Assembly: GCF_000484535.1 (NCBI RefSeq)
Contig: NC_022600.1
Coordinates: 62,001 to 126,000 of the forward strand
Direction of reading: 5' to 3'
Length of the DNA: 64,000 nucleotides
Source: Gloeobacter kilaueensis JS1
GTDB taxonomy: Bacteria; Cyanobacteriota; Cyanobacteriia; Gloeobacterales; Gloeobacteraceae
Under the pieces are notes generated by a model. The model made no database searches, was not told where the DNA came from, and saw only the letters and a program-made list of their open reading frames with translations. Made by a program: the position numbers and the translations under genes. This document shows positions 1 to 64,000 of this stretch, in pieces; position 1 is the first letter of the stretch, and each line of letters starts with the position of its first letter.

Positions 1-4
1 CTTG

Positions 5-1144
5 CTACAGCCAGGCTGGGGCGCGCTTGAGCACCTCGGAATAGAGGCGCTCGAGGGCCCGGATATTGGCGCTGAGGGTATAGCGCTCGATCACCCGCGC
101 CCGCGCTTTTTGACCGAGCAGGGCGGTAAATTCTGGCTGCTCGCTGAGCACCGGCAGCAGCGTCCGCAGCTCGGAGCGCACCCGCAGGGGATTGACCAGA
201 ATGCCCGCACCGCCTGAGAGCACCTCGCCGTCGGCACCGACGTCGGTGGCGACGCAGGCGGTGCCGCAGGCCATCGCTTCTAAAAGCGAGATCGAAAGTC
301 CCTCGACCAGCGAAGGCAGGACAAAAACATCCGCCCCCCGCAGAATCTCGATGCGGCGCTGTTCGGAGGCGACGAAGCCCAGCCAGCGCACCCCCTCCTC
401 CAGGCCATAAAAGCCCTGGAGGTTGCTTTTGAGCGGCCCGTCGCCGATGATCGCAAGCCGGGCTCCGAGTAGCGCCATGCCCGCCTGTTTCCAGGCTTTG
501 AGCAGTTGTTCGACGTTCTTTTCGATCGTGAGCCGCCCCATATAGACGAACAGCCGCTTGGCGCGCAGGTCGGCTTTGATCCGCGAGTAGCTGGGGCTGT
601 AGCGGCTGGTATCGACGCCGTTGGGGATGACGGCGATCCGTCTTTCTGGCACACCGAGGCGGATGAGCAAATCTTTTTGGGCCTGCGAGAAGATGATCAC
701 CCGGTCGTAGTTGGCCAGGGTCGAGGCGTACCACTGGTACATCAGGTACTGGGTGTTGGCAGCAAAGTTGCGGCGGCGGCGGTCGAAGGCGGGATGAAAA
801 GTCGCCACCAGCGGCAGTCCCAGCTCTTCGCAAATTTCTGGCAGGGCAAAATCGAGGGTAGACAGTGACAGGCTGGCGTGGACGAGATCGGGCTTCAGTT
901 CGCGCAGCGATTCGACGAGCACCTTGCGCGCTCTGAGCGAGGGAATCGTGTAGACCTGAGACTTGTACAAACAGGGCAGGGGTACCTCGTCCTGCTCGAT
1001 GCGGGCAGGAAGACCTTCTTCTTCGGGGACGAAGTGCAGAAAACTGACCCGGTGTCCCAACTCCATCAGGCCGTTGGTGACTTCGCGACTGTAGGTGACA
1101 TTTCCGCAAAAAGGGGTCTTTTTGCCCAACCAGGCTATATGCAT
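5..1144 (-). CDS. Glycosyltransferase, GT-B fold (GT4-like)
   Basis: A 379-residue protein predicted to transfer a sugar from a nucleotide-sugar donor to a lipid or glycan acceptor at the cytoplasmic side of the membrane. The N-terminal half begins with a Rossmann-like strand and the GNVTYSREV segment. The C-terminal half carries the retaining GT-B donor site pattern E-x7-E in VEGLSISLLEAMACG, followed by ATDVGADGEVL. Length is normal for the family and both ends are intact. It starts 4 nt after the stop of the upstream MFS gene, so it is probably the last gene of a recO-MFS-glycosyltransferase transcript. Acceptor and sugar cannot be read from the sequence. Confidence 0.88.
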   Translation of the reverse strand: MHIAWLGKKTPFCGNVTYSREVTNGLMELGHRVSFLHFVPEEEGLPARIEQDEVPLPCLYKSQVYTIPSLRARKVLVESLRELKPDLVHASLSLSTLDFALPEICEELGLPLVATFHPAFDRRRRNFAANTQYLMYQWYASTLANYDRVIIFSQAQKDLLIRLGVPERRIAVIPNGVDTSRYSPSYSRIKADLRAKRLFVYMGRLTIEKNVEQLLKAWKQAGMALLGARLAIIGDGPLKSNLQGFYGLEEGVRWLGFVASEQRRIEILRGADVFVLPSLVEGLSISLLEAMACGTACVATDVGADGEVLSGGAGILVNPLRVRSELRTLLPVLSEQPEFTALLGQKARARVIERYTLSANIRALERLYSEVLKRAPAWL

Positions 1145-1148
1145 CGCC

Positions 1149-2399
1149 TTATGTCGAGGGGGTTCTGGAGAGCCTTTGCGTGAGCAACCCTGCTAATAGA
1201 ACCACCAGTCCTAAAGCAAGAATAACAGGACGCAGCCCGAACAGAGCGGTTGCACGCTCGACCAGGACCAGGGGCAGGCTCTGGGCGATGTTGGTGGCGT
1301 TGTTCTGCAGACCAAAGACCTTGCCGCGCATGTGCTCGGGCGTCTGCTCCTGGATGAGCGTGTTCATCGGTGCTGCGATGCAGCCTGCCCCAATCCCCAG
1401 GATCATGACCAGAAAGAGCACCAGATAGGCGCTGGTGGCCCAAAAAAGGGCGATGAGCACCAGCCCCATCACCACCGCTCCGATAAGCGCCAGCGAGCGG
1501 CGCGAGATCCCCTGGGCGAATTTGCCGATGGCGAGCGTGCCCAGCCCGATGCCGACGCCCGCCGCCGAGAGCAGATAGCCGAACTGCTCGGCCTTAAGAC
1601 CGATCGCAGGGGCAAGACCGATGGCAAGCAAGTAGAGGGCGGTGAGAATGCTGTAGAAGACGATGAGCTGAATGAAGGCAAAGCGCACGTCCGCGTCCTG
1701 CTTGAGGTAGTCGAAGCCTTCGCGCAGGTCTTTCCAGAGGTTGGAGCGCCTTTGCGCAGCGCCCGTCTGGAGCTTTTCGCGGTTGCCCATAAAGCCGATG
1801 AGCAGCGCGGCGAGCAGATAAAATCCGCCCAGAACCCAGTGGCCGTTACTTGCACCCCCAAAAAGGCTCAAAAGCGGCTCACCGATGGCGTAGCCGATCA
1901 CGATCGAACCGGTGACGGTGAGGGTAAAAAGCGAGTTGGCCGAGAGCAGGTTCGGCTTTTCGACGATGATCGGGATTGTCGAAGTTTCTGCAGGCGCAAA
2001 AAACTGGGTCAACGTCGAGACAGCAAAAGTGACGGCCAGCAGCACCGTATACTCGCTCGGCAATAGCGGTACCGCCAGCACGAACAGGCCGCGCAGCAGG
2101 TTGGAGACGGTGAGGACCGTCTTTTTAAGCCAGCGGTCCACGTAGACGCCCGCCAGCGAACCAAACAAAATGGCCGGCAAAGAGTTGGTGATGATGATGC
2201 CCGAGGACATCGAGTTGATCGCATCGGCTGGAAAGTGCGCCGAGATAAGCGCGATCATATAGATAAGAAAAATCTTGTCCGCCAGCTGCGAGAACCACTG
2301 GCCACTCCAGAGAAACAAAAAATTCCGATTTCGCAGAACCTGGCGAAAACCGGTGGCGGTGGTCGTTCGTGGCGGTGGTTGCTCAGTCGTAGGTGTCAT
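1149..2399 (-). CDS. MFS transporter, permease-like
   Basis: A 416-residue polytopic inner-membrane protein with about 12 hydrophobic segments. It begins RNRNFLFLWSGQWFSQLADK, typical of the MFS_3 / enterobactin-exporter-like branch. The GVYVDRW loop after the second helix and the charged central loop (near residues 200-225) fit the MFS 6+6 layout. Substrate unknown; an efflux role is the family's usual one. It lies 10 nt downstream of recO and 4 nt upstream of the glycosyltransferase on the same strand, so the three genes are probably cotranscribed. Confidence 0.9.
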   Translation of the reverse strand: MTPTTEQPPPRTTTATGFRQVLRNRNFLFLWSGQWFSQLADKIFLIYMIALISAHFPADAINSMSSGIIITNSLPAILFGSLAGVYVDRWLKKTVLTVSNLLRGLFVLAVPLLPSEYTVLLAVTFAVSTLTQFFAPAETSTIPIIVEKPNLLSANSLFTLTVTGSIVIGYAIGEPLLSLFGGASNGHWVLGGFYLLAALLIGFMGNREKLQTGAAQRRSNLWKDLREGFDYLKQDADVRFAFIQLIVFYSILTALYLLAIGLAPAIGLKAEQFGYLLSAAGVGIGLGTLAIGKFAQGISRRSLALIGAVVMGLVLIALFWATSAYLVLFLVMILGIGAGCIAAPMNTLIQEQTPEHMRGKVFGLQNNATNIAQSLPLVLVERATALFGLRPVILALGLVVLLAGLLTQRLSRTPST

Positions 2400-2409
2400 C
2401 CCAAACGCA

Positions 2410-3213
2410 TCAGTTGATTATAGGGGGGCTACCCGCCGCCGGGGCGCTCGCCTCGAAGCACAGCTCCAGCAGTTCAGCGGAGCGCACAGGCCGCTCGAAG
2501 TGAAATTCGATGTAGCGGCGCAGCAGGCGCTCGATACCGACCCAGAGCGCGTCCCATTCGAGGCTGGTAGCGGTGAGGTCCACTGAGGCGAGCAGTTGCA
2601 GGGCCGCGACCTGCGGCAATTCGAGGCGGTAGCCCACCCGCTCCTGGGGCAGGCATTCGAGGGCCACCAGTCCGCCTCCCTCGACGCTGAAACCCGCCGC
2701 CTCGGCGTGGATGGGGCGGTGGCTCACCGTGCAGAAGTGGACCTCCGGGGCGACGCCCCCCACCGCGAGTAACTGAAACAAACCGTGGACCAGTCGGGCT
2801 GCCACCTGGCGGCTCGGAGCACCCGCAAGCCGTCCCAGGTGCAGCATCAACAGATCGAACAATTCTTCCTGGGGCTGGTTCTCGGTCGCCGACTGCAGCA
2901 CGCCCTCCGCCAGATACTGGGCGGCAGTGAGGCGGCCTAGCTCCTGCCTGAGGCCACCGAAGGCGGTGATGCTCTCTGCCTGGGTGAGCTGATCGAGGCT
3001 GCGGCCCCGGTACAGTTGCAGGTCGTTGACGACGAACTGCTCGGTGCGGCCACCGATGCGGGCATTCGCCTTGCGCGCTCCCTTCGCTACCGCTCGGACC
3101 AGGCCGTTTTCGCGGGTGAGGATGGTAAGAAGCCAGTCGCTCTCCCCCAGAGGCATCCGCCGCAGATTGATCCCGGTTGCCCGGTACGTCTTTGACAAAG
3201 TGTCGTTACCCAC
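2410..3213 (-). CDS. recO: DNA repair protein RecO
   Basis: A 267-residue RecO, the OB-fold mediator that helps load RecA on gapped DNA in the RecFOR pathway. The N-terminal OB domain reads TYRATGINLRRMPLGESDWLLTILT and VRAVAKGARKANARIGG. The helical domain contains LTAAQYLAEGVL. The called start is a GTG; a TTG six codons in (LSKTYRATG) is an alternative closer to the usual family start. First gene of a three-gene minus-strand run and divergent from rplC. The zinc-finger cysteines of some RecO proteins are not obvious here; only HFCTVSHRP and a C-terminal cysteine remain. Confidence 0.93.
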   Translation of the reverse strand: MGNDTLSKTYRATGINLRRMPLGESDWLLTILTRENGLVRAVAKGARKANARIGGRTEQFVVNDLQLYRGRSLDQLTQAESITAFGGLRQELGRLTAAQYLAEGVLQSATENQPQEELFDLLMLHLGRLAGAPSRQVAARLVHGLFQLLAVGGVAPEVHFCTVSHRPIHAEAAGFSVEGGGLVALECLPQERVGYRLELPQVAALQLLASVDLTATSLEWDALWVGIERLLRRYIEFHFERPVRSAELLELCFEASAPAAGSPPIIN

Positions 3214-3364
3214 TGCTGACTTTCTCTACTGTACTGCCCTCCCGAACGATCGACGGTAGACCCTGGACAGTGCTTCAACTGTCCTGGTATGATGAGAGCT
3301 TGTGATTGACCAACCGGGCTTCAAGACCCGGTGGCAATATTTTCTGCTCTGGTGGAGAAAAGCG

Positions 3365-4003
3365 ATGTCACTGGGCATCCTGGGCCGCAAGCTCGGCATG
3401 ACACAAATTTTTGACGAAGAGGGGCGGGCGATCCCGGTAACGGTGGTCGAGGCGGGGCCGTGCCCGGTTACCCAGCTCAAGTCCGAGGCGACCGACGGGT
3501 ACACCGCCGTGCAGGTGGGCTTCGGTACGGTGCGCGAAAAGGTACTGACCAAACCCGAGGTCGGGCACTGCAAAAAAGCGGGCCTCGAACAGCCGGTGCG
3601 CCACCTGCGCGAATTTGCCGTCGAGGACACTTCCAGCTACAGCCTGGGCCAACTCATCGGTGTCGATATCTTCGAGGCGGGCCAACTGGTCGATGTCGTA
3701 GGCACCAGCATCGGCAAGGGCTTCGCCGGTGGTCAAAAGCGCCACCACTTCGGTCGTGGCCCGATGGCCCACGGCTCCAAAAACCACCGCGCCCCCGGCT
3801 CGATCGGTGCCGGTACGACGCCGGGCCGCGTCTTTCCCGGCAAAAAGATGCCTGGCCGGATGGGCAACGAGCGGGTGACAGTGCGCCGCCTCACGGTGGT
3901 CCGCGTCATCGCCGAGCGCAACTTGCTGCTCATCAAGGGTGGCCTGCCCGGCGTCGAGGGAGGGCTGCTCATCATCTCACCCGCCAAGCGCGTCGGGCGC
4001 TAG
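3365..4003 (+). CDS. rplC: 50S ribosomal protein L3
   Basis: A 212-residue L3, one of the early assembly proteins of the large subunit. It starts [20 protein letters not shown] and carries the L3 core [20 protein letters not shown] and [20 protein letters not shown]. An upstream in-frame start exists at 3302, but the ATG at 3365 is preceded by GGTGGAGAAAAGCG and matches the family start. First gene of the rplC-rplD-rplW group. A TATGAT box lies near 3290, about 75 nt upstream; promoter not proven. Confidence 0.97.
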
Positions 4004-4033
4004 ACCCAGGAACTTCGTGCGAGCACTACCAAG

Positions 4034-4678
4034 ATGGCTACCTGTTCGATAAAAGATTGGCAGGGCAATGCGACCGGCGAGGTCGAACTCGATCTGCCCG
4101 TTGCCTCCGAGGCGACCGCCTCCCACATCGTCTATCTGGCCTTCAAGCGGCAGATGACCAACTCCCGCCAGGGCACCGCCTCCACCCTTACCCGTGGCGA
4201 AGTGCGCGGAGGCGGCAAAAAGCCCTGGAAGCAAAAAGGCACTGGCCGCGCCCGCGCCGGTTCGATCCGCTCTCCGCTGTGGCGCAAGGGCGGCGTCATC
4301 TTTGGTCCCAAGCCCCGCGACTTTGAGATCAAGATGAATCGCAAGGAGCGGCGGCTCGCCCTGCGCACCGCCTTACAGAGCCGCATCGACGATCTGATCG
4401 TCGTAGACGAATTTGAATCGCAGCTCAGCAAGCCCAGAACTCGCGAACTGGTGCAGGCTTTTGAGCGCTGGGGCATCGATACGGCCAACCAGTCGATCCT
4501 CCTCATCCTGGCTGAGCAGCAGACCAACACCTACCTCTCGGCGCGCAACCTGCCCAACGTCAAGGTGATCACCGCCCAGAATCTCAACGTGCGCGACCTG
4601 CTTGCCACCGACTGGATCGTCGCCACCGGTTCTGCCATCGACTTTATCAAGCAGACATTCGGAGCAGCGGCATCATGA
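4034..4678 (+). CDS. rplD: 50S ribosomal protein L4
   Basis: A 214-residue L4, which binds 23S rRNA and lines the exit tunnel with its extended loop. The loop is visible as [19 protein letters not shown] followed by [17 protein letters not shown], the family signature. The C-terminal part [19 protein letters not shown] is standard. It begins 30 nt after rplC and its end overlaps the rplW start by 4 nt (ATGA), so rplW is translationally coupled. In some bacteria L4 represses its own operon; no leader structure was established here. Confidence 0.97.
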
Positions 4679-4977
4679 GCAACGGCACCAAGCGCGCCCT
4701 GGCGGATATCGTCCGTCGGCCTTTGATTACCGAGAAGGGCACCCGCCTGCTCGAAGCGAACAAGTATCTCTTCGAGGTGAGCCCTGGCTCCAATAAGATC
4801 CAGATCGCCCAGGCGATCGAAGAATTGTTCAGCGTCAAGGTGATCAAGGTCAATACCTTCAACCCGCCCGCCCGCCGTCGCCGGGTCGGCCAGTTCGTCG
4901 GCAAGCGCCCCCACTACAAGCGGGCGATCGTCACCCTGCAGGAGGGCGACTCGATCACCCTCTTCCCCGAAGTCTAG
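4675..4977 (+). CDS. rplW: 50S ribosomal protein L23
   Basis: A 100-residue L23, at the exit of the ribosomal tunnel where trigger factor and SRP dock. Family motifs are [35 protein letters not shown] and [13 protein letters not shown]. The start overlaps rplD by 4 nt. The usual next gene, rplB, is absent: the stop overlaps by 4 nt with the stop of a convergent LivF-type gene. This three-gene block is therefore an isolated front part of the S10 operon. Confidence 0.97.
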
Positions 4978-5693
4978 CGGGCCAGCGACTCGCCCAGATA
5001 GCTCTGGCGCACCGCCTCACTGGCGAGGAGTTCCTGGGCGCTGCCTTCCAGTACGATCTGGCCGTTTTCGAGCACGTAGCCGCGATCGGCCAGGTGGAGC
5101 GCCTGCAGGGCGTTCTGCTCGACTAAGAGCACCATCACGCCCTGGGAGCGGATGCGCTCGATGATCTGAAAGATATTTTGAACAATCAAGGGAGCGAGGC
5201 CCATGCTCGGCTCGTCGAGGACGAGAATGCGCGGCCTGCTCAAAAGCGCCCGACCGATGGCGAGCATCTGTTGCTCGCCGCCTGAGAGGGTACCGGCGCG
5301 CTGGCTGCTGCGCTCTTTGAGAATCGGAAACAGCTCAAAAACCTGCTGCAGGTCGGCCTGGATCGCATCGCCGCGCGTGTAAGCGCCCATCTCAAGGTTT
5401 TCTACGACCGTCAGGCGCGAGAAGATGCGCCGCCCCTCCGGAACGTGGACGAGCCCGGCTCTGACGACCAGATCTGCCGCCAGTGTGTCGAGCCGTTTGC
5501 CATCGAGGAGCACCTCACCCGCCACGGGCCGGATCAAGCTTGAGATCGTGCGCAGCAGGGTCGATTTGCCGGCCCCGTTGGGCCCAATCACCGTCACCAG
5601 CTCCCCCGGCTGGACTGTCAGGTTGATGGTGTGCAGCACCTCCACCTGGCCGTAGCCCGCCCTCAGATTGCGCACCTCAAGACCAATACCCAC
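4974..5693 (-). CDS. livF: Branched-chain amino-acid ABC transporter ATPase, LivF-type
   Basis: A 239-residue ABC ATPase of the LivF branch, the second ATPase of high-affinity branched-chain amino-acid or urea-type importers. It has Walker [10 protein letters not shown], signature [15 protein letters not shown], Walker [13 protein letters not shown] and the typical family linker [24 protein letters not shown]. An ATG at 5753 would extend it into the groEL terminator hairpin, so I chose the GTG at 5693, preceded by AGGAC and giving the usual LivF length. The permease and LivG partners are not in the window. Substrate is uncertain; UrtE is an alternative. Confidence 0.85.
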
Positions 5694-5737
5694 GCCTGTC
5701 CTGTTCCTCTTTTTCTTATTTACGCACACCCCTAAAG

Positions 5738-5772
5738 GCAAAGCCTGCGCCACGGACGGGCACAGGCTTTGC
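5738..5772. terminator. Hairpin between groEL and livF
   Basis: Perfect 10-bp inverted repeat GCAAAGCCTG / CAGGCTTTGC with a 15-nt interior that can pair partly. It lies 16 nt past the groEL stop on the minus strand, ahead of the livF start. No strong U-run follows, so termination is an inference. Confidence 0.5.
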
Positions 5773-5788
5773 AGGAAGCGGCGGCGGG

Positions 5789-7477
<1,689 letters not shown>

Positions 7478-7789
7478 CTACTGCGCGACAGCCAGAATGT
7501 CTTTTTCTGCCAGCAGGATGTACTCCTCGCCAGCCACCTTGATCTCTGTACCGGCGTACTTGGCGTAGAGCACCCGATCGCCCACCTGCACCTCAAGCGC
7601 CAGCCGCTCGCCCTTGTCGGTGAGCCGCCCCGCTCCAACGGCAGTCACCTCACCAAGCTGGGGCTTCTCCTTGGCGGTGTCAGGAAGCAAGATGCCCCCT
7701 GCCGTCCGCTCCTCCTGCGCCAGCACCTTTACCAGCACCCGGTCGCCGAGGGGCTTGAGGGAAGATGCCGCCACGGTGATAGTTGCCAT
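7478..7789 (-). CDS. groS: Co-chaperonin GroES
   Basis: A 103-residue GroES that caps the GroEL cavity. Family motifs: [13 protein letters not shown] at the N-terminus, the mobile loop [17 protein letters not shown], and [21 protein letters not shown] toward the end. Preceded by a purine-rich GGAGAGAGC ribosome-binding site. First gene of the groES-groEL operon, about 40 nt downstream of the CIRCE element. Confidence 0.98.
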
Positions 7790-7828
7790 AGCTCTCTCTC
7801 CTTGGAAATCGAAATTCCATTTATCAAA

Positions 7829-7855
7829 TTAGCACTCTCGGACTTCAAGTGCTAA
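7829..7855. promoter_or_regulatory. CIRCE operator (HrcA-binding site)
   Basis: TTAGCACTC, a 9-nt spacer, then AAGTGCTAA. This matches the CIRCE consensus TTAGCACTC-N9-GAGTGCTAA except for one base in the second arm. It sits 40 nt upstream of groES, the expected position. By family knowledge HrcA binds here and represses groESL at normal temperature. Confidence 0.92.
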
Positions 7856-7931
7856 CCCCCTTTGCTGTCACAGGGGGGACGGCTCCCACCTCCATCCAGT
7901 GTGGGCGCAGGTCCAGCTAGTGAGAGATTGC

Positions 7932-8120
7932 TTAAAATCCTTCGCGTTCGAGCAATTCAGCGAGTTGGTAGATGCTGATAAAGCCCAGCCGCCAGAGAAT
8001 CAGCCGCACGTCGCCCTGCTCGCGTTGCTGGATGCGCTTGGCGAGGTTCCACTCCTTGGGAGTCACAAAGGGGACGAGGCTGGTAGGCATAGTGAGCATT
8101 TTGCGGACGGCAACCGGCAA
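7932..8120 (-). CDS. Small conserved protein, DUF2949-like
   Basis: A protein of up to 62 residues; internal methionines at positions 8 and 11 are alternative starts. It resembles the small cyanobacterial DUF2949 proteins in layout: a helical N-terminal half ending in RQREQGDVRLILWRLGFISIYQLAELLE. No function is known for that family. It lies alone between groES and the WYL regulator. Assignment is by recall of the family pattern. Confidence 0.5.
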   Translation of the reverse strand: MPVAVRKMLTMPTSLVPFVTPKEWNLAKRIQQREQGDVRLILWRLGFISIYQLAELLEREGF

Positions 8121-8192
8121 GAGAAACTACCGATAGATAGAGAAGGCGATTGGCCCCTCACCGTCTAAAGCGCGATTGGGTCCGCAAATGGG

Positions 8193-9209
8193 TCAGCTGC
8201 CGACAGAAGATTTTTTGGCCACTTCTTGTCCCAGTCCGTAGCGGGCTGCCAGTTGCCTCAGATCACTTTGGATCTGTTCTACCAGTGCTCGCGGTTCTTC
8301 GACCGTTGCCTCGGAACCGAAACTGAGCACCCAGCGCTTGATCTCGTTAAGATCAGCCACCTTGAGTTGCAGGCGCAGCGAGCCATCTGGCAGCAGCGAG
8401 ATCTGCTGGCTCGGATGGAGCAGGCGGCCCTGCAGGGTGGCGATAGCTTTGGGCGAGAAGAGAATGCTCACCGGTGTCGTGAGTGTACCGGCCTGCTCTT
8501 CGGCGATCTGAGCGATGAGCGGTGCCGGGTCAAAGGCCGGGTCGCGCTCGAAGCGTTCACCCCGCGCCCGGATCGAGCGGATGCGATCGGCGCGCAGCAC
8601 CTCGAATTTTTTGCTGCCCAGGTCGTAGCCGATCAGATAGGGCGTATGGCCGCGCCAGATATAGAGCAGGTAGGGGTTGACGAGCCGACTCACCGGCGGC
8701 TCGCCGGGCGGCGCGTAATCGACGAACGCCTGGAGGCCGGATTCAAAAGTCTCGTACAGCTGCGTCCAGACCTCGTAGCTGAAGCTGGCGATGCGGCTGG
8801 TGGCCTCGACGTGGAGATAATCGCGCAGCGTCTCCAGGTCTATCCAGCGGCGGCTGGGCAACTGATGGACCAGCTGATCGATGGCGGCACGGACCTCGGC
8901 GGTGTGGAGCGTCCCTTCCGATTCGGCGAGGATGCGGTTGCCCGCCAGCAGCACGAACAGTTCACCCAGGGTAAAAGGCAGAGGCGGCAACTTCCAGCCC
9001 GGCTCCTTGTAGATGTAGCCCCGGACCCGATCGACCACCAGCGGTGCGCCGTAGCTGTCGCGCAGCTTTAACAGGGCGCGCTGGATCGCGGGCGGACTCG
9101 CCGCGAGGGCGCGGGCCAGTTGCATGGTGCTGCGCGCCTGCCCGAGACGGATGAGCCGGTCGATGCGCAGGAGCCGGTCGAGATCTTCGAGTGAAAGGTC
9201 GTCTGCCAT
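8193..9209 (-). CDS. WYL-domain transcriptional regulator
   Basis: A 338-residue protein. The N-terminal 60 residues look like a helix-turn-helix (MQLARALAASPPAIQRALLKLRD). The centre contains the WYL-like fold with PYLIGYDLGSKKFEVLRADRIRSI, and the C-terminus the usual WCX-like segment ending in LRQLAARYG. Such proteins bind DNA and sense a ligand, often a nucleotide or nucleic acid. In cyanobacteria some sit beside CRISPR or defence genes, but none is adjacent here. Transcribed alone. Confidence 0.82.
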   Translation of the reverse strand: MADDLSLEDLDRLLRIDRLIRLGQARSTMQLARALAASPPAIQRALLKLRDSYGAPLVVDRVRGYIYKEPGWKLPPLPFTLGELFVLLAGNRILAESEGTLHTAEVRAAIDQLVHQLPSRRWIDLETLRDYLHVEATSRIASFSYEVWTQLYETFESGLQAFVDYAPPGEPPVSRLVNPYLLYIWRGHTPYLIGYDLGSKKFEVLRADRIRSIRARGERFERDPAFDPAPLIAQIAEEQAGTLTTPVSILFSPKAIATLQGRLLHPSQQISLLPDGSLRLQLKVADLNEIKRWVLSFGSEATVEEPRALVEQIQSDLRQLAARYGLGQEVAKKSSVGS

Positions 9210-9314
9210 AGCGCGAGTAAGCGTTCTGCAAGCATCGTAGCGCCGCAGGCACTCCCGCCATACCTGGCCAAAAGGCGAAGATTCGCTGCGAGCTGAAGAT
9301 CGCTCGGGCTACTT

Positions 9315-10157
9315 CTAATCGATGCGCGCCGGGACCGGTTGCCCGTCGCCCACAAAGTCTGCCGGAGTCGGGGCTGCCACCTGCTGGCACCAGACGCTCA
9401 TCTGCTCCGGCTGCACCGCCCCGAAGAGGTTGGCAAAGGACGTATCCGCCGCATCCCGGCCCGTGGCGATGCGTACCAGCCCTTCTCTGGGCACCTTGCG
9501 CGTCGCGTCGAACAGGTACCACTGTCCGTCCAGGTACGCCTCGAAGTAGGCATGGAAGTCGGGCGGGTCGAGCTTGAGGGCGTAGCCTGCCACAAAGCGG
9601 GCCGGAATTCCGGCGGCCCGGCAAAGAGCGATGCCCAGGTGGGCAAAGTCGCGGCAGACACCTACCCGTTCACTGACCGTATCGGCGGCGGAGGTGTGGG
9701 CGTCGCTGGTGCCGTAGCAGTATTCGACGTTGTCGTGAACCCAGTCGCAGATGGCTTCCACGCGGGCGTAGCCGGGCTCTGTCGCTGCAGTAATATGGCC
9801 TGCCAGACGCACCAGCCGGTCCGATTGGCAGTAGCGGCTGGGAAAAACAAAGGGAATAATCGGCGGCGGCAACTCCGATGGTTCGCACTGGCGGGGCAAC
9901 GACTGGGCGTCGTAGACGAAGGGCGTGAGCACAACCGAGGCGCGGTAGCTGATGCGCAGCAGCCCCTCAGGAGCCAGAAGGCGCACCGTGCGGTTGCCGA
10001 AGCTGTCTACGAACGCCTCTTGATTGAGAGGGGGATCGCTCTGGAAACTTTCTTCGATCACCCGCTGGCCGTCGCCGTCGTGGGGCCGGATCGTAAGAAG
10101 CAGGGTGGCAGGTTGGGCGCACCGATAATTCAGGGTGCAGCCGACATCGAGTTGCAT
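9315..10157 (-). CDS. Transglutaminase-like cysteine protease family protein
   Basis: A 280-residue protein from the chosen ATG at 10157 (MQLDVGCTLNYRC); an upstream start at 10190 adds 11 residues. The transglutaminase core is complete: Cys in VGVCRDFAHLGIALCRAAGIPARFV, His in DFHAYFEAY, and Asp in WYLFDATRKVP. The N-terminal beta-rich region matches the bacterial transglutaminase N-terminal domain. Family members act as cytosolic proteases or amidases. No operon partner. Next upstream lie the accessory remnants at 10.4-10.8 kb. Confidence 0.88.
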   Translation of the reverse strand: MQLDVGCTLNYRCAQPATLLLTIRPHDGDGQRVIEESFQSDPPLNQEAFVDSFGNRTVRLLAPEGLLRISYRASVVLTPFVYDAQSLPRQCEPSELPPPIIPFVFPSRYCQSDRLVRLAGHITAATEPGYARVEAICDWVHDNVEYCYGTSDAHTSAADTVSERVGVCRDFAHLGIALCRAAGIPARFVAGYALKLDPPDFHAYFEAYLDGQWYLFDATRKVPREGLVRIATGRDAADTSFANLFGAVQPEQMSVWCQQVAAPTPADFVGDGQPVPARID

Positions 10158-10389
10158 GGCGATAGTACAACAGATCTTTTGCCTTCCCAATCTCTCGCCT
10201 TGCCCTGCGCCTCAGCATCCGCAGAAGGAGAGATTTTGTAGCTGATTCTAAAAGCAGGCAATGAATCATATACCGAGCTTTGCCTGAATTTTCAGGGTTC
10301 ACTCTGCACTGACCGGAGATATTCCTGGCTGCCTGTCACAGATGAATATTCGGCTCAGGAGGATTGAGAAGCGTCTCGACAAAAGTGTG

Positions 10390-10586
10390 CTAGTCCTGAT
10401 TGCTCAACTGTAGAAAGCTGTGCCCCTGAACAGTCTTACCAGCAGCTTGCAGGGCAATGCCCAGAACAAAATCGCCTACACTCCGCCCCCCCGCCCGGCA
10501 AGCTGAGCGGCCTCTGTGAGCAGAACCTTACCCTCACTGCTCAAACGCACCTCCAGCCGTTCCGTTTTCTCGTGTCCTGGGACCAT
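10390..10586 (-). pseudogene. Frameshifted DUF1778 / TacA-type antitoxin
   Basis: Reading from the ATG at 10586 gives MVPGHEKTERLEVRLSSEG then KVLLTEAAQLAGR, the ribbon-helix-helix start of DUF1778 antitoxins. The frame is broken at a run of seven C (10486-10492, G on the coding strand). The other frame resumes with SVGDFVLGIALQAAGK and runs to a stop at 10390. About 7 extra bases at the G-run would explain the shift. No GNAT toxin (TacT) is next to it, so this is probably a decayed remnant. Confidence 0.7.
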
Positions 10587-10666
10587 TCATCTGTTTTCGT
10601 CAGACGATTATCCCGACCAGCATGGCATGTGGAGCATTCTTCCGTACATAGCTACGCTAACCTTGC

Positions 10667-10813
10667 TTAAAAACCAGCTATCACGTTTCGGAGCCAGACT
10701 TCGGTTTGCTGCTCCCCGGACAGGGTAGAGGCAATGGTGTCGATCGCCCGGACGGTGTCGTTCGGCGCAAAATCCAGAGCGAGCAGACTTACCCTGACCC
10801 CGACGTAGATACC
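10667..10813 (-). pseudogene. Second, partial copy of the ruvA 3' end
   Basis: The reading frame gives IYVGVRVSLLALDFAPNDT, then VRAIDTIASTLSGEQQ and TEVWLRNVIAGF before a stop. It aligns without gaps to the last 48 or so codons of the intact RuvA at 14896-15516 (IYAEVEMALLALGFAPNET ... EQQTEVWLRSAI). A stop lies two codons upstream of the homology, so only the 3' end is present. Many differences are synonymous. Orientation is the same as the intact ruvA, which places the AT-rich three-gene operon between two ruvA 3' ends. Confidence 0.8.
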
Positions 10814-11155
10814 AAATCAAAGGCAAGGACACAGGTGCTGCCTTAGATAATGACCTATACTATTTCGGTCAGAGCGCTGGTTTCGAGGAGAGCCAATCCC
10901 ATGTACGACCTTTTACGTACGACCTGGACGTAGTTCCCTATCTCTGTACCTCTGCCTTCAATTTAGGAGTACCCCACCTCTCAGGCTTCTAAGGGAAGTA
11001 CCAAATATATTTAACGCTCGAAGAGATCGGTCAGTGTAGTTGCTCCAAAGAGGAATGGCTTGCGGACTGGCTGAAATTCTTACTTATCAGTTGACTTGCT
11101 ATTTAAAGCCTCCGCTCATGTTTGCTACAATTTAGAACCTTATCTGAGAGACAAG
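10814..11155. other. AT-rich non-coding stretch ahead of the three-gene operon
   Basis: No supported gene. It contains a short repeated word, GTACGACCT, at about 10903-10911 and again at 10917-10925, and presumably the operon promoter, which I could not place with confidence. Composition shifts from GC-rich to AT-rich across this stretch. Confidence 0.4.
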
Positions 11156-11602
11156 ATGAGTAATATACGTGGGTTTGCAAAGATCTCTATCTGGCACCCT
11201 AGCTCACTTCAGCAGAATTTTATAGATACAGGAAGCAACACTCTAGTGGATACTTCCTCGTTTTATGAATGTATCTATTCCTTAGAATTGCCCCAAAGTA
11301 CTCTCAACTCAATCACTTGCAATAAACGATCCGATGCTTTGAGAGATGCACTAAATATTCAGCTTTCAGACGATCTAACAAGCAACAAGACAGTACAAGA
11401 CTTTGACAGGCTTATAAAACTCGTTGACGATATCCTTGGAGAGAATGTCTCTAGCTGGATTAGTACAGAGCAAGAGGAAAAATTGAAAAATGGGGATGCA
11501 ATTACTTTGCGTCAACATCAGCTTCTATCCCTTCGACATCATTTGCAGTGGATATATGACACATTTTGTCATCTGCCAGGTATTGCTATTTCAATTCGAT
11601 AG
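11156..11602 (+). CDS. Hypothetical protein, first gene of the PIN-AAA operon
   Basis: A 148-residue protein of unknown family. The ATG at 11156 follows GAGAGACAAG; an upstream in-frame start at 11096 is less likely. No signal peptide, membrane segment or known motif was seen. The second half is helical and charged (KTVQDFDRLIKLVDDILGE, then EEKLKNGDAITLRQHQLLSL). It ends 12 nt before the PIN-domain gene and shares its low GC content. A small specificity or inhibitor subunit is one possibility, but the sequence does not show it. Confidence 0.75.
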   Translation: MSNIRGFAKISIWHPSSLQQNFIDTGSNTLVDTSSFYECIYSLELPQSTLNSITCNKRSDALRDALNIQLSDDLTSNKTVQDFDRLIKLVDDILGENVSSWISTEQEEKLKNGDAITLRQHQLLSLRHHLQWIYDTFCHLPGIAISIR

Positions 11603-11614
11603 AGGTAAGCAAAA

Positions 11615-13726
11615 ATGACTTTTTCGCTTCTCACAAAGCAAGCCGTTGCTAATTTTATCAGTAGAATTATTACCAAAAGTAGCTCATTTAGAATTTATGT
11701 CGGAGAAGATATTTGTTTTGGAGACAATGTATGGGTAGAGATTGGAAAAGTACAATTCTTCTATGTAAAACACGAATTTAACAACTTGAATGCCGTTAAT
11801 TACGGCGGCTTTGAGTGGTCAGTACCTTCAACTGAAGAGCTGTCTGCTAATATCACCAATGCATTAAACGGAGTAGGTAAAATTAGTGAGAAAGAAAGGA
11901 AAGCAATAGAAAAATACTTTGGTCAGGGGTTGCAAGACGTAGTTCGGAGAACCTTACTGCTACTACCAACGTTTGACATTGGTGCTATGGCGAAAATGCC
12001 TCTTCTTAAACCTACAACTATTGTTCCTGACACCACAGCAGTACATCAAGGAGCATTGGACTTTGTTGCAAAATTTTTGATGCCTTATGCTAGGGTAAAA
12101 ATTCCAGCCATCGTCTACATGGAGATTTTGAACAATGTGGACAATTTCTTCTCTAAATTAAGGAACAAGGAAGATAGCAGAGGTAGGTCTTCCTATCGAT
12201 CTCAGGCTCTGAATCAACATATTCTTAGTCAAGGTGGTCAAGGCACGCTGCTGCGTCTTGAATCAAATTCTAATGTCGAATTAGAACGAGGAGATTTGGG
12301 AGCTGATCCTTTACGCGGGATAGTTGCTCCTAGTAACGATCAAGAAGATAAAGCATTGGGATTAACCGGCATTGTCAAAAGTTTTGGGGATCGGCTAATA
12401 GTTGAAACTGCACGTCGATTTCAGCTTCAGGTTCGCCCTAGTCATCCTCTTGTTCTATTAACAAGTGATCAAGGTATGGCTCGAATGGCAATATCTGAAG
12501 GAATTGAAGTTTTTTACTTTCAAGCTCGCTCAACTTCAGGTTTTAGTGGAAAAACATTGACAGGAGTTCTTCATCACCCCTTCAATGGTGGACTATATTT
12601 TGTACCATTTACAGATGTACTTTGGGAACTTGCGATCACCTTCGGTTGCCTACGCCTATCTAATGAAGATGGTGATTCTGTTGAGCTAAGAGCCATAGGC
12701 GCATCAGGAACCATTGATTGGCAACCGTACTATACTCAGCGAGACTTGCTTTTTGGAAGGTTCGGTGAATCTAGTTTGGGTAAGTCTTCAGATTTAGAGG
12801 ATTCCTCAGAGATAACACATATAGAAACCATCTCTCCCATTACTAAGACTGGTGTACAATTTACCAATAAAGAAGATAATACGTCCGCAGAACATACACA
12901 GACTAATATTGACAAAACATTGCAGAATCTTACTGGTTCATACTCATTCTCGCCTAGTAAAATGCTCATTTTAATGAGAGAACTTATAGAGCACGGTAGT
13001 GTTGCTAATAATGAAATTATCGAATTGCTTGACATCAAAACGCGAGATCAAGCAACGCGATACAAAAACTTTCTTCTTAGTGGTAATTTGATAACCACTG
13101 ATGGCAAAAGCTTATTTTGTACTTTAAGCTTGCAAGAACTATGGAATTGTGTGACTACACAAAATATACTCTGTGTAAGGAACTGTCTTATTGACGTTCC
13201 ATCATTTAGTACATTTGTTAATCATCTTAATGAGAGGCGGGTACTGCAAACTATCCCAAACGACTGGCCTGTCTCATCTTCAGCATTGAGGACATACCTA
13301 ATGCTTGGAGATATTGCGGGCTGTTCCCTTTCCATACCTAATATAGGTGTCGTTGCAACTGATTCAGTTTTCAATACAAGCGATTTCGCAAACCGAGCAA
13401 TAAAGGTTTATCAAAGCATAAGTAGTCAGGTCGAGTCTACGTGGATTTTGTCTGGTAGATGGCTAGAGGAGCTGGCTCGTGATTGTGCTTTGCATCCCGT
13501 GTTTTCAAGGGAGAATCTACTGAAAGCTATAGACAAAAATTTGCTCAGCGTGTATGCTGAAGGATCAACACCAGATACTCGGTTTGAGAAGCACCATATG
13601 TGGGCGTTACAGGTAGTAGATGGACGTCCTCAAATCGAAAAAATATTTCTTTATCGCGGTGACTTTCTGTTACCAGGAACAGCGGCTGTAAGAATAAGGA
13701 TTGAAGGAGTTAACCATGCCACTTGA
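11615..13726 (+). CDS. Large PIN-domain protein (predicted nuclease)
   Basis: A 703-residue protein starting after the ribosome-binding site AGAGGTAAG. The pattern of acidic residues fits a PIN-like nuclease: D139 in VPDTTAVHQG, E170 in VYMEIL, D259 and E264 in GDRLIVETA, and D285 in VLLTSDQGMARMA, the classic end of a PIN domain. Residues about 445-520 look like a winged helix (KMLILMRELIEHGSVANNE), and the rest is unassigned. Known PIN proteins cut RNA, less often DNA. It overlaps the ATPase gene by 11 nt, so the two products are probably made in step and may form a complex. AT-rich compared with flanking genes, which suggests transfer. Function is inferred from motifs only. Confidence 0.75.
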   Translation: MTFSLLTKQAVANFISRIITKSSSFRIYVGEDICFGDNVWVEIGKVQFFYVKHEFNNLNAVNYGGFEWSVPSTEELSANITNALNGVGKISEKERKAIEKYFGQGLQDVVRRTLLLLPTFDIGAMAKMPLLKPTTIVPDTTAVHQGALDFVAKFLMPYARVKIPAIVYMEILNNVDNFFSKLRNKEDSRGRSSYRSQALNQHILSQGGQGTLLRLESNSNVELERGDLGADPLRGIVAPSNDQEDKALGLTGIVKSFGDRLIVETARRFQLQVRPSHPLVLLTSDQGMARMAISEGIEVFYFQARSTSGFSGKTLTGVLHHPFNGGLYFVPFTDVLWELAITFGCLRLSNEDGDSVELRAIGASGTIDWQPYYTQRDLLFGRFGESSLGKSSDLEDSSEITHIETISPITKTGVQFTNKEDNTSAEHTQTNIDKTLQNLTGSYSFSPSKMLILMRELIEHGSVANNEIIELLDIKTRDQATRYKNFLLSGNLITTDGKSLFCTLSLQELWNCVTTQNILCVRNCLIDVPSFSTFVNHLNERRVLQTIPNDWPVSSSALRTYLMLGDIAGCSLSIPNIGVVATDSVFNTSDFANRAIKVYQSISSQVESTWILSGRWLEELARDCALHPVFSRENLLKAIDKNLLSVYAEGSTPDTRFEKHHMWALQVVDGRPQIEKIFLYRGDFLLPGTAAVRIRIEGVNHAT

Positions 13727-14876
13727 GCATCTATTTGCTGATGAGGTCCCAGATGCTCGTCCGTATGATCATCGAAGAACTCTGTATGAAAAGTTTGGTA
13801 TCGTCTCAAATCCGTTTCCAAGTGCTAATCAAACTAGTGGTCATCCTCACTTATCAACACCCGCTGACAAGCAAATTGACTCTGAAGTTATAGCATTTTA
13901 TTCTGATCGCAGATCTCACGTCATTGCTGTTACTGCGACTCAGGGAATCGGAAAAACAAATCTTCTAAATGCTTATGAGACTGCTCTTCGCGAGAAGCTT
14001 GCTCCTAAAGGATTTTTTGTGATCAGGTACATTGCAGACCCAGAGCCATCTTTTGACCCACTCATTAGATCAATATTTGAAAACCTTGGTGAAGAGCATT
14101 TAGCAAGAACTGTAACAGAATTACGCAAAAAAATCCAACTTGATTCCAAGAGGCAAGATGTTATAGAGCAAGTGAAAGTTCCAGAAGTAAAGATCATGGT
14201 GAGATCTTTAATTGGAGCTGATACTGATGATAAACTTCAAAGGCGTTGCTCACTTGCTTATCAATGGCTTATAGGGCTTCCTGTTAGGAAAGCGCATCGT
14301 GATGAGATAAGCGTTCAATTTCGGCTTGATACAGTCGAATCTAGAACTCGTGCTCTACAAGACATTGTTTACTTCAGCGCAGCTGTAGGCACTCTTGAGG
14401 GTATCTTTCTATTGTTAGATGAGCTAGAAAAGCAGGGTTCTACATTATCCATTATGAATACAGTAAGATATCTTTCAGCTTTGCGTGCTTTGATAGATGC
14501 ATTGCCAAGATACTTGTTCCTGATGCTAGCTCTTACTCCTGATGCGTTGGAGCGTTATAAAGAGCAAGTGCCAGCTTTAAGGGGTCGCTTGATAAATGAG
14601 GTTTCACTTCCTGCACTGACGACAGAAGAACAAGCTATTGACCTATGGAGATTTTATTTGAATTCGGCCGAAATAGAAGCGAAAAGTCTAGCTGATGACA
14701 ATCAATGGCGAAGGATTCCAAGTGCAGATTTTATTGTAAGCAAGCTTGATGCGCAGCGCCTCTTTGGCGACCTTCTTCGTCGTGGTTCAGTTCGAGGAGC
14801 AAATAGTGTTCGTCAGAGAGAATATCTTCATGCATTACATGAGAGTGCTCGCAGGTCTATTGAGTTAGCTGTTTAA
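13716..14876 (+). CDS. AAA/STAND-like ATPase, partner of the PIN protein
   Basis: A 386-residue P-loop ATPase. The ATG at 13716 follows AAGGAG with 7-nt spacing, better than the TTG at 13701. Walker A is TQGIGKTNLL (K80), and Walker B is GIFLLLDELEK (D235, E236). The region after Walker B (LSALRALIDALPRYLFLMLALTPDALERY) resembles ORC/Cdc6-like and BrxD-like ATPases, with a C-terminal helical domain. It overlaps the PIN gene by 11 nt and ends 19 nt from the convergent ruvA stop. By analogy with known defence systems the ATPase could load or gate the nuclease; this is inference. Confidence 0.82.
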   Translation: MPLEHLFADEVPDARPYDHRRTLYEKFGIVSNPFPSANQTSGHPHLSTPADKQIDSEVIAFYSDRRSHVIAVTATQGIGKTNLLNAYETALREKLAPKGFFVIRYIADPEPSFDPLIRSIFENLGEEHLARTVTELRKKIQLDSKRQDVIEQVKVPEVKIMVRSLIGADTDDKLQRRCSLAYQWLIGLPVRKAHRDEISVQFRLDTVESRTRALQDIVYFSAAVGTLEGIFLLLDELEKQGSTLSIMNTVRYLSALRALIDALPRYLFLMLALTPDALERYKEQVPALRGRLINEVSLPALTTEEQAIDLWRFYLNSAEIEAKSLADDNQWRRIPSADFIVSKLDAQRLFGDLLRRGSVRGANSVRQREYLHALHESARRSIELAV

Positions 14877-14895
14877 TAGTTGAGAACGTTTAGAG

Positions 14896-15516
14896 CTATC
14901 TTTCCTCTGAGAGCCAGCTGATTGCGCTTCTAAGCCAGACTTCGGTCTGTTGTTCTTCGGCCAGGGCCGGGGCGATGGCGTCGAGGGCTTTTACGGTTTC
15001 ATTTGGAGCGAAGCCCAGAGCGAGCAGGGCCATCTCCACCTCGGCGTAGATGCGGGTGTCAGCTTTTGCCCCGACGGCGGCGATGCCCGCCTCCTCGCGC
15101 CACTTAGAAAGGCGGGTGCGCAGTTCGAGGGCGAGGCGTTGGGCGGTCTTGGCACCGATGCCGGGGGCGAGGGCGAGGGCACGGGTGTTGCCCTGGAGGA
15201 TGGCCTGGACCAGTTCGGTGGGAGCAAGGGTTTCGAGGAGCGCCAGGCCCATGCGTGGCCCGATGCCGCTCACCGAGATGAGCTGATCAAAGAGTTCGCG
15301 CTCGCTCGCTTCTAAAAAGCCAAATAGCTGCATCGCGTCCTCGCGGACGATGAAGGCCGTAAAAAGCTTCACCTCCTCGCCGATGCGCGGCAGTTGCCGG
15401 ACGGTGCGGGCATGAATCCAGACGCGGTAGCCGACGCCGCCCACCTCCAGCGTCGCCCAACTCTGGCCGCTGCGTGGACCGACTTCGACAAGCTGGCCGC
15501 GCAAAAAGCTAATCAC
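14896..15516 (-). CDS. ruvA: Holliday junction DNA helicase subunit RuvA
   Basis: A 206-residue RuvA, the tetramer that binds Holliday junctions and recruits RuvB for branch migration. It has the N-terminal OB domain (MISFLRGQLVEV, VGGVGYRVWI), two helix-hairpin-helix motifs (LISVSGIGPRMGLALLE, LALAPGIGAKTAQRLALEL) and the C-terminal RuvB-binding domain (ALLALGFAPNETVKALD). The last 48 or so codons have a diverged second copy at 10667-10813. It lies 18 nt downstream of the CPBP protease gene. Confidence 0.96.
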   Translation of the reverse strand: MISFLRGQLVEVGPRSGQSWATLEVGGVGYRVWIHARTVRQLPRIGEEVKLFTAFIVREDAMQLFGFLEASERELFDQLISVSGIGPRMGLALLETLAPTELVQAILQGNTRALALAPGIGAKTAQRLALELRTRLSKWREEAGIAAVGAKADTRIYAEVEMALLALGFAPNETVKALDAIAPALAEEQQTEVWLRSAISWLSEER

Positions 15517-15534
15517 AACTACCTCCGCCCTTTT

Positions 15535-16086
15535 TCATGTCTGGCGCACGAGCTTGGGCCAGAGCAGGCACGACAGCCAGTTGATCAAAATATGAGCGAC
15601 GACAGGCACCAGCAGATTGCCCGTAACGAGCATCGCCCCCCCGAGTAGAAGGCCGATGAGCGTCGCCCAGAGCGCGTAGGGCCAGTGACGCCAGTCCCAG
15701 ATATGGAGCAGACCAAAAAGCACGCTGCTGGCAACAAGCCCGATCGCCGGCAGGGCCACCCCCCGAAAGAGCAATTCCTCGCTCAAGCCGGGCAGCAGTC
15801 CGAGCCAGAGGTAATCGAGGCGGCTTAGAGGAGCGAGCACCATTTCCATATATTGAATGGCGCTCTCGCGGTAGGCGGGCCACAGCTGGTAGACCAGCAG
15901 GCTGAGGAGACTGATCGCCACTCCCACGCCGACGCCCTGCAACAGGGCTGTCCAGCTGAAGGCAATGGCCAGGTCGATCTGCGCCAGTGTCCGCCAGATC
16001 TGAGCCACCAGCAACAGCACGAGGGCGGTGAGGGCCAGAACGAGCAGAACCTGAGAGCGCGAAAGGATCATCGTGAGCAAATACAC
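15535..16086 (-). CDS. CPBP intramembrane metalloprotease
   Basis: A 183-residue membrane protein with about five hydrophobic segments. It has the Abi/CPBP motifs: SEELLFRG (the EExxxR glutamates), FGLLHIWDW (first histidine) and HILINWLSC (second histidine). These residues bind the catalytic zinc in CAAX prenyl protease-like enzymes. Substrate unknown. Eighteen nucleotides upstream of ruvA on the same strand, so the two may share a transcript. Confidence 0.9.
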   Translation of the reverse strand: MYLLTMILSRSQVLLVLALTALVLLLVAQIWRTLAQIDLAIAFSWTALLQGVGVGVAISLLSLLVYQLWPAYRESAIQYMEMVLAPLSRLDYLWLGLLPGLSEELLFRGVALPAIGLVASSVLFGLLHIWDWRHWPYALWATLIGLLLGGAMLVTGNLLVPVVAHILINWLSCLLWPKLVRQT

Positions 16087-16274
16087 AAGCCGATCGAGAC
16101 GATCTTAATCCCTCCAATGCCTGCTTTTTGGTAGAACGCGTGGGCCTGTAGCTTCCTCCCTCTGTCGCTTGACGGCGAATAATTCTTAGGAGACCATGAC
16201 TACTAACTCGTCTTGTTCTTTACAAGCTAGATCGCCTCTGCTGTCTGTCCTGTCTGCTGGTTTTGTTGCACACC

Positions 16275-16475
16275 ATGGAACAAATCGAATTCATCATCCA
16301 TCCTGATGGCCGCGTCGAGGAGCGCGTCGAGGGGGTCACAGGCAATAGCTGCTCGGAGCTGACCCGCTCGATCGAGCAGGCGCTGGGCCACACCTGTCAT
16401 ACGCAGCTCACCGCCGAGTACTACCAGCAGGCGCAGGTGTCTCAGTCATTGTGGAATACTTTTGAACCTCACTGA
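16275..16475 (+). CDS. DUF2997 family protein
   Basis: A 66-residue protein, MEQIEFIIHPDGRVEERVEG, matching DUF2997. A start four codons upstream is possible. Cyanobacteria commonly keep this gene directly before ycf35 and a 4Fe-4S ferredoxin, as here (27-nt gap to ycf35). CSELT and a second cysteine near the centre are visible. Function unknown. Confidence 0.82.
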   Translation: MEQIEFIIHPDGRVEERVEGVTGNSCSELTRSIEQALGHTCHTQLTAEYYQQAQVSQSLWNTFEPH

Positions 16476-16502
16476 ATCTCGAAGAGCCGCAGGAGCCTAC
16501 CC

Positions 16503-16889
16503 ATGTCCCATTTTTCCCAAATCAAGACGCGCATCCGCGATCTGGATGCCTTGCAAAAGGCCCTGGCCGATCTTGATATTGTCTGTGAGCGCGGCAATGT
16601 CACGGTACGCGGCTATCGCGGCCAGACGCGCCCGGCTCATCTGGTGATCCGCCAGGAAAACGGACACGATGTCGGATTTGTCTGGAACGGCCAGGAATAC
16701 GAGCTTGTCACCGACGTGCAGTTCTGGCAGCAGCGCTGGACGCTGGAACGCTTTTTGGGCAAGGTTTCCCAGCGCTATGCCCTGCACACGGTTCTAGCCG
16801 AGTCGGCTCCCAAGGGCTTTAACGTCGTTACCCAGGAAAATCGTGAGGACGGCACGCTGCGGCTGGTGCTCCAGCGCTGGAACGGCTGA
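16503..16889 (+). CDS. ycf35: Ycf35 / DUF1257 protein
   Basis: A 128-residue DUF1257 protein starting MSHFSQIKTRIRDLDALQKAL, the Ycf35 signature found in cyanobacteria and some algal plastids. It contains GFVWNGQEYELVTDVQFWQQ and ends in LRLVLQRWNG. Biochemical role not established. Its stop codon overlaps the ATG of the ferredoxin gene (TGATGA), so the two are translationally coupled. Confidence 0.93.
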   Translation: MSHFSQIKTRIRDLDALQKALADLDIVCERGNVTVRGYRGQTRPAHLVIRQENGHDVGFVWNGQEYELVTDVQFWQQRWTLERFLGKVSQRYALHTVLAESAPKGFNVVTQENREDGTLRLVLQRWNG

Positions 16890-17335
16890 TGAGCGCGGAA
16901 GAACCGGCAGCGATCCGCTCGGGCTACGAGCCAGAACTGGGCGGTGTGCTGCGCTCGGGCCAGGCGCGCTCCGGTTACGAGCCGGAACTGGGCGGGATGT
17001 TGCGCCAGAAGGCGGTCTACGTCGATGAGATAACCTGCATTGGCTGCGGTCACTGCGCCTACGTGGCGCGGGGCACCTTTTATCTAGAGTCCGAGTATGG
17101 CCGCTCGCGGGTGATCAATCAAGACGGCGACGACGAAGACCGCATTCAGGAGGCGATCGACTGCTGCCCGGTCGATTGCATCCACTGGGTCGGTTATACC
17201 GAGCTACCGGCGCTCGAAGAAGCGCGGCGCTTCCAGCAGATTCCGGATATTGGCCTGCCGCCCACCGCCCACAAGCTTAGACCCCGACGACCGGTCAGCC
17301 GCAAGCCGAGGGTCCAAAAAGCCGAGGGACGCTAG
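16889..17335 (+). CDS. 4Fe-4S ferredoxin with duplicated N-terminal motif
   Basis: A 148-residue electron carrier. The cluster ligands are in CIGCGHC (three cysteines) and CCPVDC. The N-terminus holds two copies of RSGYEPELGG followed by V/M-LR, a repeat I recall from cyanobacterial homologues of this gene. The C-terminal tail after PPTAHK is basic and disordered. Third gene of the DUF2997-ycf35-ferredoxin operon, which suggests an electron-transfer task tied to Ycf35. Partner unknown. Confidence 0.9.
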   Translation: MSAEEPAAIRSGYEPELGGVLRSGQARSGYEPELGGMLRQKAVYVDEITCIGCGHCAYVARGTFYLESEYGRSRVINQDGDDEDRIQEAIDCCPVDCIHWVGYTELPALEEARRFQQIPDIGLPPTAHKLRPRRPVSRKPRVQKAEGR

Positions 17336-17427
17336 CCCGTCTGCTGCCTTGCAGGCTTGAACTTGCACAGCAATTCTACCCCTGGCTGCCGCTATCCTGG
17401 CCACCAAGCGGGTTAATTCTCACTCAC

Positions 17428-17601
17428 ATGGCCGGCCTGTTCGCCTTGAGTGACCTGCTGTTGCTGATCGCCATTTCTCTGCCCGAATCTGCCAGCGATG
17501 CTGTGCGAAAATTGAGGCAAACCGCCGTTCTCAGCTCTGAGCAGGTAGACACCGCTCTGCTCAGCATCGAGCAAGTCAAACGCACCTGGAGATTGCCATG
17601 A
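17428..17601 (+). CDS. Small protein, coupled to the next gene
   Basis: A 57-residue open frame, MAGLFALSDLLLLIAISLPE at the start, with an amphipathic N-terminal helix and then a charged helical part. Its stop overlaps the start of the following gene by 4 nt (ATGA), typical of a coupled pair, which is the main support. No strong ribosome-binding site is seen. Family unknown. Confidence 0.45.
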   Translation: MAGLFALSDLLLLIAISLPESASDAVRKLRQTAVLSSEQVDTALLSIEQVKRTWRLP

Positions 17602-17822
17602 GCGAAAAGACAACTGACACTCAGCCCTGGAGGCCAGATGAGCAGGCTCGTCAACAGCTAAGCGAACAGCTACGGGCGGCTAGCGCGGGCTTGCGCCAGA
17701 GCAGCGCAGCCATCCAGCAACTGATCGATGAGCTGGAGCGCTGCCGGGCGGACAGCCCTCTTGGTCGCTACCATGCCCGCCGCCAGCGTGAAGCGCAAGC
17801 AAAACAAGCTGAGACGGCATGA
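17598..17822 (+). CDS. Small helical protein
   Basis: A 74-residue hydrophilic protein, predicted almost all helix, with EQARQQLSEQLRAASAGLRQ and DELERCRAD. It overlaps the preceding small gene by 4 nt. The layout, two tiny coupled genes with charged helices, recalls toxin-antitoxin pairs, but no family motif supports this. Confidence 0.45.
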   Translation: MSEKTTDTQPWRPDEQARQQLSEQLRAASAGLRQSSAAIQQLIDELERCRADSPLGRYHARRQREAQAKQAETA

Positions 17823-17874
17823 GCGGCACCGCCGGCTCAGTGCATCTAGCAGGGGAGCACGGTTGATTAGCACA

Positions 17875-18330
17875 ATGCAGACAGGATCTAAGGAGGTTTT
17901 GTGCAACGCAAGAGACAGGGGGGATGGTGTGCCTTTTGAAGCTGTAGCGACTGAGCTAAAGTTTTTTAATGAGGCTCAAGCGAGTAAACCCTATTCCAGC
18001 CGAGTTCACATCACTGAGAATGAGATTCAAAGATGGAGTGTCCTGAGCGCTCAGTCACGTACAGTTATGTTTGACCAAATAGCTACCTATCTGGCGCGCA
18101 GCTTCCATAACTCTAAACTGAGCTTTGAATCTTGCAACGCAATCATGAATGATATTTACGGCGTGATAATCTCGGCGGGTGAAAGTCCTCCAGCCCTATT
18201 TTTAGAGATTTACCTCGCATTTGACGAAGGGGAGCACTACCACAACGACAGGCGCGATGAAGATCCTGCTTTAGTATATACAAGATCAAGAATTGCTCAG
18301 ATTCTTGAGGGTTTGTCATCGTCACCGTAG
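17875..18330 (+). CDS. Hypothetical protein
   Basis: About 151 residues if translation starts at the ATG at 17875. A strong AAGGAGG lies at 17890-17896, only 2 nt from an in-frame TTG at 17899, so the true start is unclear. The central part reads VHITENEIQRWSVLSAQSRT and IATYLARSFHNS, with HYHNDRRDEDPALVYTRSRI toward the end. No known domain. The coding potential of the last 110 residues looks real. Confidence 0.55.
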   Translation: MQTGSKEVLCNARDRGDGVPFEAVATELKFFNEAQASKPYSSRVHITENEIQRWSVLSAQSRTVMFDQIATYLARSFHNSKLSFESCNAIMNDIYGVIISAGESPPALFLEIYLAFDEGEHYHNDRRDEDPALVYTRSRIAQILEGLSSSP

Positions 18331-18627
18331 ATCTTGAACTGATCTTTTCAGTATCGAATCAAAAGGGAGACGTTAAATGTCTTTCCAAGGATGCGATAGG
18401 TCGAGTTACTGCCGATGGTTGAGCAAAGATTACAAGCAGTGCCAGAGAGTAGTGAGTCGATGACCAACTTGGCGAATATTTGCCTGGTCCTACAAAGATT
18501 GACCGTTACCCAGCCTGCCTCCGAAACCTCTTGACAACTTTACGAATCAGTTCTGAAACAGTGGGGGTAAAGTTCTACAGCCTCACCGAGCATGCTGAAG
18601 GTCAGCAGGCAGACCCTCTATCGAGCG
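18331..18627. other. Intergenic, possible gene debris
   Basis: Only short open frames are present, for example 28 codons from 18378 and about 20 codons after 18460. None has a recognisable motif. It separates a plus-strand hypothetical gene from the end of the BrnT/BrnA pair. Confidence 0.35.
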
Positions 18628-18867
18628 CTACGGGCCGACTAGACCCCTGCTCTTCAAGCCCTCTGCGATCCAAAGCTTGATAAGAGACTGGCGCGTAACA
18701 CCCAAGCGGTTTGCTTCTCTATCAAGAGACTTCACCATCCAATCGGGAAAATCTACATTGACCCGTTTTGTGCGGAGTCCTGGACGGCTCGCTTTACTGA
18801 TATCAAGCATGGCCGTCATGTCCTGATCAGTATCATCAAAATGCTGGTCAAAATCAGATGCTTTCAT
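18628..18867 (-). CDS. brnA: BrnA-type antitoxin (ribbon-helix-helix)
   Basis: A 79-residue antitoxin. The C-terminal part TKRVNVDFPDWMVKSLDREA then NRLGVTRQSLIKLWIAEGL is a ribbon-helix-helix DNA-binding domain. The acidic N-terminus (DFDQHFDDTDQD) would contact the toxin. It overlaps the toxin gene by 14 nt, the usual BrnT-BrnA order. The pair probably represses its own promoter through BrnA. Confidence 0.87.
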   Translation of the reverse strand: MKASDFDQHFDDTDQDMTAMLDISKASRPGLRTKRVNVDFPDWMVKSLDREANRLGVTRQSLIKLWIAEGLKSRGLVGP

Positions 18868-19117
18868 AAAGTTCTATCTCCTCAATTCTTGAACGTCTCA
18901 CCGAGATCAAGCGGATGCGGTCATCGCGGTAGGTGATTACGGCTGACCAGTGTTTGTTACCGATTAAGCCAATGATCATATTACGGGGCTCGTCTATCGT
19001 TTTTGCTGGAATCTCAAGATAGGCGGAATCTTCCCAGATGGCTTGTGCCTCATCGAAGGAAATCCCATGCTTGATCTTGTTTGCCGCGCTTTTGGCATCG
19101 TCGAATTCAAACTCCAT
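18854..19117 (-). CDS. brnT: BrnT family toxin (RelE-fold ribonuclease)
   Basis: An 87-residue BrnT, a RelE-like ribonuclease that stops translation when free. Family motifs are FEFDDAKSAANKIKHGISFDEA, the EIPA segment, and the basic end of the fold, DDRIRLISVRRSRIEEIELYE. Full length, so the system may be active. First gene of the pair. Confidence 0.9.
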   Translation of the reverse strand: MEFEFDDAKSAANKIKHGISFDEAQAIWEDSAYLEIPAKTIDEPRNMIIGLIGNKHWSAVITYRDDRIRLISVRRSRIEEIELYESI

Positions 19118-19259
19118 GAACCCAGGTTGGCCTTAATGGTATAGAAATGCAACAAAAATTATACTGCTAGTGTAGCTTTTGCCTGTGTCATTGAAAAGTC
19201 CAAAAATGACAGAACAGGAACGCCAGGCTGAGCGCTAACTGACTACAGGAGCAGAGAGC

Positions 19260-19733
19260 ATGATCAAACATTTTGACCACGTTACCGTCGTAGTACAAGA
19301 TGTCCGGGCGGCCCAGCAGTTTTTCGGCCTGCTGGGGTTCGAGGAAGACAAGTCTGTCGTGATCGCGGGCCCAAAGTTCTCGGCCTATATGGGAGTAGAC
19401 GGCATTGAGGCCGAACACGTCACGCTCGTCCTCGCCGATGTCTCACCGCGAACAGAAGTGCAATTACTGAAGTACCACCATCCGCATTTTCTCCCCGACC
19501 CGGCGATCAGCAATCTTACCAAACTGGGGTTCAACCACGTCTGCTTTGCCGTGGACGATCTGGAGGCTGAGGTGGCAAGGCTTGAAGCGAGGGGCGTCCA
19601 ACTTCGCAACGAGATTATGGACTTTCATGGGCGAAAACTGGTCTTTCTTTGGGGACCGGAGGGCATCACTGTGGAGCTGGCGCAATGGGTCGAAGCCGCA
19701 CGTAGCGCCGAAGCAGGCACTGCAGCTAGCTGA
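19260..19733 (+). CDS. VOC family protein (glyoxalase/dioxygenase fold)
   Basis: A 157-residue metalloenzyme-fold protein. It begins IKHFDHVTVVVQDVRAAQQFF and the second beta-alpha-beta unit has GFNHVCFAVDDLEAEVARLEARG. Candidate metal ligands are the histidine in FDHVTVVV, the histidine in FNHVCF and the glutamate in ITVELAQW. Substrate unknown; methylmalonyl-CoA epimerase-like and glyoxalase-like roles are both possible. Ribosome-binding site CAGGAGCAGAGAGC. Confidence 0.85.
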   Translation: MIKHFDHVTVVVQDVRAAQQFFGLLGFEEDKSVVIAGPKFSAYMGVDGIEAEHVTLVLADVSPRTEVQLLKYHHPHFLPDPAISNLTKLGFNHVCFAVDDLEAEVARLEARGVQLRNEIMDFHGRKLVFLWGPEGITVELAQWVEAARSAEAGTAAS

Positions 19734-19805
19734 TTTGGAACTGGAAAACTGGACACCGGGCCAGGTTATGTGCCTGCTGCGGTGGAGATGACTTTTATAT
19801 CACTC

Positions 19806-20498
19806 TCAAGGCACCTCGACCCCGAGAGCTGCAAGGCGGCGGCGGCCTTCGGCGCGCAGTTGGGCTGTCGGGGCGGAAACATAAAATTCGCGCCAGAGCT
19901 GAATTGCCCGCTCGCGGTCATTGCTTGCGTTATAAAAAGCGGCGGCGTTGTCGCGCATGACGGCGGGTGCGCCCGGTTCGCGGGCGGCCCGCTCGAAGTA
20001 GGCGGCGGCCTGCCGGTAGTGGCCCAGGTGCCGAAAGGCGACCGAACCCGCCAGCCGCCAGAGATACCAGCTACCGGGCATCCCGAGAGCGTCTGCTCGA
20101 CCAGGGTTGCGCTTTGCTGCCGCCGTCAAAATAGCGATCGCCTCTTTGGGAGCGCCCATCTGCTCGGCGACGGCGTAGTTGGCCTGAGTAGCGGCAAAGA
20201 TAAACGCCGGGTCGAGGGCTGTGATCGCCTGAATGTACTCGGCACTGAGACCATAGCCGCTTTTTTTGCGCGCCGCGACATCGCCGAAATACTGGACGTA
20301 CTGCAGCCAGAGCCAGTCGGCGAGCAGGTTGCGCCAGCCAAAAGCCCGAGAATGGAGCACGAACGGAGCCGGTAGCCGGGTGGGCTGATTGATTCCAGCG
20401 ACGCGATCGGATGTCGGTGTCAGGCTGGGCCGCTGCAACCAGAGGACAGCCAGACCAAAGCTACAGGCGACCAGCAGCAGCCCTAGCGATCGAGGCAT
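19806..20498 (-). CDS. TPR-like membrane-anchored protein
   Basis: A 230-residue protein with an N-terminal hydrophobic helix ([20 protein letters not shown]) that is a signal anchor. The rest is helical repeats of TPR type, for example EYIQAITALDPAFIFAATQA and YRQAAAYFERAAREPGAPAV. The ATG at 20498 overlaps the stop of the upstream FAD oxidoreductase gene by 16 nt. Longer upstream extensions run through that gene in another frame and are rejected. Role unknown. Confidence 0.8.
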   Translation of the reverse strand: MPRSLGLLLVACSFGLAVLWLQRPSLTPTSDRVAGINQPTRLPAPFVLHSRAFGWRNLLADWLWLQYVQYFGDVAARKKSGYGLSAEYIQAITALDPAFIFAATQANYAVAEQMGAPKEAIAILTAAAKRNPGRADALGMPGSWYLWRLAGSVAFRHLGHYRQAAAYFERAAREPGAPAVMRDNAAAFYNASNDRERAIQLWREFYVSAPTAQLRAEGRRRLAALGVEVP

Positions 20499-21514
20499 TG
20501 CAGGAGCGCCCGACCGGCGGCCTCGCCAGAAACAAAAGCGCCCTCTACCCGCGCCCCCGCGCACCAGCAGCCGGCCATCAGCAGTGGAGCGGGGGTATGA
20601 ATGGCCAGAAAGTTCTCTTTGAGCGGGTTGTCGGGCATTGCGTAGCGCCAGCGGTGCAGCTGTACCCACTCTGGCTGGGCCAGATCGAGGGGCGTGTAGG
20701 GGGCAAGCCGCTTCGCACAGTGGTGCAAGATCTCGCCGGTCGTTAGCTCAGAGTCCGCCTCAAGAAATTGATGACTGAATTCGGGCTGAGCGTGGAGAAC
20801 AAGGGTGAGAGAGACCGGATGCAGGCGCTTGGAAGAATCCACCGCGCTCCAGGCAAGAATCGGATCGTCCTCCCAGCGCAGGGCAACCGGCAATTTATCC
20901 GGCGGCACCGGGCCGTAACCGGCGATGAGCGCCAGACAGGGCTGAAAATCGACGGTGCTGGCCGGGGCAAAGGCAGGATCGTCGGCAAAGTCATCGGCGA
21001 TGACGAGGCTCTGCGCCGGCGGAGCGGTGAGGAGCACAGCGCGCGCCTCCTCGCACGCGCCGTTCTCGGTGTGGACCTGCCAGTGGCCGCTATCGGTGGG
21101 GGCGATCGACTGCACCCGGTGCTCGAGGAGGACTTGCAGATCCTGCGCTAGATGTTTGGCGAGGGTACTCATCCCCGCCGGGCAGACGTAGCGCGGCGAG
21201 CGGTGCTCAGCACTGGCGGCTTCGAGGCTGCCGTCCGCCTTTAGAGTCGGTACGCTCTCGATCCAGACTGCTACTTCCTTTTGGGCGATGAGGGGGGCGA
21301 GAAAGGCGCGAAAAGTGTCGCTGCGGCAGGTAAAGTACTGGGCACCGTGATCGACGGACACCGTTCCGTAGGGCGTCTCGACCCGGCGGGTCGCGAGGCG
21401 GCCACCGACTCCCCGCGACTTTTCGAGTAACTTAACTTTTAGACCGGCTCGCCTGAGAATACGGGCAGCAGCCAGTCCAGTAATCCCTGCCCCGACGACG
21501 ATCACATCTTCCAT
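20483..21514 (-). CDS. FAD/NAD(P)-dependent oxidoreductase, renalase-like
   Basis: A 343-residue flavoprotein. The N-terminal dinucleotide fold is [21 protein letters not shown] with the acidic residue in [18 protein letters not shown], a pattern of renalase-like and amine-oxidase-like enzymes. [15 protein letters not shown] and the C-terminal [20 protein letters not shown] complete the FAD site. Substrate unknown. Divergent from the nifU-like gene and overlapping the downstream TPR gene. Confidence 0.87.
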
Positions 21515-21584
21515 CTCCCCAGCCTACCCCCCGAAAGCCGCTGCCAGTGGCACTAAGATGAGAAGGGGAAACAGGAGAGATGGC

Positions 21585-21842
21585 ATGAAAGACACTTTTG
21601 AGGACGAAGCTCTCGAACTCAACCGCGAGAACGTTGAACTGGTGCTCGACGAGATGCGCCCTTATCTGATGTCCGACGGGGGCAACGTCGAGCTGGTCGA
21701 AATCGAAGGGCCGATCGTCAAACTGCGCCTGCAGGGTGCCTGCGGCTCCTGTCCCAGTTCGACCTACACGCTCAAGTTGGGCATCGAGCGCCGCATGAGA
21801 GAACTGATTCCTGGCGTCGCCGAAGTCGAGCAGGTTCTTTGA
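21585..21842 (+). CDS. NifU C-terminal-domain protein (Fe-S scaffold)
   Basis: An 85-residue NifU-like scaffold that assembles and hands over Fe-S clusters, important for photosystem I in cyanobacteria. The cluster motif is CGSCPSS (CxxC), after [20 protein letters not shown]. The ATG at 21585 follows CAGGAGAGATGGC. Monocistronic and closed by a strong hairpin at 21862-21891. Confidence 0.93.
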
Positions 21843-21861
21843 TCAGCGCAATCTACGCACT

Positions 21862-21891
21862 AAAAAGGCTCCCGTAACTGGGAGCCTTTTT
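21862..21891. terminator. Bidirectional intrinsic terminator
   Basis: Stem AAAAAGGCTCC / GGAGCCTTTTT with a short loop, followed by T on both strands. It lies between the nifU-like stop at 21842 and the convergent glycine-zipper gene ending at 21907, so it can serve both. Confidence 0.9.
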
Positions 21892-21906
21892 GTCAAAGCC
21901 GGGGCA

Positions 21907-22218
21907 TTAGCGGCCACAGGCGGCGTTGTTTTGGAGATGCTGTACACCGGCACCCGCTGCCGCTCCGACGACAGCACCGGTAAAGCCGCCGAGCAACAGA
22001 CCGCCCACACCGCCGTAGGCAGCACCCTTGGTCACGCTGTCCTGCTTGGCTTCGCCCCGACAGGTATAACTTCTTTCGCCGCGCGACTCGGCTCGATTGG
22101 AGCTGACGCGGGCGCGCTCGGTGTGTCTTTCTTTGGCCTGACCGGGCTGGGCAAGCATCCAAGCATTCAGACCGAAGCCCATCGCCAGAGCTGTGATTAC
22201 TGCAATCGTTTTGCGCAT
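21907..22218 (-). CDS. Exported glycine-zipper protein
   Basis: A 103-residue protein with a signal peptide (MRKTIAVITALAMGFGLNAW, cleavage near AQA). A glycine zipper follows, GGVGGLLLGGFTGAVVGAAA, of the kind that packs in outer-membrane or periplasmic proteins. Two cysteines (YTCRGE and NNAACGR) may form a disulphide. The upstream in-frame extension to 22662 is antisense to pyrB and rejected. Confidence 0.82.
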   Translation of the reverse strand: MRKTIAVITALAMGFGLNAWMLAQPGQAKERHTERARVSSNRAESRGERSYTCRGEAKQDSVTKGAAYGGVGGLLLGGFTGAVVGAAAGAGVQHLQNNAACGR

Positions 22219-22375
22219 ATCGGGAACCTCATCGCACAATCCCATCATAAAGAATTCTTGAATTTTGTACCTGTGTCCCACGGCATAGGCACGAGGAGCC
22301 AGTGGCTGCACCGTGCTGGCCCAGGAGCAGGCGGCGTATACTGAGCAGGCCGATTTTTGCGTCCGTCGTCTACTC

Positions 22376-23335
22376 ATGGTCTGGACCCGCCGCCACATTC
22401 TCAGTCTGAGCGATTTCAGCTTCGTTGAATACGCCCTGGTTCTCCAGACGGCGGGTAGCTTCCAGCAGGTGCTCGCCCGGCCCAACCGCAAGGTGCCCAC
22501 CCTGCAGGGGCGGATCATCGTCAATCTGTTCTTCGAGCCTTCGACGCGCACGCGCTCAAGCTTCGAGCTGGCGGCGAAGGCACTCTCGGCGGATGTCGTC
22601 AACTTCAGCCCGTCTACTTCTTCCCTCACCAAGGGCGAGACGATCTTTGACACCACCCGCACCTACCTGGCGATGGGCATGGATATCGTCGTCGTCCGCC
22701 ACAGCCTGAGCGGCGTTCCGCAGAGCATCGCCCAGGATCTCGAACAGCTGGGCAGTCCCGTAAGTGTGATCAACGCCGGCGACGGCCAGCACGAACATCC
22801 GACCCAGGGGTTGCTGGATCTGTTTACCCTCTGTGCCCTGCTCGATCCGCACGATCCACGCCCCGAACTGCTCGCAGGCAAAAAAATTGCGATCGTCGGT
22901 GACATTCTCCACTCGCGGGTGGCGCGATCGAACCTGTGGAGCCTTGTCACCTGTGGCGCTGATGTCCACCTCGCCGGTCCCCCGACCCTGTTGCCGGCTG
23001 AATTTGCCCAGTTCGGCGTCACCCTGCACCACCGGCTTGAACCAGCCCTCGCGGGTGCTGACTTTGTGATGACCCTGAGGTTACAAAAAGAACGGATGGG
23101 GGACTATCTGCTGCCGAGCCTGCGCGAGTACCACAGGCTCTACGGCATCACCCGCGAAAAACTTGCCCACTGCCGGCCTGAGGTGCGCGTGCTCCATCCC
23201 GGCCCGGTCAATCGGGGCGTCGAACTCAGTTCCGACCTGCTCGACGATCCACGATTGAGCCTCGTCTCCCAGCAGGTGGCAAGCGGTGTCGCCGTGCGGA
23301 TGGCCCTGCTCTATCTATTGGGCGGTGGCCGATAA
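22376..23335 (+). CDS. pyrB: Aspartate carbamoyltransferase catalytic subunit
   Basis: A 319-residue enzyme that joins carbamoyl phosphate and aspartate in de novo pyrimidine synthesis. The carbamoyl-phosphate loop [17 protein letters not shown] and the [11 protein letters not shown] motif are intact, as are [12 protein letters not shown] and the SxTKGE-like loop [11 protein letters not shown]. The ATG at 22376 fits the family start; the extension to 22313 is not needed. No pyrI regulatory subunit is nearby. Fifty nucleotides ahead of crtD. Confidence 0.96.
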
Positions 23336-23385
23336 TCGCCGCCTCTTGCCGAACACCCCGCCACCGACAAAACTGGACGTATGCG

Positions 23386-24909
23386 ATGCCAGAAAAGATG
23401 ATGGACCGTCCCTCGCGCGACTGCCAGGTGGTGGTGATTGGAGCCGGGATCGGCGGACTGACGGCGGGCGCACTGCTCGCAGCCCGTGGCTTCGACGTGC
23501 TGGTACTGGAGCAGGCGTTCGTGCCGGGCGGCTGCGCCTCGACATTCAAGCGGCGCGGCTTTACCTTCGATGTCGGCGCGACCCAGGTGGCGGGACTGGA
23601 ACCGGGTGGCGTCCACGAGCGGGTCTTCCGCGAACTGAATATCGAACCGCCGACGGCCACACCCTGCGATCCGGCCTGCGCGGTCTATCTGCCAGACGAA
23701 ACAGAAGCGATCAATGTCTGGCGCGATCCGGTGCGCTGGCGGGCAGAGCGCTCCCAACACTTTGCGGGCAGCGAGCGCTTCTGGGCCAAGCTCGACCAGC
23801 TGTTTGAGCTGAGCTGGGACTTTAATCAGCGCGAACCCCTGCTCCCGCCGGTCAACCCCAGCGACTACCTGGCCCTCGCAGGCAAGCTCCGGCCCCGGAC
23901 GTTGCTGACGGCCCCCTACGCCCTGCGCACGGTGGCGGATGTGCTCAAGGACTATCGCCTCACAGGCGACCGGCGGCTGCGCCGCTTTCTTGATATGCAG
24001 CTCAAGCTCTACTCCACCGCCGAGGCGGACCAGACCGCTGTGCTCTACGGCGCAGTCTCCCTGGGCCTCTCCTGCGAGCCCCACGGTCTATTTCATCTCG
24101 AAGGCAGTATGCAGGTTTTGAGCGAGCGGCTGGTGGAGGGGCTGCGCAAGTACAAAGGACGGCTGCTTACCGGCCAGAAGGTGCAGGCGATCCGCACCCA
24201 GCAGGGCAAGGCTGCCGGGGTGGTTGTCTTTGACCGCCGCCGCGAGCGGGAGTGGGAACTGCGGGCCGCTCAGATCGTGGCGAACGTGCCGGTCTGGAGT
24301 CTGCCGGATCTGCTCGGGACGGTGCTGCCGGTGCGCTATCGCGAGCAGATCGACAAGCTGCCGGAAGCGCCGGGAGCCTTCGTGCTCTATCTCGGAGTGC
24401 GGGAAGAAGCGATCCCATCCGGTTGCCCGCCCCACCTGCAGTTTCTCTACGACCTCGACGGACCGGTGGCGGAGAACAATTCGCTCTTCGTCTCGGTCAG
24501 CCGTCCCGGCGACGGTCGCGCCCCCGAGGGCCACAGCACGATCATCGCCTCCAGTTTCACCAATGCCAGAGCCTGGATCGATGCTCCCGACTACGAAGCG
24601 ATGAAGGCGGCGTACACCGAGACGGCGATCGACAGACTGGCGAGCTACTTTCCGGACCTGCGCGAGCAGATCGTCCACGCCGAAGCGGCCACCCCGCGCA
24701 CCTTCCAGTTCTATGCCGGTCGGCCCTACGGCTACGTCGGCGGCATCGGGCAGCGGCCCAACCACTTCGGCCCCTTCTCGCTCTCCAACCGCACCCCAAT
24801 CGCCAACCTCTGGCTGGTGGGAGACAGCACCTACCCCGGCGAAGGAACGGCAGGGGTCAGCTATTCGGCCCTCAACTGCGTCCGCTTGCTCGAAAAGCAC
24901 GCCCGCTGA
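23386..24909 (+). CDS. crtD: C-3',4' desaturase CrtD (carotenoid synthesis)
   Basis: A 507-residue FAD enzyme of the CrtI/CrtD/CRTISO family. Motifs: VVVIGAGIGGLTAGALLAAR, EQAFVPGGCASTFKRRGFTF, then VGATQVAGLEPGG and the C-terminal LWLVGDSTYPGEGTAGVSYS. The segment PCDPACAVYLPDETEAINVW is one I recall from cyanobacterial CrtD, which desaturates the 3',4' position during myxol-type carotenoid synthesis. CRTISO (crtH) is a close alternative. Located 50 nt after pyrB. Confidence 0.85.
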   Translation: MPEKMMDRPSRDCQVVVIGAGIGGLTAGALLAARGFDVLVLEQAFVPGGCASTFKRRGFTFDVGATQVAGLEPGGVHERVFRELNIEPPTATPCDPACAVYLPDETEAINVWRDPVRWRAERSQHFAGSERFWAKLDQLFELSWDFNQREPLLPPVNPSDYLALAGKLRPRTLLTAPYALRTVADVLKDYRLTGDRRLRRFLDMQLKLYSTAEADQTAVLYGAVSLGLSCEPHGLFHLEGSMQVLSERLVEGLRKYKGRLLTGQKVQAIRTQQGKAAGVVVFDRRREREWELRAAQIVANVPVWSLPDLLGTVLPVRYREQIDKLPEAPGAFVLYLGVREEAIPSGCPPHLQFLYDLDGPVAENNSLFVSVSRPGDGRAPEGHSTIIASSFTNARAWIDAPDYEAMKAAYTETAIDRLASYFPDLREQIVHAEAATPRTFQFYAGRPYGYVGGIGQRPNHFGPFSLSNRTPIANLWLVGDSTYPGEGTAGVSYSALNCVRLLEKHAR

Positions 24910-25225
24910 AGGGCGCGAGCAGGAAGGCGATTTTTTGATCGCACACTTTTTATAGATAGAAGTGCTGACACTCCATCGGCCCCGCCGCCGCGCCTGCGCG
25001 TCTGAAATAGCCCGGCAATAGTCATCACTTACCTGTGCGTCTTCTGCACATGTCCATTCAATCTAATGCAAAGTTGGTTCTTCTACATTGGCGCTGGTAT
25101 TGATCAGCATAGATGGCCCGAGTTTTAGAGTTTCTACATTTCAATTCCATCTATATCAAGGAGGACACTAAAGTCATTTGCGAGAGATACTGCGATTGGA
25201 AACCAGTTTGGAAGGAGAAAGTCTA
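24910..25225. other. Intergenic region upstream of the PsbU-like gene
   Basis: No gene was found. Just after crtD there is a weak hairpin, GCGAT TTTTTG ATCGC, followed by a T-rich tract near 24950 that may end the crtD transcript. A good ribosome-binding site, GGAAGGAGAAAG, lies at the far end before the ATG at 25226. Confidence 0.4.
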
Positions 25226-25618
25226 ATGCAGCATCATGCCCGCAAGATGAGCGCCCTCGCTGTCAGTGGAGCGATTCTTCTGGGAGTGTGCACAGCGGTT
25301 CTCGCCCAGACTACGACCAGTGAACCGAGTACGACCACCACTACCCAGACGCCGGGTGCGCGGACGGCACCGAGCACGACCACGCCAGGCACAAGCCCGG
25401 CTCCAGCGGCCAGAACCTTGAACCTCAACGCCGTCACCGTCGCCCAACTGGTCCGCGCCGGTCTCGATCAGCCCTCGGCACAGCTCATCGTTCAGAACCA
25501 ACCCTACAGCAAGCCAGAGGATGTCCTCGAGGTCAAAGGGCTCTCGGATCGAACGAAGGCGGCTCTCAAAGCAAACATGGATATTTTGAGAGCTGAACCA
25601 GCACCTTCTGCAAAATAG
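25226..25618 (+). CDS. Exported helix-hairpin-helix protein, PsbU-like
   Basis: A 130-residue protein: signal peptide ([20 protein letters not shown]), a Thr/Ser/Pro-rich linker of about 45 residues, then a helix-hairpin-helix domain. That domain reads [51 protein letters not shown]. The layout and residues resemble PsbU, the extrinsic 12-kDa photosystem II protein (LNLN, IV.NAPY, EDVL, GL....K..L.AN), and also ComEA-type domains. The long threonine-rich linker is not usual for PsbU. The start at 25226 follows GGAAGGAGAAAG. Confidence 0.6.
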
Positions 25619-25658
25619 CGCCTGTTTCTATCTTGAATAACTGTCGAAAACAACCGAT

Positions 25659-25702
25659 GTGCGTCGTGGGATCTGAATAACTTTTCAGATCCCACGACGC
25701 AC
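25659..25702. terminator. Perfect 18-bp inverted repeat between convergent genes
   Basis: GTGCGTCGTGGGATCTGA, an 8-nt loop, then the exact complement. It sits between the PsbU-like gene and the convergent threonine-rich exported protein. There is no T-run, so it may be a bidirectional terminator or a repeat element. Confidence 0.65.
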
Positions 25703-25715
25703 TTGATCGATCCTG

Positions 25716-26153
25716 TCAGGGCTGGGTAGTAGTCGAGCCTACTCCCGAAGCTGGCGTGCCCACCTGATTTGTACTTGGAGTAAGTGTATTACTTGGGGTC
25801 AGTGTGGTCGTCCCCGTGGTCGGAGCGGCAGTGACCGAAGGCTGAACGCCAGAGTAGGTGCCCGTGGCATAGCCGCCGGAAGCTGGATTCAAGTTGCCGC
25901 CCTGGCCGGAGTACACGCCGCCGGAGACGGGGCTGCTGCTGCTGGGCAAATTGGGACCCGCGTAGACCGGTGGGGAAGCGGGCAGGTTGCTGCTCGGATT
26001 GAGTATGCGCGGGGTAGTCGTTGTGCCCGTGGTGATTCCGGTGGTGGTGCCGCCGGTAGTGGTCGTAATCTGGGCACCTGCCGGTAGGAGCAGGCCGCTG
26101 CTCAACCATCCACCAGCGATCACCGCCGTCAATAGCATCAGTGAGCGAGTCAT
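25716..26153 (-). CDS. Exported Thr/Ser/Gly/Pro-rich low-complexity protein
   Basis: About 145 residues from the ATG at 26153 (MTRSLMLLTAVIAGGWLSSG), with a signal peptide cleaved near PAGAQ. The mature part is low complexity (TTTTGGTTTGITTGTTTT, then Ser/Pro/Gly). No enzyme motif; perhaps a cell-surface or linker protein. The ATG follows a GGAGGCG box. Its threonine-rich start echoes the linker of the neighbouring PsbU-like protein. Confidence 0.65.
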   Translation of the reverse strand: MTRSLMLLTAVIAGGWLSSGLLLPAGAQITTTTGGTTTGITTGTTTTPRILNPSSNLPASPPVYAGPNLPSSSSPVSGGVYSGQGGNLNPASGGYATGTYSGVQPSVTAAPTTGTTTLTPSNTLTPSTNQVGTPASGVGSTTTQP

Positions 26154-26298
26154 CGAGCGCCTCCTTGTCAGTTCTTTTATAGTAACAATATCTCGGTTTC
26201 TCACATCCTTCCCGTGGGTGAGATTGGCAGCAGCGAGACGATCGTTTCGCGCCTGTGGCGGGGCATCTTAGTAGAAAAACGACTGGGGGCGAGAAGGG

Positions 26299-27078
26299 GT
26301 GAGCACGGTTCGGGTTATGGCGGTGGCGGTCAATGTCTTCCGCGAGTCGGTGCGTGACCGCGTGCTCTATTTGATTGTCCTGTTTGCAGTGCTGCTGCTA
26401 TTGGGAGCGCGGCTGCTGCCGGATCTCAGCGCCGGGGCAGAGTTCAAGCTCATCCTCGATCTGGGTCTGGGGGTGATTCACCTGTTCGGTCTGGTGGTGG
26501 CTATCTTTCTGGGAACCAGCCTGCTCTACAAAGAAATCGAAAAGCGCACGATCTACCTGCTCATCGCCAAGCCCCTCGATCCGGCAGAATTTATCCTCGG
26601 CAAGCACCTCGGCCTGGCGGCGGTGCTCGCAGTGCTCATCGCCTTGATGAGCCTCTGCTTTGCTGCCGTGCTCGCGATAGGCCGTGTACCGGCGGGCGGC
26701 CTCGCCGCTGCCCTGGGCCTCTCCGTCGCCTTTGGCTATCTCGAACTGCTCGTGATCGTCGCGGCGGCGCTCTTTTTTGGCAGCTTTACCAGCCCCGTAC
26801 TCGCCTCGATCTTCACGATCTCGCTGTATCTGGTGGGCCACTTTACAGCGGACCTGCTCAACCTGGGCCGATTGTCCAAAAACGCCTTCAGCGCCCAACT
26901 CACCCAGTTTCTCTACCTGATACTGCCGAATCTCGAGCGGCTGAACCTGCGCAACGGTGCTGTCTACGGCCAACTGCCCCCTCCTGGTGAACTGGCGCTC
27001 TCGGGGCTTTACGCCCTTTTGTATACCGGCCTGCTCTTGAGCCTCGCAGTGCTCATCTTTGCCCGGCGCGAGTTCTAA
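26299..27078 (+). CDS. ABC-2 type transporter permease
   Basis: A 259-residue membrane protein with six hydrophobic segments, starting at a GTG (VSTVRVMAVAVNVFRESVRD). The charged loop LLYKEIEKRTIYLLIAKPLD is the hallmark of ABC-2 permeases of the NosY type. A matching ATPase is not adjacent. Substrate unknown. Confidence 0.85.
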   Translation: MSTVRVMAVAVNVFRESVRDRVLYLIVLFAVLLLLGARLLPDLSAGAEFKLILDLGLGVIHLFGLVVAIFLGTSLLYKEIEKRTIYLLIAKPLDPAEFILGKHLGLAAVLAVLIALMSLCFAAVLAIGRVPAGGLAAALGLSVAFGYLELLVIVAAALFFGSFTSPVLASIFTISLYLVGHFTADLLNLGRLSKNAFSAQLTQFLYLILPNLERLNLRNGAVYGQLPPPGELALSGLYALLYTGLLLSLAVLIFARREF

Positions 27079-27621
27079 AAACGTATTTGCCCCAGGAAAC
27101 AGCTTCTGCCGTTCGTGGAATTTTCATTTACAAAACAACAACTAAAGTATTCGGTGCGCAAATTAACCGGTAATCCGTGAAATGTGCTTCAACCCAGGCT
27201 TATTTGCAATGAAGGCGATACTTGCAACCGTCAAATGGTATTTTATTATACACTTTTAACGCAAATAAAATAGCTAAATATCAGTAATTTTTTAACCTAT
27301 TTGATATAGATTTTTCTTAAAACGGTACGCTATAGATTCAAACAAAGAAATGCTACTAATTCCTGTTCATTCACTCTGGCGGTGGGCATGAAATTCATCA
27401 GTCTCTGACGAGTACAATCCTTGCCTGGACTGTATTTTAGCGTCAAGTGCAGGTTGTACAGGTGGATTTTTCCCTGACTCTGGCTTTGTTGAAAAGAAAC
27501 GACGAAGTGAAAAAATAGCGATATTCCGTGTGAACAGTCAACTTTTTATTGACAGATTCTTAGATACGCTGGTAGGCTGTCTTCAGCGTTCCTTCCTGAT
27601 TTTCTAGCAGTACTCTTCCCC
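27079..27621. other. AT-rich intergenic region
   Basis: More than 500 bp without a supported gene and clearly richer in A and T than the flanks. The only promoter-like signal is TTGACA (27549-27554) and TAGGCT (27573-27578), 18 nt apart, ahead of the secreted protein starting at 27622. No repeat or RNA gene was recognised. Confidence 0.5.
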
Positions 27622-28854
27622 ATGAAAACATCATTTTCCTGGGCGCTATTGTTGCGCTCACAACGCTATTGGGCCGCCGGTCTGGTTGTTGTGATCGGTG
27701 TTGCTGCCGGCAGCGTCGGAGTTGCTGCCCGAGCCGATGTGCTCCAGGACATCCTTACCTCCGATCCGGCGGTCGATATGGTCGATGAAGAATTCGATCA
27801 GACCAACGACCAGTTTGCCTGGGTCGAATCGACCTCCAGGGGGAAGGGCCCCCTCTGGTTGGGCAAAGTCGATCCGAAGACGGGCGAGTTTGTACCGCCG
27901 ACGGGCAAGGCGCTTCAGGTCGATACCGACGCCCTCACGCTGCCAAAAGTTTTCAACGGAGCCGAATGGGCCTTCGCCAACAACGACAGCCTCGGCAATG
28001 CGATCGTCTACACCAAATCGACCGACAAGGACAAGGCGCTGGGTGTCGCCACCTTCGACGGCAATGTCTGGACCCCTTCGGTGCTTGCCAACAGCACCGG
28101 CAGCCAGGGACCGATTGGCAGCAGGGACAACAACGATACAGCGCCGCGCATTTTTTACTTCAATACCGATCCTCTCACCAAACAAAAGGTCGCCAAGTGG
28201 CGCGAAATTTATAACCCAGCCACCGAGGCGGTTGTCCCAAATGTCGATCCGCCCGGTGGACGCTGGGTGGAGGGCCTGCGCGCCGTCATCTATCCGACCC
28301 AACTCAGCCGCAAAGAAAAACAGATCTTTATCTACTACGTCGATACCGGTGTCTCTGAACAGGTCACCTTCGACGCCGGTGAGAAGATTACGCCCTTTAT
28401 GTGGAAGGCACCGGAATTTGGCGACGACTACCTCGTCATGACGGTCATCGACAACGTCAGTGTCGGTATCTATCGCAAGCTCAACGGCAGCTGGCAGCAG
28501 ATCAACAACCTGCTGATTCCCTCGACGAGCAAGCCCTACGTCAGCTCCTCCGAGCCCTTCACTTACAACGGCAAATCCTACCTGTTTGGCCTTTCCCAAG
28601 ACGATCCCAATCCAAAAAGCCTCAGTGCTCTGTCGGATGTCTGGGTAGCTGCCATCGATCCGGCGAACCCTTACTACGCCAAAGTCAGCGACTCCACCGA
28701 TCAAAAGCGCCGGGATCCTGAGGTTTATATCACCTGCCAGGGTCCTTATATCTACTTCCAGCGTCCCAATCCCTCTGACAGCAGCAAGTCGTCGATCTAC
28801 CGGGTACCGGCCAGTCTGGGCATCCCCCGCGAGCCGCCGCCGCGCTGCAACTGA
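27622..28854 (+). CDS. Secreted protein, paralogue A of a three-member family
   Basis: A 410-residue protein with a long N-terminal hydrophobic signal (YWAAGLVVVIGVAAGSVGVA). The mature part begins ADVLQDILTSDPAVDMVDEE and contains repeated beta-type segments (PLWLGKVDPKTGEFVPPTGK, then EWAFANND, GPIGSRDNNDTAPR, WREIYNPATEAVVP). The same sequence pattern recurs in the genes at 29031 and 31095 (minus). The family is unknown to me; a beta-propeller is plausible from the repeat spacing. It ends in PPPRCN. Confidence 0.8.
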   Translation: MKTSFSWALLLRSQRYWAAGLVVVIGVAAGSVGVAARADVLQDILTSDPAVDMVDEEFDQTNDQFAWVESTSRGKGPLWLGKVDPKTGEFVPPTGKALQVDTDALTLPKVFNGAEWAFANNDSLGNAIVYTKSTDKDKALGVATFDGNVWTPSVLANSTGSQGPIGSRDNNDTAPRIFYFNTDPLTKQKVAKWREIYNPATEAVVPNVDPPGGRWVEGLRAVIYPTQLSRKEKQIFIYYVDTGVSEQVTFDAGEKITPFMWKAPEFGDDYLVMTVIDNVSVGIYRKLNGSWQQINNLLIPSTSKPYVSSSEPFTYNGKSYLFGLSQDDPNPKSLSALSDVWVAAIDPANPYYAKVSDSTDQKRRDPEVYITCQGPYIYFQRPNPSDSSKSSIYRVPASLGIPREPPPRCN

Positions 28855-29030
28855 CACGGAGATTCAGGTACCAGCAGCGCTCTTTGTCTGAAAAGTCCTT
28901 TTGAGCAAGTGCTCCAACGCCCTCAGCCAACCCCGGCATTCTTCCAGTGCAGGGGCTTAACGCTGAGCATCATCCAGCACACCTTCGGTTGTTTGCTTCC
29001 TTCCACAACCTGCAACAAAAAGGGTGGTCT

Positions 29031-31082
29031 ATGCTCTCCTTCCGATGTCTTTTTGGTAGCCATCGCCGTCCATCTCTACGCCTGCCGCTGGCAGTCGCTC
29101 TCGCAGCGAGCGGGCTGCTGGCAGCCTTACCGGCCTGTGCCCAGACCGCCGCCAACACGATCGTCTCCGATCCACGGGTGCAGCTATTCGACCTCGAATT
29201 TGATCAACCGTCGGCGCGATTTGCGTACAGCAGCTCCACCGATGGCAGTGTCTGGCTGGGCTACGTCAATCCGACCACGGGCGATCTTTTACCGTCTTCT
29301 GGCCAGGGAACGCTCATTGGAACGCAGGCAGAAAGTCCGGTCGAAGCCTGCAACGGGCCGGAATGGGCCTACAGCAATCAAGGGCCGCAGATCGTCTACA
29401 ACAAAGTCCTCAACGGCTATGCGAATCTGGCCCGCACCCTTAAAATGGGCGATCTTTGGAACGACGAGGCGCTGGTAAACGGGTTAAATGGTGTCGGTCC
29501 AGTAGGAAGTAAGGACCGCAACGATCCGAGGCCGCGCATCTCTTATGCTGGAGCGGGTTTTTGTGGACCGCCCGCCACCAAGAGCATAGATGCGGGCGGC
29601 GGCATCTACTGGCGCGAGATCGCCGATCCTTCTACAGTGCATCAAATTCCCCTCGCCAACGCCCAGGGGGTGCGCTGGGTGCCCGGCGCGACAGTCGGCC
29701 AGCGCTCGCTCGCTGTCTCTGCCGCTGTGGTGGGTCCAGATGGCAAGAAGTACCGTCAGGCTTTTCGCTACTGGATCGATACGGGAGTCGCTGAGCAACT
29801 CACCTCGGATCTAAGCGATCACAACAGCGTCTTTTTCTGGAATGCCCCTGAATATAACAACGAACTGCTCTTTTTTACCCTGATCAACGATCAGGCCGCC
29901 GCCGTATACCGCCAGATCAACGGTGTCTGGACCAACATCTACACCATCAAGTCGCCCGATCCGAGCAAACCCTACATCGAGTCTCCGGAGCCTTTTACCC
30001 ACAACGGCAAGTCCTATGCCTTTTATGTGGTCAAAGACAACTCAGATTCGACCAACAAAGATGCTCCCTCCGAGATCTACGTGGCGAACATCGATCCATC
30101 CGCTCCCCTCAACCGCAAAGTCAGTAGCGATCCACCGGGCGATCCGCTGAGCGGCAAAAAAGTCCGCAAAGATCCCGAAGTGTTTGTTACCAAACTGGGA
30201 CCGGTGATCTTTTACGCCGCTGCCTCCGGGCTGGATCTTAACGGCGACGGTCAACCCGATCAAAATGCGGTGATCTGGAAGGCGGACACCGGCCTCGGCC
30301 CACCCCAGCCCAACGACTTTAACGGCGACGGCAAATCCGATATTCTCTGGCGCAACGCAAATACGGGAGCAAATCGGATCTGGTTGATGAACGGTGCCAC
30401 GCGCCTCTCGACTGCCAGCCTGCCGACGATCGCCGCGAGCACTTACTTGCTGGTCGGCGGGAGCGCTGATTTTACTGGCGATGGCCGGGCCGATATCTTC
30501 TGGCACAACCCGGTGAACGGCACCAATATTCTCTGGAAAATGAGCGGTACGGCGGTGGTGCAGACGATCAATCTCTACACCAGCCCCGATCTGGTATGGG
30601 AGGCCGCCGCCACGGGCGACTTTAACAGCGACGGCGCAACGGACATTCTCTGGCGACGCAGGGACACCGGTGAACTTTCGGTCTGGCTGATGGACAACAC
30701 GACTTTTGTTTCTGCCGTGCATCTGCCCGCCAATCCTGGTCTTGACTGGAAAGTGGGTGGTACTGGCGATTTTAACAACGATAGCCAGACCGATATTGTG
30801 CTCCGCAATTCTAAGACCGGTGCCAACCAGATCTGGTTGATGAACGGCACGAACCGTACCGGCACCGTGGCCCTGCCGACGGTGGGCGATCCCAACTGGG
30901 CGATGCGCGGGATCGCCGATTACGACAACGACGGCAACCTCGACATTCTCTGGCGCTACCAGGGGACGGGTACCCTCCAGGGTGCCGTGCAGTACTGGAA
31001 GATGAACGGCGTCAATTACACTGCCTCCGTCAGTCTGCCGACCGACGCTGACCTCAATTGGACGATCATTGGGCCGCGCTGA
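29031..31082 (+). CDS. Secreted protein, paralogue B fused to FG-GAP/VCBS repeats
   Basis: A 683-residue exported protein; the ATG at 29031 lies just after GGGTGGTCT. Residues 1-400 match paralogue A (IVSDPRVQLFDLEFDQPSAR, WREIADPSTVHQIP, VRKDPEVFVTKLGP). The C-terminal part has five repeats of the form DFNGDGKSDILWRN...WLMNG, with calcium-binding DxNxDGxxD loops at about residues 425-680. This looks like an FG-GAP/VCBS propeller added to the family core. Signal peptide with cleavage near ACAQT. Confidence 0.85.
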   Translation: MLSFRCLFGSHRRPSLRLPLAVALAASGLLAALPACAQTAANTIVSDPRVQLFDLEFDQPSARFAYSSSTDGSVWLGYVNPTTGDLLPSSGQGTLIGTQAESPVEACNGPEWAYSNQGPQIVYNKVLNGYANLARTLKMGDLWNDEALVNGLNGVGPVGSKDRNDPRPRISYAGAGFCGPPATKSIDAGGGIYWREIADPSTVHQIPLANAQGVRWVPGATVGQRSLAVSAAVVGPDGKKYRQAFRYWIDTGVAEQLTSDLSDHNSVFFWNAPEYNNELLFFTLINDQAAAVYRQINGVWTNIYTIKSPDPSKPYIESPEPFTHNGKSYAFYVVKDNSDSTNKDAPSEIYVANIDPSAPLNRKVSSDPPGDPLSGKKVRKDPEVFVTKLGPVIFYAAASGLDLNGDGQPDQNAVIWKADTGLGPPQPNDFNGDGKSDILWRNANTGANRIWLMNGATRLSTASLPTIAASTYLLVGGSADFTGDGRADIFWHNPVNGTNILWKMSGTAVVQTINLYTSPDLVWEAAATGDFNSDGATDILWRRRDTGELSVWLMDNTTFVSAVHLPANPGLDWKVGGTGDFNNDSQTDIVLRNSKTGANQIWLMNGTNRTGTVALPTVGDPNWAMRGIADYDNDGNLDILWRYQGTGTLQGAVQYWKMNGVNYTASVSLPTDADLNWTIIGPR

Positions 31083-31094
31083 ACTGCCAACCGC

Positions 31095-32258
31095 TCACTG
31101 CGCCGGACCAAGTCCAGTATCCGCTCGATAAATGGGGGTGCTATCGTCAGTGTTAATAACCTGGAAATAGATAGATGGTCCCTGAGCAGTGACGAACACT
31201 TCCGGATCTTTGCGCACCCGCTCAGTATTGTCGCTTACCCGACGATAAAAGGGGTTGACAGCATCGATGCCAGCTAGCCAGATTTCGGAAGGAACCGTGC
31301 GACTGGCAGCGTTAGAGGAGGTGGACGTCACCATGTAGATGTAGGACTTGCCGTTGTGAACAAAGTACTGGGGTGAGGAGATAAAAGGACCAGCAGAAGG
31401 CGGCTTGATATCGAGAACTTTTGACCATATGCCCGTGAACTTGCGGTAGATGCTGATAGTTTTATCGTCTGCCTGGACAAAGCAAACATACTGGCTGTAC
31501 TCCGGGGCATTCCAGCAGTAAACAGCCGCTTTTTTGCTCGAAATGGCTGCGACCGTGTCGATCGTTTTTTGGTCGGTGTCATAAACAATTGCTGAGGCGG
31601 AGCGATCGGCGCTCTCGGTCAGGCTGATCGAGCGCTTGCCCATCACCCACACATCCCCCGCCGGACCGGAACCCGGAATAGTTTCTTCGGTCGAAGCATC
31701 GTTGATCTCGCGCCACTGGCTCACCTGAGAGCCGTCTGAGAGTTTGGTGGTGTAGGACATGCGGGGTTTTGGATCGCCCGGATCGAGGCTGCCGATTGGG
31801 GCAGAGCGGCCACTGCTGTTGGGCAAAAGTTCGCCGCTCCAGAGGCCACCTACCTGTTGAGCCAGGGCAATGGCCGGTCGTCTGTTGGCGTCGTACTTGC
31901 TGTAGACGATCTGGGAACCACTGCTGGTGAGCACCCATTCTGGTCCATTCAAAATACCGCGACCCACCGGCACGGCTCCAGGATCGACACTGATTCCTTT
32001 GGCTGAGGAGGGCACAAAAGCGCCGGTAACTGGATCAACGCCGCTCACCCAGAGGGTGCCGGATTTATCTGTCCAGGTAAATTGAGCAGTGGCCTGATCA
32101 AACTCGGGATCGACAACCTGAGCATCAGGATCCGATACGAGAATATCCTGTTGAGATTGAGCGCCCGCAGGCAAGCGATATGAAGTAAAAAGTGCCGCAG
32201 ATGAGAGCACGACAGCAGCAAATCCCAGGCGAGCAAAGCGATAGTTCAGGAAGGCCAT
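31095..32258 (-). CDS. Secreted protein, paralogue C of the family
   Basis: A 387-residue exported protein with a signal peptide ending PAGAQSQ. It shares with A and B the segments DILVSDPDAQVVDPEFDQAT, FTWTDKSGTLWVSGVDPVTG, WREINDASTEETIP and VRKDPEVFVTAQGPSIYFQ. It lacks the C-terminal FG-GAP repeats of B. Convergent with paralogue B (12 nt between stops), so A and B read toward C. The arrangement suggests local duplication and inversion. Confidence 0.8.
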   Translation of the reverse strand: MAFLNYRFARLGFAAVVLSSAALFTSYRLPAGAQSQQDILVSDPDAQVVDPEFDQATAQFTWTDKSGTLWVSGVDPVTGAFVPSSAKGISVDPGAVPVGRGILNGPEWVLTSSGSQIVYSKYDANRRPAIALAQQVGGLWSGELLPNSSGRSAPIGSLDPGDPKPRMSYTTKLSDGSQVSQWREINDASTEETIPGSGPAGDVWVMGKRSISLTESADRSASAIVYDTDQKTIDTVAAISSKKAAVYCWNAPEYSQYVCFVQADDKTISIYRKFTGIWSKVLDIKPPSAGPFISSPQYFVHNGKSYIYMVTSTSSNAASRTVPSEIWLAGIDAVNPFYRRVSDNTERVRKDPEVFVTAQGPSIYFQVINTDDSTPIYRADTGLGPAQ

Positions 32259-32441
32259 TTGCCTGTTACCTTAGAAGAATAAGGCTATATTACTACAGCT
32301 TTTATAACTTGCGACTTGCAAGACTAACTGCTCCTGACATTCTGCAGGCACCGGCGGGTGGATTTACCCTGGTCGTCTTTGCCCACTGCGGACGGCAGAA
32401 GATGACGGTTCGCTCATAATTAATAAGGAGCCTTACTGGAA

Positions 32442-34214
32442 GTGCGGATGGCAGAATCGAACGGGCCGGGGCTGGGGCAACGCCGAAACTGGGAGCTGAT
32501 CAGGCGCGTCTCCCCTTTCGCCCGCAGGCAGTTGCGGCTTTTTGTGCTGGCGCTGGTGCTATTGCCGCCGCTGGCGGCAGCCAACGCCGTCGGGCCAATT
32601 CTTATCCAGCGGGCGATCGATGGCCCAGCCCACACAGGCGATCTGAGCGGGCTGCAGTGGATCGCTCTGCTGTACGGCGTCACGGTATTTGTCCGGCTCG
32701 GCCTGCAGGCGTGGCAGGGATACCTGCTGCAGCAGGCGGGCCAGCGGATGACGGCTGAGATTCGATCGGAGCTATTTGCCCACGTCACGCGCCTCTCGAT
32801 CAGCTACTTCAACCGCACGCCGGTGGGCAAGCTGATCACCCGCCTTACCAGCGATGTCGAGGCGCTGGGGGAGGTCTTTTCCACAGGCGGCGTCGGCATC
32901 CTGAGCGATACGGTCTCGATTGTGATCGTGGCCGCCTTTATGTTCAGCCTGCGCTGGGATCTGGCGCTATTGGTGACGCTGCTGCTGTTTCCGATTACAG
33001 CGCTCGCCATCTGGTTTCAAAAGATCTACCGCGACGCCAACCTGCGCGTGCGCGAGATGCTCTCTACCCTCAATGCCCAGCTGCAGGAAAATCTGGTGGG
33101 CGTGAGCGTCGTGCAGATGTTCCGCCGCGAGGAGCGCAACAGCGAGCAATTCGACGAGGCCAACCGCGAGTACATCCGGGCGGTGGACGAGACGATCCTC
33201 TACGACTCGGCCCTCTCAGCGGCGATGGAGTGGATCTCACTGGTGGCGATTGCCGGGGTGCTCTGGTACGGCGGCGGCCAGGTGCTGCAGAACGCCCTCA
33301 CCTTCGGTACCCTGGTGGCCTTTATCCAGTACGCCCAGCGGCTGTTCGACCCGATTCGCCAGTTGGGCGAGCGCTTTACCTCGATTCAATCCGGCTTTAC
33401 GTCGCTGGAGCGAATCACGGGCATCCTCGATGAACCGATCGAAATCAAGGACCCCGTGGTTCCTGAGAGCCTGCCGACCGATGGCTCCGGCGAAGTCGTC
33501 TTTCAAAACGTCTGGTTCGCCTACAAGCCGGGCGAGTACGTGCTCAAAAATGTCAGCTTCACGATTCGCCCCGGCCAGACTGTCGCCCTCGTCGGTCCCA
33601 CCGGCTCCGGCAAGAGTACGATCATTCGCCTGCTGTGTCGGCTCTACGAACCTACCCAGGGCCGGATCTTGATCGACGGCGTCGATATCAGCCAGATCAC
33701 CCAGGAGGAGTTGCGCCGCCGCATCGGTGTCATCTTGCAGGAAGGGTTTCTTTTTTCTGGCGACATCCGCTCCAACATTGCCCTGGGCGAGACTTACAGC
33801 GACGGGCAGATCGTGCAGGCGGCCCGCTCGATGAACGTCGATCGCTTTATCGAGGAGTTGCCGGAGGGTTATAAAACCGAAGTGCGCGAGCGCGGCAACA
33901 ACCTCTCCGGCGGCCAGAAGCAGCTACTGGCCTTTGCCCGCGCCGCCGTGCGCGATCCAAAGATTTTAATTCTCGACGAGGCCACCGCCTCGCTGGATGT
34001 GGGCACCGAAGCGCTCGTCCAACAGGCACTGGATCGGCTACTTAAAAAGCGGACCTGCATTCTCATCGCCCACCGGCTTTCGACCATCCGCAACGTCGAG
34101 CGCATCCTGGTGCTGCGCAGAGGAGAGCTGATCGAAGACGGCAGCCACGAGCAACTGATGGCGATCCACGGCCTCTACGAGAGCCTCTACAAGCTGCAGG
34201 CACTCACTGCCTGA
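32442..34214 (+). CDS. ABC exporter half-transporter (MdlB/MsbA-like)
   Basis: A 590-residue fused permease-ATPase: six transmembrane helices in residues 1-320, then Walker A GPTGSGKST, the signature NLSGGQKQLLAFARAAV and Walker B KILILDEATASLD. The coupling segment LTSDVEALGEVFSTGGVG matches the family. Such half-transporters work as dimers to export lipids or drugs; substrate unknown. Starts by GTG at 32442 or ATG at 32448. Confidence 0.92.
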   Translation: MRMAESNGPGLGQRRNWELIRRVSPFARRQLRLFVLALVLLPPLAAANAVGPILIQRAIDGPAHTGDLSGLQWIALLYGVTVFVRLGLQAWQGYLLQQAGQRMTAEIRSELFAHVTRLSISYFNRTPVGKLITRLTSDVEALGEVFSTGGVGILSDTVSIVIVAAFMFSLRWDLALLVTLLLFPITALAIWFQKIYRDANLRVREMLSTLNAQLQENLVGVSVVQMFRREERNSEQFDEANREYIRAVDETILYDSALSAAMEWISLVAIAGVLWYGGGQVLQNALTFGTLVAFIQYAQRLFDPIRQLGERFTSIQSGFTSLERITGILDEPIEIKDPVVPESLPTDGSGEVVFQNVWFAYKPGEYVLKNVSFTIRPGQTVALVGPTGSGKSTIIRLLCRLYEPTQGRILIDGVDISQITQEELRRRIGVILQEGFLFSGDIRSNIALGETYSDGQIVQAARSMNVDRFIEELPEGYKTEVRERGNNLSGGQKQLLAFARAAVRDPKILILDEATASLDVGTEALVQQALDRLLKKRTCILIAHRLSTIRNVERILVLRRGELIEDGSHEQLMAIHGLYESLYKLQALTA

Positions 34215-34272
34215 TAGCTGCGACAGCTTTGCAACTGGCCGGATAGTCTGGAGGTAGTAAAAAATCGCTGCG

Positions 34273-34743
34273 ATGCGCCCATTTTCGTTGCCTGTGATTT
34301 TGCTGACCCTTGCGCTCCTGGTCGTCCCCGCCGGGGCGATGCCTGCCCGGCCCCTGCTTGTCGCCCAGTCTGTGTCCCTCGGGGCGGGCGATTATATCCA
34401 GCGCGGCATCGATCGCGCCAGCCACAACGACGTGCGCGGCATGAACGAAAACTTTGACAAGGCGCTGCAGCTTGCTCCCAACTCCTATCAGGTCTACGTG
34501 CAGCGCGGTTATGCCCGCGCCATGCTCAAAGACTACAAGGGGGCGGTGGCGGACCAGACCGCAGCGCTCCGGCTCAAGCCGGATGTGGCCGAAGCCTACG
34601 CCAACCGGGGCACCTCCCGCTACCGGCTGGGGGAGCGCGAGCAGGCCCGCGCCGACTGGCGCAAGGCCGCTCAGATCTTCCGGCAGAAGGGAGCGGACGA
34701 GCAGGCCGAGCAACTTGAGGCGGTGCTGCGGCAGTACAAATAA
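34273..34743 (+). CDS. Exported TPR protein
   Basis: A 156-residue protein with a signal peptide (ILLTLALLVVPAGAMP) and three TPR units: NENFDKALQLAPNSYQVYVQ, DYKGAVADQTAALRLKPDVA and EREQARADWRKAAQIFRQKG. TPRs mediate protein binding. Lies 44 nt ahead of hslO, so it may be cotranscribed. Partner unknown. Confidence 0.83.
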   Translation: MRPFSLPVILLTLALLVVPAGAMPARPLLVAQSVSLGAGDYIQRGIDRASHNDVRGMNENFDKALQLAPNSYQVYVQRGYARAMLKDYKGAVADQTAALRLKPDVAEAYANRGTSRYRLGEREQARADWRKAAQIFRQKGADEQAEQLEAVLRQYK

Positions 34744-34787
34744 TTGCACAATAGTAAAGAGTGTGTAACTTTCCGTAAAGGGTTTTC

Positions 34788-35708
34788 ATGGCGGATCAAC
34801 TGGTACGGGCGACGGCGGCGGACGGACGGATCCGGGCTGTGGGGGTGCTGACGACGCGCCTGACGGCGGAAGCGCGCGAGCGCCACAAACTTTCTTACGT
34901 TGCGACGGCGGCCCTCGGGCGGACGATGGCGGCGGGGCTGCTGCTCGCTTCCAACCTCAAGCAAGGGACGGCGCGGGTGAATCTGCGGGTGCAGGGCGAC
35001 GGCCCTCTAGGCGGCATCCTGGTCGATGCCGGAGCGGACGGCACCGTGCGCGGCTACGTCAAACACCCTGAAGTCGAATTGCCCCCTTCGCCGAAGGGCA
35101 AGCTCGACGTCGGTCGGGCAGTCGGGGCGAACGGCTTTCTCTACGTGGTGAAAGACCTCGGCTACGGCTATCCGTTTTCGGGCACGACCGAACTGGTGAG
35201 CGGCGAAATCGGCGACGACATTACCCACTATCTGGTCACCTCCGAGCAGATCCCTTCGGCTTTGCTTTTGGGTGTTTTCGTCGGAGCGGAGGGCGTCGAG
35301 GCGGCGGGTGGATTGCTGTTGCAGGTGATGCCCGGCCCGGCGGGCGAGGAGGACGAGCAACTCGCTTCTACCCTCGAAGCGAGGCTCGCCAAGATCGAAG
35401 GCTTTACACCCCTGGTGCGCCAGGGCAAGCGCCTGCCGCAGATCTTTTCTGAATTGCTCGAAGATCTGCAGCCGCAGATTTTCGCGGATGTGCAATTGGT
35501 GCGCTTCCACTGCCAGTGCTCCAGCGAGCGGGTGCTGCGGGCACTTAAGCTGATGGGCGAGGCTGAATTGCTCGACATGATCGAAAAGGACGGCGGCGCG
35601 GAGGCGACCTGCCATTTTTGCAATCAGGTCTATCAGGTAGGAGCAAACGAACTGGAAGATCTGGTCGAACAACTGCGCAGCGAACGGGAGGCGTCTGCCC
35701 AGGAGTAG
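34788..35708 (+). CDS. hslO: Hsp33 redox-regulated holdase
   Basis: A 306-residue chaperone activated by oxidation of its zinc-binding cysteines: C-x-C in FHCQCSSERVLRAL and C-x2-C in ATCHFCNQVYQV. The N-terminal domain has TTRLTAEARERHKLSYVATA and LLLASNLKQGTARVNLRVQG. Intact and full length. Acts in the cytoplasm against aggregation under oxidative and heat stress. The next 600 bp hold only repeats and gene debris. Confidence 0.95.
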   Translation: MADQLVRATAADGRIRAVGVLTTRLTAEARERHKLSYVATAALGRTMAAGLLLASNLKQGTARVNLRVQGDGPLGGILVDAGADGTVRGYVKHPEVELPPSPKGKLDVGRAVGANGFLYVVKDLGYGYPFSGTTELVSGEIGDDITHYLVTSEQIPSALLLGVFVGAEGVEAAGGLLLQVMPGPAGEEDEQLASTLEARLAKIEGFTPLVRQGKRLPQIFSELLEDLQPQIFADVQLVRFHCQCSSERVLRALKLMGEAELLDMIEKDGGAEATCHFCNQVYQVGANELEDLVEQLRSEREASAQE

Positions 35709-35863
35709 TCAGTCCTTAGTCCCTTGCCTGGACAATGCCCGCTTGCCTTCAGCTCCGGCAGGTCCAGGGGCTCAGTATTAACGTCAGTTCGGGATAAGGA
35801 AAGGCGGTCCAATAGGCTGAAATTACTACAAACCACACCCAGGAGGGTCTGTCACCCCGTCAA

Positions 35864-36023
35864 ATATTCTCCATATCTGGATTGGCTCAGCAAATCATTG
35901 CTATGGTGCTTGACCACGTTCACCAGATCTGGTGACGAGTTCTTCTAAAAGATCTGCTGCAACTTGTGCAGGTATCCCTGAAATTGGGATTTCTTTATTG
36001 TTTTCTGTTTTATCAAGTCTGCT
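35864..36023. repeat. 160-bp direct repeat, left copy
   Basis: Ungapped match of about 150 of 160 positions with 43257-43416, same orientation. It holds the 3' end of a minus-strand open frame that encodes RLDKTENNKEIPISGIPAQV and the stop that follows. Between the two copies lie the Imm49 pair, the toxin tip, the transposon and a frameshifted gene. Confidence 0.95.
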
Positions 36024-36284
36024 AAGCAATAGCATCGCCGCAAATGCAATAGAACGCAAATTATGACCGGGCAGTGGAGAGCGATAGCGGTATGGAATCA
36101 CGAGCTTGGGCTCGCGTCGCAACATGTTGCTAATTCTTTTCTCATCCCACTCAAGATTATCTCTCAAGAAATCCGAAAGCTATGCTTCCCGTTTTCCTTG
36201 CTTAAATGCTTCGGTTAAACGTTGACTTTCTTCCCTCATAAACTGGGCCTTATGGTATTCATGGTCAACTAACTGATGCCTTTT
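35901..36284 (-). pseudogene. Degenerate ORF with an internal stop
   Basis: Reading upstream to downstream on the minus strand, a frame opens after 36284 with KRHQLVDHEYHKAQFMREES and then EAFKQGKREA, meets TAG at 36180-36182, and continues LSDFLRDNLEWDEKR to the stop at 35901. The continuous character on both sides of the stop suggests one gene with a nonsense mutation. Its 3' end is the one duplicated at 43257-43416. The SQRLTEAFKQGKREA pattern resembles the C-termini of Rpn/PDDEXK transposase-like proteins, but this is weak. Confidence 0.45.
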
Positions 36285-36312
36285 TTAGCACCTTATGATT
36301 TCTCGGAACTGG

Positions 36313-36477
36313 TCACGGAGTAGAGTTCAAATCAAACTGTTTCACCTCGACACCGCCCATTTTTGATCTCACTGTTGCAACCTGAGTCGATGTTGTAGAT
36401 GTACGTGTTGTCTCAAAGGGTGCCTGTACTTTCACACGGCTCGTCTCCGGTTCTGACAAATGCTCCAATAGTCTCAC
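36313..36477 (-). pseudogene. Short open frame, probable gene fragment
   Basis: A 54-codon frame from a GTG, VRLLEHLSEPETSRVKVQAP then FETTRTSTTSTQVATVRSKM and a C-terminus FDLNSTP. It looks like protein-coding debris. Upstream in the frame is a stop, so the start is unclear. No family recognised. Confidence 0.3.
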
Positions 36478-36504
36478 TTGCCCTTATGACTCGCATCTCT
36501 TTAG

Positions 36505-37341
36505 CTAACCACTAAACTTGGCAGTTATCGCCGACATCGGCAGATAGGGCGACTCGACCTTCACCTGCTCGCCCGCCTTGAAAAAGATCGTCGCCAGCCC
36601 AAGCCCGAACACCGACAACCAGCCGCGCGGGTTCTCCCGACGACCCGCCGCGCCCCAGTAGTCCTTGTGAATCTCTAAATGCCGCAACAATGCCGCGTTA
36701 AAACCAGCACTGTCCCGTGCCAGCAAAGCTGCCAACAGATGCACTTCACTTCTTCTAAGACGCAGAGCATCCTGGTTCGATTCGGCTGCTGTCTGCTCTA
36801 CTGCCTGCAAGGCCAATTGCCCTCTTCTAGATTGCATCGGCTGACGTAAAGCAAAACTGCGCAGAGCTTTGACACTCAAGAGCGCATACTGGGGACTGGC
36901 TGTACTCGATTGCTCTAGTATCTCCTCTGGATAATCGAGCAACGTCTCCATCTGCATGTCCCGCCGCGCCACTACCGCCAGACAAAACGCCTCGATCCAG
37001 TTGCGGGCGTTGGTGAGAGTGGTTGGTCCGGTTGTCGGTAGCCGTGTTTCGTTGTTGGAGACGTACACAAAGAGCTTGACGGCTCCTGCGGGTTGCTTGG
37101 CGAGGCGCAAGATGTCAGTCATGGCCATTGCCGCCGTGTCCAGGGCGTAGAACAGTTCTTGAGCATCGGGTTTGAGCAGAGCAAGACAGCCGGCGATAGC
37201 AAGAGAAGCGCTGTAGATGCTCTCAAGAGTGTTCTGTTTGTCAGCTTCGAGTGCTTGCCTGGCAGCCTGCAGCCGCTGCTGAGACTGTTCTAGCAGGGCC
37301 GGAAGGTTGTCTAGTTTAGCAGCATGATGAGGAACAAGCAT
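36505..37341 (-). CDS. Imm49-like immunity protein, copy 2
   Basis: A 278-residue all-helical protein. It parallels the preceding gene (37363-38214) in length and motifs: LPTTGPTTLTNARNWIEAFCLAVVAR, EQSSTASPQYALLSVKALRSF, then FKAGEQVKVESPYLPMSAI at the C-terminus. I assign both to the Imm49 family by recall of that pattern. Such proteins neutralise the toxin of their cassette. Start ATG at 37341, 21 nt after copy 1. Confidence 0.65.
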   Translation of the reverse strand: MLVPHHAAKLDNLPALLEQSQQRLQAARQALEADKQNTLESIYSASLAIAGCLALLKPDAQELFYALDTAAMAMTDILRLAKQPAGAVKLFVYVSNNETRLPTTGPTTLTNARNWIEAFCLAVVARRDMQMETLLDYPEEILEQSSTASPQYALLSVKALRSFALRQPMQSRRGQLALQAVEQTAAESNQDALRLRRSEVHLLAALLARDSAGFNAALLRHLEIHKDYWGAAGRRENPRGWLSVFGLGLATIFFKAGEQVKVESPYLPMSAITAKFSG

Positions 37342-37362
37342 GAGAATAGAGGCGAATGAAGT

Positions 37363-38214
37363 TCAGACAGAGACAGCACACTTACCGCGTACAAGCGACA
37401 GCGGCAGATAGTCAGACTCGACCGTGACGCTCATGCCTTGCTCATAAGCAAGACCAGCAAGAGCAAGGTAGTTATAGGCCAGGAAAGCTGTCGCGTTCAG
37501 TCGCCCATCGTCATCCGTTGTCCAGAACTTGTAATGGTATTCCAACGCTTTTGTCAGGGCTTTGTCGAAGCCTTGCTGGTCTTTGGAGATGAGGTTGTAG
37601 AGCACATCTATTTGAGAGACACCAATCAAGTACAGATAGTCTTCATCAAAACACTGAATCTTGTCTGGTTTGGCCGTTTTGATAGCAGCAGTAAGATGTT
37701 GAGCAGCATCTTTGCTTTTGCCTTGCCAGTAGCTTTGCAAAGCACAAATGTAGCTGTAAAAGAACTCGTCCACTTGGGTACTGGATTGGCGAAGAACAGA
37801 CAGAGGGATGCGGCAGAGAGTATCGAGAGCATCCAGGTTACGGCAGATGACAGCGAGATAGAAGCCTAAACACCAAGTACCCCCGTCCGTGTAAGAGTTA
37901 GGTCCAGTAGTAGGCAATGTTACTGGTGGTCCATCACCAAGAGTAACGGTCAGTTCAGTCTCAGCAGTAGTAGCTAGTACGAACAAAGCAACTGCCGCTT
38001 GCACACCAAGGCGGAGTGCAGCACAAATCTCAGGTGATTCTGGTTCGAGTACGGCTGTGTAACCGGCGTATGCTTGTGCTGAGAACAACAGTGTCTCAAG
38101 TGCATTAGGATTCTGTTTAGAACTTACAAGCATAGATTCCATGAGTCGCTTGGTTCTTAATGCTTGTTTGCGAACAAACTCAATGTTCAAATCATTGCGA
38201 GCTATTACCGCCAT
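37363..38214 (-). CDS. Imm49-like immunity protein, copy 1
   Basis: A 283-residue helical protein immediately downstream of the truncated PD-(D/E)XK-like toxin tip (34 nt). It includes VTLPTTGPNSYTDGGTWCLGF, LIGVSQIDVLYNLISKDQQG, YHYKFWTTDDDGR and the C-terminal GMSVTVESDYLPLSLVRG, typical of Imm49. Position next to the toxin makes it the likely cognate immunity gene. Copy 2 follows 21 nt later and has diverged strongly. Confidence 0.7.
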   Translation of the reverse strand: MAVIARNDLNIEFVRKQALRTKRLMESMLVSSKQNPNALETLLFSAQAYAGYTAVLEPESPEICAALRLGVQAAVALFVLATTAETELTVTLGDGPPVTLPTTGPNSYTDGGTWCLGFYLAVICRNLDALDTLCRIPLSVLRQSSTQVDEFFYSYICALQSYWQGKSKDAAQHLTAAIKTAKPDKIQCFDEDYLYLIGVSQIDVLYNLISKDQQGFDKALTKALEYHYKFWTTDDDGRLNATAFLAYNYLALAGLAYEQGMSVTVESDYLPLSLVRGKCAVSV

Positions 38215-38248
38215 ATATTCAGCCTCACAGAGTAGCTACAGCCTGGTT

Positions 38249-39033
38249 TCATTTCTGCAGATTGAACTCGCTTATCTTAGCATTTCTTGCTGTCGATGTT
38301 CCGTTCTTGGCGTCAATAGGTACTTGCACCTTCAAATATTGCACATCCCCTGACTTACTTGCGTTCAATAACTCTTCTCCAATATCCTCACCTTTGAAGT
38401 ACATGTTCTTTGCAACATCTTCAAAATATCTGGAGCTACCTTGCTCCGCACGACCAGTGCTTGTCTTCCGGCTTCCCAGGGTGCTCGTTCCACCTTTCGA
38501 CTCGATGACTACGAACTTGTCCTTGCCGTCCTCGCCCTTTACCTTCCACACCTGATCAAAGTCGCCCGACTGCGATTTTTCTCCCAGACCCTGCTTGCTG
38601 GGATCAGGATACACGACTTCGGCATTTTCGCCATACGTCTTCTGCATGTACTCGCTCGATGCCTCTTCTGCGACTTTGCGGCTGCGCTCGTTAACCTGAT
38701 AGCCTGCTTTGGCAGCCTCGTTCTGTTTTTGATTGGCCAACTCTTCGTTGCCTGCTGCTTCGGCTTCTTTCTGTTCTTTGATCGCCTGATCTCTTCTGTC
38801 TATCCATTCATCTCTTTCTTCTGCCAGACCGGTGTAACGCTCTGACTCTTCTAAGTTGAAGGGAACGTCCTTGCTGCCTTCTTTGTAGCTGGCAGGAAAG
38901 TCTACTTGATCACTTCTCGGTTCCAGTTTGCCTTTGACGACATCGTACTGGGGCAGGTTCTCCGGCTCTCCAGCATAGCCAGGGTTGCGGTCAAGGCGCA
39001 GGTTGCCGCCTTCCTCCATCACCCAGCGGTAGC
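38249..39033 (-). pseudogene. Truncated polymorphic-toxin tip with PD-(D/E)XK-like nuclease domain
   Basis: The frame is truncated at its N-terminus by the transposon end at 39034. It starts in the linker RYSYRWVMEEGGNLRLDRNP, passes a charged helical region (ERDEWIDRRDQAIKEQKEAE), and ends in a nuclease-like domain: GDFDQVWKVKGEDGKDKF, then VVIESKGGTSTLGSRKTSTG and AEQGSSRYFEDVAKNMYFKG. The D...E-x-K arrangement (FDQVW, VIESK) is that of restriction-endonuclease-fold toxins. The upstream transport part is missing, so it is an orphan cassette or a broken gene. The frame runs on into the transposon repeat, an artefact. Confidence 0.75.
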
Positions 39034-39198
39034 TGTAGCGGCTTGCAATCATCGGAGGCCGGACCTGCAATAACGGCTTCCTCGGGCCAGGATTAAATGC
39101 AACTGGGGAGCGATCCCGGCCAGAATTAATTGCAACTGGGCCTGCAATCATCTGCCCTCGGCCTGCAATCGTCCATCCGGACCAGGATTATCTGCAAC
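39034..39198 (+). repeat. Left terminal inverted repeat of the transposon
   Basis: 165 nt, complementary to 42573-42737 with one mismatch. It holds three copies of CCAGRATTA-n-TGCAACTGG and four of YTGCAATMR-type words spaced along it. These are probably transposase binding sites. Confidence 0.92.
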
Positions 39199-39357
39199 TG
39201 GAAGGCAAGTAAAGGAGGGTTTTCTTGACCATCGTTTCTGCTGAACGCCAAGAACGGCAGACAGGCATTTGGGCAGTCAACAAATTCGGTTAAAGAATCT
39301 ACGGCAGTTTATGCTGATGAGCAACGGCATCCTTAACCATTCATTGGAGAGCTGCCC

Positions 39358-39933
39358 ATGCTCATTGGCTACGCGCGCGTTTCCACCGACGACCAGGATC
39401 TGAATCTGCAGCGCGATGCTCTCAGGCAGGCTGGGTGCAAAAGAATCTACGAGGACCAAGCCAGTGGAGCACAGGCGGCCAGGCCGGGGCTAGAAAGAGT
39501 TCTGGAGGTTATCCGCGCTGGCGACGCATTAGTGGTTTGGCGGCTCGACAGGTTAGGCCGTTCGCTCAAAGATCTTATCGCCCTGGTGGAACTGCTGGAG
39601 GGACGCGGTGTCGGTCTGGTGAGTCTGCACGAATCCATCTCAACTGCTTCGAGTAGCGGCAAGCTTGTCTTCCACCTGTTCGCTGCCCTGGCCGAGTTCG
39701 AGCGCAACCTTATCCGCGAACGTACCCAAGCTGGGCTGAGCGCTGCACGCGCACGCGGCAGGAAAGGCGGTAGGCCGAAGGCCCTCGATCCAGCCAAGCG
39801 CCGATTGGCTGTGAAGTTGTACGACGAGCGACAGCTCACCATCGTCGAGATCTGCCGCATGTTGGGGATTTCCAAACCTACGCTCTACAGTTACCTGGCA
39901 GAAGGCCAGACCGCCACTGCCGGGGGCGGTTGA
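39358..39933 (+). CDS. Serine recombinase / resolvase
   Basis: A 191-residue site-specific recombinase of the resolvase/invertase family. The catalytic serine is in IGYARVSTDDQDLNLQRDAL, with downstream VVWRLDRLGRSLKDLIALV and the ERTQAGLSAARARGRKGGRP hinge, then a C-terminal helix-turn-helix (EICRMLGISKPTLYSYLAEG). It would resolve cointegrates formed during transposition. Ends 1 nt before the transposase start. Confidence 0.92.
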   Translation: MLIGYARVSTDDQDLNLQRDALRQAGCKRIYEDQASGAQAARPGLERVLEVIRAGDALVVWRLDRLGRSLKDLIALVELLEGRGVGLVSLHESISTASSSGKLVFHLFAALAEFERNLIRERTQAGLSAARARGRKGGRPKALDPAKRRLAVKLYDERQLTIVEICRMLGISKPTLYSYLAEGQTATAGGG

Positions 39934-39934
39934 G

Positions 39935-41599
39935 GTGGCGCGCAAGATACCGGCTGAGGCTTTGGTGCAACTGCGGTCGCGCTTGGCCATCCTGCCGGAG
40001 CGTTCTGGTGAGCGCAAGGTACTCCTGGAGCAGAGCGCTGGGCTTTTTGGGGTGTCGGTCGCAACTGTCTACCGTGCCCTCAGAGAACAACAACGCCCGA
40101 AGAGTGTCCACCGTGCCGATCGCGGCAGTCCCCGCCTGCTGCCGCGTCCGGAATTGGAGCGCTACTGCGAAGTGATCGCTGCGATGAAGCTGCGCACCCT
40201 CAATCAAAAGGGGCGGCACGTCTCGACGGCGCGGGCCATCGCGTTGCTCGAAGAGTATGGCATGGACACGCCGAGTGGCTTCGTACAACTGCCTAAAGGG
40301 TTGCTCGCCAAAAGCACTGTCAACCACTATCTCGATGCCTGGGGCTATGACCTCGAACGTCTGACGCGCCAACCGCCTGCCGTTCGCTTTCAAGCCGAGC
40401 ACAGCAACGAGTGCTGGCACTTCGACCTCAGTCCTTCAGATCTGAAGCACCTGCACAAGCCCCCCGCCTGGGTCGAGCCGGGACGGGGCAACCCGACGCT
40501 CATGTTGTTCAGCGTGGTCGATGACAGGTCTGGCGTTTGCTTTCAGGAGTACCGCTGTGTGTACGGCGAGGACGTGGAGGCGGCGCTGCGCTTTTTGTTT
40601 GGTGCGATGTCGCCCAAAGAGGCGACGGGCGTGGACTTCGGGGGCATCCCCGCGATGCTGTACGCCGACAATGGTCCGATTGCCAGAAGCCGGGTGTTCC
40701 AGAACGTGCTGGAATGTCTGGGCATCAAACTGCTCACCCACATGAGCGCCGGTTCCGACGGCACCCGAGTCACAGCCCGAGCCAAGGGCAAAGTCGAGCG
40801 GCCATTCCGCACGGTCAAGGAAGCGCACGAGACGCTGTATCACTTCCACCAACCGCAAAGCGAAGCCGAAGCCAACTTGTGGCTACAGCGATACTTGATG
40901 CATTACAACGATCGCCCGCACCGCAGCGAACCGCATTCGCGGCTGGAGGATTGGCAGCGGCACCTGCCGAGCCAGGGCATCCGGCAGATGTGCTCATGGG
41001 AACGCTTCTGCACTTTTGCACGCGAACCGGAACGACGCAAAGTCGGGGCCGACGCCCGTGTCACGGTCGAGGGGGTGGCCTACCAGGTGGAACCGGACCT
41101 GGCAGGCGAGACGGTGGTGCTGTGGTGGGGGCTGTTCGACAACGAACTGTACGTCGAGAAGGACGAGCAGCGGTACGGCCCTTACCTGCCGGTGGATGGA
41201 CCCATCCCCCTGCACCGCTACCGCAAGTTCAAGAAGACGCGCACCCAGGAGCGCTCCGAGCGCATCGCGACACTCGCCACTCGTCTTGGGCTACCCCGCG
41301 CTGCCTTGGAGGGACACGCGGAGTTGGCGTACCTGGTCGAGGAGGCTCCAGCTCCCCAAGCGGTGCGGGCACTTCCCTTCCGCGATCTCGACCCTTACCA
41401 GGAATTCAACTACCCGTCTGCGTTGATGGCCAAGCGGGCGATTGCCCAGGCGCTCGGTTGCCCACTGGCCAAGCTGAGCGAGGAGGAGCGGGCTTTCATT
41501 GATGCAGTGCTGGGTGAGACGCTGAGCAAAAAGGAAGTGCTCGAACGGGTACGCCGCCATCTTGCCCACGACCCACCCGGAGAAGCACATGCTGACTGA
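39935..41599 (+). CDS. DDE transposase (TniA-like, rve core)
   Basis: A 554-residue transposase starting at a GTG (VARKIPAEALVQLRSRLAIL). The N-terminus holds helix-turn-helix domains. The catalytic triad is D164 (HFDLSPSD), D245 (YADNGP) and E288 (GKVERPFRTVKE). A C-terminal Mu/TniA-like beta domain follows (VTVEGVAYQVEPDLAGETV). It overlaps the ATPase gene by 11 nt. All catalytic residues are present, so the element may still be mobile. Confidence 0.92.
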   Translation: MARKIPAEALVQLRSRLAILPERSGERKVLLEQSAGLFGVSVATVYRALREQQRPKSVHRADRGSPRLLPRPELERYCEVIAAMKLRTLNQKGRHVSTARAIALLEEYGMDTPSGFVQLPKGLLAKSTVNHYLDAWGYDLERLTRQPPAVRFQAEHSNECWHFDLSPSDLKHLHKPPAWVEPGRGNPTLMLFSVVDDRSGVCFQEYRCVYGEDVEAALRFLFGAMSPKEATGVDFGGIPAMLYADNGPIARSRVFQNVLECLGIKLLTHMSAGSDGTRVTARAKGKVERPFRTVKEAHETLYHFHQPQSEAEANLWLQRYLMHYNDRPHRSEPHSRLEDWQRHLPSQGIRQMCSWERFCTFAREPERRKVGADARVTVEGVAYQVEPDLAGETVVLWWGLFDNELYVEKDEQRYGPYLPVDGPIPLHRYRKFKKTRTQERSERIATLATRLGLPRAALEGHAELAYLVEEAPAPQAVRALPFRDLDPYQEFNYPSALMAKRAIAQALGCPLAKLSEEERAFIDAVLGETLSKKEVLERVRRHLAHDPPGEAHAD

Positions 41600-42560
41600 A
41601 GTGATGGAGCATTACCGCCTGGTGCGCGATTTTCGCAAAGCCAGTTACTTCGAGACCGACCGCCAGAAGCAATTGTTCAAGGACATCCGCGCATCGATCC
41701 TCTCCGGACGGATGGTAGCGCTTACCGGCATCGTCGGTTGCGGCAAGACGGTCACTCTGCGCAAGCTGCAGGAGGTGCTCGAAAAAGAAGGGCGCATCAT
41801 CGTCTCCAAATCGTTGTCGGTGGAAAAGGACCGGGCGACACTGGCGACCTTGATAGCAGCCCTGTTCTTCGACCTTTCGCCTGACAAGGACGTGAAGATT
41901 CCCGGCCAGGGTGAGAAGCGCGAGCGGGAACTGCGCGACCTCATCAAAAAAAGCAAGAAGCCGGTGGCGCTCTTTGTGGACGAGGCCCACGACTTGCACG
42001 CCAAGACCCTGACCGGTCTTAAACGACTCATCGAGGTGGTCGAGGACGGCGGCGGAGTGCTCTCGCCCGTGGTGGCCGGTCATCCGAAGCTCAAGAACGA
42101 CCTCAGGCGACCAACGATGGAGGAGATAGGTTACCGGGCAGTGGTCTTCAGTTTGGACGACTTGATCGGTTCACCAAAGGATTACCTGCACTGGCTGTTG
42201 GAGCAGTGCCTGTCCGAGGGTACCCAGGCGAGTGAGGCCATCGAAGATGAGGCATTGAACCTGTTGGCCAACCGGCTGAAGACGCCGCTGCAGCTCCAGC
42301 AGCACTTGAGTTTGGCCTTTGAAACGGGTTTCGAGGTGGGCACCAGGCCCGTGACGGCGGAAGTGGTCGAGTCGATCCTCTCCAAGCAGATTGACGACTT
42401 GGAGCCGCGACTGACCCGGCACGGGTACGACGTGCGCAGCCTGGCGGAGCAGTTCAATGCCCGACCGGTGGAGATCCGTTTGCTGTTTCGGGGGCAGCTC
42501 GATGCCACCCGCGCACGGGATTTGCAGGAGCAGATGCTTGCGGCGGGCCTGCCGCTATGA
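41589..42560 (+). CDS. AAA ATPase of the transposon (TniB/ExeA-like)
   Basis: A 323-residue ATPase that selects targets and stimulates the transposase, in the TniB/IstB/TnsC group. Walker A is GIVGCGKT (K53) and Walker B ALFVDEAHDLHAK. The ATG at 41589 overlaps the transposase stop; the longer frame from 41562 is not needed. The C-terminus is helical and ends at the right terminal repeat. Confidence 0.9.
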   Translation: MLTEVMEHYRLVRDFRKASYFETDRQKQLFKDIRASILSGRMVALTGIVGCGKTVTLRKLQEVLEKEGRIIVSKSLSVEKDRATLATLIAALFFDLSPDKDVKIPGQGEKRERELRDLIKKSKKPVALFVDEAHDLHAKTLTGLKRLIEVVEDGGGVLSPVVAGHPKLKNDLRRPTMEEIGYRAVVFSLDDLIGSPKDYLHWLLEQCLSEGTQASEAIEDEALNLLANRLKTPLQLQQHLSLAFETGFEVGTRPVTAEVVESILSKQIDDLEPRLTRHGYDVRSLAEQFNARPVEIRLLFRGQLDATRARDLQEQMLAAGLPL

Positions 42561-42572
42561 GAGCCTTTTTGT

Positions 42573-42737
42573 GTTGCAGATAATCCTGGCCCGGATGGAC
42601 GATTGCAGGCCGAGGGCAGATGATTGCAGGCCCAGTTGCAATTAATTCTGGCCGGGATCGCTCCCCAGTTGCATTTAATCCTGGCCCGAGGAAGCCGTTA
42701 TTGCAGGTCCGGCCTCCGATGATTGCAAGCCGCTACA
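42573..42737 (-). repeat. Right terminal inverted repeat of the transposon
   Basis: 165 nt, one mismatch to the complement of 39034-39198 (GGCCCGG here, GGTCCGG in the partner). It begins 12 nt past the ATPase stop and carries the same internal reiterated words. Confidence 0.92.
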
Positions 42738-42827
42738 GGTAATGTACTCCAGCAACAAGTCAATCGCCTGCGGCTGGGGCATCTGCAATAACTCGTCACG
42801 GCTGGGCAGGGGTGGTAACGCACTCAT
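42738..42827 (-). pseudogene. Start of an ORF cut by the transposon
   Basis: From the ATG at 42827 the minus strand reads MSALPPLPSRDELLQMPQPQ then AIDLLLEYI and runs into the transposon right end. The pattern resembles the N-terminus of IS66-type transposase ORFs (LPSRDELL...). The left flank, in contrast, is toxin sequence, so the two flanks do not belong to one gene. Confidence 0.3.
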
Positions 42828-42878
42828 ACCGAAAGCGTACAGTCTGTTATCGCTCCGTCAAGACCAGCACGTGAATGC

Positions 42879-43254
42879 TTACTCAGCGTCGGCATCGGTG
42901 TCGGTTCGTTCGTCCTCGCTTAGAGATTGTCCCTCTTCCTCATCAGGGACTGGGTTCTCATTGTCTTCCGAGGGCACTTGTTCTTCATCGGCAATAGTTT
43001 CTTCGCGCTCGGCGACGGTCTGCTCCTCGTTCCTCCGCAAGAGCACGGGCAGCAAGTAGCTGCAACTCGCCGAAAGTAAAGGGGCGGGCGACGACACAAG
43101 CCGAACGGCGATCCAATAGTGCTTCAAGATAGGGCAGGAGTCGCCGGTCTGCGGCTGGCTTCTCGATGAGCACGGTAAGGGCCGTGCCTACCCGGTTATC
43201 GTCGTTACTCTGCAAAGCCTCGATCAAACTTTGCAGAGCGTTATCTGCCAGCAT
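42879..43254 (-). pseudogene. Frameshifted immunity-like gene, paralogue of 43437-43922
   Basis: From the ATG at 43254 (after GGAGAATATCT) the frame reads MLADNALQSLIEALQSNDDN, then LLAARALAEERG and ends early at 42985. A second frame (ending at 42879) continues with EEQTVAEREETIADEEQVPS and a strongly acidic tail. Compared with the intact paralogue (LAARALASERGTQGSNE), the change of frame falls just after ARALAEER. A single-base indel is likely; a sequencing error or programmed shift cannot be ruled out. Confidence 0.6.
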
Positions 43255-43256
43255 AG

Positions 43257-43416
43257 ATATTCTCCATATCTGGATTGACTCAGCAAATTATCGCTATGAT
43301 ACTCGACCACGTTCACCAGATCTGGTAACGAGTTCTTCCAAAAGATCTGCTGCAACTTGTGCAGGTATCCCTGAAATTAGGATTTCTTTATTGTTTTCTG
43401 TTTTATCAAGTCTACT
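43257..43416. repeat. 160-bp direct repeat, right copy
   Basis: Partner of 35864-36023, about 94% identical with no gaps. It encodes LDKTENNKEILISGIPAQVA then ADLLEELVTRSGERGRVS and a stop, and its left end includes the ribosome-binding site of the frameshifted gene at 43254. Only the 3' end of the source gene is present. Confidence 0.95.
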
Positions 43417-43436
43417 TATGTGAGTCTATCAATGGT

Positions 43437-43922
43437 TCACTGCGTCTGCTGGTCTCTTGCCTTACGAAACTCTTGCTCAGCCCTGAGCATTTCGATGAAG
43501 GTTTTAGGCTGAATGACGATGTCTTCGAGTGGCAGTTTGCCCATTTTCTGCAGTTGAGCAAAGCTTAGGAGTAATCCTTCTATACCGCCTGGTGCGTCTA
43601 TGTCGTACTCGTCTTCGAGACGGTTCAGTGCATTGGTAGAAATGGGTTTTGCTACTTGTTCGAGCACCACAGTTTCATTGCTGCCTTGAGTACCACGTTC
43701 AGATGCCAGGGCACGGGCAGCAAGCCAACGTACCTCGCCGACGATGGGTGGTAGAGAGGTAATACAGGGACTTCTATCCTGTAATAGTTTTTCGATAAGT
43801 GGAATGAGTCTCGGATCACCAGTTGCTTCACTGGTGAGTGAGCGCAGAGTAATAGCTCTTTGAGCCGCCTCGTTACTGCTCAGACGTTCTTCAAAGCGCT
43901 TTACCCAGTCTTCGGCCAGCAT
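43437..43922 (-). CDS. Immunity-like helical protein (HEAT-like)
   Basis: A 161-residue protein beginning MLAEDWVKRFEERLSSNEAA. It contains TGDPRLIPLIEKLLQDRSPC and EVRWLAARALASERGT, which recall HEAT-repeat immunity proteins, and a C-terminal IEGLLLSFAQLQKMGKLPLE. Closely related to the frameshifted gene at 42879-43254. Family name not recognised. Immunity role inferred from its place in the toxin array. Confidence 0.6.
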   Translation of the reverse strand: MLAEDWVKRFEERLSSNEAAQRAITLRSLTSEATGDPRLIPLIEKLLQDRSPCITSLPPIVGEVRWLAARALASERGTQGSNETVVLEQVAKPISTNALNRLEDEYDIDAPGGIEGLLLSFAQLQKMGKLPLEDIVIQPKTFIEMLRAEQEFRKARDQQTQ

Positions 43923-44016
43923 ATACCCTACAAAATTTATTTGGGGAAACTTTCTTAAAATAAGACCTAGCTATACATTACTACTCGTTTTTCCTGCTCA
44001 AGTGGCGAATATTAAT

Positions 44017-44352
44017 TCAAAAAGCCATAAATGGCCCAAAAAATAATCCTCCTTCCTTCACTATCTTAAGAACCTCATCCTGTGAAGGTAGATCATCAAT
44101 AAACTCAGGCCAAGATTTTTTGATATACTTGTCCCACTGCGCTGGATCAACTTCCCTGATTTTATGCACTAAGTCCTCAAATATATAGCCTTTTCCAGCC
44201 ATTTCTAACACACATTGTCGCAAAGCAGATTCATAATCTGGAGCACTTGAATAACAATTTACGAAGGCATGGTTTGTACCAGGCGGAAGTTCAGAATCTG
44301 CCTCACCCCGCACTCTGACCGTAAGCTCATATAGACTATTATTTTGACTCAT
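44017..44352 (-). CDS. Hypothetical protein, possible immunity gene
   Basis: A 111-residue protein: SLYELTVRVRGEADSELPPG at the start, then NCYSSAPDYESALRQCVLEM and the C-terminal GGLFFGPFMAF. The alpha/beta pattern is like small immunity or thioesterase-like proteins, but no family is certain. It lies 24 nt downstream of the next upstream gene in the array and is AT-richer than the host average. Confidence 0.6.
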   Translation of the reverse strand: MSQNNSLYELTVRVRGEADSELPPGTNHAFVNCYSSAPDYESALRQCVLEMAGKGYIFEDLVHKIREVDPAQWDKYIKKSWPEFIDDLPSQDEVLKIVKEGGLFFGPFMAF

Positions 44353-44376
44353 TCTCGAATCTTCCTATTTAACTTA

Positions 44377-44895
44377 CTAAAGCTCCTCGAAATGATCTGC
44401 ACCCGTAGCTTCAAGCAACTTGAAGAAGGCGTCTAGAGCAACAGGATACCCTTCTACGAGCAGTCTTACAACGTACTCATGAGTTCCAGTGCTGTCTAGA
44501 CTCCAGTAGTACCACTCTCGTTCACCAGACTCGAACCAACAGATCCAGTTTGATAGAGACCACCGCTGCTTATTAGACGCTAGTTCTAGCTTCTCTGCGT
44601 AGCTCATACTATCCAGCATCTGTAAGTAGGCAAGCTTCTCCTCCTCCGTTTTTTCAGGTTCAAAAGCCGCAGTAAACCAGTCTGGCAAGATATTGTGCCA
44701 GTCGTCATCGCTCGGCCAATCTTTATCTAATGCTTTCTCGTCAATCAAGGACAGGATTTCTTTGAATCTCAAAATGACCGTTTCACACGAATCGGAGCAA
44801 GTTACCTTATATGTTAGGAGTCCTGCCATCGAGCCAGGAGCAATAGCTGTCTGTTGATTTCGCAGGCGCTCTAATTCCTGGACTATTTCCTGCAT
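44377..44895 (-). CDS. Hypothetical protein, likely cognate immunity of the large toxin
   Basis: A 172-residue acidic protein. It contains YKVTCSDSCETVILRFKEIL, DWHNILPDWFTAAFEPEKTE, SNWICWFESGEREWYYWSLD and VRLLVEGYPVALDAFFKLLE. It follows the 1071-residue toxin gene by 50 nt, the position expected for the cognate immunity gene. Family not recognised. Confidence 0.65.
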   Translation of the reverse strand: MQEIVQELERLRNQQTAIAPGSMAGLLTYKVTCSDSCETVILRFKEILSLIDEKALDKDWPSDDDWHNILPDWFTAAFEPEKTEEEKLAYLQMLDSMSYAEKLELASNKQRWSLSNWICWFESGEREWYYWSLDSTGTHEYVVRLLVEGYPVALDAFFKLLEATGADHFEEL

Positions 44896-44945
44896 TTTTC
44901 ACCTTCAAATCAAGACATCAATGTTTGTGGGACGTTGCTCCATCC

Positions 44946-47900
44946 TCATTCACTTCTAATTTTACCCGTGCCTTGAATTATAACCTCTCTGAGTGTTTTT
45001 ATCTGTTCTTCAGTCAGACCAAATTGATCTGAAGCTTTCGTTGGGTCGGCAATTTCCGGCCTGTTTGGAAATTGCTTCTTCTCGCTTTGAGGAACAGCAA
45101 TCCTTCTCATCTCTTCTAGAAACGGTTCAGGCACATCAAAAGATTTCACTTGGGTATCCGGAAATTGTTTTGAACGTTGCTGAAGGAACTCCTCTGCTCG
45201 CGCTTCGTCTCCAAAGTTCAAAAAGAGTGCACGTTCCGGCCCTTTACCCTTCTTGCTTCTTACAACAGGAATGTCTACACCTCCGTTTTTATCGATAAGA
45301 ACACGTTGGTTGCCTTCACCCTCTACTCTATAAACTGTTACATTCCTGTCTTCGGCTGCAGTCTGATTGTCTTCATCTTCAGGCAAAGATTCGCTTGCGT
45401 CATCGTTGCTGTTGTCGTTGCTGGGTTCTTCTTCCTCTGGGTTGTTCTGCCCCTCCTCGTTACCCTCCTCGTTGCCGGAACCTTCCTCCTCGTTGCGGTT
45501 GCGCGGCGGCTCATCCCCATCGCCGTTGCCGTTGCCATCGCCGTTGCTGCCACCCTCGGTCTCCGGGCTCGCCGCTGTCTCGCTCTCTTCTGAGCGCCGG
45601 CGCTCGTTCGACTGGCCTGAAGCAGGCTCTTCGATGGGCGTCGGAGCAGCATCAGGCTTCGACGAGCGTTCGGCACCAACCGCTACCGGCTCGCGCTCCA
45701 CCACCGACGGCTCGAAGGGAGTCTGACCGCTCTCGGGCAACTGGGGCACCTCGACGGTGGGCAGCGGCACTTCCCCCTGGGCATTGCGCAAGGGCGAACC
45801 CTCCGGCAACTCGGGCGCAGGGGGCACCTCACCCGCTGGCACCTCGACACGGGCACGGCCCAGACGATTCAGACTCGCCTCGATGCCCACACCGGTCGCT
45901 GTGTTGAGCACGATGTTGCTCGGGTCAAACGCCTCCAGACCACTGTTGCCGACTGCCGAGAGCTTCTGCTCCAGACTCAGGTTCGGGTCGAAGGCCACAC
46001 CGGCAGCGGTGTTGAGCATACCGCCCACCGCGTTTTGATAGGTGCCTTCGACCACCTGATGACCGATGAACTTGCTCGCGCCCTGAGCAATCGCACTCTC
46101 GGCAATTTCTCTACCCAGTACCTGCTCGGTCGCTCCGAGAATGCCCTTACTGGCCGCTCCCCCGACTGCTCCCACTCCAGGAATTGGAATGGCTGAAAGC
46201 GCACCGGTCTGCAAACCGCTGAGCGCATCGTTGCCCATCTGCTCAAGGCTGTACTGGTGACCGGAGGCGGTTTCATCGGCGGCGTTGATGGCAACATTGG
46301 CCGCCGCTCCTGTCCCAGCCGCAGCGAGCATCGCCACTCCTGCTCCCGCTCCGGCTCCACCGGTGGCGACGGTGACACCGACGGCGGCAACGGTGACAAG
46401 CCCCATCTTCAGCATCTCTCCCCCGGCGTTGAAGTCCTGGGAGAATTTCTGCACGCTGCCATTGACATCGTTGATGGTCTGAGCCATCAGCCCCGGCGGC
46501 GGGGGCGGTGGTGTCTGCTCGCCGGAGGGATTTTGTTGAGCGGCAGCAGCGGCGGCCTGCTGTTGTGGGTCGCCGTAGAGTTCCGAGTTCAACCGCTGGA
46601 TGGCGGTGTTGTCGCCGTTTTTGATGGCGGTTTCCAGTTCGTTGAACTTGCTGTCGAGCTGGTCGAGCTTTTGTTTGGTCTGGGCTTCGACGGCGGAGGA
46701 GGAGTCCTCCTGCATAAGCTTGTGGTCTTCGTCCTTATCGCCGTTGCCGGTCAGAAAGTTCCAGGCATCTCCGGCCACGTCGGCGACGGTGTTGACGGTA
46801 TTTTCAAGAACGGCTTTGCCTGTGTCGGCGGCGCGGTCGAGAACGGTGCCGTCCTCGTTGACGATTTTGTTGAACTGGGCATCGACCTGCTGTCGGTAGT
46901 TGGCGAGTTCAGCGCGGGCCTGGCTGAGTTGCTGGAGTTGTTGCTGCTGGAGCTGTTCGGCAGTCAGGGGTTGTGCGGCATTTGGTGGAGCCTGTGGGTT
47001 GGTATTGGTGCCGCTCTGAGCGTTGGTGTCGGCTGCGCTCGGGTTGGCATTGGGCTGGGAGCCGTCATCAGCGTTAACGTCTGTCTGAGGGTTGTTGTTG
47101 TCTGGATTGTCCGGGTCCGCATTTGCCTGCGCTGCGCCGTCCGGGTCCGGGTTCGCCTGAGCTTCCTCATCTGAGTCAGAGTTGCCAAAGAGGTTGGTGA
47201 ACGTCTCGCCCAAATCGCCAAAGGTACCCGCAAGGAAGTTTTCCGCCTGCTCTGGCAGAGCTGCAGGATTGCTCACTGCGCCCAGTGCGGCTTCACCAAA
47301 ATCGCTCAGCCCCTCCCAGATGTTACTCAGCCCTTCACCGAGAGCGCCCAGGGCTGAGCCAGAATCGTCCGGCTGGGCATTCGCACTCGGCTCGCTTTGC
47401 TGCTTTGAATCGGCCCCGCCCAGAGCGAGCAGGTCCGATACGGCCTCTGTGGCAGAGGTGAACAATTCGGAGAGGGGATTGTCATCTTCATCAGCTGCTG
47501 GGTTTTCATCAGTTGAAAGAGGAGTCTGTTGGTCGTCCGTTACATCAAGAGCATAGCTGGGCACGTCTTCAGAACCCGGCAGTCCATCGGCTGAATCGTC
47601 GAAGGGCAACGACTCGGCGTCTGGATTATCAATAGCCAGCGGCTCACCATCGCGAGCAAAAAGGGCATCTGAGGCGAAAGCCTCGCCATCCGACTGGTCA
47701 TCGGTGTCGGTTATATCCAGTGGCAGAGTGTCCGGGTCATCCAGGGCGGTGGGAGCTGGTGCGTCGTCTATTCCTGGCAAATAGTCGAAGTCGGCGTCTG
47801 TCGCCTCGCTGCCACCGTCGAAGGCACTCGGGTCTACTGCAGTGTCGTCAAAGAAGAGCGGGTCGGCTTCTGCTGTGTCGGCGGGGTCAAAATCCACATC

Positions 47901-48161
47901 GGCAGTCGCGTCGGCTCCATCGCTGCCTGCAAAGTTGTACTCATCGTCTTCGGCTCTCCAGTCCGTGCTGTCATCTGCTGCCCAGGCCGTATCGTCGGTG
48001 TCAAAGTCAGCTTCGGCGACAGCGCTGGCAGTGTCATCAGCGGCTGGTGCATCGCTGGGGATGTCTGCTTCGAGTTCAGAAGCAGGGGATTGCTCCTCGG
48101 GGGAGGCGGCTTCGTCCTCCTCGGTATCGTCGCTTGGGGAGTAGTCTTCCTCGTCAGGCAT
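44946..48161 (-). CDS. Multidomain polymorphic toxin
   Basis: A 1071-residue protein. Residues 1-280 are very acidic, Asp/Ala-rich low complexity. Around 282-330 lie amphipathic helices (NIWEGLSDFGEAALGAV). Residues 405-470 are a Gln-rich coiled coil, and 550 has a PPPPPPG linker. Residues 584-625 are hydrophobic (GLVTVAAVGVTVATGGAGAG), like the pre-toxin region of polymorphic toxins. Residues 857-924 are an acidic linker, and 942-1071 form a compact C-terminal domain (VTVYRVEGEGNQRVLIDKNG, ALFLNFGDEARAEEFLQQRS, EMRRIAVP) that is probably the toxin. It could be ADP-ribosyltransferase-like, but this is uncertain. Immunity-like genes follow. The ATG at 48161 is preferred over 48236. Confidence 0.75.
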   Translation of the reverse strand: MPDEEDYSPSDDTEEDEAASPEEQSPASELEADIPSDAPAADDTASAVAEADFDTDDTAWAADDSTDWRAEDDEYNFAGSDGADATADVDFDPADTAEADPLFFDDTAVDPSAFDGGSEATDADFDYLPGIDDAPAPTALDDPDTLPLDITDTDDQSDGEAFASDALFARDGEPLAIDNPDAESLPFDDSADGLPGSEDVPSYALDVTDDQQTPLSTDENPAADEDDNPLSELFTSATEAVSDLLALGGADSKQQSEPSANAQPDDSGSALGALGEGLSNIWEGLSDFGEAALGAVSNPAALPEQAENFLAGTFGDLGETFTNLFGNSDSDEEAQANPDPDGAAQANADPDNPDNNNPQTDVNADDGSQPNANPSAADTNAQSGTNTNPQAPPNAAQPLTAEQLQQQQLQQLSQARAELANYRQQVDAQFNKIVNEDGTVLDRAADTGKAVLENTVNTVADVAGDAWNFLTGNGDKDEDHKLMQEDSSSAVEAQTKQKLDQLDSKFNELETAIKNGDNTAIQRLNSELYGDPQQQAAAAAAQQNPSGEQTPPPPPPGLMAQTINDVNGSVQKFSQDFNAGGEMLKMGLVTVAAVGVTVATGGAGAGAGVAMLAAAGTGAAANVAINAADETASGHQYSLEQMGNDALSGLQTGALSAIPIPGVGAVGGAASKGILGATEQVLGREIAESAIAQGASKFIGHQVVEGTYQNAVGGMLNTAAGVAFDPNLSLEQKLSAVGNSGLEAFDPSNIVLNTATGVGIEASLNRLGRARVEVPAGEVPPAPELPEGSPLRNAQGEVPLPTVEVPQLPESGQTPFEPSVVEREPVAVGAERSSKPDAAPTPIEEPASGQSNERRRSEESETAASPETEGGSNGDGNGNGDGDEPPRNRNEEEGSGNEEGNEEGQNNPEEEEPSNDNSNDDASESLPEDEDNQTAAEDRNVTVYRVEGEGNQRVLIDKNGGVDIPVVRSKKGKGPERALFLNFGDEARAEEFLQQRSKQFPDTQVKSFDVPEPFLEEMRRIAVPQSEKKQFPNRPEIADPTKASDQFGLTEEQIKTLREVIIQGTGKIRSE

Positions 48162-48296
48162 AGCACCACACTGGGAGGTTCGGTCCACAGTCAGGCCAGC
48201 CAGAAAAGAATGCCATACACTCCGCAGGCAGTCCACTGGCCGGATCGGACCGTCAAAATCTTAGGGAAGAAGCTTAAGTTTTGTAAGCAGGACGAT

Positions 48297-48328
48297 AAAA
48301 AAAGGAGGCGAGAGATCGCCTCCTTTTT
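48297..48328. terminator. Bidirectional intrinsic terminator
   Basis: GGAGGCGA, a GAGA loop, TCGCCTCC, flanked by A and T runs on both sides. It is downstream of the minus-strand hemerythrin-like gene (stop at 48350) and upstream of the toxin gene, so it insulates the toxin from read-through. Confidence 0.85.
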
Positions 48329-48349
48329 GTTTCTACTCAACGCGCACCG

Positions 48350-49402
48350 TTAGCGGGTACTGGGTGCCTGCTGCTGGGATACATCCTGGAATCGGCTCTT
48401 GGCCATCTGGAACTGCTTGCCCATCTCGCGCAATTGCTCGTCGCTGAAGTGCTGGCGCAGCTTGGCAAATAGCTCCGCTTCTTCGAAGTTGACGTGGCTT
48501 TGCACCTTGTCCTGCAGTTGGGCGATGCGTGCCTTAAAATCGCCCCCGATGCCGTTGCGGCGCACTTCCTCAAGCATGGCCTCCAATTCTGCCTGGTCCT
48601 GGTAGGCGTACTCAGCCTTGCTCAAGCTGTCGTCGAAGCGCTTGAGATCGGCGTACCAGGTCTGCTCCTCGGCATGGGCGTGGGCGCTCAGATCGCCGTA
48701 GAGCTGGTTAAAAAATTCCAGCTGCTTGTCCGGGTCGTTGGTGTCCTGGATCTGGGCAAAGAGGGTGCTGACTTTCTGGTGATCCATGTGGACGTAGTCG
48801 GTCACCTTCATGTCGGGACCACCTTCGCCCCGGCTCGTCACCGAACCAAAGACGCCGGTGAGGGCGGCAAGCGAATCCTGGACGCGGGCCCACAGTCCCT
48901 GGTCGGGATCCTGGCCGGTGAGTTCGCGGGTACCCAGAATTTCGAGGATGCCCTTGAGCTGCTCCTGGTGGGAGCGGTTCTCGAAGTTGACCGTGTTGAG
49001 CGGTGCAATCGCCGCGTCGATGTCAGCACCCACCACCTGAGCCGCCTTGTGCAGCGTGATGCCTGCCATCGCTGCTGCGTGCTTGAGCAGTTCGAGCTGG
49101 CTGAACTTGTCGTAGGCGCTCAGTTTGTCGCCTTGAATCGACTCTTCGAGCTTGTTGCCCATCTCATAGACGAGGGGCCGGGCTTCGCCTTTGACGCCAT
49201 ACTGGATAATCGCGTTGTCGATCACGGTGAGATTCTTGCGATCGTCGCGGATAAAGTCGCTGAGGCGCTTGCGGATCTCAGCGTCGTTGCTCTGGGTAAG
49301 CAACTGTTCCTCGATTTTGATGATCTGCTCCTGGGTCGCCTTGATGTCGGCGAGCCTGACAGCGATCGCCTGACGTTTTTCGTCGGCAATGATCGGTACC
49401 AT
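48350..49402 (-). CDS. Hemerythrin HHE-domain protein
   Basis: A 350-residue protein with two helical halves. The C-terminal half has hemerythrin-type ligands: MDHQKVSTLFAQIQ, DLSAHAHAEEQTWYADLKRF and VQSHVNFEEAELFAKLRQHF. The N-terminal half has a similar helical pattern (SQLELLKHAAAMAGITLHKA) and may be a degenerate second copy. Such proteins bind di-iron and sense or store oxygen, NO or iron. Ends at the hairpin 48297-48328. Confidence 0.85.
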   Translation of the reverse strand: MVPIIADEKRQAIAVRLADIKATQEQIIKIEEQLLTQSNDAEIRKRLSDFIRDDRKNLTVIDNAIIQYGVKGEARPLVYEMGNKLEESIQGDKLSAYDKFSQLELLKHAAAMAGITLHKAAQVVGADIDAAIAPLNTVNFENRSHQEQLKGILEILGTRELTGQDPDQGLWARVQDSLAALTGVFGSVTSRGEGGPDMKVTDYVHMDHQKVSTLFAQIQDTNDPDKQLEFFNQLYGDLSAHAHAEEQTWYADLKRFDDSLSKAEYAYQDQAELEAMLEEVRRNGIGGDFKARIAQLQDKVQSHVNFEEAELFAKLRQHFSDEQLREMGKQFQMAKSRFQDVSQQQAPSTR

Positions 49403-49563
49403 GATGCCTCTCCTGTTGGTCGGACTCTCTTCTGTCGATCTTCGCGAGCAAGGCTGCCACTGCTATCCCCCCCAGGGCGGAAAGCGGCGAAGCGCATCGC
49501 AGAGTCGAACGAAAAAGCCGGGTACGCCCAGAGCCTACCCGGTCCTGTCCTGCAAACTGGGGG

Positions 49564-52500
49564 TTAATCGTCGTCGTCTACTTTTGGCGCGGCAACGACC
49601 GCCTCTGCCTGGGCGTAGAGCCGCGCCTGGGCAGCGAGGTAAGCCGCTTCGCTGAGGCGGTTTTCTTTTGCGGCTCTGGCGTGCAGGTCGTCCGCTGCCA
49701 TCGACAGGCGGGTGAGGCGACCGAGCCTGCGGCTGTCGCGGTCAGGAGCGCTGGTATCGAGCTTATCGACCAGCTTCCAGATCCGCTCGCCCTCGGCGGT
49801 CGGCTGGTATTTGACACTGTCGTTAAAGGCGATCTGGCTCGCGGTAATGCCGTTGTAGGTGGACTGGAACAGATCGCGCAGGTCGGTGGCGAACAGGTCG
49901 CCCAGGTTGTTGGGCGGCAGCCCCAGAAGCAACTCCTCGGTCTTGACGATCGAGGCGGTGACGTAGTGCTGCTTGCCCAGGTAGCCGGGTCTGGCGTAGG
50001 GGCTTACCACCAGCAGGGGCGTGCGGTGCTGGTGGATGTGATCGAGGGACGATTGGGCGTCGTCGAAGGTCATAAAAATAGCGCTACCGGTGCCGGTGGC
50101 GGCGTTGTAGTAGACGGGGCTATTCATGATGTGCTGGACGACCTGGCCGAGGGCCACATCGCCGTCGCCAATCTGCTGCAGGCCGGAGCTGCCGACAGCG
50201 GTGGCGTTCGGTGCCTGGACACTGCCGGTGTGGTCGTTGGGCAGGTAGATATAGAGGTACTGGGGCAGGGTACCGGCGCTCACCATCCGGTCGAAGTCGG
50301 CGATGAACTCTTTGGCCCGGCGCTGGTCGGAGATGTTGAAGTTGTAGCCGGGGTAGTTCGCGTCCAGGTGCGCTTCGCCGCTCGTATTCTTCTCTCCCAG
50401 CACCGCGAGGATGGGCAGGTTGAGAAAGTAAGACTGCCCCAGGCCGCTGGTGGTCGAGGTGACATCGCCCAGGTTGACGACAGGCTGGGTGATCGTGAAG
50501 TTGTCCGCCTGCAGTTGCGGGTAGCCCACCTGGCCGCTGGGCGGGTCGTTGAGGGTGGTGGGCGTGCTGGTGCCGGTGTCGGTGCCCTCGATGCGGATCA
50601 TCGCTCCGTAATCTTTGAAGCTCACACCGTTGCGGGCGGCGTTGTTGAAGATGTAGCCGCTCGCCGGATAGTCCTCCGGCTCGAAGTTTTTGTTGACCAG
50701 CAGGCCACGGCCCGTCTTGACCAGCAGCGTCTTTTGGGTGTAGTCGGTCGAAGTGCCGGAGGCAGCGAACTGGTGACCGGCGTCGGACTCTTCGGAGTCG
50801 GAGTAGTAGTTGACGGCGGCGGCAAAAGTCTGGGCGAGCGCCTGGGTGTTGAGGCTCACCCCGGTGTACTGGCCGTTGGTGAAGGTCGAACCGTCGGCGT
50901 TGTTGTAGGTGAGGCTCGAATAGGGACCAAAGTGGACGCTCAGGTTGCCGAGCATCGAGTCGAAGGTCTTGTTTTCTTGCAGAATGCGGATGACGTGGGT
51001 GATTTTGGCAGAAGGCTTGCCCCCTGCCGGCACGATGCTCGTATCGGCGGGCGCGTGGATGCCGTAGTTGTAGCCCAGCACCGCCGTGTTATCGAGGGTC
51101 AGGCCACTGAGGCTGACTTTCTGGATCGTGCCAAAGATAAAGTTGCTGTCGCTAAAAGATTGAACCCCGGTGGCCGTCGGGTTGGTCGTAAAGTCGGTGA
51201 GCGGATTGATGTCCTCGCCGATGCCCTTGGCATTGACGATGTAGAGCGTCTGGTCGTCCGGGCTGAGGGCGAGGGCGGTCGGGTACCAGCCCGTCGCAAT
51301 CCGCCCCAGCAGCTTTGGCCGGGCGGGGCGGGTCGTGTCGAGGACAGCGACCGAGTTGAGCCCGGCCTCGGCCACGTAGAGCCGCGTGCCGTCGCTGGAG
51401 GCGACCAGGGCGTTCGGATAGGAGCCTGTGACTTTATGGCCGTCCGAGGTTTTTACCCTGATGGGCGAGAGGTCAAAGTCGGGCAGCACCTTGTTGGTAT
51501 TGAGCAGAATGCGGGCCAGGCTGTCGCTGTTGGCCTTGGCGACGTAGAGTACCTCGATCTTGCCCTTGCGGACGATCGCCGTCGCCGAGGGATGGGTGTC
51601 GCCTACCTGATAGAGATCGTCGAGGGGCTTGCCCAGGTAAAACGACTGCGCCAGGCTGGCGTTCGCACCGTCTCCCCCTGGAGCCGAAACAAAGGAGAGC
51701 GAGGAGGTCTTCGGATTGCTCCCCGATGTGTCGGTGAGCGGCACAAAGTAGCCGGCGGGCTGGTTCTGAGCGGTCGCGCCGATGCTTGTAAGCTGGCCGT
51801 TGCCGTCGTAGGCAGGACTGGCAAACTTGTACTCGGTAACGCCCCAGTTGCTCACCAGGATCTTGCTGCCGTCCTTGCTCACCGAGACACCGTACGGAAA
51901 GTAGCCCACAGCAATCTGTTTGACGACGGCGAAGCTGGTCGTGTCGATTACCGCGAGGCTGTTGTCGCCGTTGCAGGCGACATAAAGATAGCGCCCGTCC
52001 GGCGAGAGGGCAGAACCAGCCGGGAAGGTGGTCTGGGCCCCGGTGGTGCGGCTGAAGCCCGAGGGAGCCGGTGGCAGGTTGCCGTTGGCGTCCTTGGTGT
52101 TGAGCACGGGGTTGGGGACGTAGTTGCTCACGTAGCCCGCCGTGCTGGGCAAAGTCGGTGCGATCGCAACGCTGGCGGGGGTAGCCGCCGCAATCTGACC
52201 GTCGGTACTGATGCTATAAAGATAAATCTTGTTGTCGCCGCCGCCGGAGGCCCAGACGGTGTAGGGGCCGCTGCCGGTAATCTGCAGGCCGATAAAGCCC
52301 TTGGGCGTGCTGGTCGAAGCGTTCTCGAAGATGCTTGAGATCACCTGCAGCGTCGCTGTGTCGATTACCGAAAGCGAGTAGCCGCCCTTGTTGCTCGGGC
52401 TCTGGAGCGAGGCGAGGCCGACGTCGCGCTCGTCGTTGTTGGTGGTGATCAAGTACCTGCCGTCCGGGGTGAGCACTGCCCCAAGCGGATTCATGCCCAC

Positions 52501-52776
52501 CTGGAGGCTGGTGCCGGCGGGTTTGACGATCCGGCCATTGGGGATGACGCCGTGAAAGTAGTTGCCGTCGTTGAACTTGTTTGGCCCTGCAAATAGCTCT
52601 GCCCCCGCGTAGGTGCCCGTCTCGGAGGTGCCGAAGACGGGGCTTGTGACCTGAGCCCAATTTGAAGAGGTGACGGCTGTAAGCGCCGGGGTGGGCTTTG
52701 CCTGGACCGACGGTTGGCTGCCCAGCGCCAGAGCGGCGAACACAGCCAGGGTAAAAGCAAAATCTTTGCGTTGCAT
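49564..52776 (-). CDS. Exported YncE-like beta-propeller fused to phosphoesterase
   Basis: A 1070-residue exported protein (signal FAFTLAVFAALALGSQPSVQ). Residues 50-600 show repeated beta-propeller blades of YncE type, such as LSPDGRYLYVACNGDNSLAV and VAVLDTTRPARPKLLGRIAT. The C-terminal third has the phosphoesterase pattern VIRILQENKTFDSMLG, ASGYIFNNAARNGVSFKDYG, YIYLPNDHTGS and IFMTFDDAQSSLDHIHQHRT, as in acid phosphatase / phospholipase C-like alkaline phosphatase superfamily proteins. Substrate unknown. The start at 52776 is chosen for the signal peptide. Tail DDDD. Confidence 0.88.
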   Translation of the reverse strand: MQRKDFAFTLAVFAALALGSQPSVQAKPTPALTAVTSSNWAQVTSPVFGTSETGTYAGAELFAGPNKFNDGNYFHGVIPNGRIVKPAGTSLQVGMNPLGAVLTPDGRYLITTNNDERDVGLASLQSPSNKGGYSLSVIDTATLQVISSIFENASTSTPKGFIGLQITGSGPYTVWASGGGDNKIYLYSISTDGQIAAATPASVAIAPTLPSTAGYVSNYVPNPVLNTKDANGNLPPAPSGFSRTTGAQTTFPAGSALSPDGRYLYVACNGDNSLAVIDTTSFAVVKQIAVGYFPYGVSVSKDGSKILVSNWGVTEYKFASPAYDGNGQLTSIGATAQNQPAGYFVPLTDTSGSNPKTSSLSFVSAPGGDGANASLAQSFYLGKPLDDLYQVGDTHPSATAIVRKGKIEVLYVAKANSDSLARILLNTNKVLPDFDLSPIRVKTSDGHKVTGSYPNALVASSDGTRLYVAEAGLNSVAVLDTTRPARPKLLGRIATGWYPTALALSPDDQTLYIVNAKGIGEDINPLTDFTTNPTATGVQSFSDSNFIFGTIQKVSLSGLTLDNTAVLGYNYGIHAPADTSIVPAGGKPSAKITHVIRILQENKTFDSMLGNLSVHFGPYSSLTYNNADGSTFTNGQYTGVSLNTQALAQTFAAAVNYYSDSEESDAGHQFAASGTSTDYTQKTLLVKTGRGLLVNKNFEPEDYPASGYIFNNAARNGVSFKDYGAMIRIEGTDTGTSTPTTLNDPPSGQVGYPQLQADNFTITQPVVNLGDVTSTTSGLGQSYFLNLPILAVLGEKNTSGEAHLDANYPGYNFNISDQRRAKEFIADFDRMVSAGTLPQYLYIYLPNDHTGSVQAPNATAVGSSGLQQIGDGDVALGQVVQHIMNSPVYYNAATGTGSAIFMTFDDAQSSLDHIHQHRTPLLVVSPYARPGYLGKQHYVTASIVKTEELLLGLPPNNLGDLFATDLRDLFQSTYNGITASQIAFNDSVKYQPTAEGERIWKLVDKLDTSAPDRDSRRLGRLTRLSMAADDLHARAAKENRLSEAAYLAAQARLYAQAEAVVAAPKVDDDD

Positions 52777-52992
52777 ACGCTGCCTCGGACAGTAAGCACG
52801 GATCACAGCTCACCATAGAGGGCGCAGGTGACAAATTCGGCGCTGCCAGATTAAGAGAAGGTTAACTGCCGGAGTTGACAGTGGCCGCTCCGGCCTGCTT
52901 TGCGATATGATAAAGAACCTGTCGGGCGCCAACGGCGTCCCTGCTGTCCTGTGCCCGATTGGCGCTATGCCTACGCCCTGTTTGAGGTACGC

Positions 52993-56289
<3,297 letters not shown>

Positions 56290-56316
56290 TATTCCTCAAC
56301 AGTTCATCCTCTGCCT

Positions 56317-56350
56317 CTGCGCCCCCGGCTACACGTAGCCGGGGGCGCAG
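56317..56350. terminator. Strong hairpin after rpoB
   Basis: Perfect 15-bp stem, CTGCGCCCCCGGCTA, CACG loop, and the exact complement. It is 27 nt past the rpoB stop and before the convergent LysR gene. GC-rich with no U-run; probably a terminator for rpoB or both genes. Confidence 0.75.
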
Positions 56351-56416
56351 CATTGATAGCGCCACCCAATAGTCTCAGATCGTCGGCGCGGTCATGGAGT
56401 GTCTTACGGCAAAGAT

Positions 56417-57337
56417 TCAGTCGAGAATGTGTTGTTTGCGCAACCCATCGACAAGTTCGTCTAGAAATGTCAAAAATGCTCCGACCCTGGCAGGTAGAAA
56501 CTTTTTTTGGGGATAGAGGACCGAGATGGGGACACTGGGGGGAGCAAACTGTTCGAGCACGGGGATGAGTGTGCCACTGGCAATGGCCGGCCATACAAGA
56601 AAGTTATACATCTGGATAAGCCCGCCGCCTGCCACTGCAGCCGCCAGCAAAGCCTGGGGGTCGTCGAAGCTCAGCCGCCCCGGTACAGGAAGGGTGAATA
56701 CCTCCGTTGAACCCTCTTTGCTGAATTGCCATTCGCGCGGTCTGCCTATCTGGGGAAGCACGAAATTGAGACAGTGACAATCTTCCAGCTCCGCAGGGCT
56801 GTGCGGAATTCTGGTGCGGGCGAGATAGGCCGGCGCGGCACAGGTGATCAGTCGCGCGCGCGCGAGGGGACGCATCTGCAGGCTGCTGTCGGGGCTGCGA
56901 CCGATGCGCACGATGGCATCGACGCCCTGTTCGATCAAGTTGACTTGACGCTCGTCAAAACCTACCTCCAGTTGCAATTGTGGGTAACGCTCGATGAACC
57001 GGGGCAGGGCTGGGGAGATGTGCATTCGACCAAAGGCTGCTGGGAAGTTGAGTTTTAACGTACCTGTCGGTGCCAGGTGGGCCTGACTGAGGACCGTTTC
57101 CGCTTCTTCCAACTCCCCTAAAATCTGTCGGCAACGCTCGAAAAACACAAGTCCTTCTTCTGTCAAGGCAATGCTGCGGGTGGTGCGGTTGAGCAGGCGC
57201 ACTCCCAGGCGCTCTTCTAACTGCCGCACGGCGCGGGAGATCGACGAGGGGGAGGTTCCTGCCAGCCGTGCCGCTGCAGTGAAATTTCCCTGCTGGGCTG
57301 CTCGGACAAACAAAAGCAGGCTGGTAAGGCGATCCAT
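56417..57337 (-). CDS. LysR family transcriptional regulator
   Basis: A 306-residue LysR. The N-terminal winged helix-turn-helix is MDRLTSLLLFVRAAQQGNFT, AAARLAGTSPSSISRAVRQL and LLNRTTRSIALTEEG. The C-terminal effector domain has LNFPAAFGRMHISPALPRFI. Of the CrgA/DsdC-like group often controlling a divergent neighbour; the SDR gene starting at 57482 is divergent with a 144-nt shared region, so it is the likely target. Confidence 0.9.
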   Translation of the reverse strand: MDRLTSLLLFVRAAQQGNFTAAARLAGTSPSSISRAVRQLEERLGVRLLNRTTRSIALTEEGLVFFERCRQILGELEEAETVLSQAHLAPTGTLKLNFPAAFGRMHISPALPRFIERYPQLQLEVGFDERQVNLIEQGVDAIVRIGRSPDSSLQMRPLARARLITCAAPAYLARTRIPHSPAELEDCHCLNFVLPQIGRPREWQFSKEGSTEVFTLPVPGRLSFDDPQALLAAAVAGGGLIQMYNFLVWPAIASGTLIPVLEQFAPPSVPISVLYPQKKFLPARVGAFLTFLDELVDGLRKQHILD

Positions 57338-57481
57338 TGGCGAAACTTTCTATTATTGCTGTTTCTGCAATAGTACTGTGCAGAAAGACTACTTTTTTGC
57401 ACAGAAAGAAACGCTTAAGTTGAAATTGTTCGGCGGAGCGTACACTTGCCGGACCCAAACAGACATTTTGGGAGCAAAACA

Positions 57482-58216
57482 GTGAAGATCGCTGGTGCAG
57501 TTTCTCTTGTGACAGGAGCGAATGGAGGACTCGGTCAGGCTTACATCGAAGCGTTGCTGGCAGCGGGAGCGGCCAAGGTCTACGCTGCCGCTCGCAGGCC
57601 AGATTCTGTAGTGGTTAGCGCGCCAGGTCGGGTGGTTCCGATTGCCCTCGACGTTACCGACGAGCGCTCCGTGGCAGCCGCTGCTGCTGTGGCCACGGAT
57701 GTCACCCTGGTGATCAACAACGCTGGGGTTGCTCTCAATTACGGCGGTTTTGTGACCGCTGGCAACACTGCTGCAGCCCGTCAGGAGATGGAGGTCAATT
57801 ACTTCGGTACTTGGTGGGTATCGCGGGCTTTTGCGCCAGTGCTCAAGGCCAACAGTGGCGGTGCGTTTGCGAACGTTCTGTCGATCCTGGCTCTGGTTAC
57901 TGCTCCTATCATCGGAACCTACTCGGCCTCCAAGGCTGCTGCTCTGGCCCTGACGCGCAGCCTGCGTGCAGAACTTGCTGCCCAGGGAACACAAGTGATT
58001 GCCGTGCTGCCCGGTACCATCGACACACCGATGAGCAAGGACTACCCGGACCCGAAGGTTTCTGTGGCGGAGGTGGCTGCCCTGACACTGCGTGCTATCG
58101 AAGAAGGCATCTCTGAGGTGTATCCGGGTGAGCAGGCGAGCCGACTGGCGGAACAGTTGCTGAGCGATCCCAAAGCGGTCGAAAAACAAATGTCGTCGCT
58201 GTTGCCCACTGCTTGA
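57482..58216 (+). CDS. Short-chain dehydrogenase/reductase
   Basis: A 244-residue SDR. Cofactor motif VTGANGGLGQAYIEALLAAG, NNAGVA, and the active site with Ser in NVLSILALV and YSASKAAALALTRSL (Y-x3-K). The GTG at 57482 follows GGGAGCAAAACA; the TTG at 57446 extends needlessly. Divergent from LysR and probably controlled by it. Substrate unknown. Confidence 0.87.
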   Translation: MKIAGAVSLVTGANGGLGQAYIEALLAAGAAKVYAAARRPDSVVVSAPGRVVPIALDVTDERSVAAAAAVATDVTLVINNAGVALNYGGFVTAGNTAAARQEMEVNYFGTWWVSRAFAPVLKANSGGAFANVLSILALVTAPIIGTYSASKAAALALTRSLRAELAAQGTQVIAVLPGTIDTPMSKDYPDPKVSVAEVAALTLRAIEEGISEVYPGEQASRLAEQLLSDPKAVEKQMSSLLPTA

Positions 58217-58415
58217 AGCACGGTGGGCCAACGAGTTTTTACTCGCCTGGGTCTTCTGGATCGCTGCTCAGTAAAAGGGTGGCAGGGCGTTGCGTCTATG
58301 CTCGAAGAGGCATACTCAAAAGAGTGCCTGTGAACCGAGAAGCCCGCCCCCAAAAGAAGGTTGGGGCCAGGCCGATCAAGGCTGGGAGTATCTCACCTGA
58401 CGGAGCATCGCATTC

Positions 58416-59630
58416 ATGTTTGTTCTTGCTGCTTCGACACCGGGAGTGTTGCCGCCAGGACTGTTGAGCCTGGGACAGCTCCTTGCCAGTTTGCTTGTTA
58501 TCTATATCGCAAGCAAGTTGGGCGGGGAGCTGGCGCTGCGCCTCAAGCAGCCCGCCGTGCTGGGAGAGCTGGTGGCAGGGCTTGCCGTCGGTGTCTCGGG
58601 CCTCAAGCTCATCGATCCGGCCCAGCCGGTGCTGCTTTTACTCGCCCAGGTGGGCGTCACCCTGCTGCTGTTTGAAATCGGCCTCGAATCGGAATTGCGT
58701 GGGCTACTCAAGCTCGGTGTTCAGGCGACGGCCACGGCCCTCGTCGGCATGGTCGTCCCCTTCGTTCTGGGCTACGGGGTGATGAAGGCCACCGGGGCAG
58801 CGGAACTGGTCGCCGTCTTTGTCGGTGCCTCCTCGACGGCGACCAGCATCGGCATCAGTGCCAGGGTGCTCTCAGAACTCGGTTACCTGCGGCGAACCGA
58901 GGGCCAGATCATCCTCGGGGCGGCGGTGCTCGACGACATCCTCGGGGTGGTCATCCTCTCGGTGGTGGCGAGTATCGCCGCAGGGGGCAGCCTCGAATGG
59001 ACGGGGGTGGCCCGGATCGTCGTCTCCTCGCTACTGTTCCTGGTGGGGGCGATCGTGATCGGCAACCGGTTTATGCCCTTTTTTCTGGCGATTGTCCGCC
59101 GTTTGCGCACGCGGGGCGAACTTCTGACCGCCTCCCTCGTCTTTGCCTTTGCCCTCGCCTGGCTGGCCGAGCAACTGGGTTCCGCCGCCATCATCGGTGC
59201 CTTTGCCGCCGGGCTGGTGCTCTGTGAAACCGACAAGCGTCACGACCTGGAGGCCCAACTGCGGCCTGTGACCGACTTTTTTTTGCCGATCTTTTTTATT
59301 ACGGTCGGAGCCGGAGTGAATCTGGCGCTGCTTGCTGACCGACAGGCGCTGCTTCTGGCTCTCGCCCTGAGTGCCCTCGCGGTCGTAGGCAAACTTGTCT
59401 GCGGCTGGGCCGCCATCGGCGTCAAAGCCGACAAACTGGTGATCGGGGCGGGCATGGTGCCCAGGGGCGAAGTGGGCCTCGTCTTCGCGAGCGTCGGCCT
59501 CGCCACTGGCGTGCTCAGTGGGGCCAACCACACCGCCGTCGTGATCATGGTGATTCTCACCACCTTTTTCGGGCCGCTCCTTTTAGGAGCGCTGCTGCGC
59601 CGCCAGAAACGCTCCGACCTCGCCGCTTAA
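58416..59630 (+). CDS. Cation:proton antiporter, CPA2 family (KefB-like)
   Basis: A 404-residue membrane protein with about 12 hydrophobic segments. Motifs: LKQPAVLGELVAGLAVGVSG, FVGASSTATSIGISARVLSE and GAAVLDDILGVVILSVVASI (the paired aspartates in the ion pathway). GVNLALL and MVPRGEVGLVFASVGL follow. It exports Na+ or K+ against protons. Its stop overlaps the convergent fabI stop by 4 nt. No TrkA domain, so shorter than KefB. Confidence 0.92.
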   Translation: MFVLAASTPGVLPPGLLSLGQLLASLLVIYIASKLGGELALRLKQPAVLGELVAGLAVGVSGLKLIDPAQPVLLLLAQVGVTLLLFEIGLESELRGLLKLGVQATATALVGMVVPFVLGYGVMKATGAAELVAVFVGASSTATSIGISARVLSELGYLRRTEGQIILGAAVLDDILGVVILSVVASIAAGGSLEWTGVARIVVSSLLFLVGAIVIGNRFMPFFLAIVRRLRTRGELLTASLVFAFALAWLAEQLGSAAIIGAFAAGLVLCETDKRHDLEAQLRPVTDFFLPIFFITVGAGVNLALLADRQALLLALALSALAVVGKLVCGWAAIGVKADKLVIGAGMVPRGEVGLVFASVGLATGVLSGANHTAVVIMVILTTFFGPLLLGALLRRQKRSDLAA

Positions 59631-60403
59631 CCCCCCATGATGCTGAAGCCGCAATCGACGTAGATCGTCTGGCCGGTGATGGCGCTGGCCAGATCGCTGG
59701 CAAGAAATAGCGCTGTGTTGGCCACTTCTTCTTGGGTGACGGCCCGCTTGATCGCCGAGGCTGCCTCGGTCTTGTGGATGGCCTCGTGAATGTTGCCCAG
59801 CCCGGAGGCGGCCAGGGTGCGGATGGGACCGGCGGAGACGGCGTTCACCCGCACGTTTTGTTTGCCCAATTCGGCGGCCAGATAGCGGGTATTGGCTTCG
59901 AGGGCCGCTTTTGCCGGTCCCATGACGCCGTAGCCTTCCATCACCCGCGTCGAGCCGATGTAGGTGAGCGTCAGAATGCTGCCGCCGTCGGGCATCAGGG
60001 AAACAGCCCGGTTGGCCAGGGCGATGAGTGAAAAGGCGCTCACCTCCATCGCCAGGCTGTAGCCGTCGCGGCGAATCTGGGTGAACGGCCCCTGCAGGTC
60101 TTCTTTGTTGCCGAAGGCCAGGCAGTGGACCAGGATATCGAGGCGGCCCCACTTGCTCGCAATCGTCTCGAAGAGGTGGGCTATCTGCGCGTCGTCGCGC
60201 ACGTCGCAGGGGGCAAAGATGGCCGGGGCGAGCGGGGCGGTGAGTTCGCGCACCTTCGCCTCGAAGCGCCCCTTCTCGTCGGGCAGGTAATTGACCGCCA
60301 GTTCCGCACCGGCGCTGTGAAATGCCTGGGCGATCGCCCAGGCGATCGAGCGGTTGTTGGCGATGCCCAGGACGAGCGCTTTTTTGCCTGCGAGGGTAAT
60401 CAA
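59627..60403 (-). CDS. fabI: Enoyl-ACP reductase (NADH)
   Basis: A 258-residue FabI, the last reductase step of fatty-acid elongation. Motifs: LAGKKALVLGIANNRSIAWAIAQAF, the active-site region LTLTYIGSTRVMEGYGVMGPAKAALE (Tyr and Lys), and ITGQTIYVDCGFSIMGG. Start is a TTG at 60403, preceded by AAAGGAG at a spacing of 8 nt. It overlaps the upstream small gene by 4 nt. Confidence 0.95.
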   Translation of the reverse strand: MITLAGKKALVLGIANNRSIAWAIAQAFHSAGAELAVNYLPDEKGRFEAKVRELTAPLAPAIFAPCDVRDDAQIAHLFETIASKWGRLDILVHCLAFGNKEDLQGPFTQIRRDGYSLAMEVSAFSLIALANRAVSLMPDGGSILTLTYIGSTRVMEGYGVMGPAKAALEANTRYLAAELGKQNVRVNAVSAGPIRTLAASGLGNIHEAIHKTEAASAIKRAVTQEEVANTALFLASDLASAITGQTIYVDCGFSIMGG

Positions 60404-60651
60404 GGGGATTCTCCTTTGGTGTCGCGCCGCAGGTGCGGCTCCAGAAAATAGCGGCGCGGGTACTGATCGCCTAAGTCTACTTCGAGGGTCGCCCACTTCA
60501 GCCCCTCGGCAGGCTCGAAGCGGGCGGTGACGATGCCGCGCCGGTCCTTGAGGGCACTGCCGTGAAAGCGGGGATTGAGTGAGACGACCCGGACGCGGTC
60601 GCCGACAGCGAGGGGCACAGGCGTGTAGAGACGATCTATTCGATCCGGCAT
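60400..60651 (-). CDS. Small conserved KOW-like protein
   Basis: An 83-residue protein, MPDRIDRLYTPVPLAVGDRV then RVVSLNPRFHGSALKDRRGI and VDLGDQYPRRYFLEPHLRRD. The GDRVRV pattern and size suggest a small beta-barrel, as in short cyanobacterial proteins of unknown function. It sits between rimM (1 nt gap) and fabI (4 nt overlap), so these three form one operon. Confidence 0.7.
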   Translation of the reverse strand: MPDRIDRLYTPVPLAVGDRVRVVSLNPRFHGSALKDRRGIVTARFEPAEGLKWATLEVDLGDQYPRRYFLEPHLRRDTKGESP

Positions 60652-60652
60652 C

Positions 60653-61246
60653 TTAACCTTCCGGCTGCTCCCCTTCCAAGTCCGGTCGATCGCGTTCGGC
60701 ATTTTCCGGATCGAGCAGGCCCGCGATCGGCACGACGACGATCCGGCCCGCCTCCAGATCGACTTCGGGCACCAGCGCTTCGACAAAGGGCACCAGCACC
60801 CGCCTGCCATCGACCAGCCGCAGCGCCAACAGATCGTTGCCGGCCCGCAGAATGTCCTCGACTTTGCCGATTGGCTGGGGGTCATCCTTGCGATAGACAA
60901 CAGCGTTCATCAAGTCCGGCAGCCAGAATTCACCCGCCGCCAGGGTGGGCCGCTCGGCCTCCGCCACCGCCAGCGTCGCTCCGACCAGCGCCTCCGCCGC
61001 GCTGCGATCGGCAACCCCGGCGAAGCGGCAGACAAAGAGCCCTTTGCCCGCTAACGGACGGCCTGAGAGCAACTCCAGAGTGCGGGCAGGCGCACCGGGC
61101 GGTTGGAGCTGGCGGGGACCGGACCGGGTCAGCCGCTCGCCAAAGTCGGTGAGCGGCTGGACGCGCACCTCGCCGCGCAGGCCCTGAGCGGCGACGATCC
61201 TGCCAATCGGCAGCCAGTTTTGGACTGGGGGTGGGTCTGGAGACAT
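60653..61246 (-). CDS. rimM: Ribosome maturation factor RimM
   Basis: A 197-residue RimM, needed for 30S maturation near S19. N-terminal beta-barrel WLPIGRIVAAQGLRGEVRVQ and PLTDFGERL; PRC barrel EFWLPDLMNAVVYRKDDPQP, VLVPFVEALVPEVDLEAGRI, VVVPIAGLLDPE. Start ATG at 61246, divergent from the RNase E gene. Confidence 0.94.
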   Translation of the reverse strand: MSPDPPPVQNWLPIGRIVAAQGLRGEVRVQPLTDFGERLTRSGPRQLQPPGAPARTLELLSGRPLAGKGLFVCRFAGVADRSAAEALVGATLAVAEAERPTLAAGEFWLPDLMNAVVYRKDDPQPIGKVEDILRAGNDLLALRLVDGRRVLVPFVEALVPEVDLEAGRIVVVPIAGLLDPENAERDRPDLEGEQPEG

Positions 61247-61586
61247 GAGCGACCATTTGAACAGAAAAAATCAGCCTGGGAATCTTTTGGCGCGGCCCTT
61301 ACGGTTTGCCCATCTTGACGATATAATCGCGGTGGTCGAATGCTAGCCAGGGAGATCATATCCGGCTTGCTGATGGTATTCTGCTGAATATCTTTTGCGC
61401 TTCGACTGCATTCTGCACAATCCACTGCCGCCACAGCGTCTTCCGGAGCGCAATGCGTTGCTGCGTCTGCTCTGAATGGCGGTGCGCGTTGCTGTAAGGC
61501 CACCAGCGGTCCACGGGAAGACCCGATTGCCTGCTGCCTGTAAGGTAAGGTCGCGGAGGGTTCCCGTCATCTATACAAGGAGTCCT
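61247..61586. other. Intergenic region upstream of RNase E
   Basis: A 340-nt region shared by divergent rimM and rne. TATAAT at about 61322-61327 may be a plus-strand -10 box. If so, the rne transcript has a leader of about 250 nt, as is known for RNase E genes that autoregulate. No gene was found. Confidence 0.4.
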
Positions 61587-63551
61587 ATGCCCAAGCAAAT
61601 CATTATCGCGGAACAGTACCGCCTCGCGGCTGTTTTTGCCGAAGATCAAATTCAGGAATTGATCGTCGCCTCCGGCAACCATCAAGTTGGCGATATCTAC
61701 CTGGGCATTGTCGAGAACGTCCTGCCCAGCATCGATGCTGCCTTCGTCAACATCGGCAACCCGGAGCGCAACGGTTTTATTCACGTCACCGACCTCGGTC
61801 AGATTCGTCTGCGGCGCTCCTCCGCCTCGATCAGTGAACTGGTCACTCCCCAGCAGAAGGTGCTGGTGCAGGTGATGAAGGAGCCGACCGGCAACAAAGG
61901 CCCCCGCCTCACCGGCAACGTCAGCCTGCCGGGACGCTTTCTGGTGCTGATGCCCTTCGGACGCGGCGTCAACCTCTCGCGGCGCATCCGCGACGACGAC
62001 GAGCGCAACCGCCTCCGGGCGCTGGCGGTGCTCATCAAACCGGCAGGAATGGGTCTGCTGGTGCGCACCGAGGCCGCCGGGACCGACGAGCAGGGCATCC
62101 TCGAAGATCTTGAGAACCTGCTCAAGCAGTGGGAAAAAATCCAGAAGCAGACCACCGAGACGCGGGCACCGGCGCTATTAAACCGCGACGAAGATTTTAT
62201 CCAGCGCGTGCTGCGCGACGCCTACAGCGCCCAGGTCAACCGCATCGTCGTCGATTCGCACACCGGCGTCAAGCGCGTCAAACAGCACCTGCTCACCTGG
62301 AACGGGGGGCGGATGCCCCAGGGCGTCTACATCGAGCACCACCGCGAGTCGGTGCCGATTCTCGATTATTTTCGGGTCAACGCCGCCATCCGCGAAGCGC
62401 TCCGTCCCCGCGTCGATCTGCCCTCGGGGGGGTACGTGATTATCGAGCCGACCGAGGCGCTCACGGTCATCGATGTCAACTCGGGTTCTTTTACCCGCTC
62501 GGCCACCTCGCGGGAGACGGTGCTGTGGACCAACTGCGAAGCGGCCACCGAGATTGCCCGCCAGCTCAGGCTGCGCAACATCGCCGGCATCATCGTCATC
62601 GACTTTATCGACATGGACGCCCGGCGCGACCAATTGCAGGTGCTCGAGCACTTCTCCAAGGCGCTCAAAGCCGACAAGTCGCGCCCGCAGATCGCCCAGC
62701 TCACCGAACTGGGCCTCGTCGAAATCACCCGCAAGCGCCAGGGCCAGAGCATCTACGAAATTTTTGGCAAGCCCTGCCCGACCTGCGAAGGACTGGGCAT
62801 CCTCACCCACCTGCCGGGGATGCGCCACGATCAAGTCTCAGGCGGCGATCCGTATCCGACGTTTGCCCCGCCCAGCGAGGAGTTCGACGGTTTTGAGGGC
62901 GAAGAATTCAGCGCTCCTCCCGCCTCCGAGTACGAGGAAGAAGAAGGGGGCGACCTCGATCTCACCTCGCACCCGGTCTTTCGCAACGAGCGCCGTCGTC
63001 CGATCCTCGATCGCAGGCCGGCAGCGCCGAGCGGAGCGGGCAACGGGGCTCCGTCGCCGGGCGGCGGTGGACGCAACCGCCGACGGCGTGGGCGCAGCGG
63101 CAATGGCCGGGGCGATGACTTTCGAGGGGCAGGGGAGGCAAATGAGTCCGCCTCCCCGGTTTCAACCGGCGCAATCGAAACCACCCCCTCCTCCAGTAGC
63201 TCCTACCCCCCTGTCCTCGAAGCCGAGGAGAGCAGCCAGAGCGAGCCTGCGATCGAATCTCCCGCCGGTCGCGAGAGCCACGAGGAGTTGCCTCCGGAGA
63301 TGCCCATCGACCACGTGCCGCCCGCCGAGCAGGAGGTGCTCGCCTACATGGGCCTGCCCGCCGAGTTGCTGCGCGGACCCGCCCTTACCTCGGGCAACAC
63401 TTCGATCCTCTCGGTGCGGCCTCCGAGCGCCGAAAAAGACGACGACGAGGGCGAGGCGAACGACCCGCGCCGCCGCCGTCGCCGCCGCCCGACGCGGGGC
63501 AAAGCGGAGACGGCGAGCGGACCGGTGACGACCGCTACGCCCGAAGAATAA
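61587..63551 (+). CDS. rne: Ribonuclease E/G
   Basis: A 654-residue RNase E. Starts [20 protein letters not shown] after AAGGAG. S1 domain ([20 protein letters not shown]), 5' sensor and DNase I-like catalytic domain with [20 protein letters not shown] and [20 protein letters not shown], and the zinc-link CPTC. The C-terminus from residue 440 is disordered, with basic [12 protein letters not shown] and a last RRRRRR stretch. That last motif resembles the conserved cyanobacterial arginine-rich nonapeptide that binds PNPase. Ends 1 nt before rnhB. Confidence 0.96.
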
Positions 63552-64000
63552 TGCCCCCGCTCGGCAGGCCGACCCTGGCGCTGGAGGCTCCCCTCTGGCA
63601 GCAGGGGGTTGCCCGGCTCGCCGGCATCGACGAGGTGGGGCGCGGGGCACTGGCCGGTTGTGTGGTGGCAGCAGCGGTGATCCTGCCGCCGGATCTGGAG
63701 GCCGCTGCCCTGGCTGGGGTGAGCGATTCCAAGTTGCTCAGCCGCCCCCAGCGCGAGCGGCTTGTAGAGCGCATCGAACGGGTGGCGGTGGCGATTGCCG
63801 TCGGCAGCGCCTCGGTCATCGAGATCGACCGGCTCAACATTCGCCGGGCAACTGCCCTCGCCATGGAGCGGGCGATTGAGCGCCTCGGAGGAGCAGAACA
63901 CCTGCTGGTGGACGGCCTGCCGGTAAGGGATCTGGGTCGTGCCCAGACGGCGGTGGTCAAAGGTGACCGCACCAGCCTCACGATCGCCGCCGCCTCGATT
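63552..64000 (+). CDS. rnhB: Ribonuclease HII, partial (runs off the window)
   Basis: The first 149 residues of RNase HII, which removes ribonucleotides from DNA. The acidic pair is in [12 protein letters not shown], followed by [15 protein letters not shown] and [17 protein letters not shown]. It begins directly after the RNase E stop codon, so it is in the same operon. The 3' end is beyond 64000. Confidence 0.93.

Follow-up and report, generated by a model that had tools for sequence, protein, structure and literature searches.

In the window, by which we mean the whole analysed stretch of 64,000 nucleotides from Gloeobacter kilaueensis JS1 (contig NC_022600.1), three tightly packed genes, here g1, g2 and g3, raise the question of whether a small protein, a candidate PIN nuclease and an ATPase together form an anti-phage defence module, as the original prediction had proposed. 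Several copies of the three-gene unit sit with virus-defence genes, so that the unit very probably represents a bacterial immune system not yet described. The proposal of a defence module was thus supported by conserved gene order, by the PIN fold and by defence and phage-cargo contexts.

Layout of the operon and features of its products

The features are listed in Table 1. The open reading frame coordinates and spacings, with a gap of 12 nt between g1 and g2 and an overlap of 11 nt between g2 and g3, match the three plus-strand genes originally described, and the arrangement is not due to chance, because the same order with near-identical spacing recurs across phyla. The GC content was 0.39 to 0.43 over 11 to 15 kb in comparison to about 0.58 to 0.65 in the flanks on either side, in agreement with the earlier description of an AT-rich operon in a GC-rich genome.

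Table 1. Positions of the operon features and of the upstream ruvA fragment, counted from the first nucleotide of the window
Feature	Position	Strand	Description
ruvA 3' part, decayed fragment	10684..10903	-	71-74% to ruvA at 14925-15253
g1	11156..11602	+	148-aa small alpha/beta protein (from ORF list, relatives and structure model)
g2	11615..13726	+	703-aa predicted PIN nuclease; alpha/beta region at the N-terminus, winged-helix region at the C-terminus
PIN domain of g2	12008..12529	+	residues ~132-305; from predicted fold and conserved acidic residues
Winged-helix (MarR-like) region of g2	12950..13564	+	residues ~446-650; Z up to 9.8
g3	13716..14876	+	386-aa AAA+ ATPase of the BrxC/BrxD-ORC/Cdc6-like kind; start ATG 13716

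Because the decayed ruvA fragment sits just upstream, the operon has a ruvA-like stretch on either side. This duplication of the ruvA 3' part hinted at insertion next to a gene end, but the functional ruvA is equally similar to its relatives throughout its length and therefore does not look re-supplied by an element. A clean empty site was not demonstrable in other genomes of the window's family, in which synteny to the left of ruvA is lost. Promoter and terminator scans of the operon gave scores no better than shuffled sequences, so no promoter is claimed, and no Rfam match was found around the operon.

The product of g2 is a PIN nuclease as judged by its residues and predicted fold, and nuclease activity is predicted on this basis. 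The four acidic residues named in the original prediction are all at the positions given, and D139, D259 and D285 proved invariant in 17 of 17 aligned proteins; E170 did not prove universal, being kept in 14 of 17 and replaced by T, V and T in the divergent branch, and is less well conserved than E264 and D242 (17 of 17) and D176 (16 of 17). Against Pfam PIN_4 the window protein gave only a marginal match (E 5e-4, 20.9 bits, just under the curated cut-off of 21.9), and 5 of the 17 aligned proteins matched this family at E 0.01 or better. The PIN assignment is thus weak by sequence alone, yet it is supported because of the fold prediction, in which model residues 132-305 match the PIN protein 3i8o of M. 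jannaschii with Z 9.5 and the SMG6 PIN domain with Z 8.4 to 8.5; the predicted structure therefore contains a PIN domain and not a fold lacking a PIN site. In the C-terminal half, the winged-helix unit at residues 446-516 is a clear match, and the further units were read from the pattern of helices and strands.

By its sequence, g3 encodes a BrxC/BrxD-like AAA+ ATPase. The Walker A motif GxGKT (G77, G79, K80, T81) and Walker B residues (D235, E236) bear out the ATPase that had been predicted, with K80, T81, D235 and E236 invariant in 16 of 16 aligned proteins, and R257 and R291 are invariant as well. All 16 members matched Pfam AAA_22, and four of them matched BrxC_BrxD at E 0.01 or better (best E 8.7e-6), the g3 of the window not being among the BrxC_BrxD matches listed. 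For g1, the structure model had a pLDDT of 81.8 and its best hit among solved folds, with Z 4.8, did not rise above noise, and no family was recognised in Pfam, NCBIfam or PADLOC. The g1 proteins of the divergent branch (phage, Ensifer, Chloroflexi) are 11-16% identical to that of the window and were equated with it mainly by position. In Nostoc all three genes are under purifying selection, with dN/dS values of 0.05 to 0.69 for g1, about 0.2 to 0.34 for g2 and 0.04 to 0.26 for g3.

The earlier remark that the combination was not recognised as a named system agrees with the searches of Pfam, NCBIfam and PADLOC, which returned only weak PIN and AAA matches; in PADLOC-DB 2.0.0, g3 scored at chance level (E 0.025 to 0.04) and g1 and g2 had no match. 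Sequence searches against solved structures were empty or at chance level, and literature searches returned no description of the gene trio.

Relatives and their genomic surroundings

A search for the same three genes in other genomes, as the original prediction had suggested, found gene order conserved across phyla. Of the 20 relatives found, three are damaged and 17 keep the trio with its order unchanged, one of these being cut by the end of its contig; the spacing between g1 and g2 is -50 to +25 nt, and g2 and g3 overlap by 4 to 20 nt. Relatives occur in cyanobacteria and Deltaproteobacteria, in several further phyla and in an archaeon of the Thermoplasmata, and they are also carried on an Ensifer plasmid and by a temperate phage. 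The operon is present in 2 of 386 cyanobacterial genomes, the window's own included, and in 1 of 297 genomes of the phylum of the relative L018, namely L018 itself. Among plasmid records, that of the Ensifer plasmid pT173c alone contains a g2 relative, and the alignments used for structure prediction left out the rows of the plasmid record. No relatives were found in sequenced cultured phages. A haloarchaeal locus (L004), in which a related ATPase occurs with transglycosylase genes and no g2 is present in the stretch, was set aside.

The expectation that relatives would lie near defence genes held for part of the copies. The Ensifer copy directly adjoins a complete DUF499-DUF1156-SNF2 locus, which is BREX-related; the archaeal copy is flanked on both sides by restriction-modification genes, with REase_II (E 2e-105) and a methyltransferase upstream and HNH, D12 methyltransferase and REase_II downstream; the deltaproteobacterial copy L016 adjoins a methyltransferase of the DrmMI/type IIG kind; and the copy in the phage occupies a cargo slot, described below. 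Several others stand alone, the copies of the window, Nostoc, G251, NaphS2, Hatepunaea and Thioploca having no recognisable defence system as immediate neighbour.

Proposed function and competing explanations

The patchy distribution across phyla, the defence-rich and phage-cargo contexts and the purifying selection are the observed support for an anti-phage module, and the operon is probably a complete, self-contained and horizontally moving module of this kind, with the ATPase as the gate of a PIN RNase. In the mechanism we propose, the small AAA+ ATPase g3, which is akin to BrxC/BrxD, would act as the switch, oligomerising on, or being triggered by, phage DNA or a phage-made complex, and g2 would be the effector, which g3 and g1 would hold in check by way of its winged-helix half. 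Once released, the metal-dependent PIN domain of g2 would cut RNA and stop phage production, with or without cell death, and g1 may be an adaptor or sensor subunit and not an antitoxin. RNA rather than DNA is assumed as the target from the PIN family. While the defence role is well supported by inference, the anti-phage activity itself, the RNA target, the ATP-gated activation and the role of g1 are what we infer.

A toxin-antitoxin or stress module, in which g2 would be a PIN toxin checked by g1 and g3 and would serve addiction or general stress with no specific anti-phage role, is an unlikely alternative. VapC is the best-known source of PIN domains, the operon resembles VapBC in being tight with a small-protein gene beside the PIN gene, and VapBC-like pairs lie directly upstream of several Nostoc copies. 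However, g2, with 703 aa, is about five times larger than its VapBC counterpart and has winged helices and a dedicated ATPase partner, and the unit is found beside restriction genes or a BREX-related locus and as cargo in a phage slot. In addition, g1 of L018 is broken by an insertion element and g2 and g3 remain intact, so that keeping g2 harmless does not require g1 in that case, which argues against g1 as an essential antitoxin. A comparable observation was made for DS-5, one of two systems found with DefensePredictor (DS-3 and DS-5) in which a PIN nuclease is needed for defence, where no toxicity arose once the partner gene was lost (PMC13092281). DS-3 consists of a single protein whose PIN domain is split and DS-5 combines PIN with a DUF5830/AcrIF4-like protein (PMC13092281); neither is described with an AAA+ ATPase, and by these descriptions both are set apart from the three-gene unit.

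It is quite improbable that the unit serves BREX-related systems as an accessory or reserve effector and is not a stand-alone system. PIN-endoRNases have been reported as uncommon backup effectors of such systems (PMC12839542), and the likeness to BREX lies in the BrxC/BrxD resemblance of g3 and in the neighbouring locus of the Ensifer copy. This is, however, the only copy with a BREX-related neighbour; most copies have no BREX component nearby, so that the three genes are found elsewhere without BREX, and the genome of the window has no BrxC_BrxD match. The BREX core (BrxC, methyltransferase and PglZ in one locus) is absent from the unit in the window and from most copies; the unit has no methyltransferase, PglZ or helicase, its g3 is a single short ATPase and its effector is a PIN protein.

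Even less probable is an effector of the type III CRISPR accessory kind, in which a cyclic oligonucleotide messenger would fire g2, as may be the case for its structural relative SiRe_0806. This Sulfolobus islandicus protein, solved with cA4 (PDB 9jxw, 9jxx), is the best solved structural match of g2 (Z 15.4 over 244 residues, well above the other matches), with residues 152-416 of its chain aligned to model residues 1-403, that is, the N-terminal half including the PIN domain, at about 14% identity. Its first 151 residues are nevertheless outside the match, none of the 17 aligned g2 relatives matched a CARF-type Pfam family, the copies examined have no CRISPR genes beside them, and g2 extends further as winged helices and has a gene for an ATPase as its partner. 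Literature searches returned no text on SiRe_0806.

Least credible is a housekeeping operon for RNA processing or DNA repair, or a transposition module of a nuclease and a TniB/ExeA-like ATPase: the N-terminal FGxxxNPFP motif and AAA_22 fold of g3, which we take to recall transposon and secretion ATPases, and the inheritance of the Nostocales copies at a few stable sites would fit it, but the distribution is rare and patchy, the unit has no DDE transposase or recombinase, its catalytic residues are PIN and not DDE, no inverted repeats were found at the operon ends, for which reason a transposon was rejected, and the homologues do not lie in such modules, independent copies being found in defence or phage-cargo surroundings.

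For the anti-phage module, a further reading is possible, though we hold it tentatively and at somewhat less than even chances: a new class of immunity that stands alone, where an ATPase of the BREX lineage, without methylation, helicase or PglZ, would directly gate a PIN RNase through winged helices, with the small subunit, possibly of a new fold, as the sensor. If this is true, the BREX-type ATPase would be an exchangeable sensor of invaders, open to coupling with effectors that cut RNA. The module ties such ATPases, whose role in invader sensing has yet to be settled, to a simple output through one effector, and a three-gene clone could therefore be used to test what they recognise. The unit is a compact and testable candidate immune system absent from the catalogues searched, with copies in bacteria, in an archaeon and on a temperate phage.

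The phage cargo slot

The phage contig with the three-gene copy carries an integrase, and the copy occupies a hypervariable slot between two conserved tail-region genes. Across 69 related phage contigs the slot length ranges from 31 bp to 6.7 kb with 61 distinct lengths, in comparison to a standard deviation of 1 nt for the adjacent upstream gene pair. The slot holds about 90 different cargo families, mostly unnamed and many of them genes without known function, alongside known defence genes; the cargo includes Vsr, C5 methylase, GmrSD_N, HigB, IrrE peptidase, PD-(D/E)XK, KAP, DzbA and NsnA/PD-T4-2_A. In its small size and fast-changing cargo it resembles the hotspots of P2/P4 phages and satellites, where a small slot between conserved phage genes carries rapidly changing defence cargo (PMC9122126), but it differs in being flanked by tail genes and in belonging to another group of phages, which is uncultivated, with the three-gene module as one of many cargoes. 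The slot itself is thus a place to look for further defence systems.

The operon and its three proteins

The results showed that the three genes lie at the coordinates claimed for them in the original prediction, within a 4.72 Mb single-contig cyanobacterial genome, with a gap of 12 nt between the small-protein gene g1 and the PIN nuclease candidate g2, and an overlap of 11 nt between g2 and the ATPase gene g3. All three ATG starts were backed by alignment with relatives, and the AT-richness described earlier was borne out (39-43% GC vs about 60% in the surrounding region). The operon is bracketed by a ruvA duplication: before it comes a decayed copy of the gene's 3' part, oriented like the functional ruvA that follows the operon.

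Coordinates of the features in the window and in related loci
Sequence	Position (strand)	Feature
Window	10684-10903	ruvA 3' part, decayed copy
Window	11156-11602 (+)	g1
Window	11615-13726 (+)	g2, 703 aa
Window	13716-14876 (+)	g3
Window	14925-15253	functional ruvA
Window	17728-18330 (+)	200-aa ORF
Window	43437-43922 (-)	small AT-rich gene
Window	44017-44352 (-)	small AT-rich gene
Window	44377-44895 (-)	small AT-rich gene
Window	44946-48236 (-)	1096-aa low-complexity protein
L018 (NaphS2)	8304-9490	DDE_3-type insertion element
L004 (Salinigranum marinum plasmid)	6033-10216	locus with distant g3 relative
IMG/VR contigs L040-L119, related to IMGVR_UViG_3300047539_000167	between homologues of L005:6642-7013 and L005:11033-11488	phage slot

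The sequence match of g2 to PIN_4 was marginal. In its structure model (mean pLDDT 80) a low-confidence linker (387-437) connects a PIN domain (about 132-305) to winged helices that start at 446. The best solved match, to SiRe_0806 with cA4, spans residues 1-403 of g2 at Z 15.4, well above the lower-ranking matches, which were to single PIN domains (Z 8.4-9.5) and to winged helices of the MarR-like kind (Z up to 9.8). Residues D139, D242, D259, E264 and D285 are invariant, which upholds three of the four PIN residues first proposed, while other residues take the place of the fourth, E170, in the divergent branch of relatives. For g3, all members matched AAA_22, the Walker residues and two arginines are invariant, and 4 of 16 members also matched BrxC_BrxD (best E 8.7e-6). 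The g1 model, of moderate confidence (pLDDT 82), shows an alpha/beta protein, for which comparison with solved structures gave no relative above noise.

Relatives and genomic context

Protein and profile searches found relatives at 20 further loci, namely 11 in cyanobacteria (Nostoc, Dolichospermum, Calothrix and the genome G251), others in two Deltaproteobacteria, Candidatus Hatepunaea, Riflebacteria, Thioploca, Chloroflexi and a Thermoplasmata archaeon, and two on mobile elements, plasmid pT173c of Ensifer canadensis and one virus contig. The complete trio, in the same order and strand, was present in 17 of them (in one, the contig ends within g3), and g2 and g3 overlap by 4-20 nt in all loci. 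The unit is damaged in the other three: an insertion element splits g1 in deltaproteobacterium NaphS2, where g2 and g3 stay open; g2 is broken in the Thioploca MAG; and in Riflebacteria g2 is truncated and g1 was not found. Identity to the window's g2 within the main branch is 46% for other phyla and 46-49% for Nostoc, and a second, well-separated branch (tree support 100/100) comprises the copies from the phage, Ensifer and Chloroflexi.

The unit occurs in 2 of 386 cyanobacterial genomes and in 1 of 297 genomes of the NaphS2 phylum, the query genome being counted in each case; being rare yet widely spread, it points to horizontal transfer. In most loci the GC content of the module is below that of its flanks (0.55 vs 0.63 in the phage, 0.51 vs 0.57 in Ensifer). 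The dN/dS values among Nostoc pairs were about 0.2-0.34 for g2, 0.04-0.26 for g3 and 0.05-0.69 for g1, suggesting that selection retains the genes, with g1 under the loosest constraint.

On pT173c the unit and a complete DUF499 - hypothetical - DUF1156 - hypothetical - SNF2 locus adjoin tail to tail; BREX-related systems are described as having a core of DUF499 ATPase, N6-methyltransferase and Swi2/Snf2 helicase (PMC12839542). In the archaeon the genes preceding the unit encode a type II restriction enzyme (E 2e-105) and a methyltransferase, with an HNH gene, a D12 methyltransferase and another restriction enzyme within 8 kb downstream, and at locus L016 a DrmMI/type IIG-like methyltransferase gene adjoins the unit. 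Other copies, the window's included, are surrounded by ordinary genes, and in several Nostoc genomes (L009, L010, L013, L014, L015, L020) the module is immediately preceded by a VapBC-like toxin-antitoxin pair. Solitary defence systems missed by co-localisation methods are the stated motive of PMC13092281. The distant g3 relative of L004 (23% identity, annotated BREX ATP-binding protein) adjoins a tRNA-guanine transglycosylase gene and an HNH endonuclease, in a locus resembling one for 7-deazaguanine DNA modification.

The phage cargo slot

Besides an integrase, the virus contig encodes tail proteins, a major head protein, a scaffold and a head protease, and two tail-region genes flank its module. 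Scanning with a tail protein gave 80 related phage contigs, and in the 69 having both flanks the slot took 61 distinct lengths between 31 bp and 6.7 kb (sd 1173), being essentially empty in phage L079; the gap of the gene pair before it is 54-57 bp (sd 1). The cargo comprises about 90 families, mostly seen once. Among 57 cargo proteins were C5 methylase, Vsr, GmrSD_N, PD-(D/E)XK_4 and type II restriction enzyme-like proteins, together with HigB, IrrE peptidase, KAP, HD-CE, DzbA (E 1.3e-42) and NsnA/PD-T4-2_A (E 4e-31), and many have no known role. The same pattern is seen in the P2/P4 defence hotspots (PMC9122126). The slot is a hypervariable cargo hotspot of an uncultivated temperate phage group, where known defence genes occur alongside families that mostly lack a known function, and a likely reservoir of undescribed systems. 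The circumstantial evidence is strong that the three-gene unit serves as cargo of use when viruses compete with one another, non-defence genes also occurring in such slots. Two cargo proteins (alignment A12, loci L041-L118) matched Pfam ORC-CDC6-like (best E 8.9e-89), indicating that other ATPases of g3's broad kind use the slot too.

Proposed function and other loci of the window

Judged by context, the unit is probably not a type III CRISPR accessory, and identity with BREX was ruled out by testing, as the core genes are absent. No catalogued defence system in PADLOC-DB 2.0.0 (of 2023) matches the unit, and we could not find its known parts, a PIN nuclease and a BrxC/D-like ATPase, described in combination in the open-licence literature, a later or subscription-only description being possible.

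BrxC/BrxD-like relatives of g3 are thought to work as an ATP-dependent sensor or switch, and g3 may do the same, gating the PIN nuclease of g2, which it would hold via the winged-helix half. Since members of the PIN family mostly cut RNA, RNA would be the likeliest target, and the likeliest output in infected cells would be RNA decay and arrest. The g1 protein is more likely an adaptor or sensor than an antitoxin, because g2 is intact where the insertion element broke g1.

Elsewhere in the window, the 1096-aa protein resembles a large interbacterial-toxin-type protein and is followed by three small genes which could be immunity genes (GC 0.43-0.49 around all four), and the 200-aa ORF lies beside an AT-rich stretch at 18-19 kb (GC 0.47).
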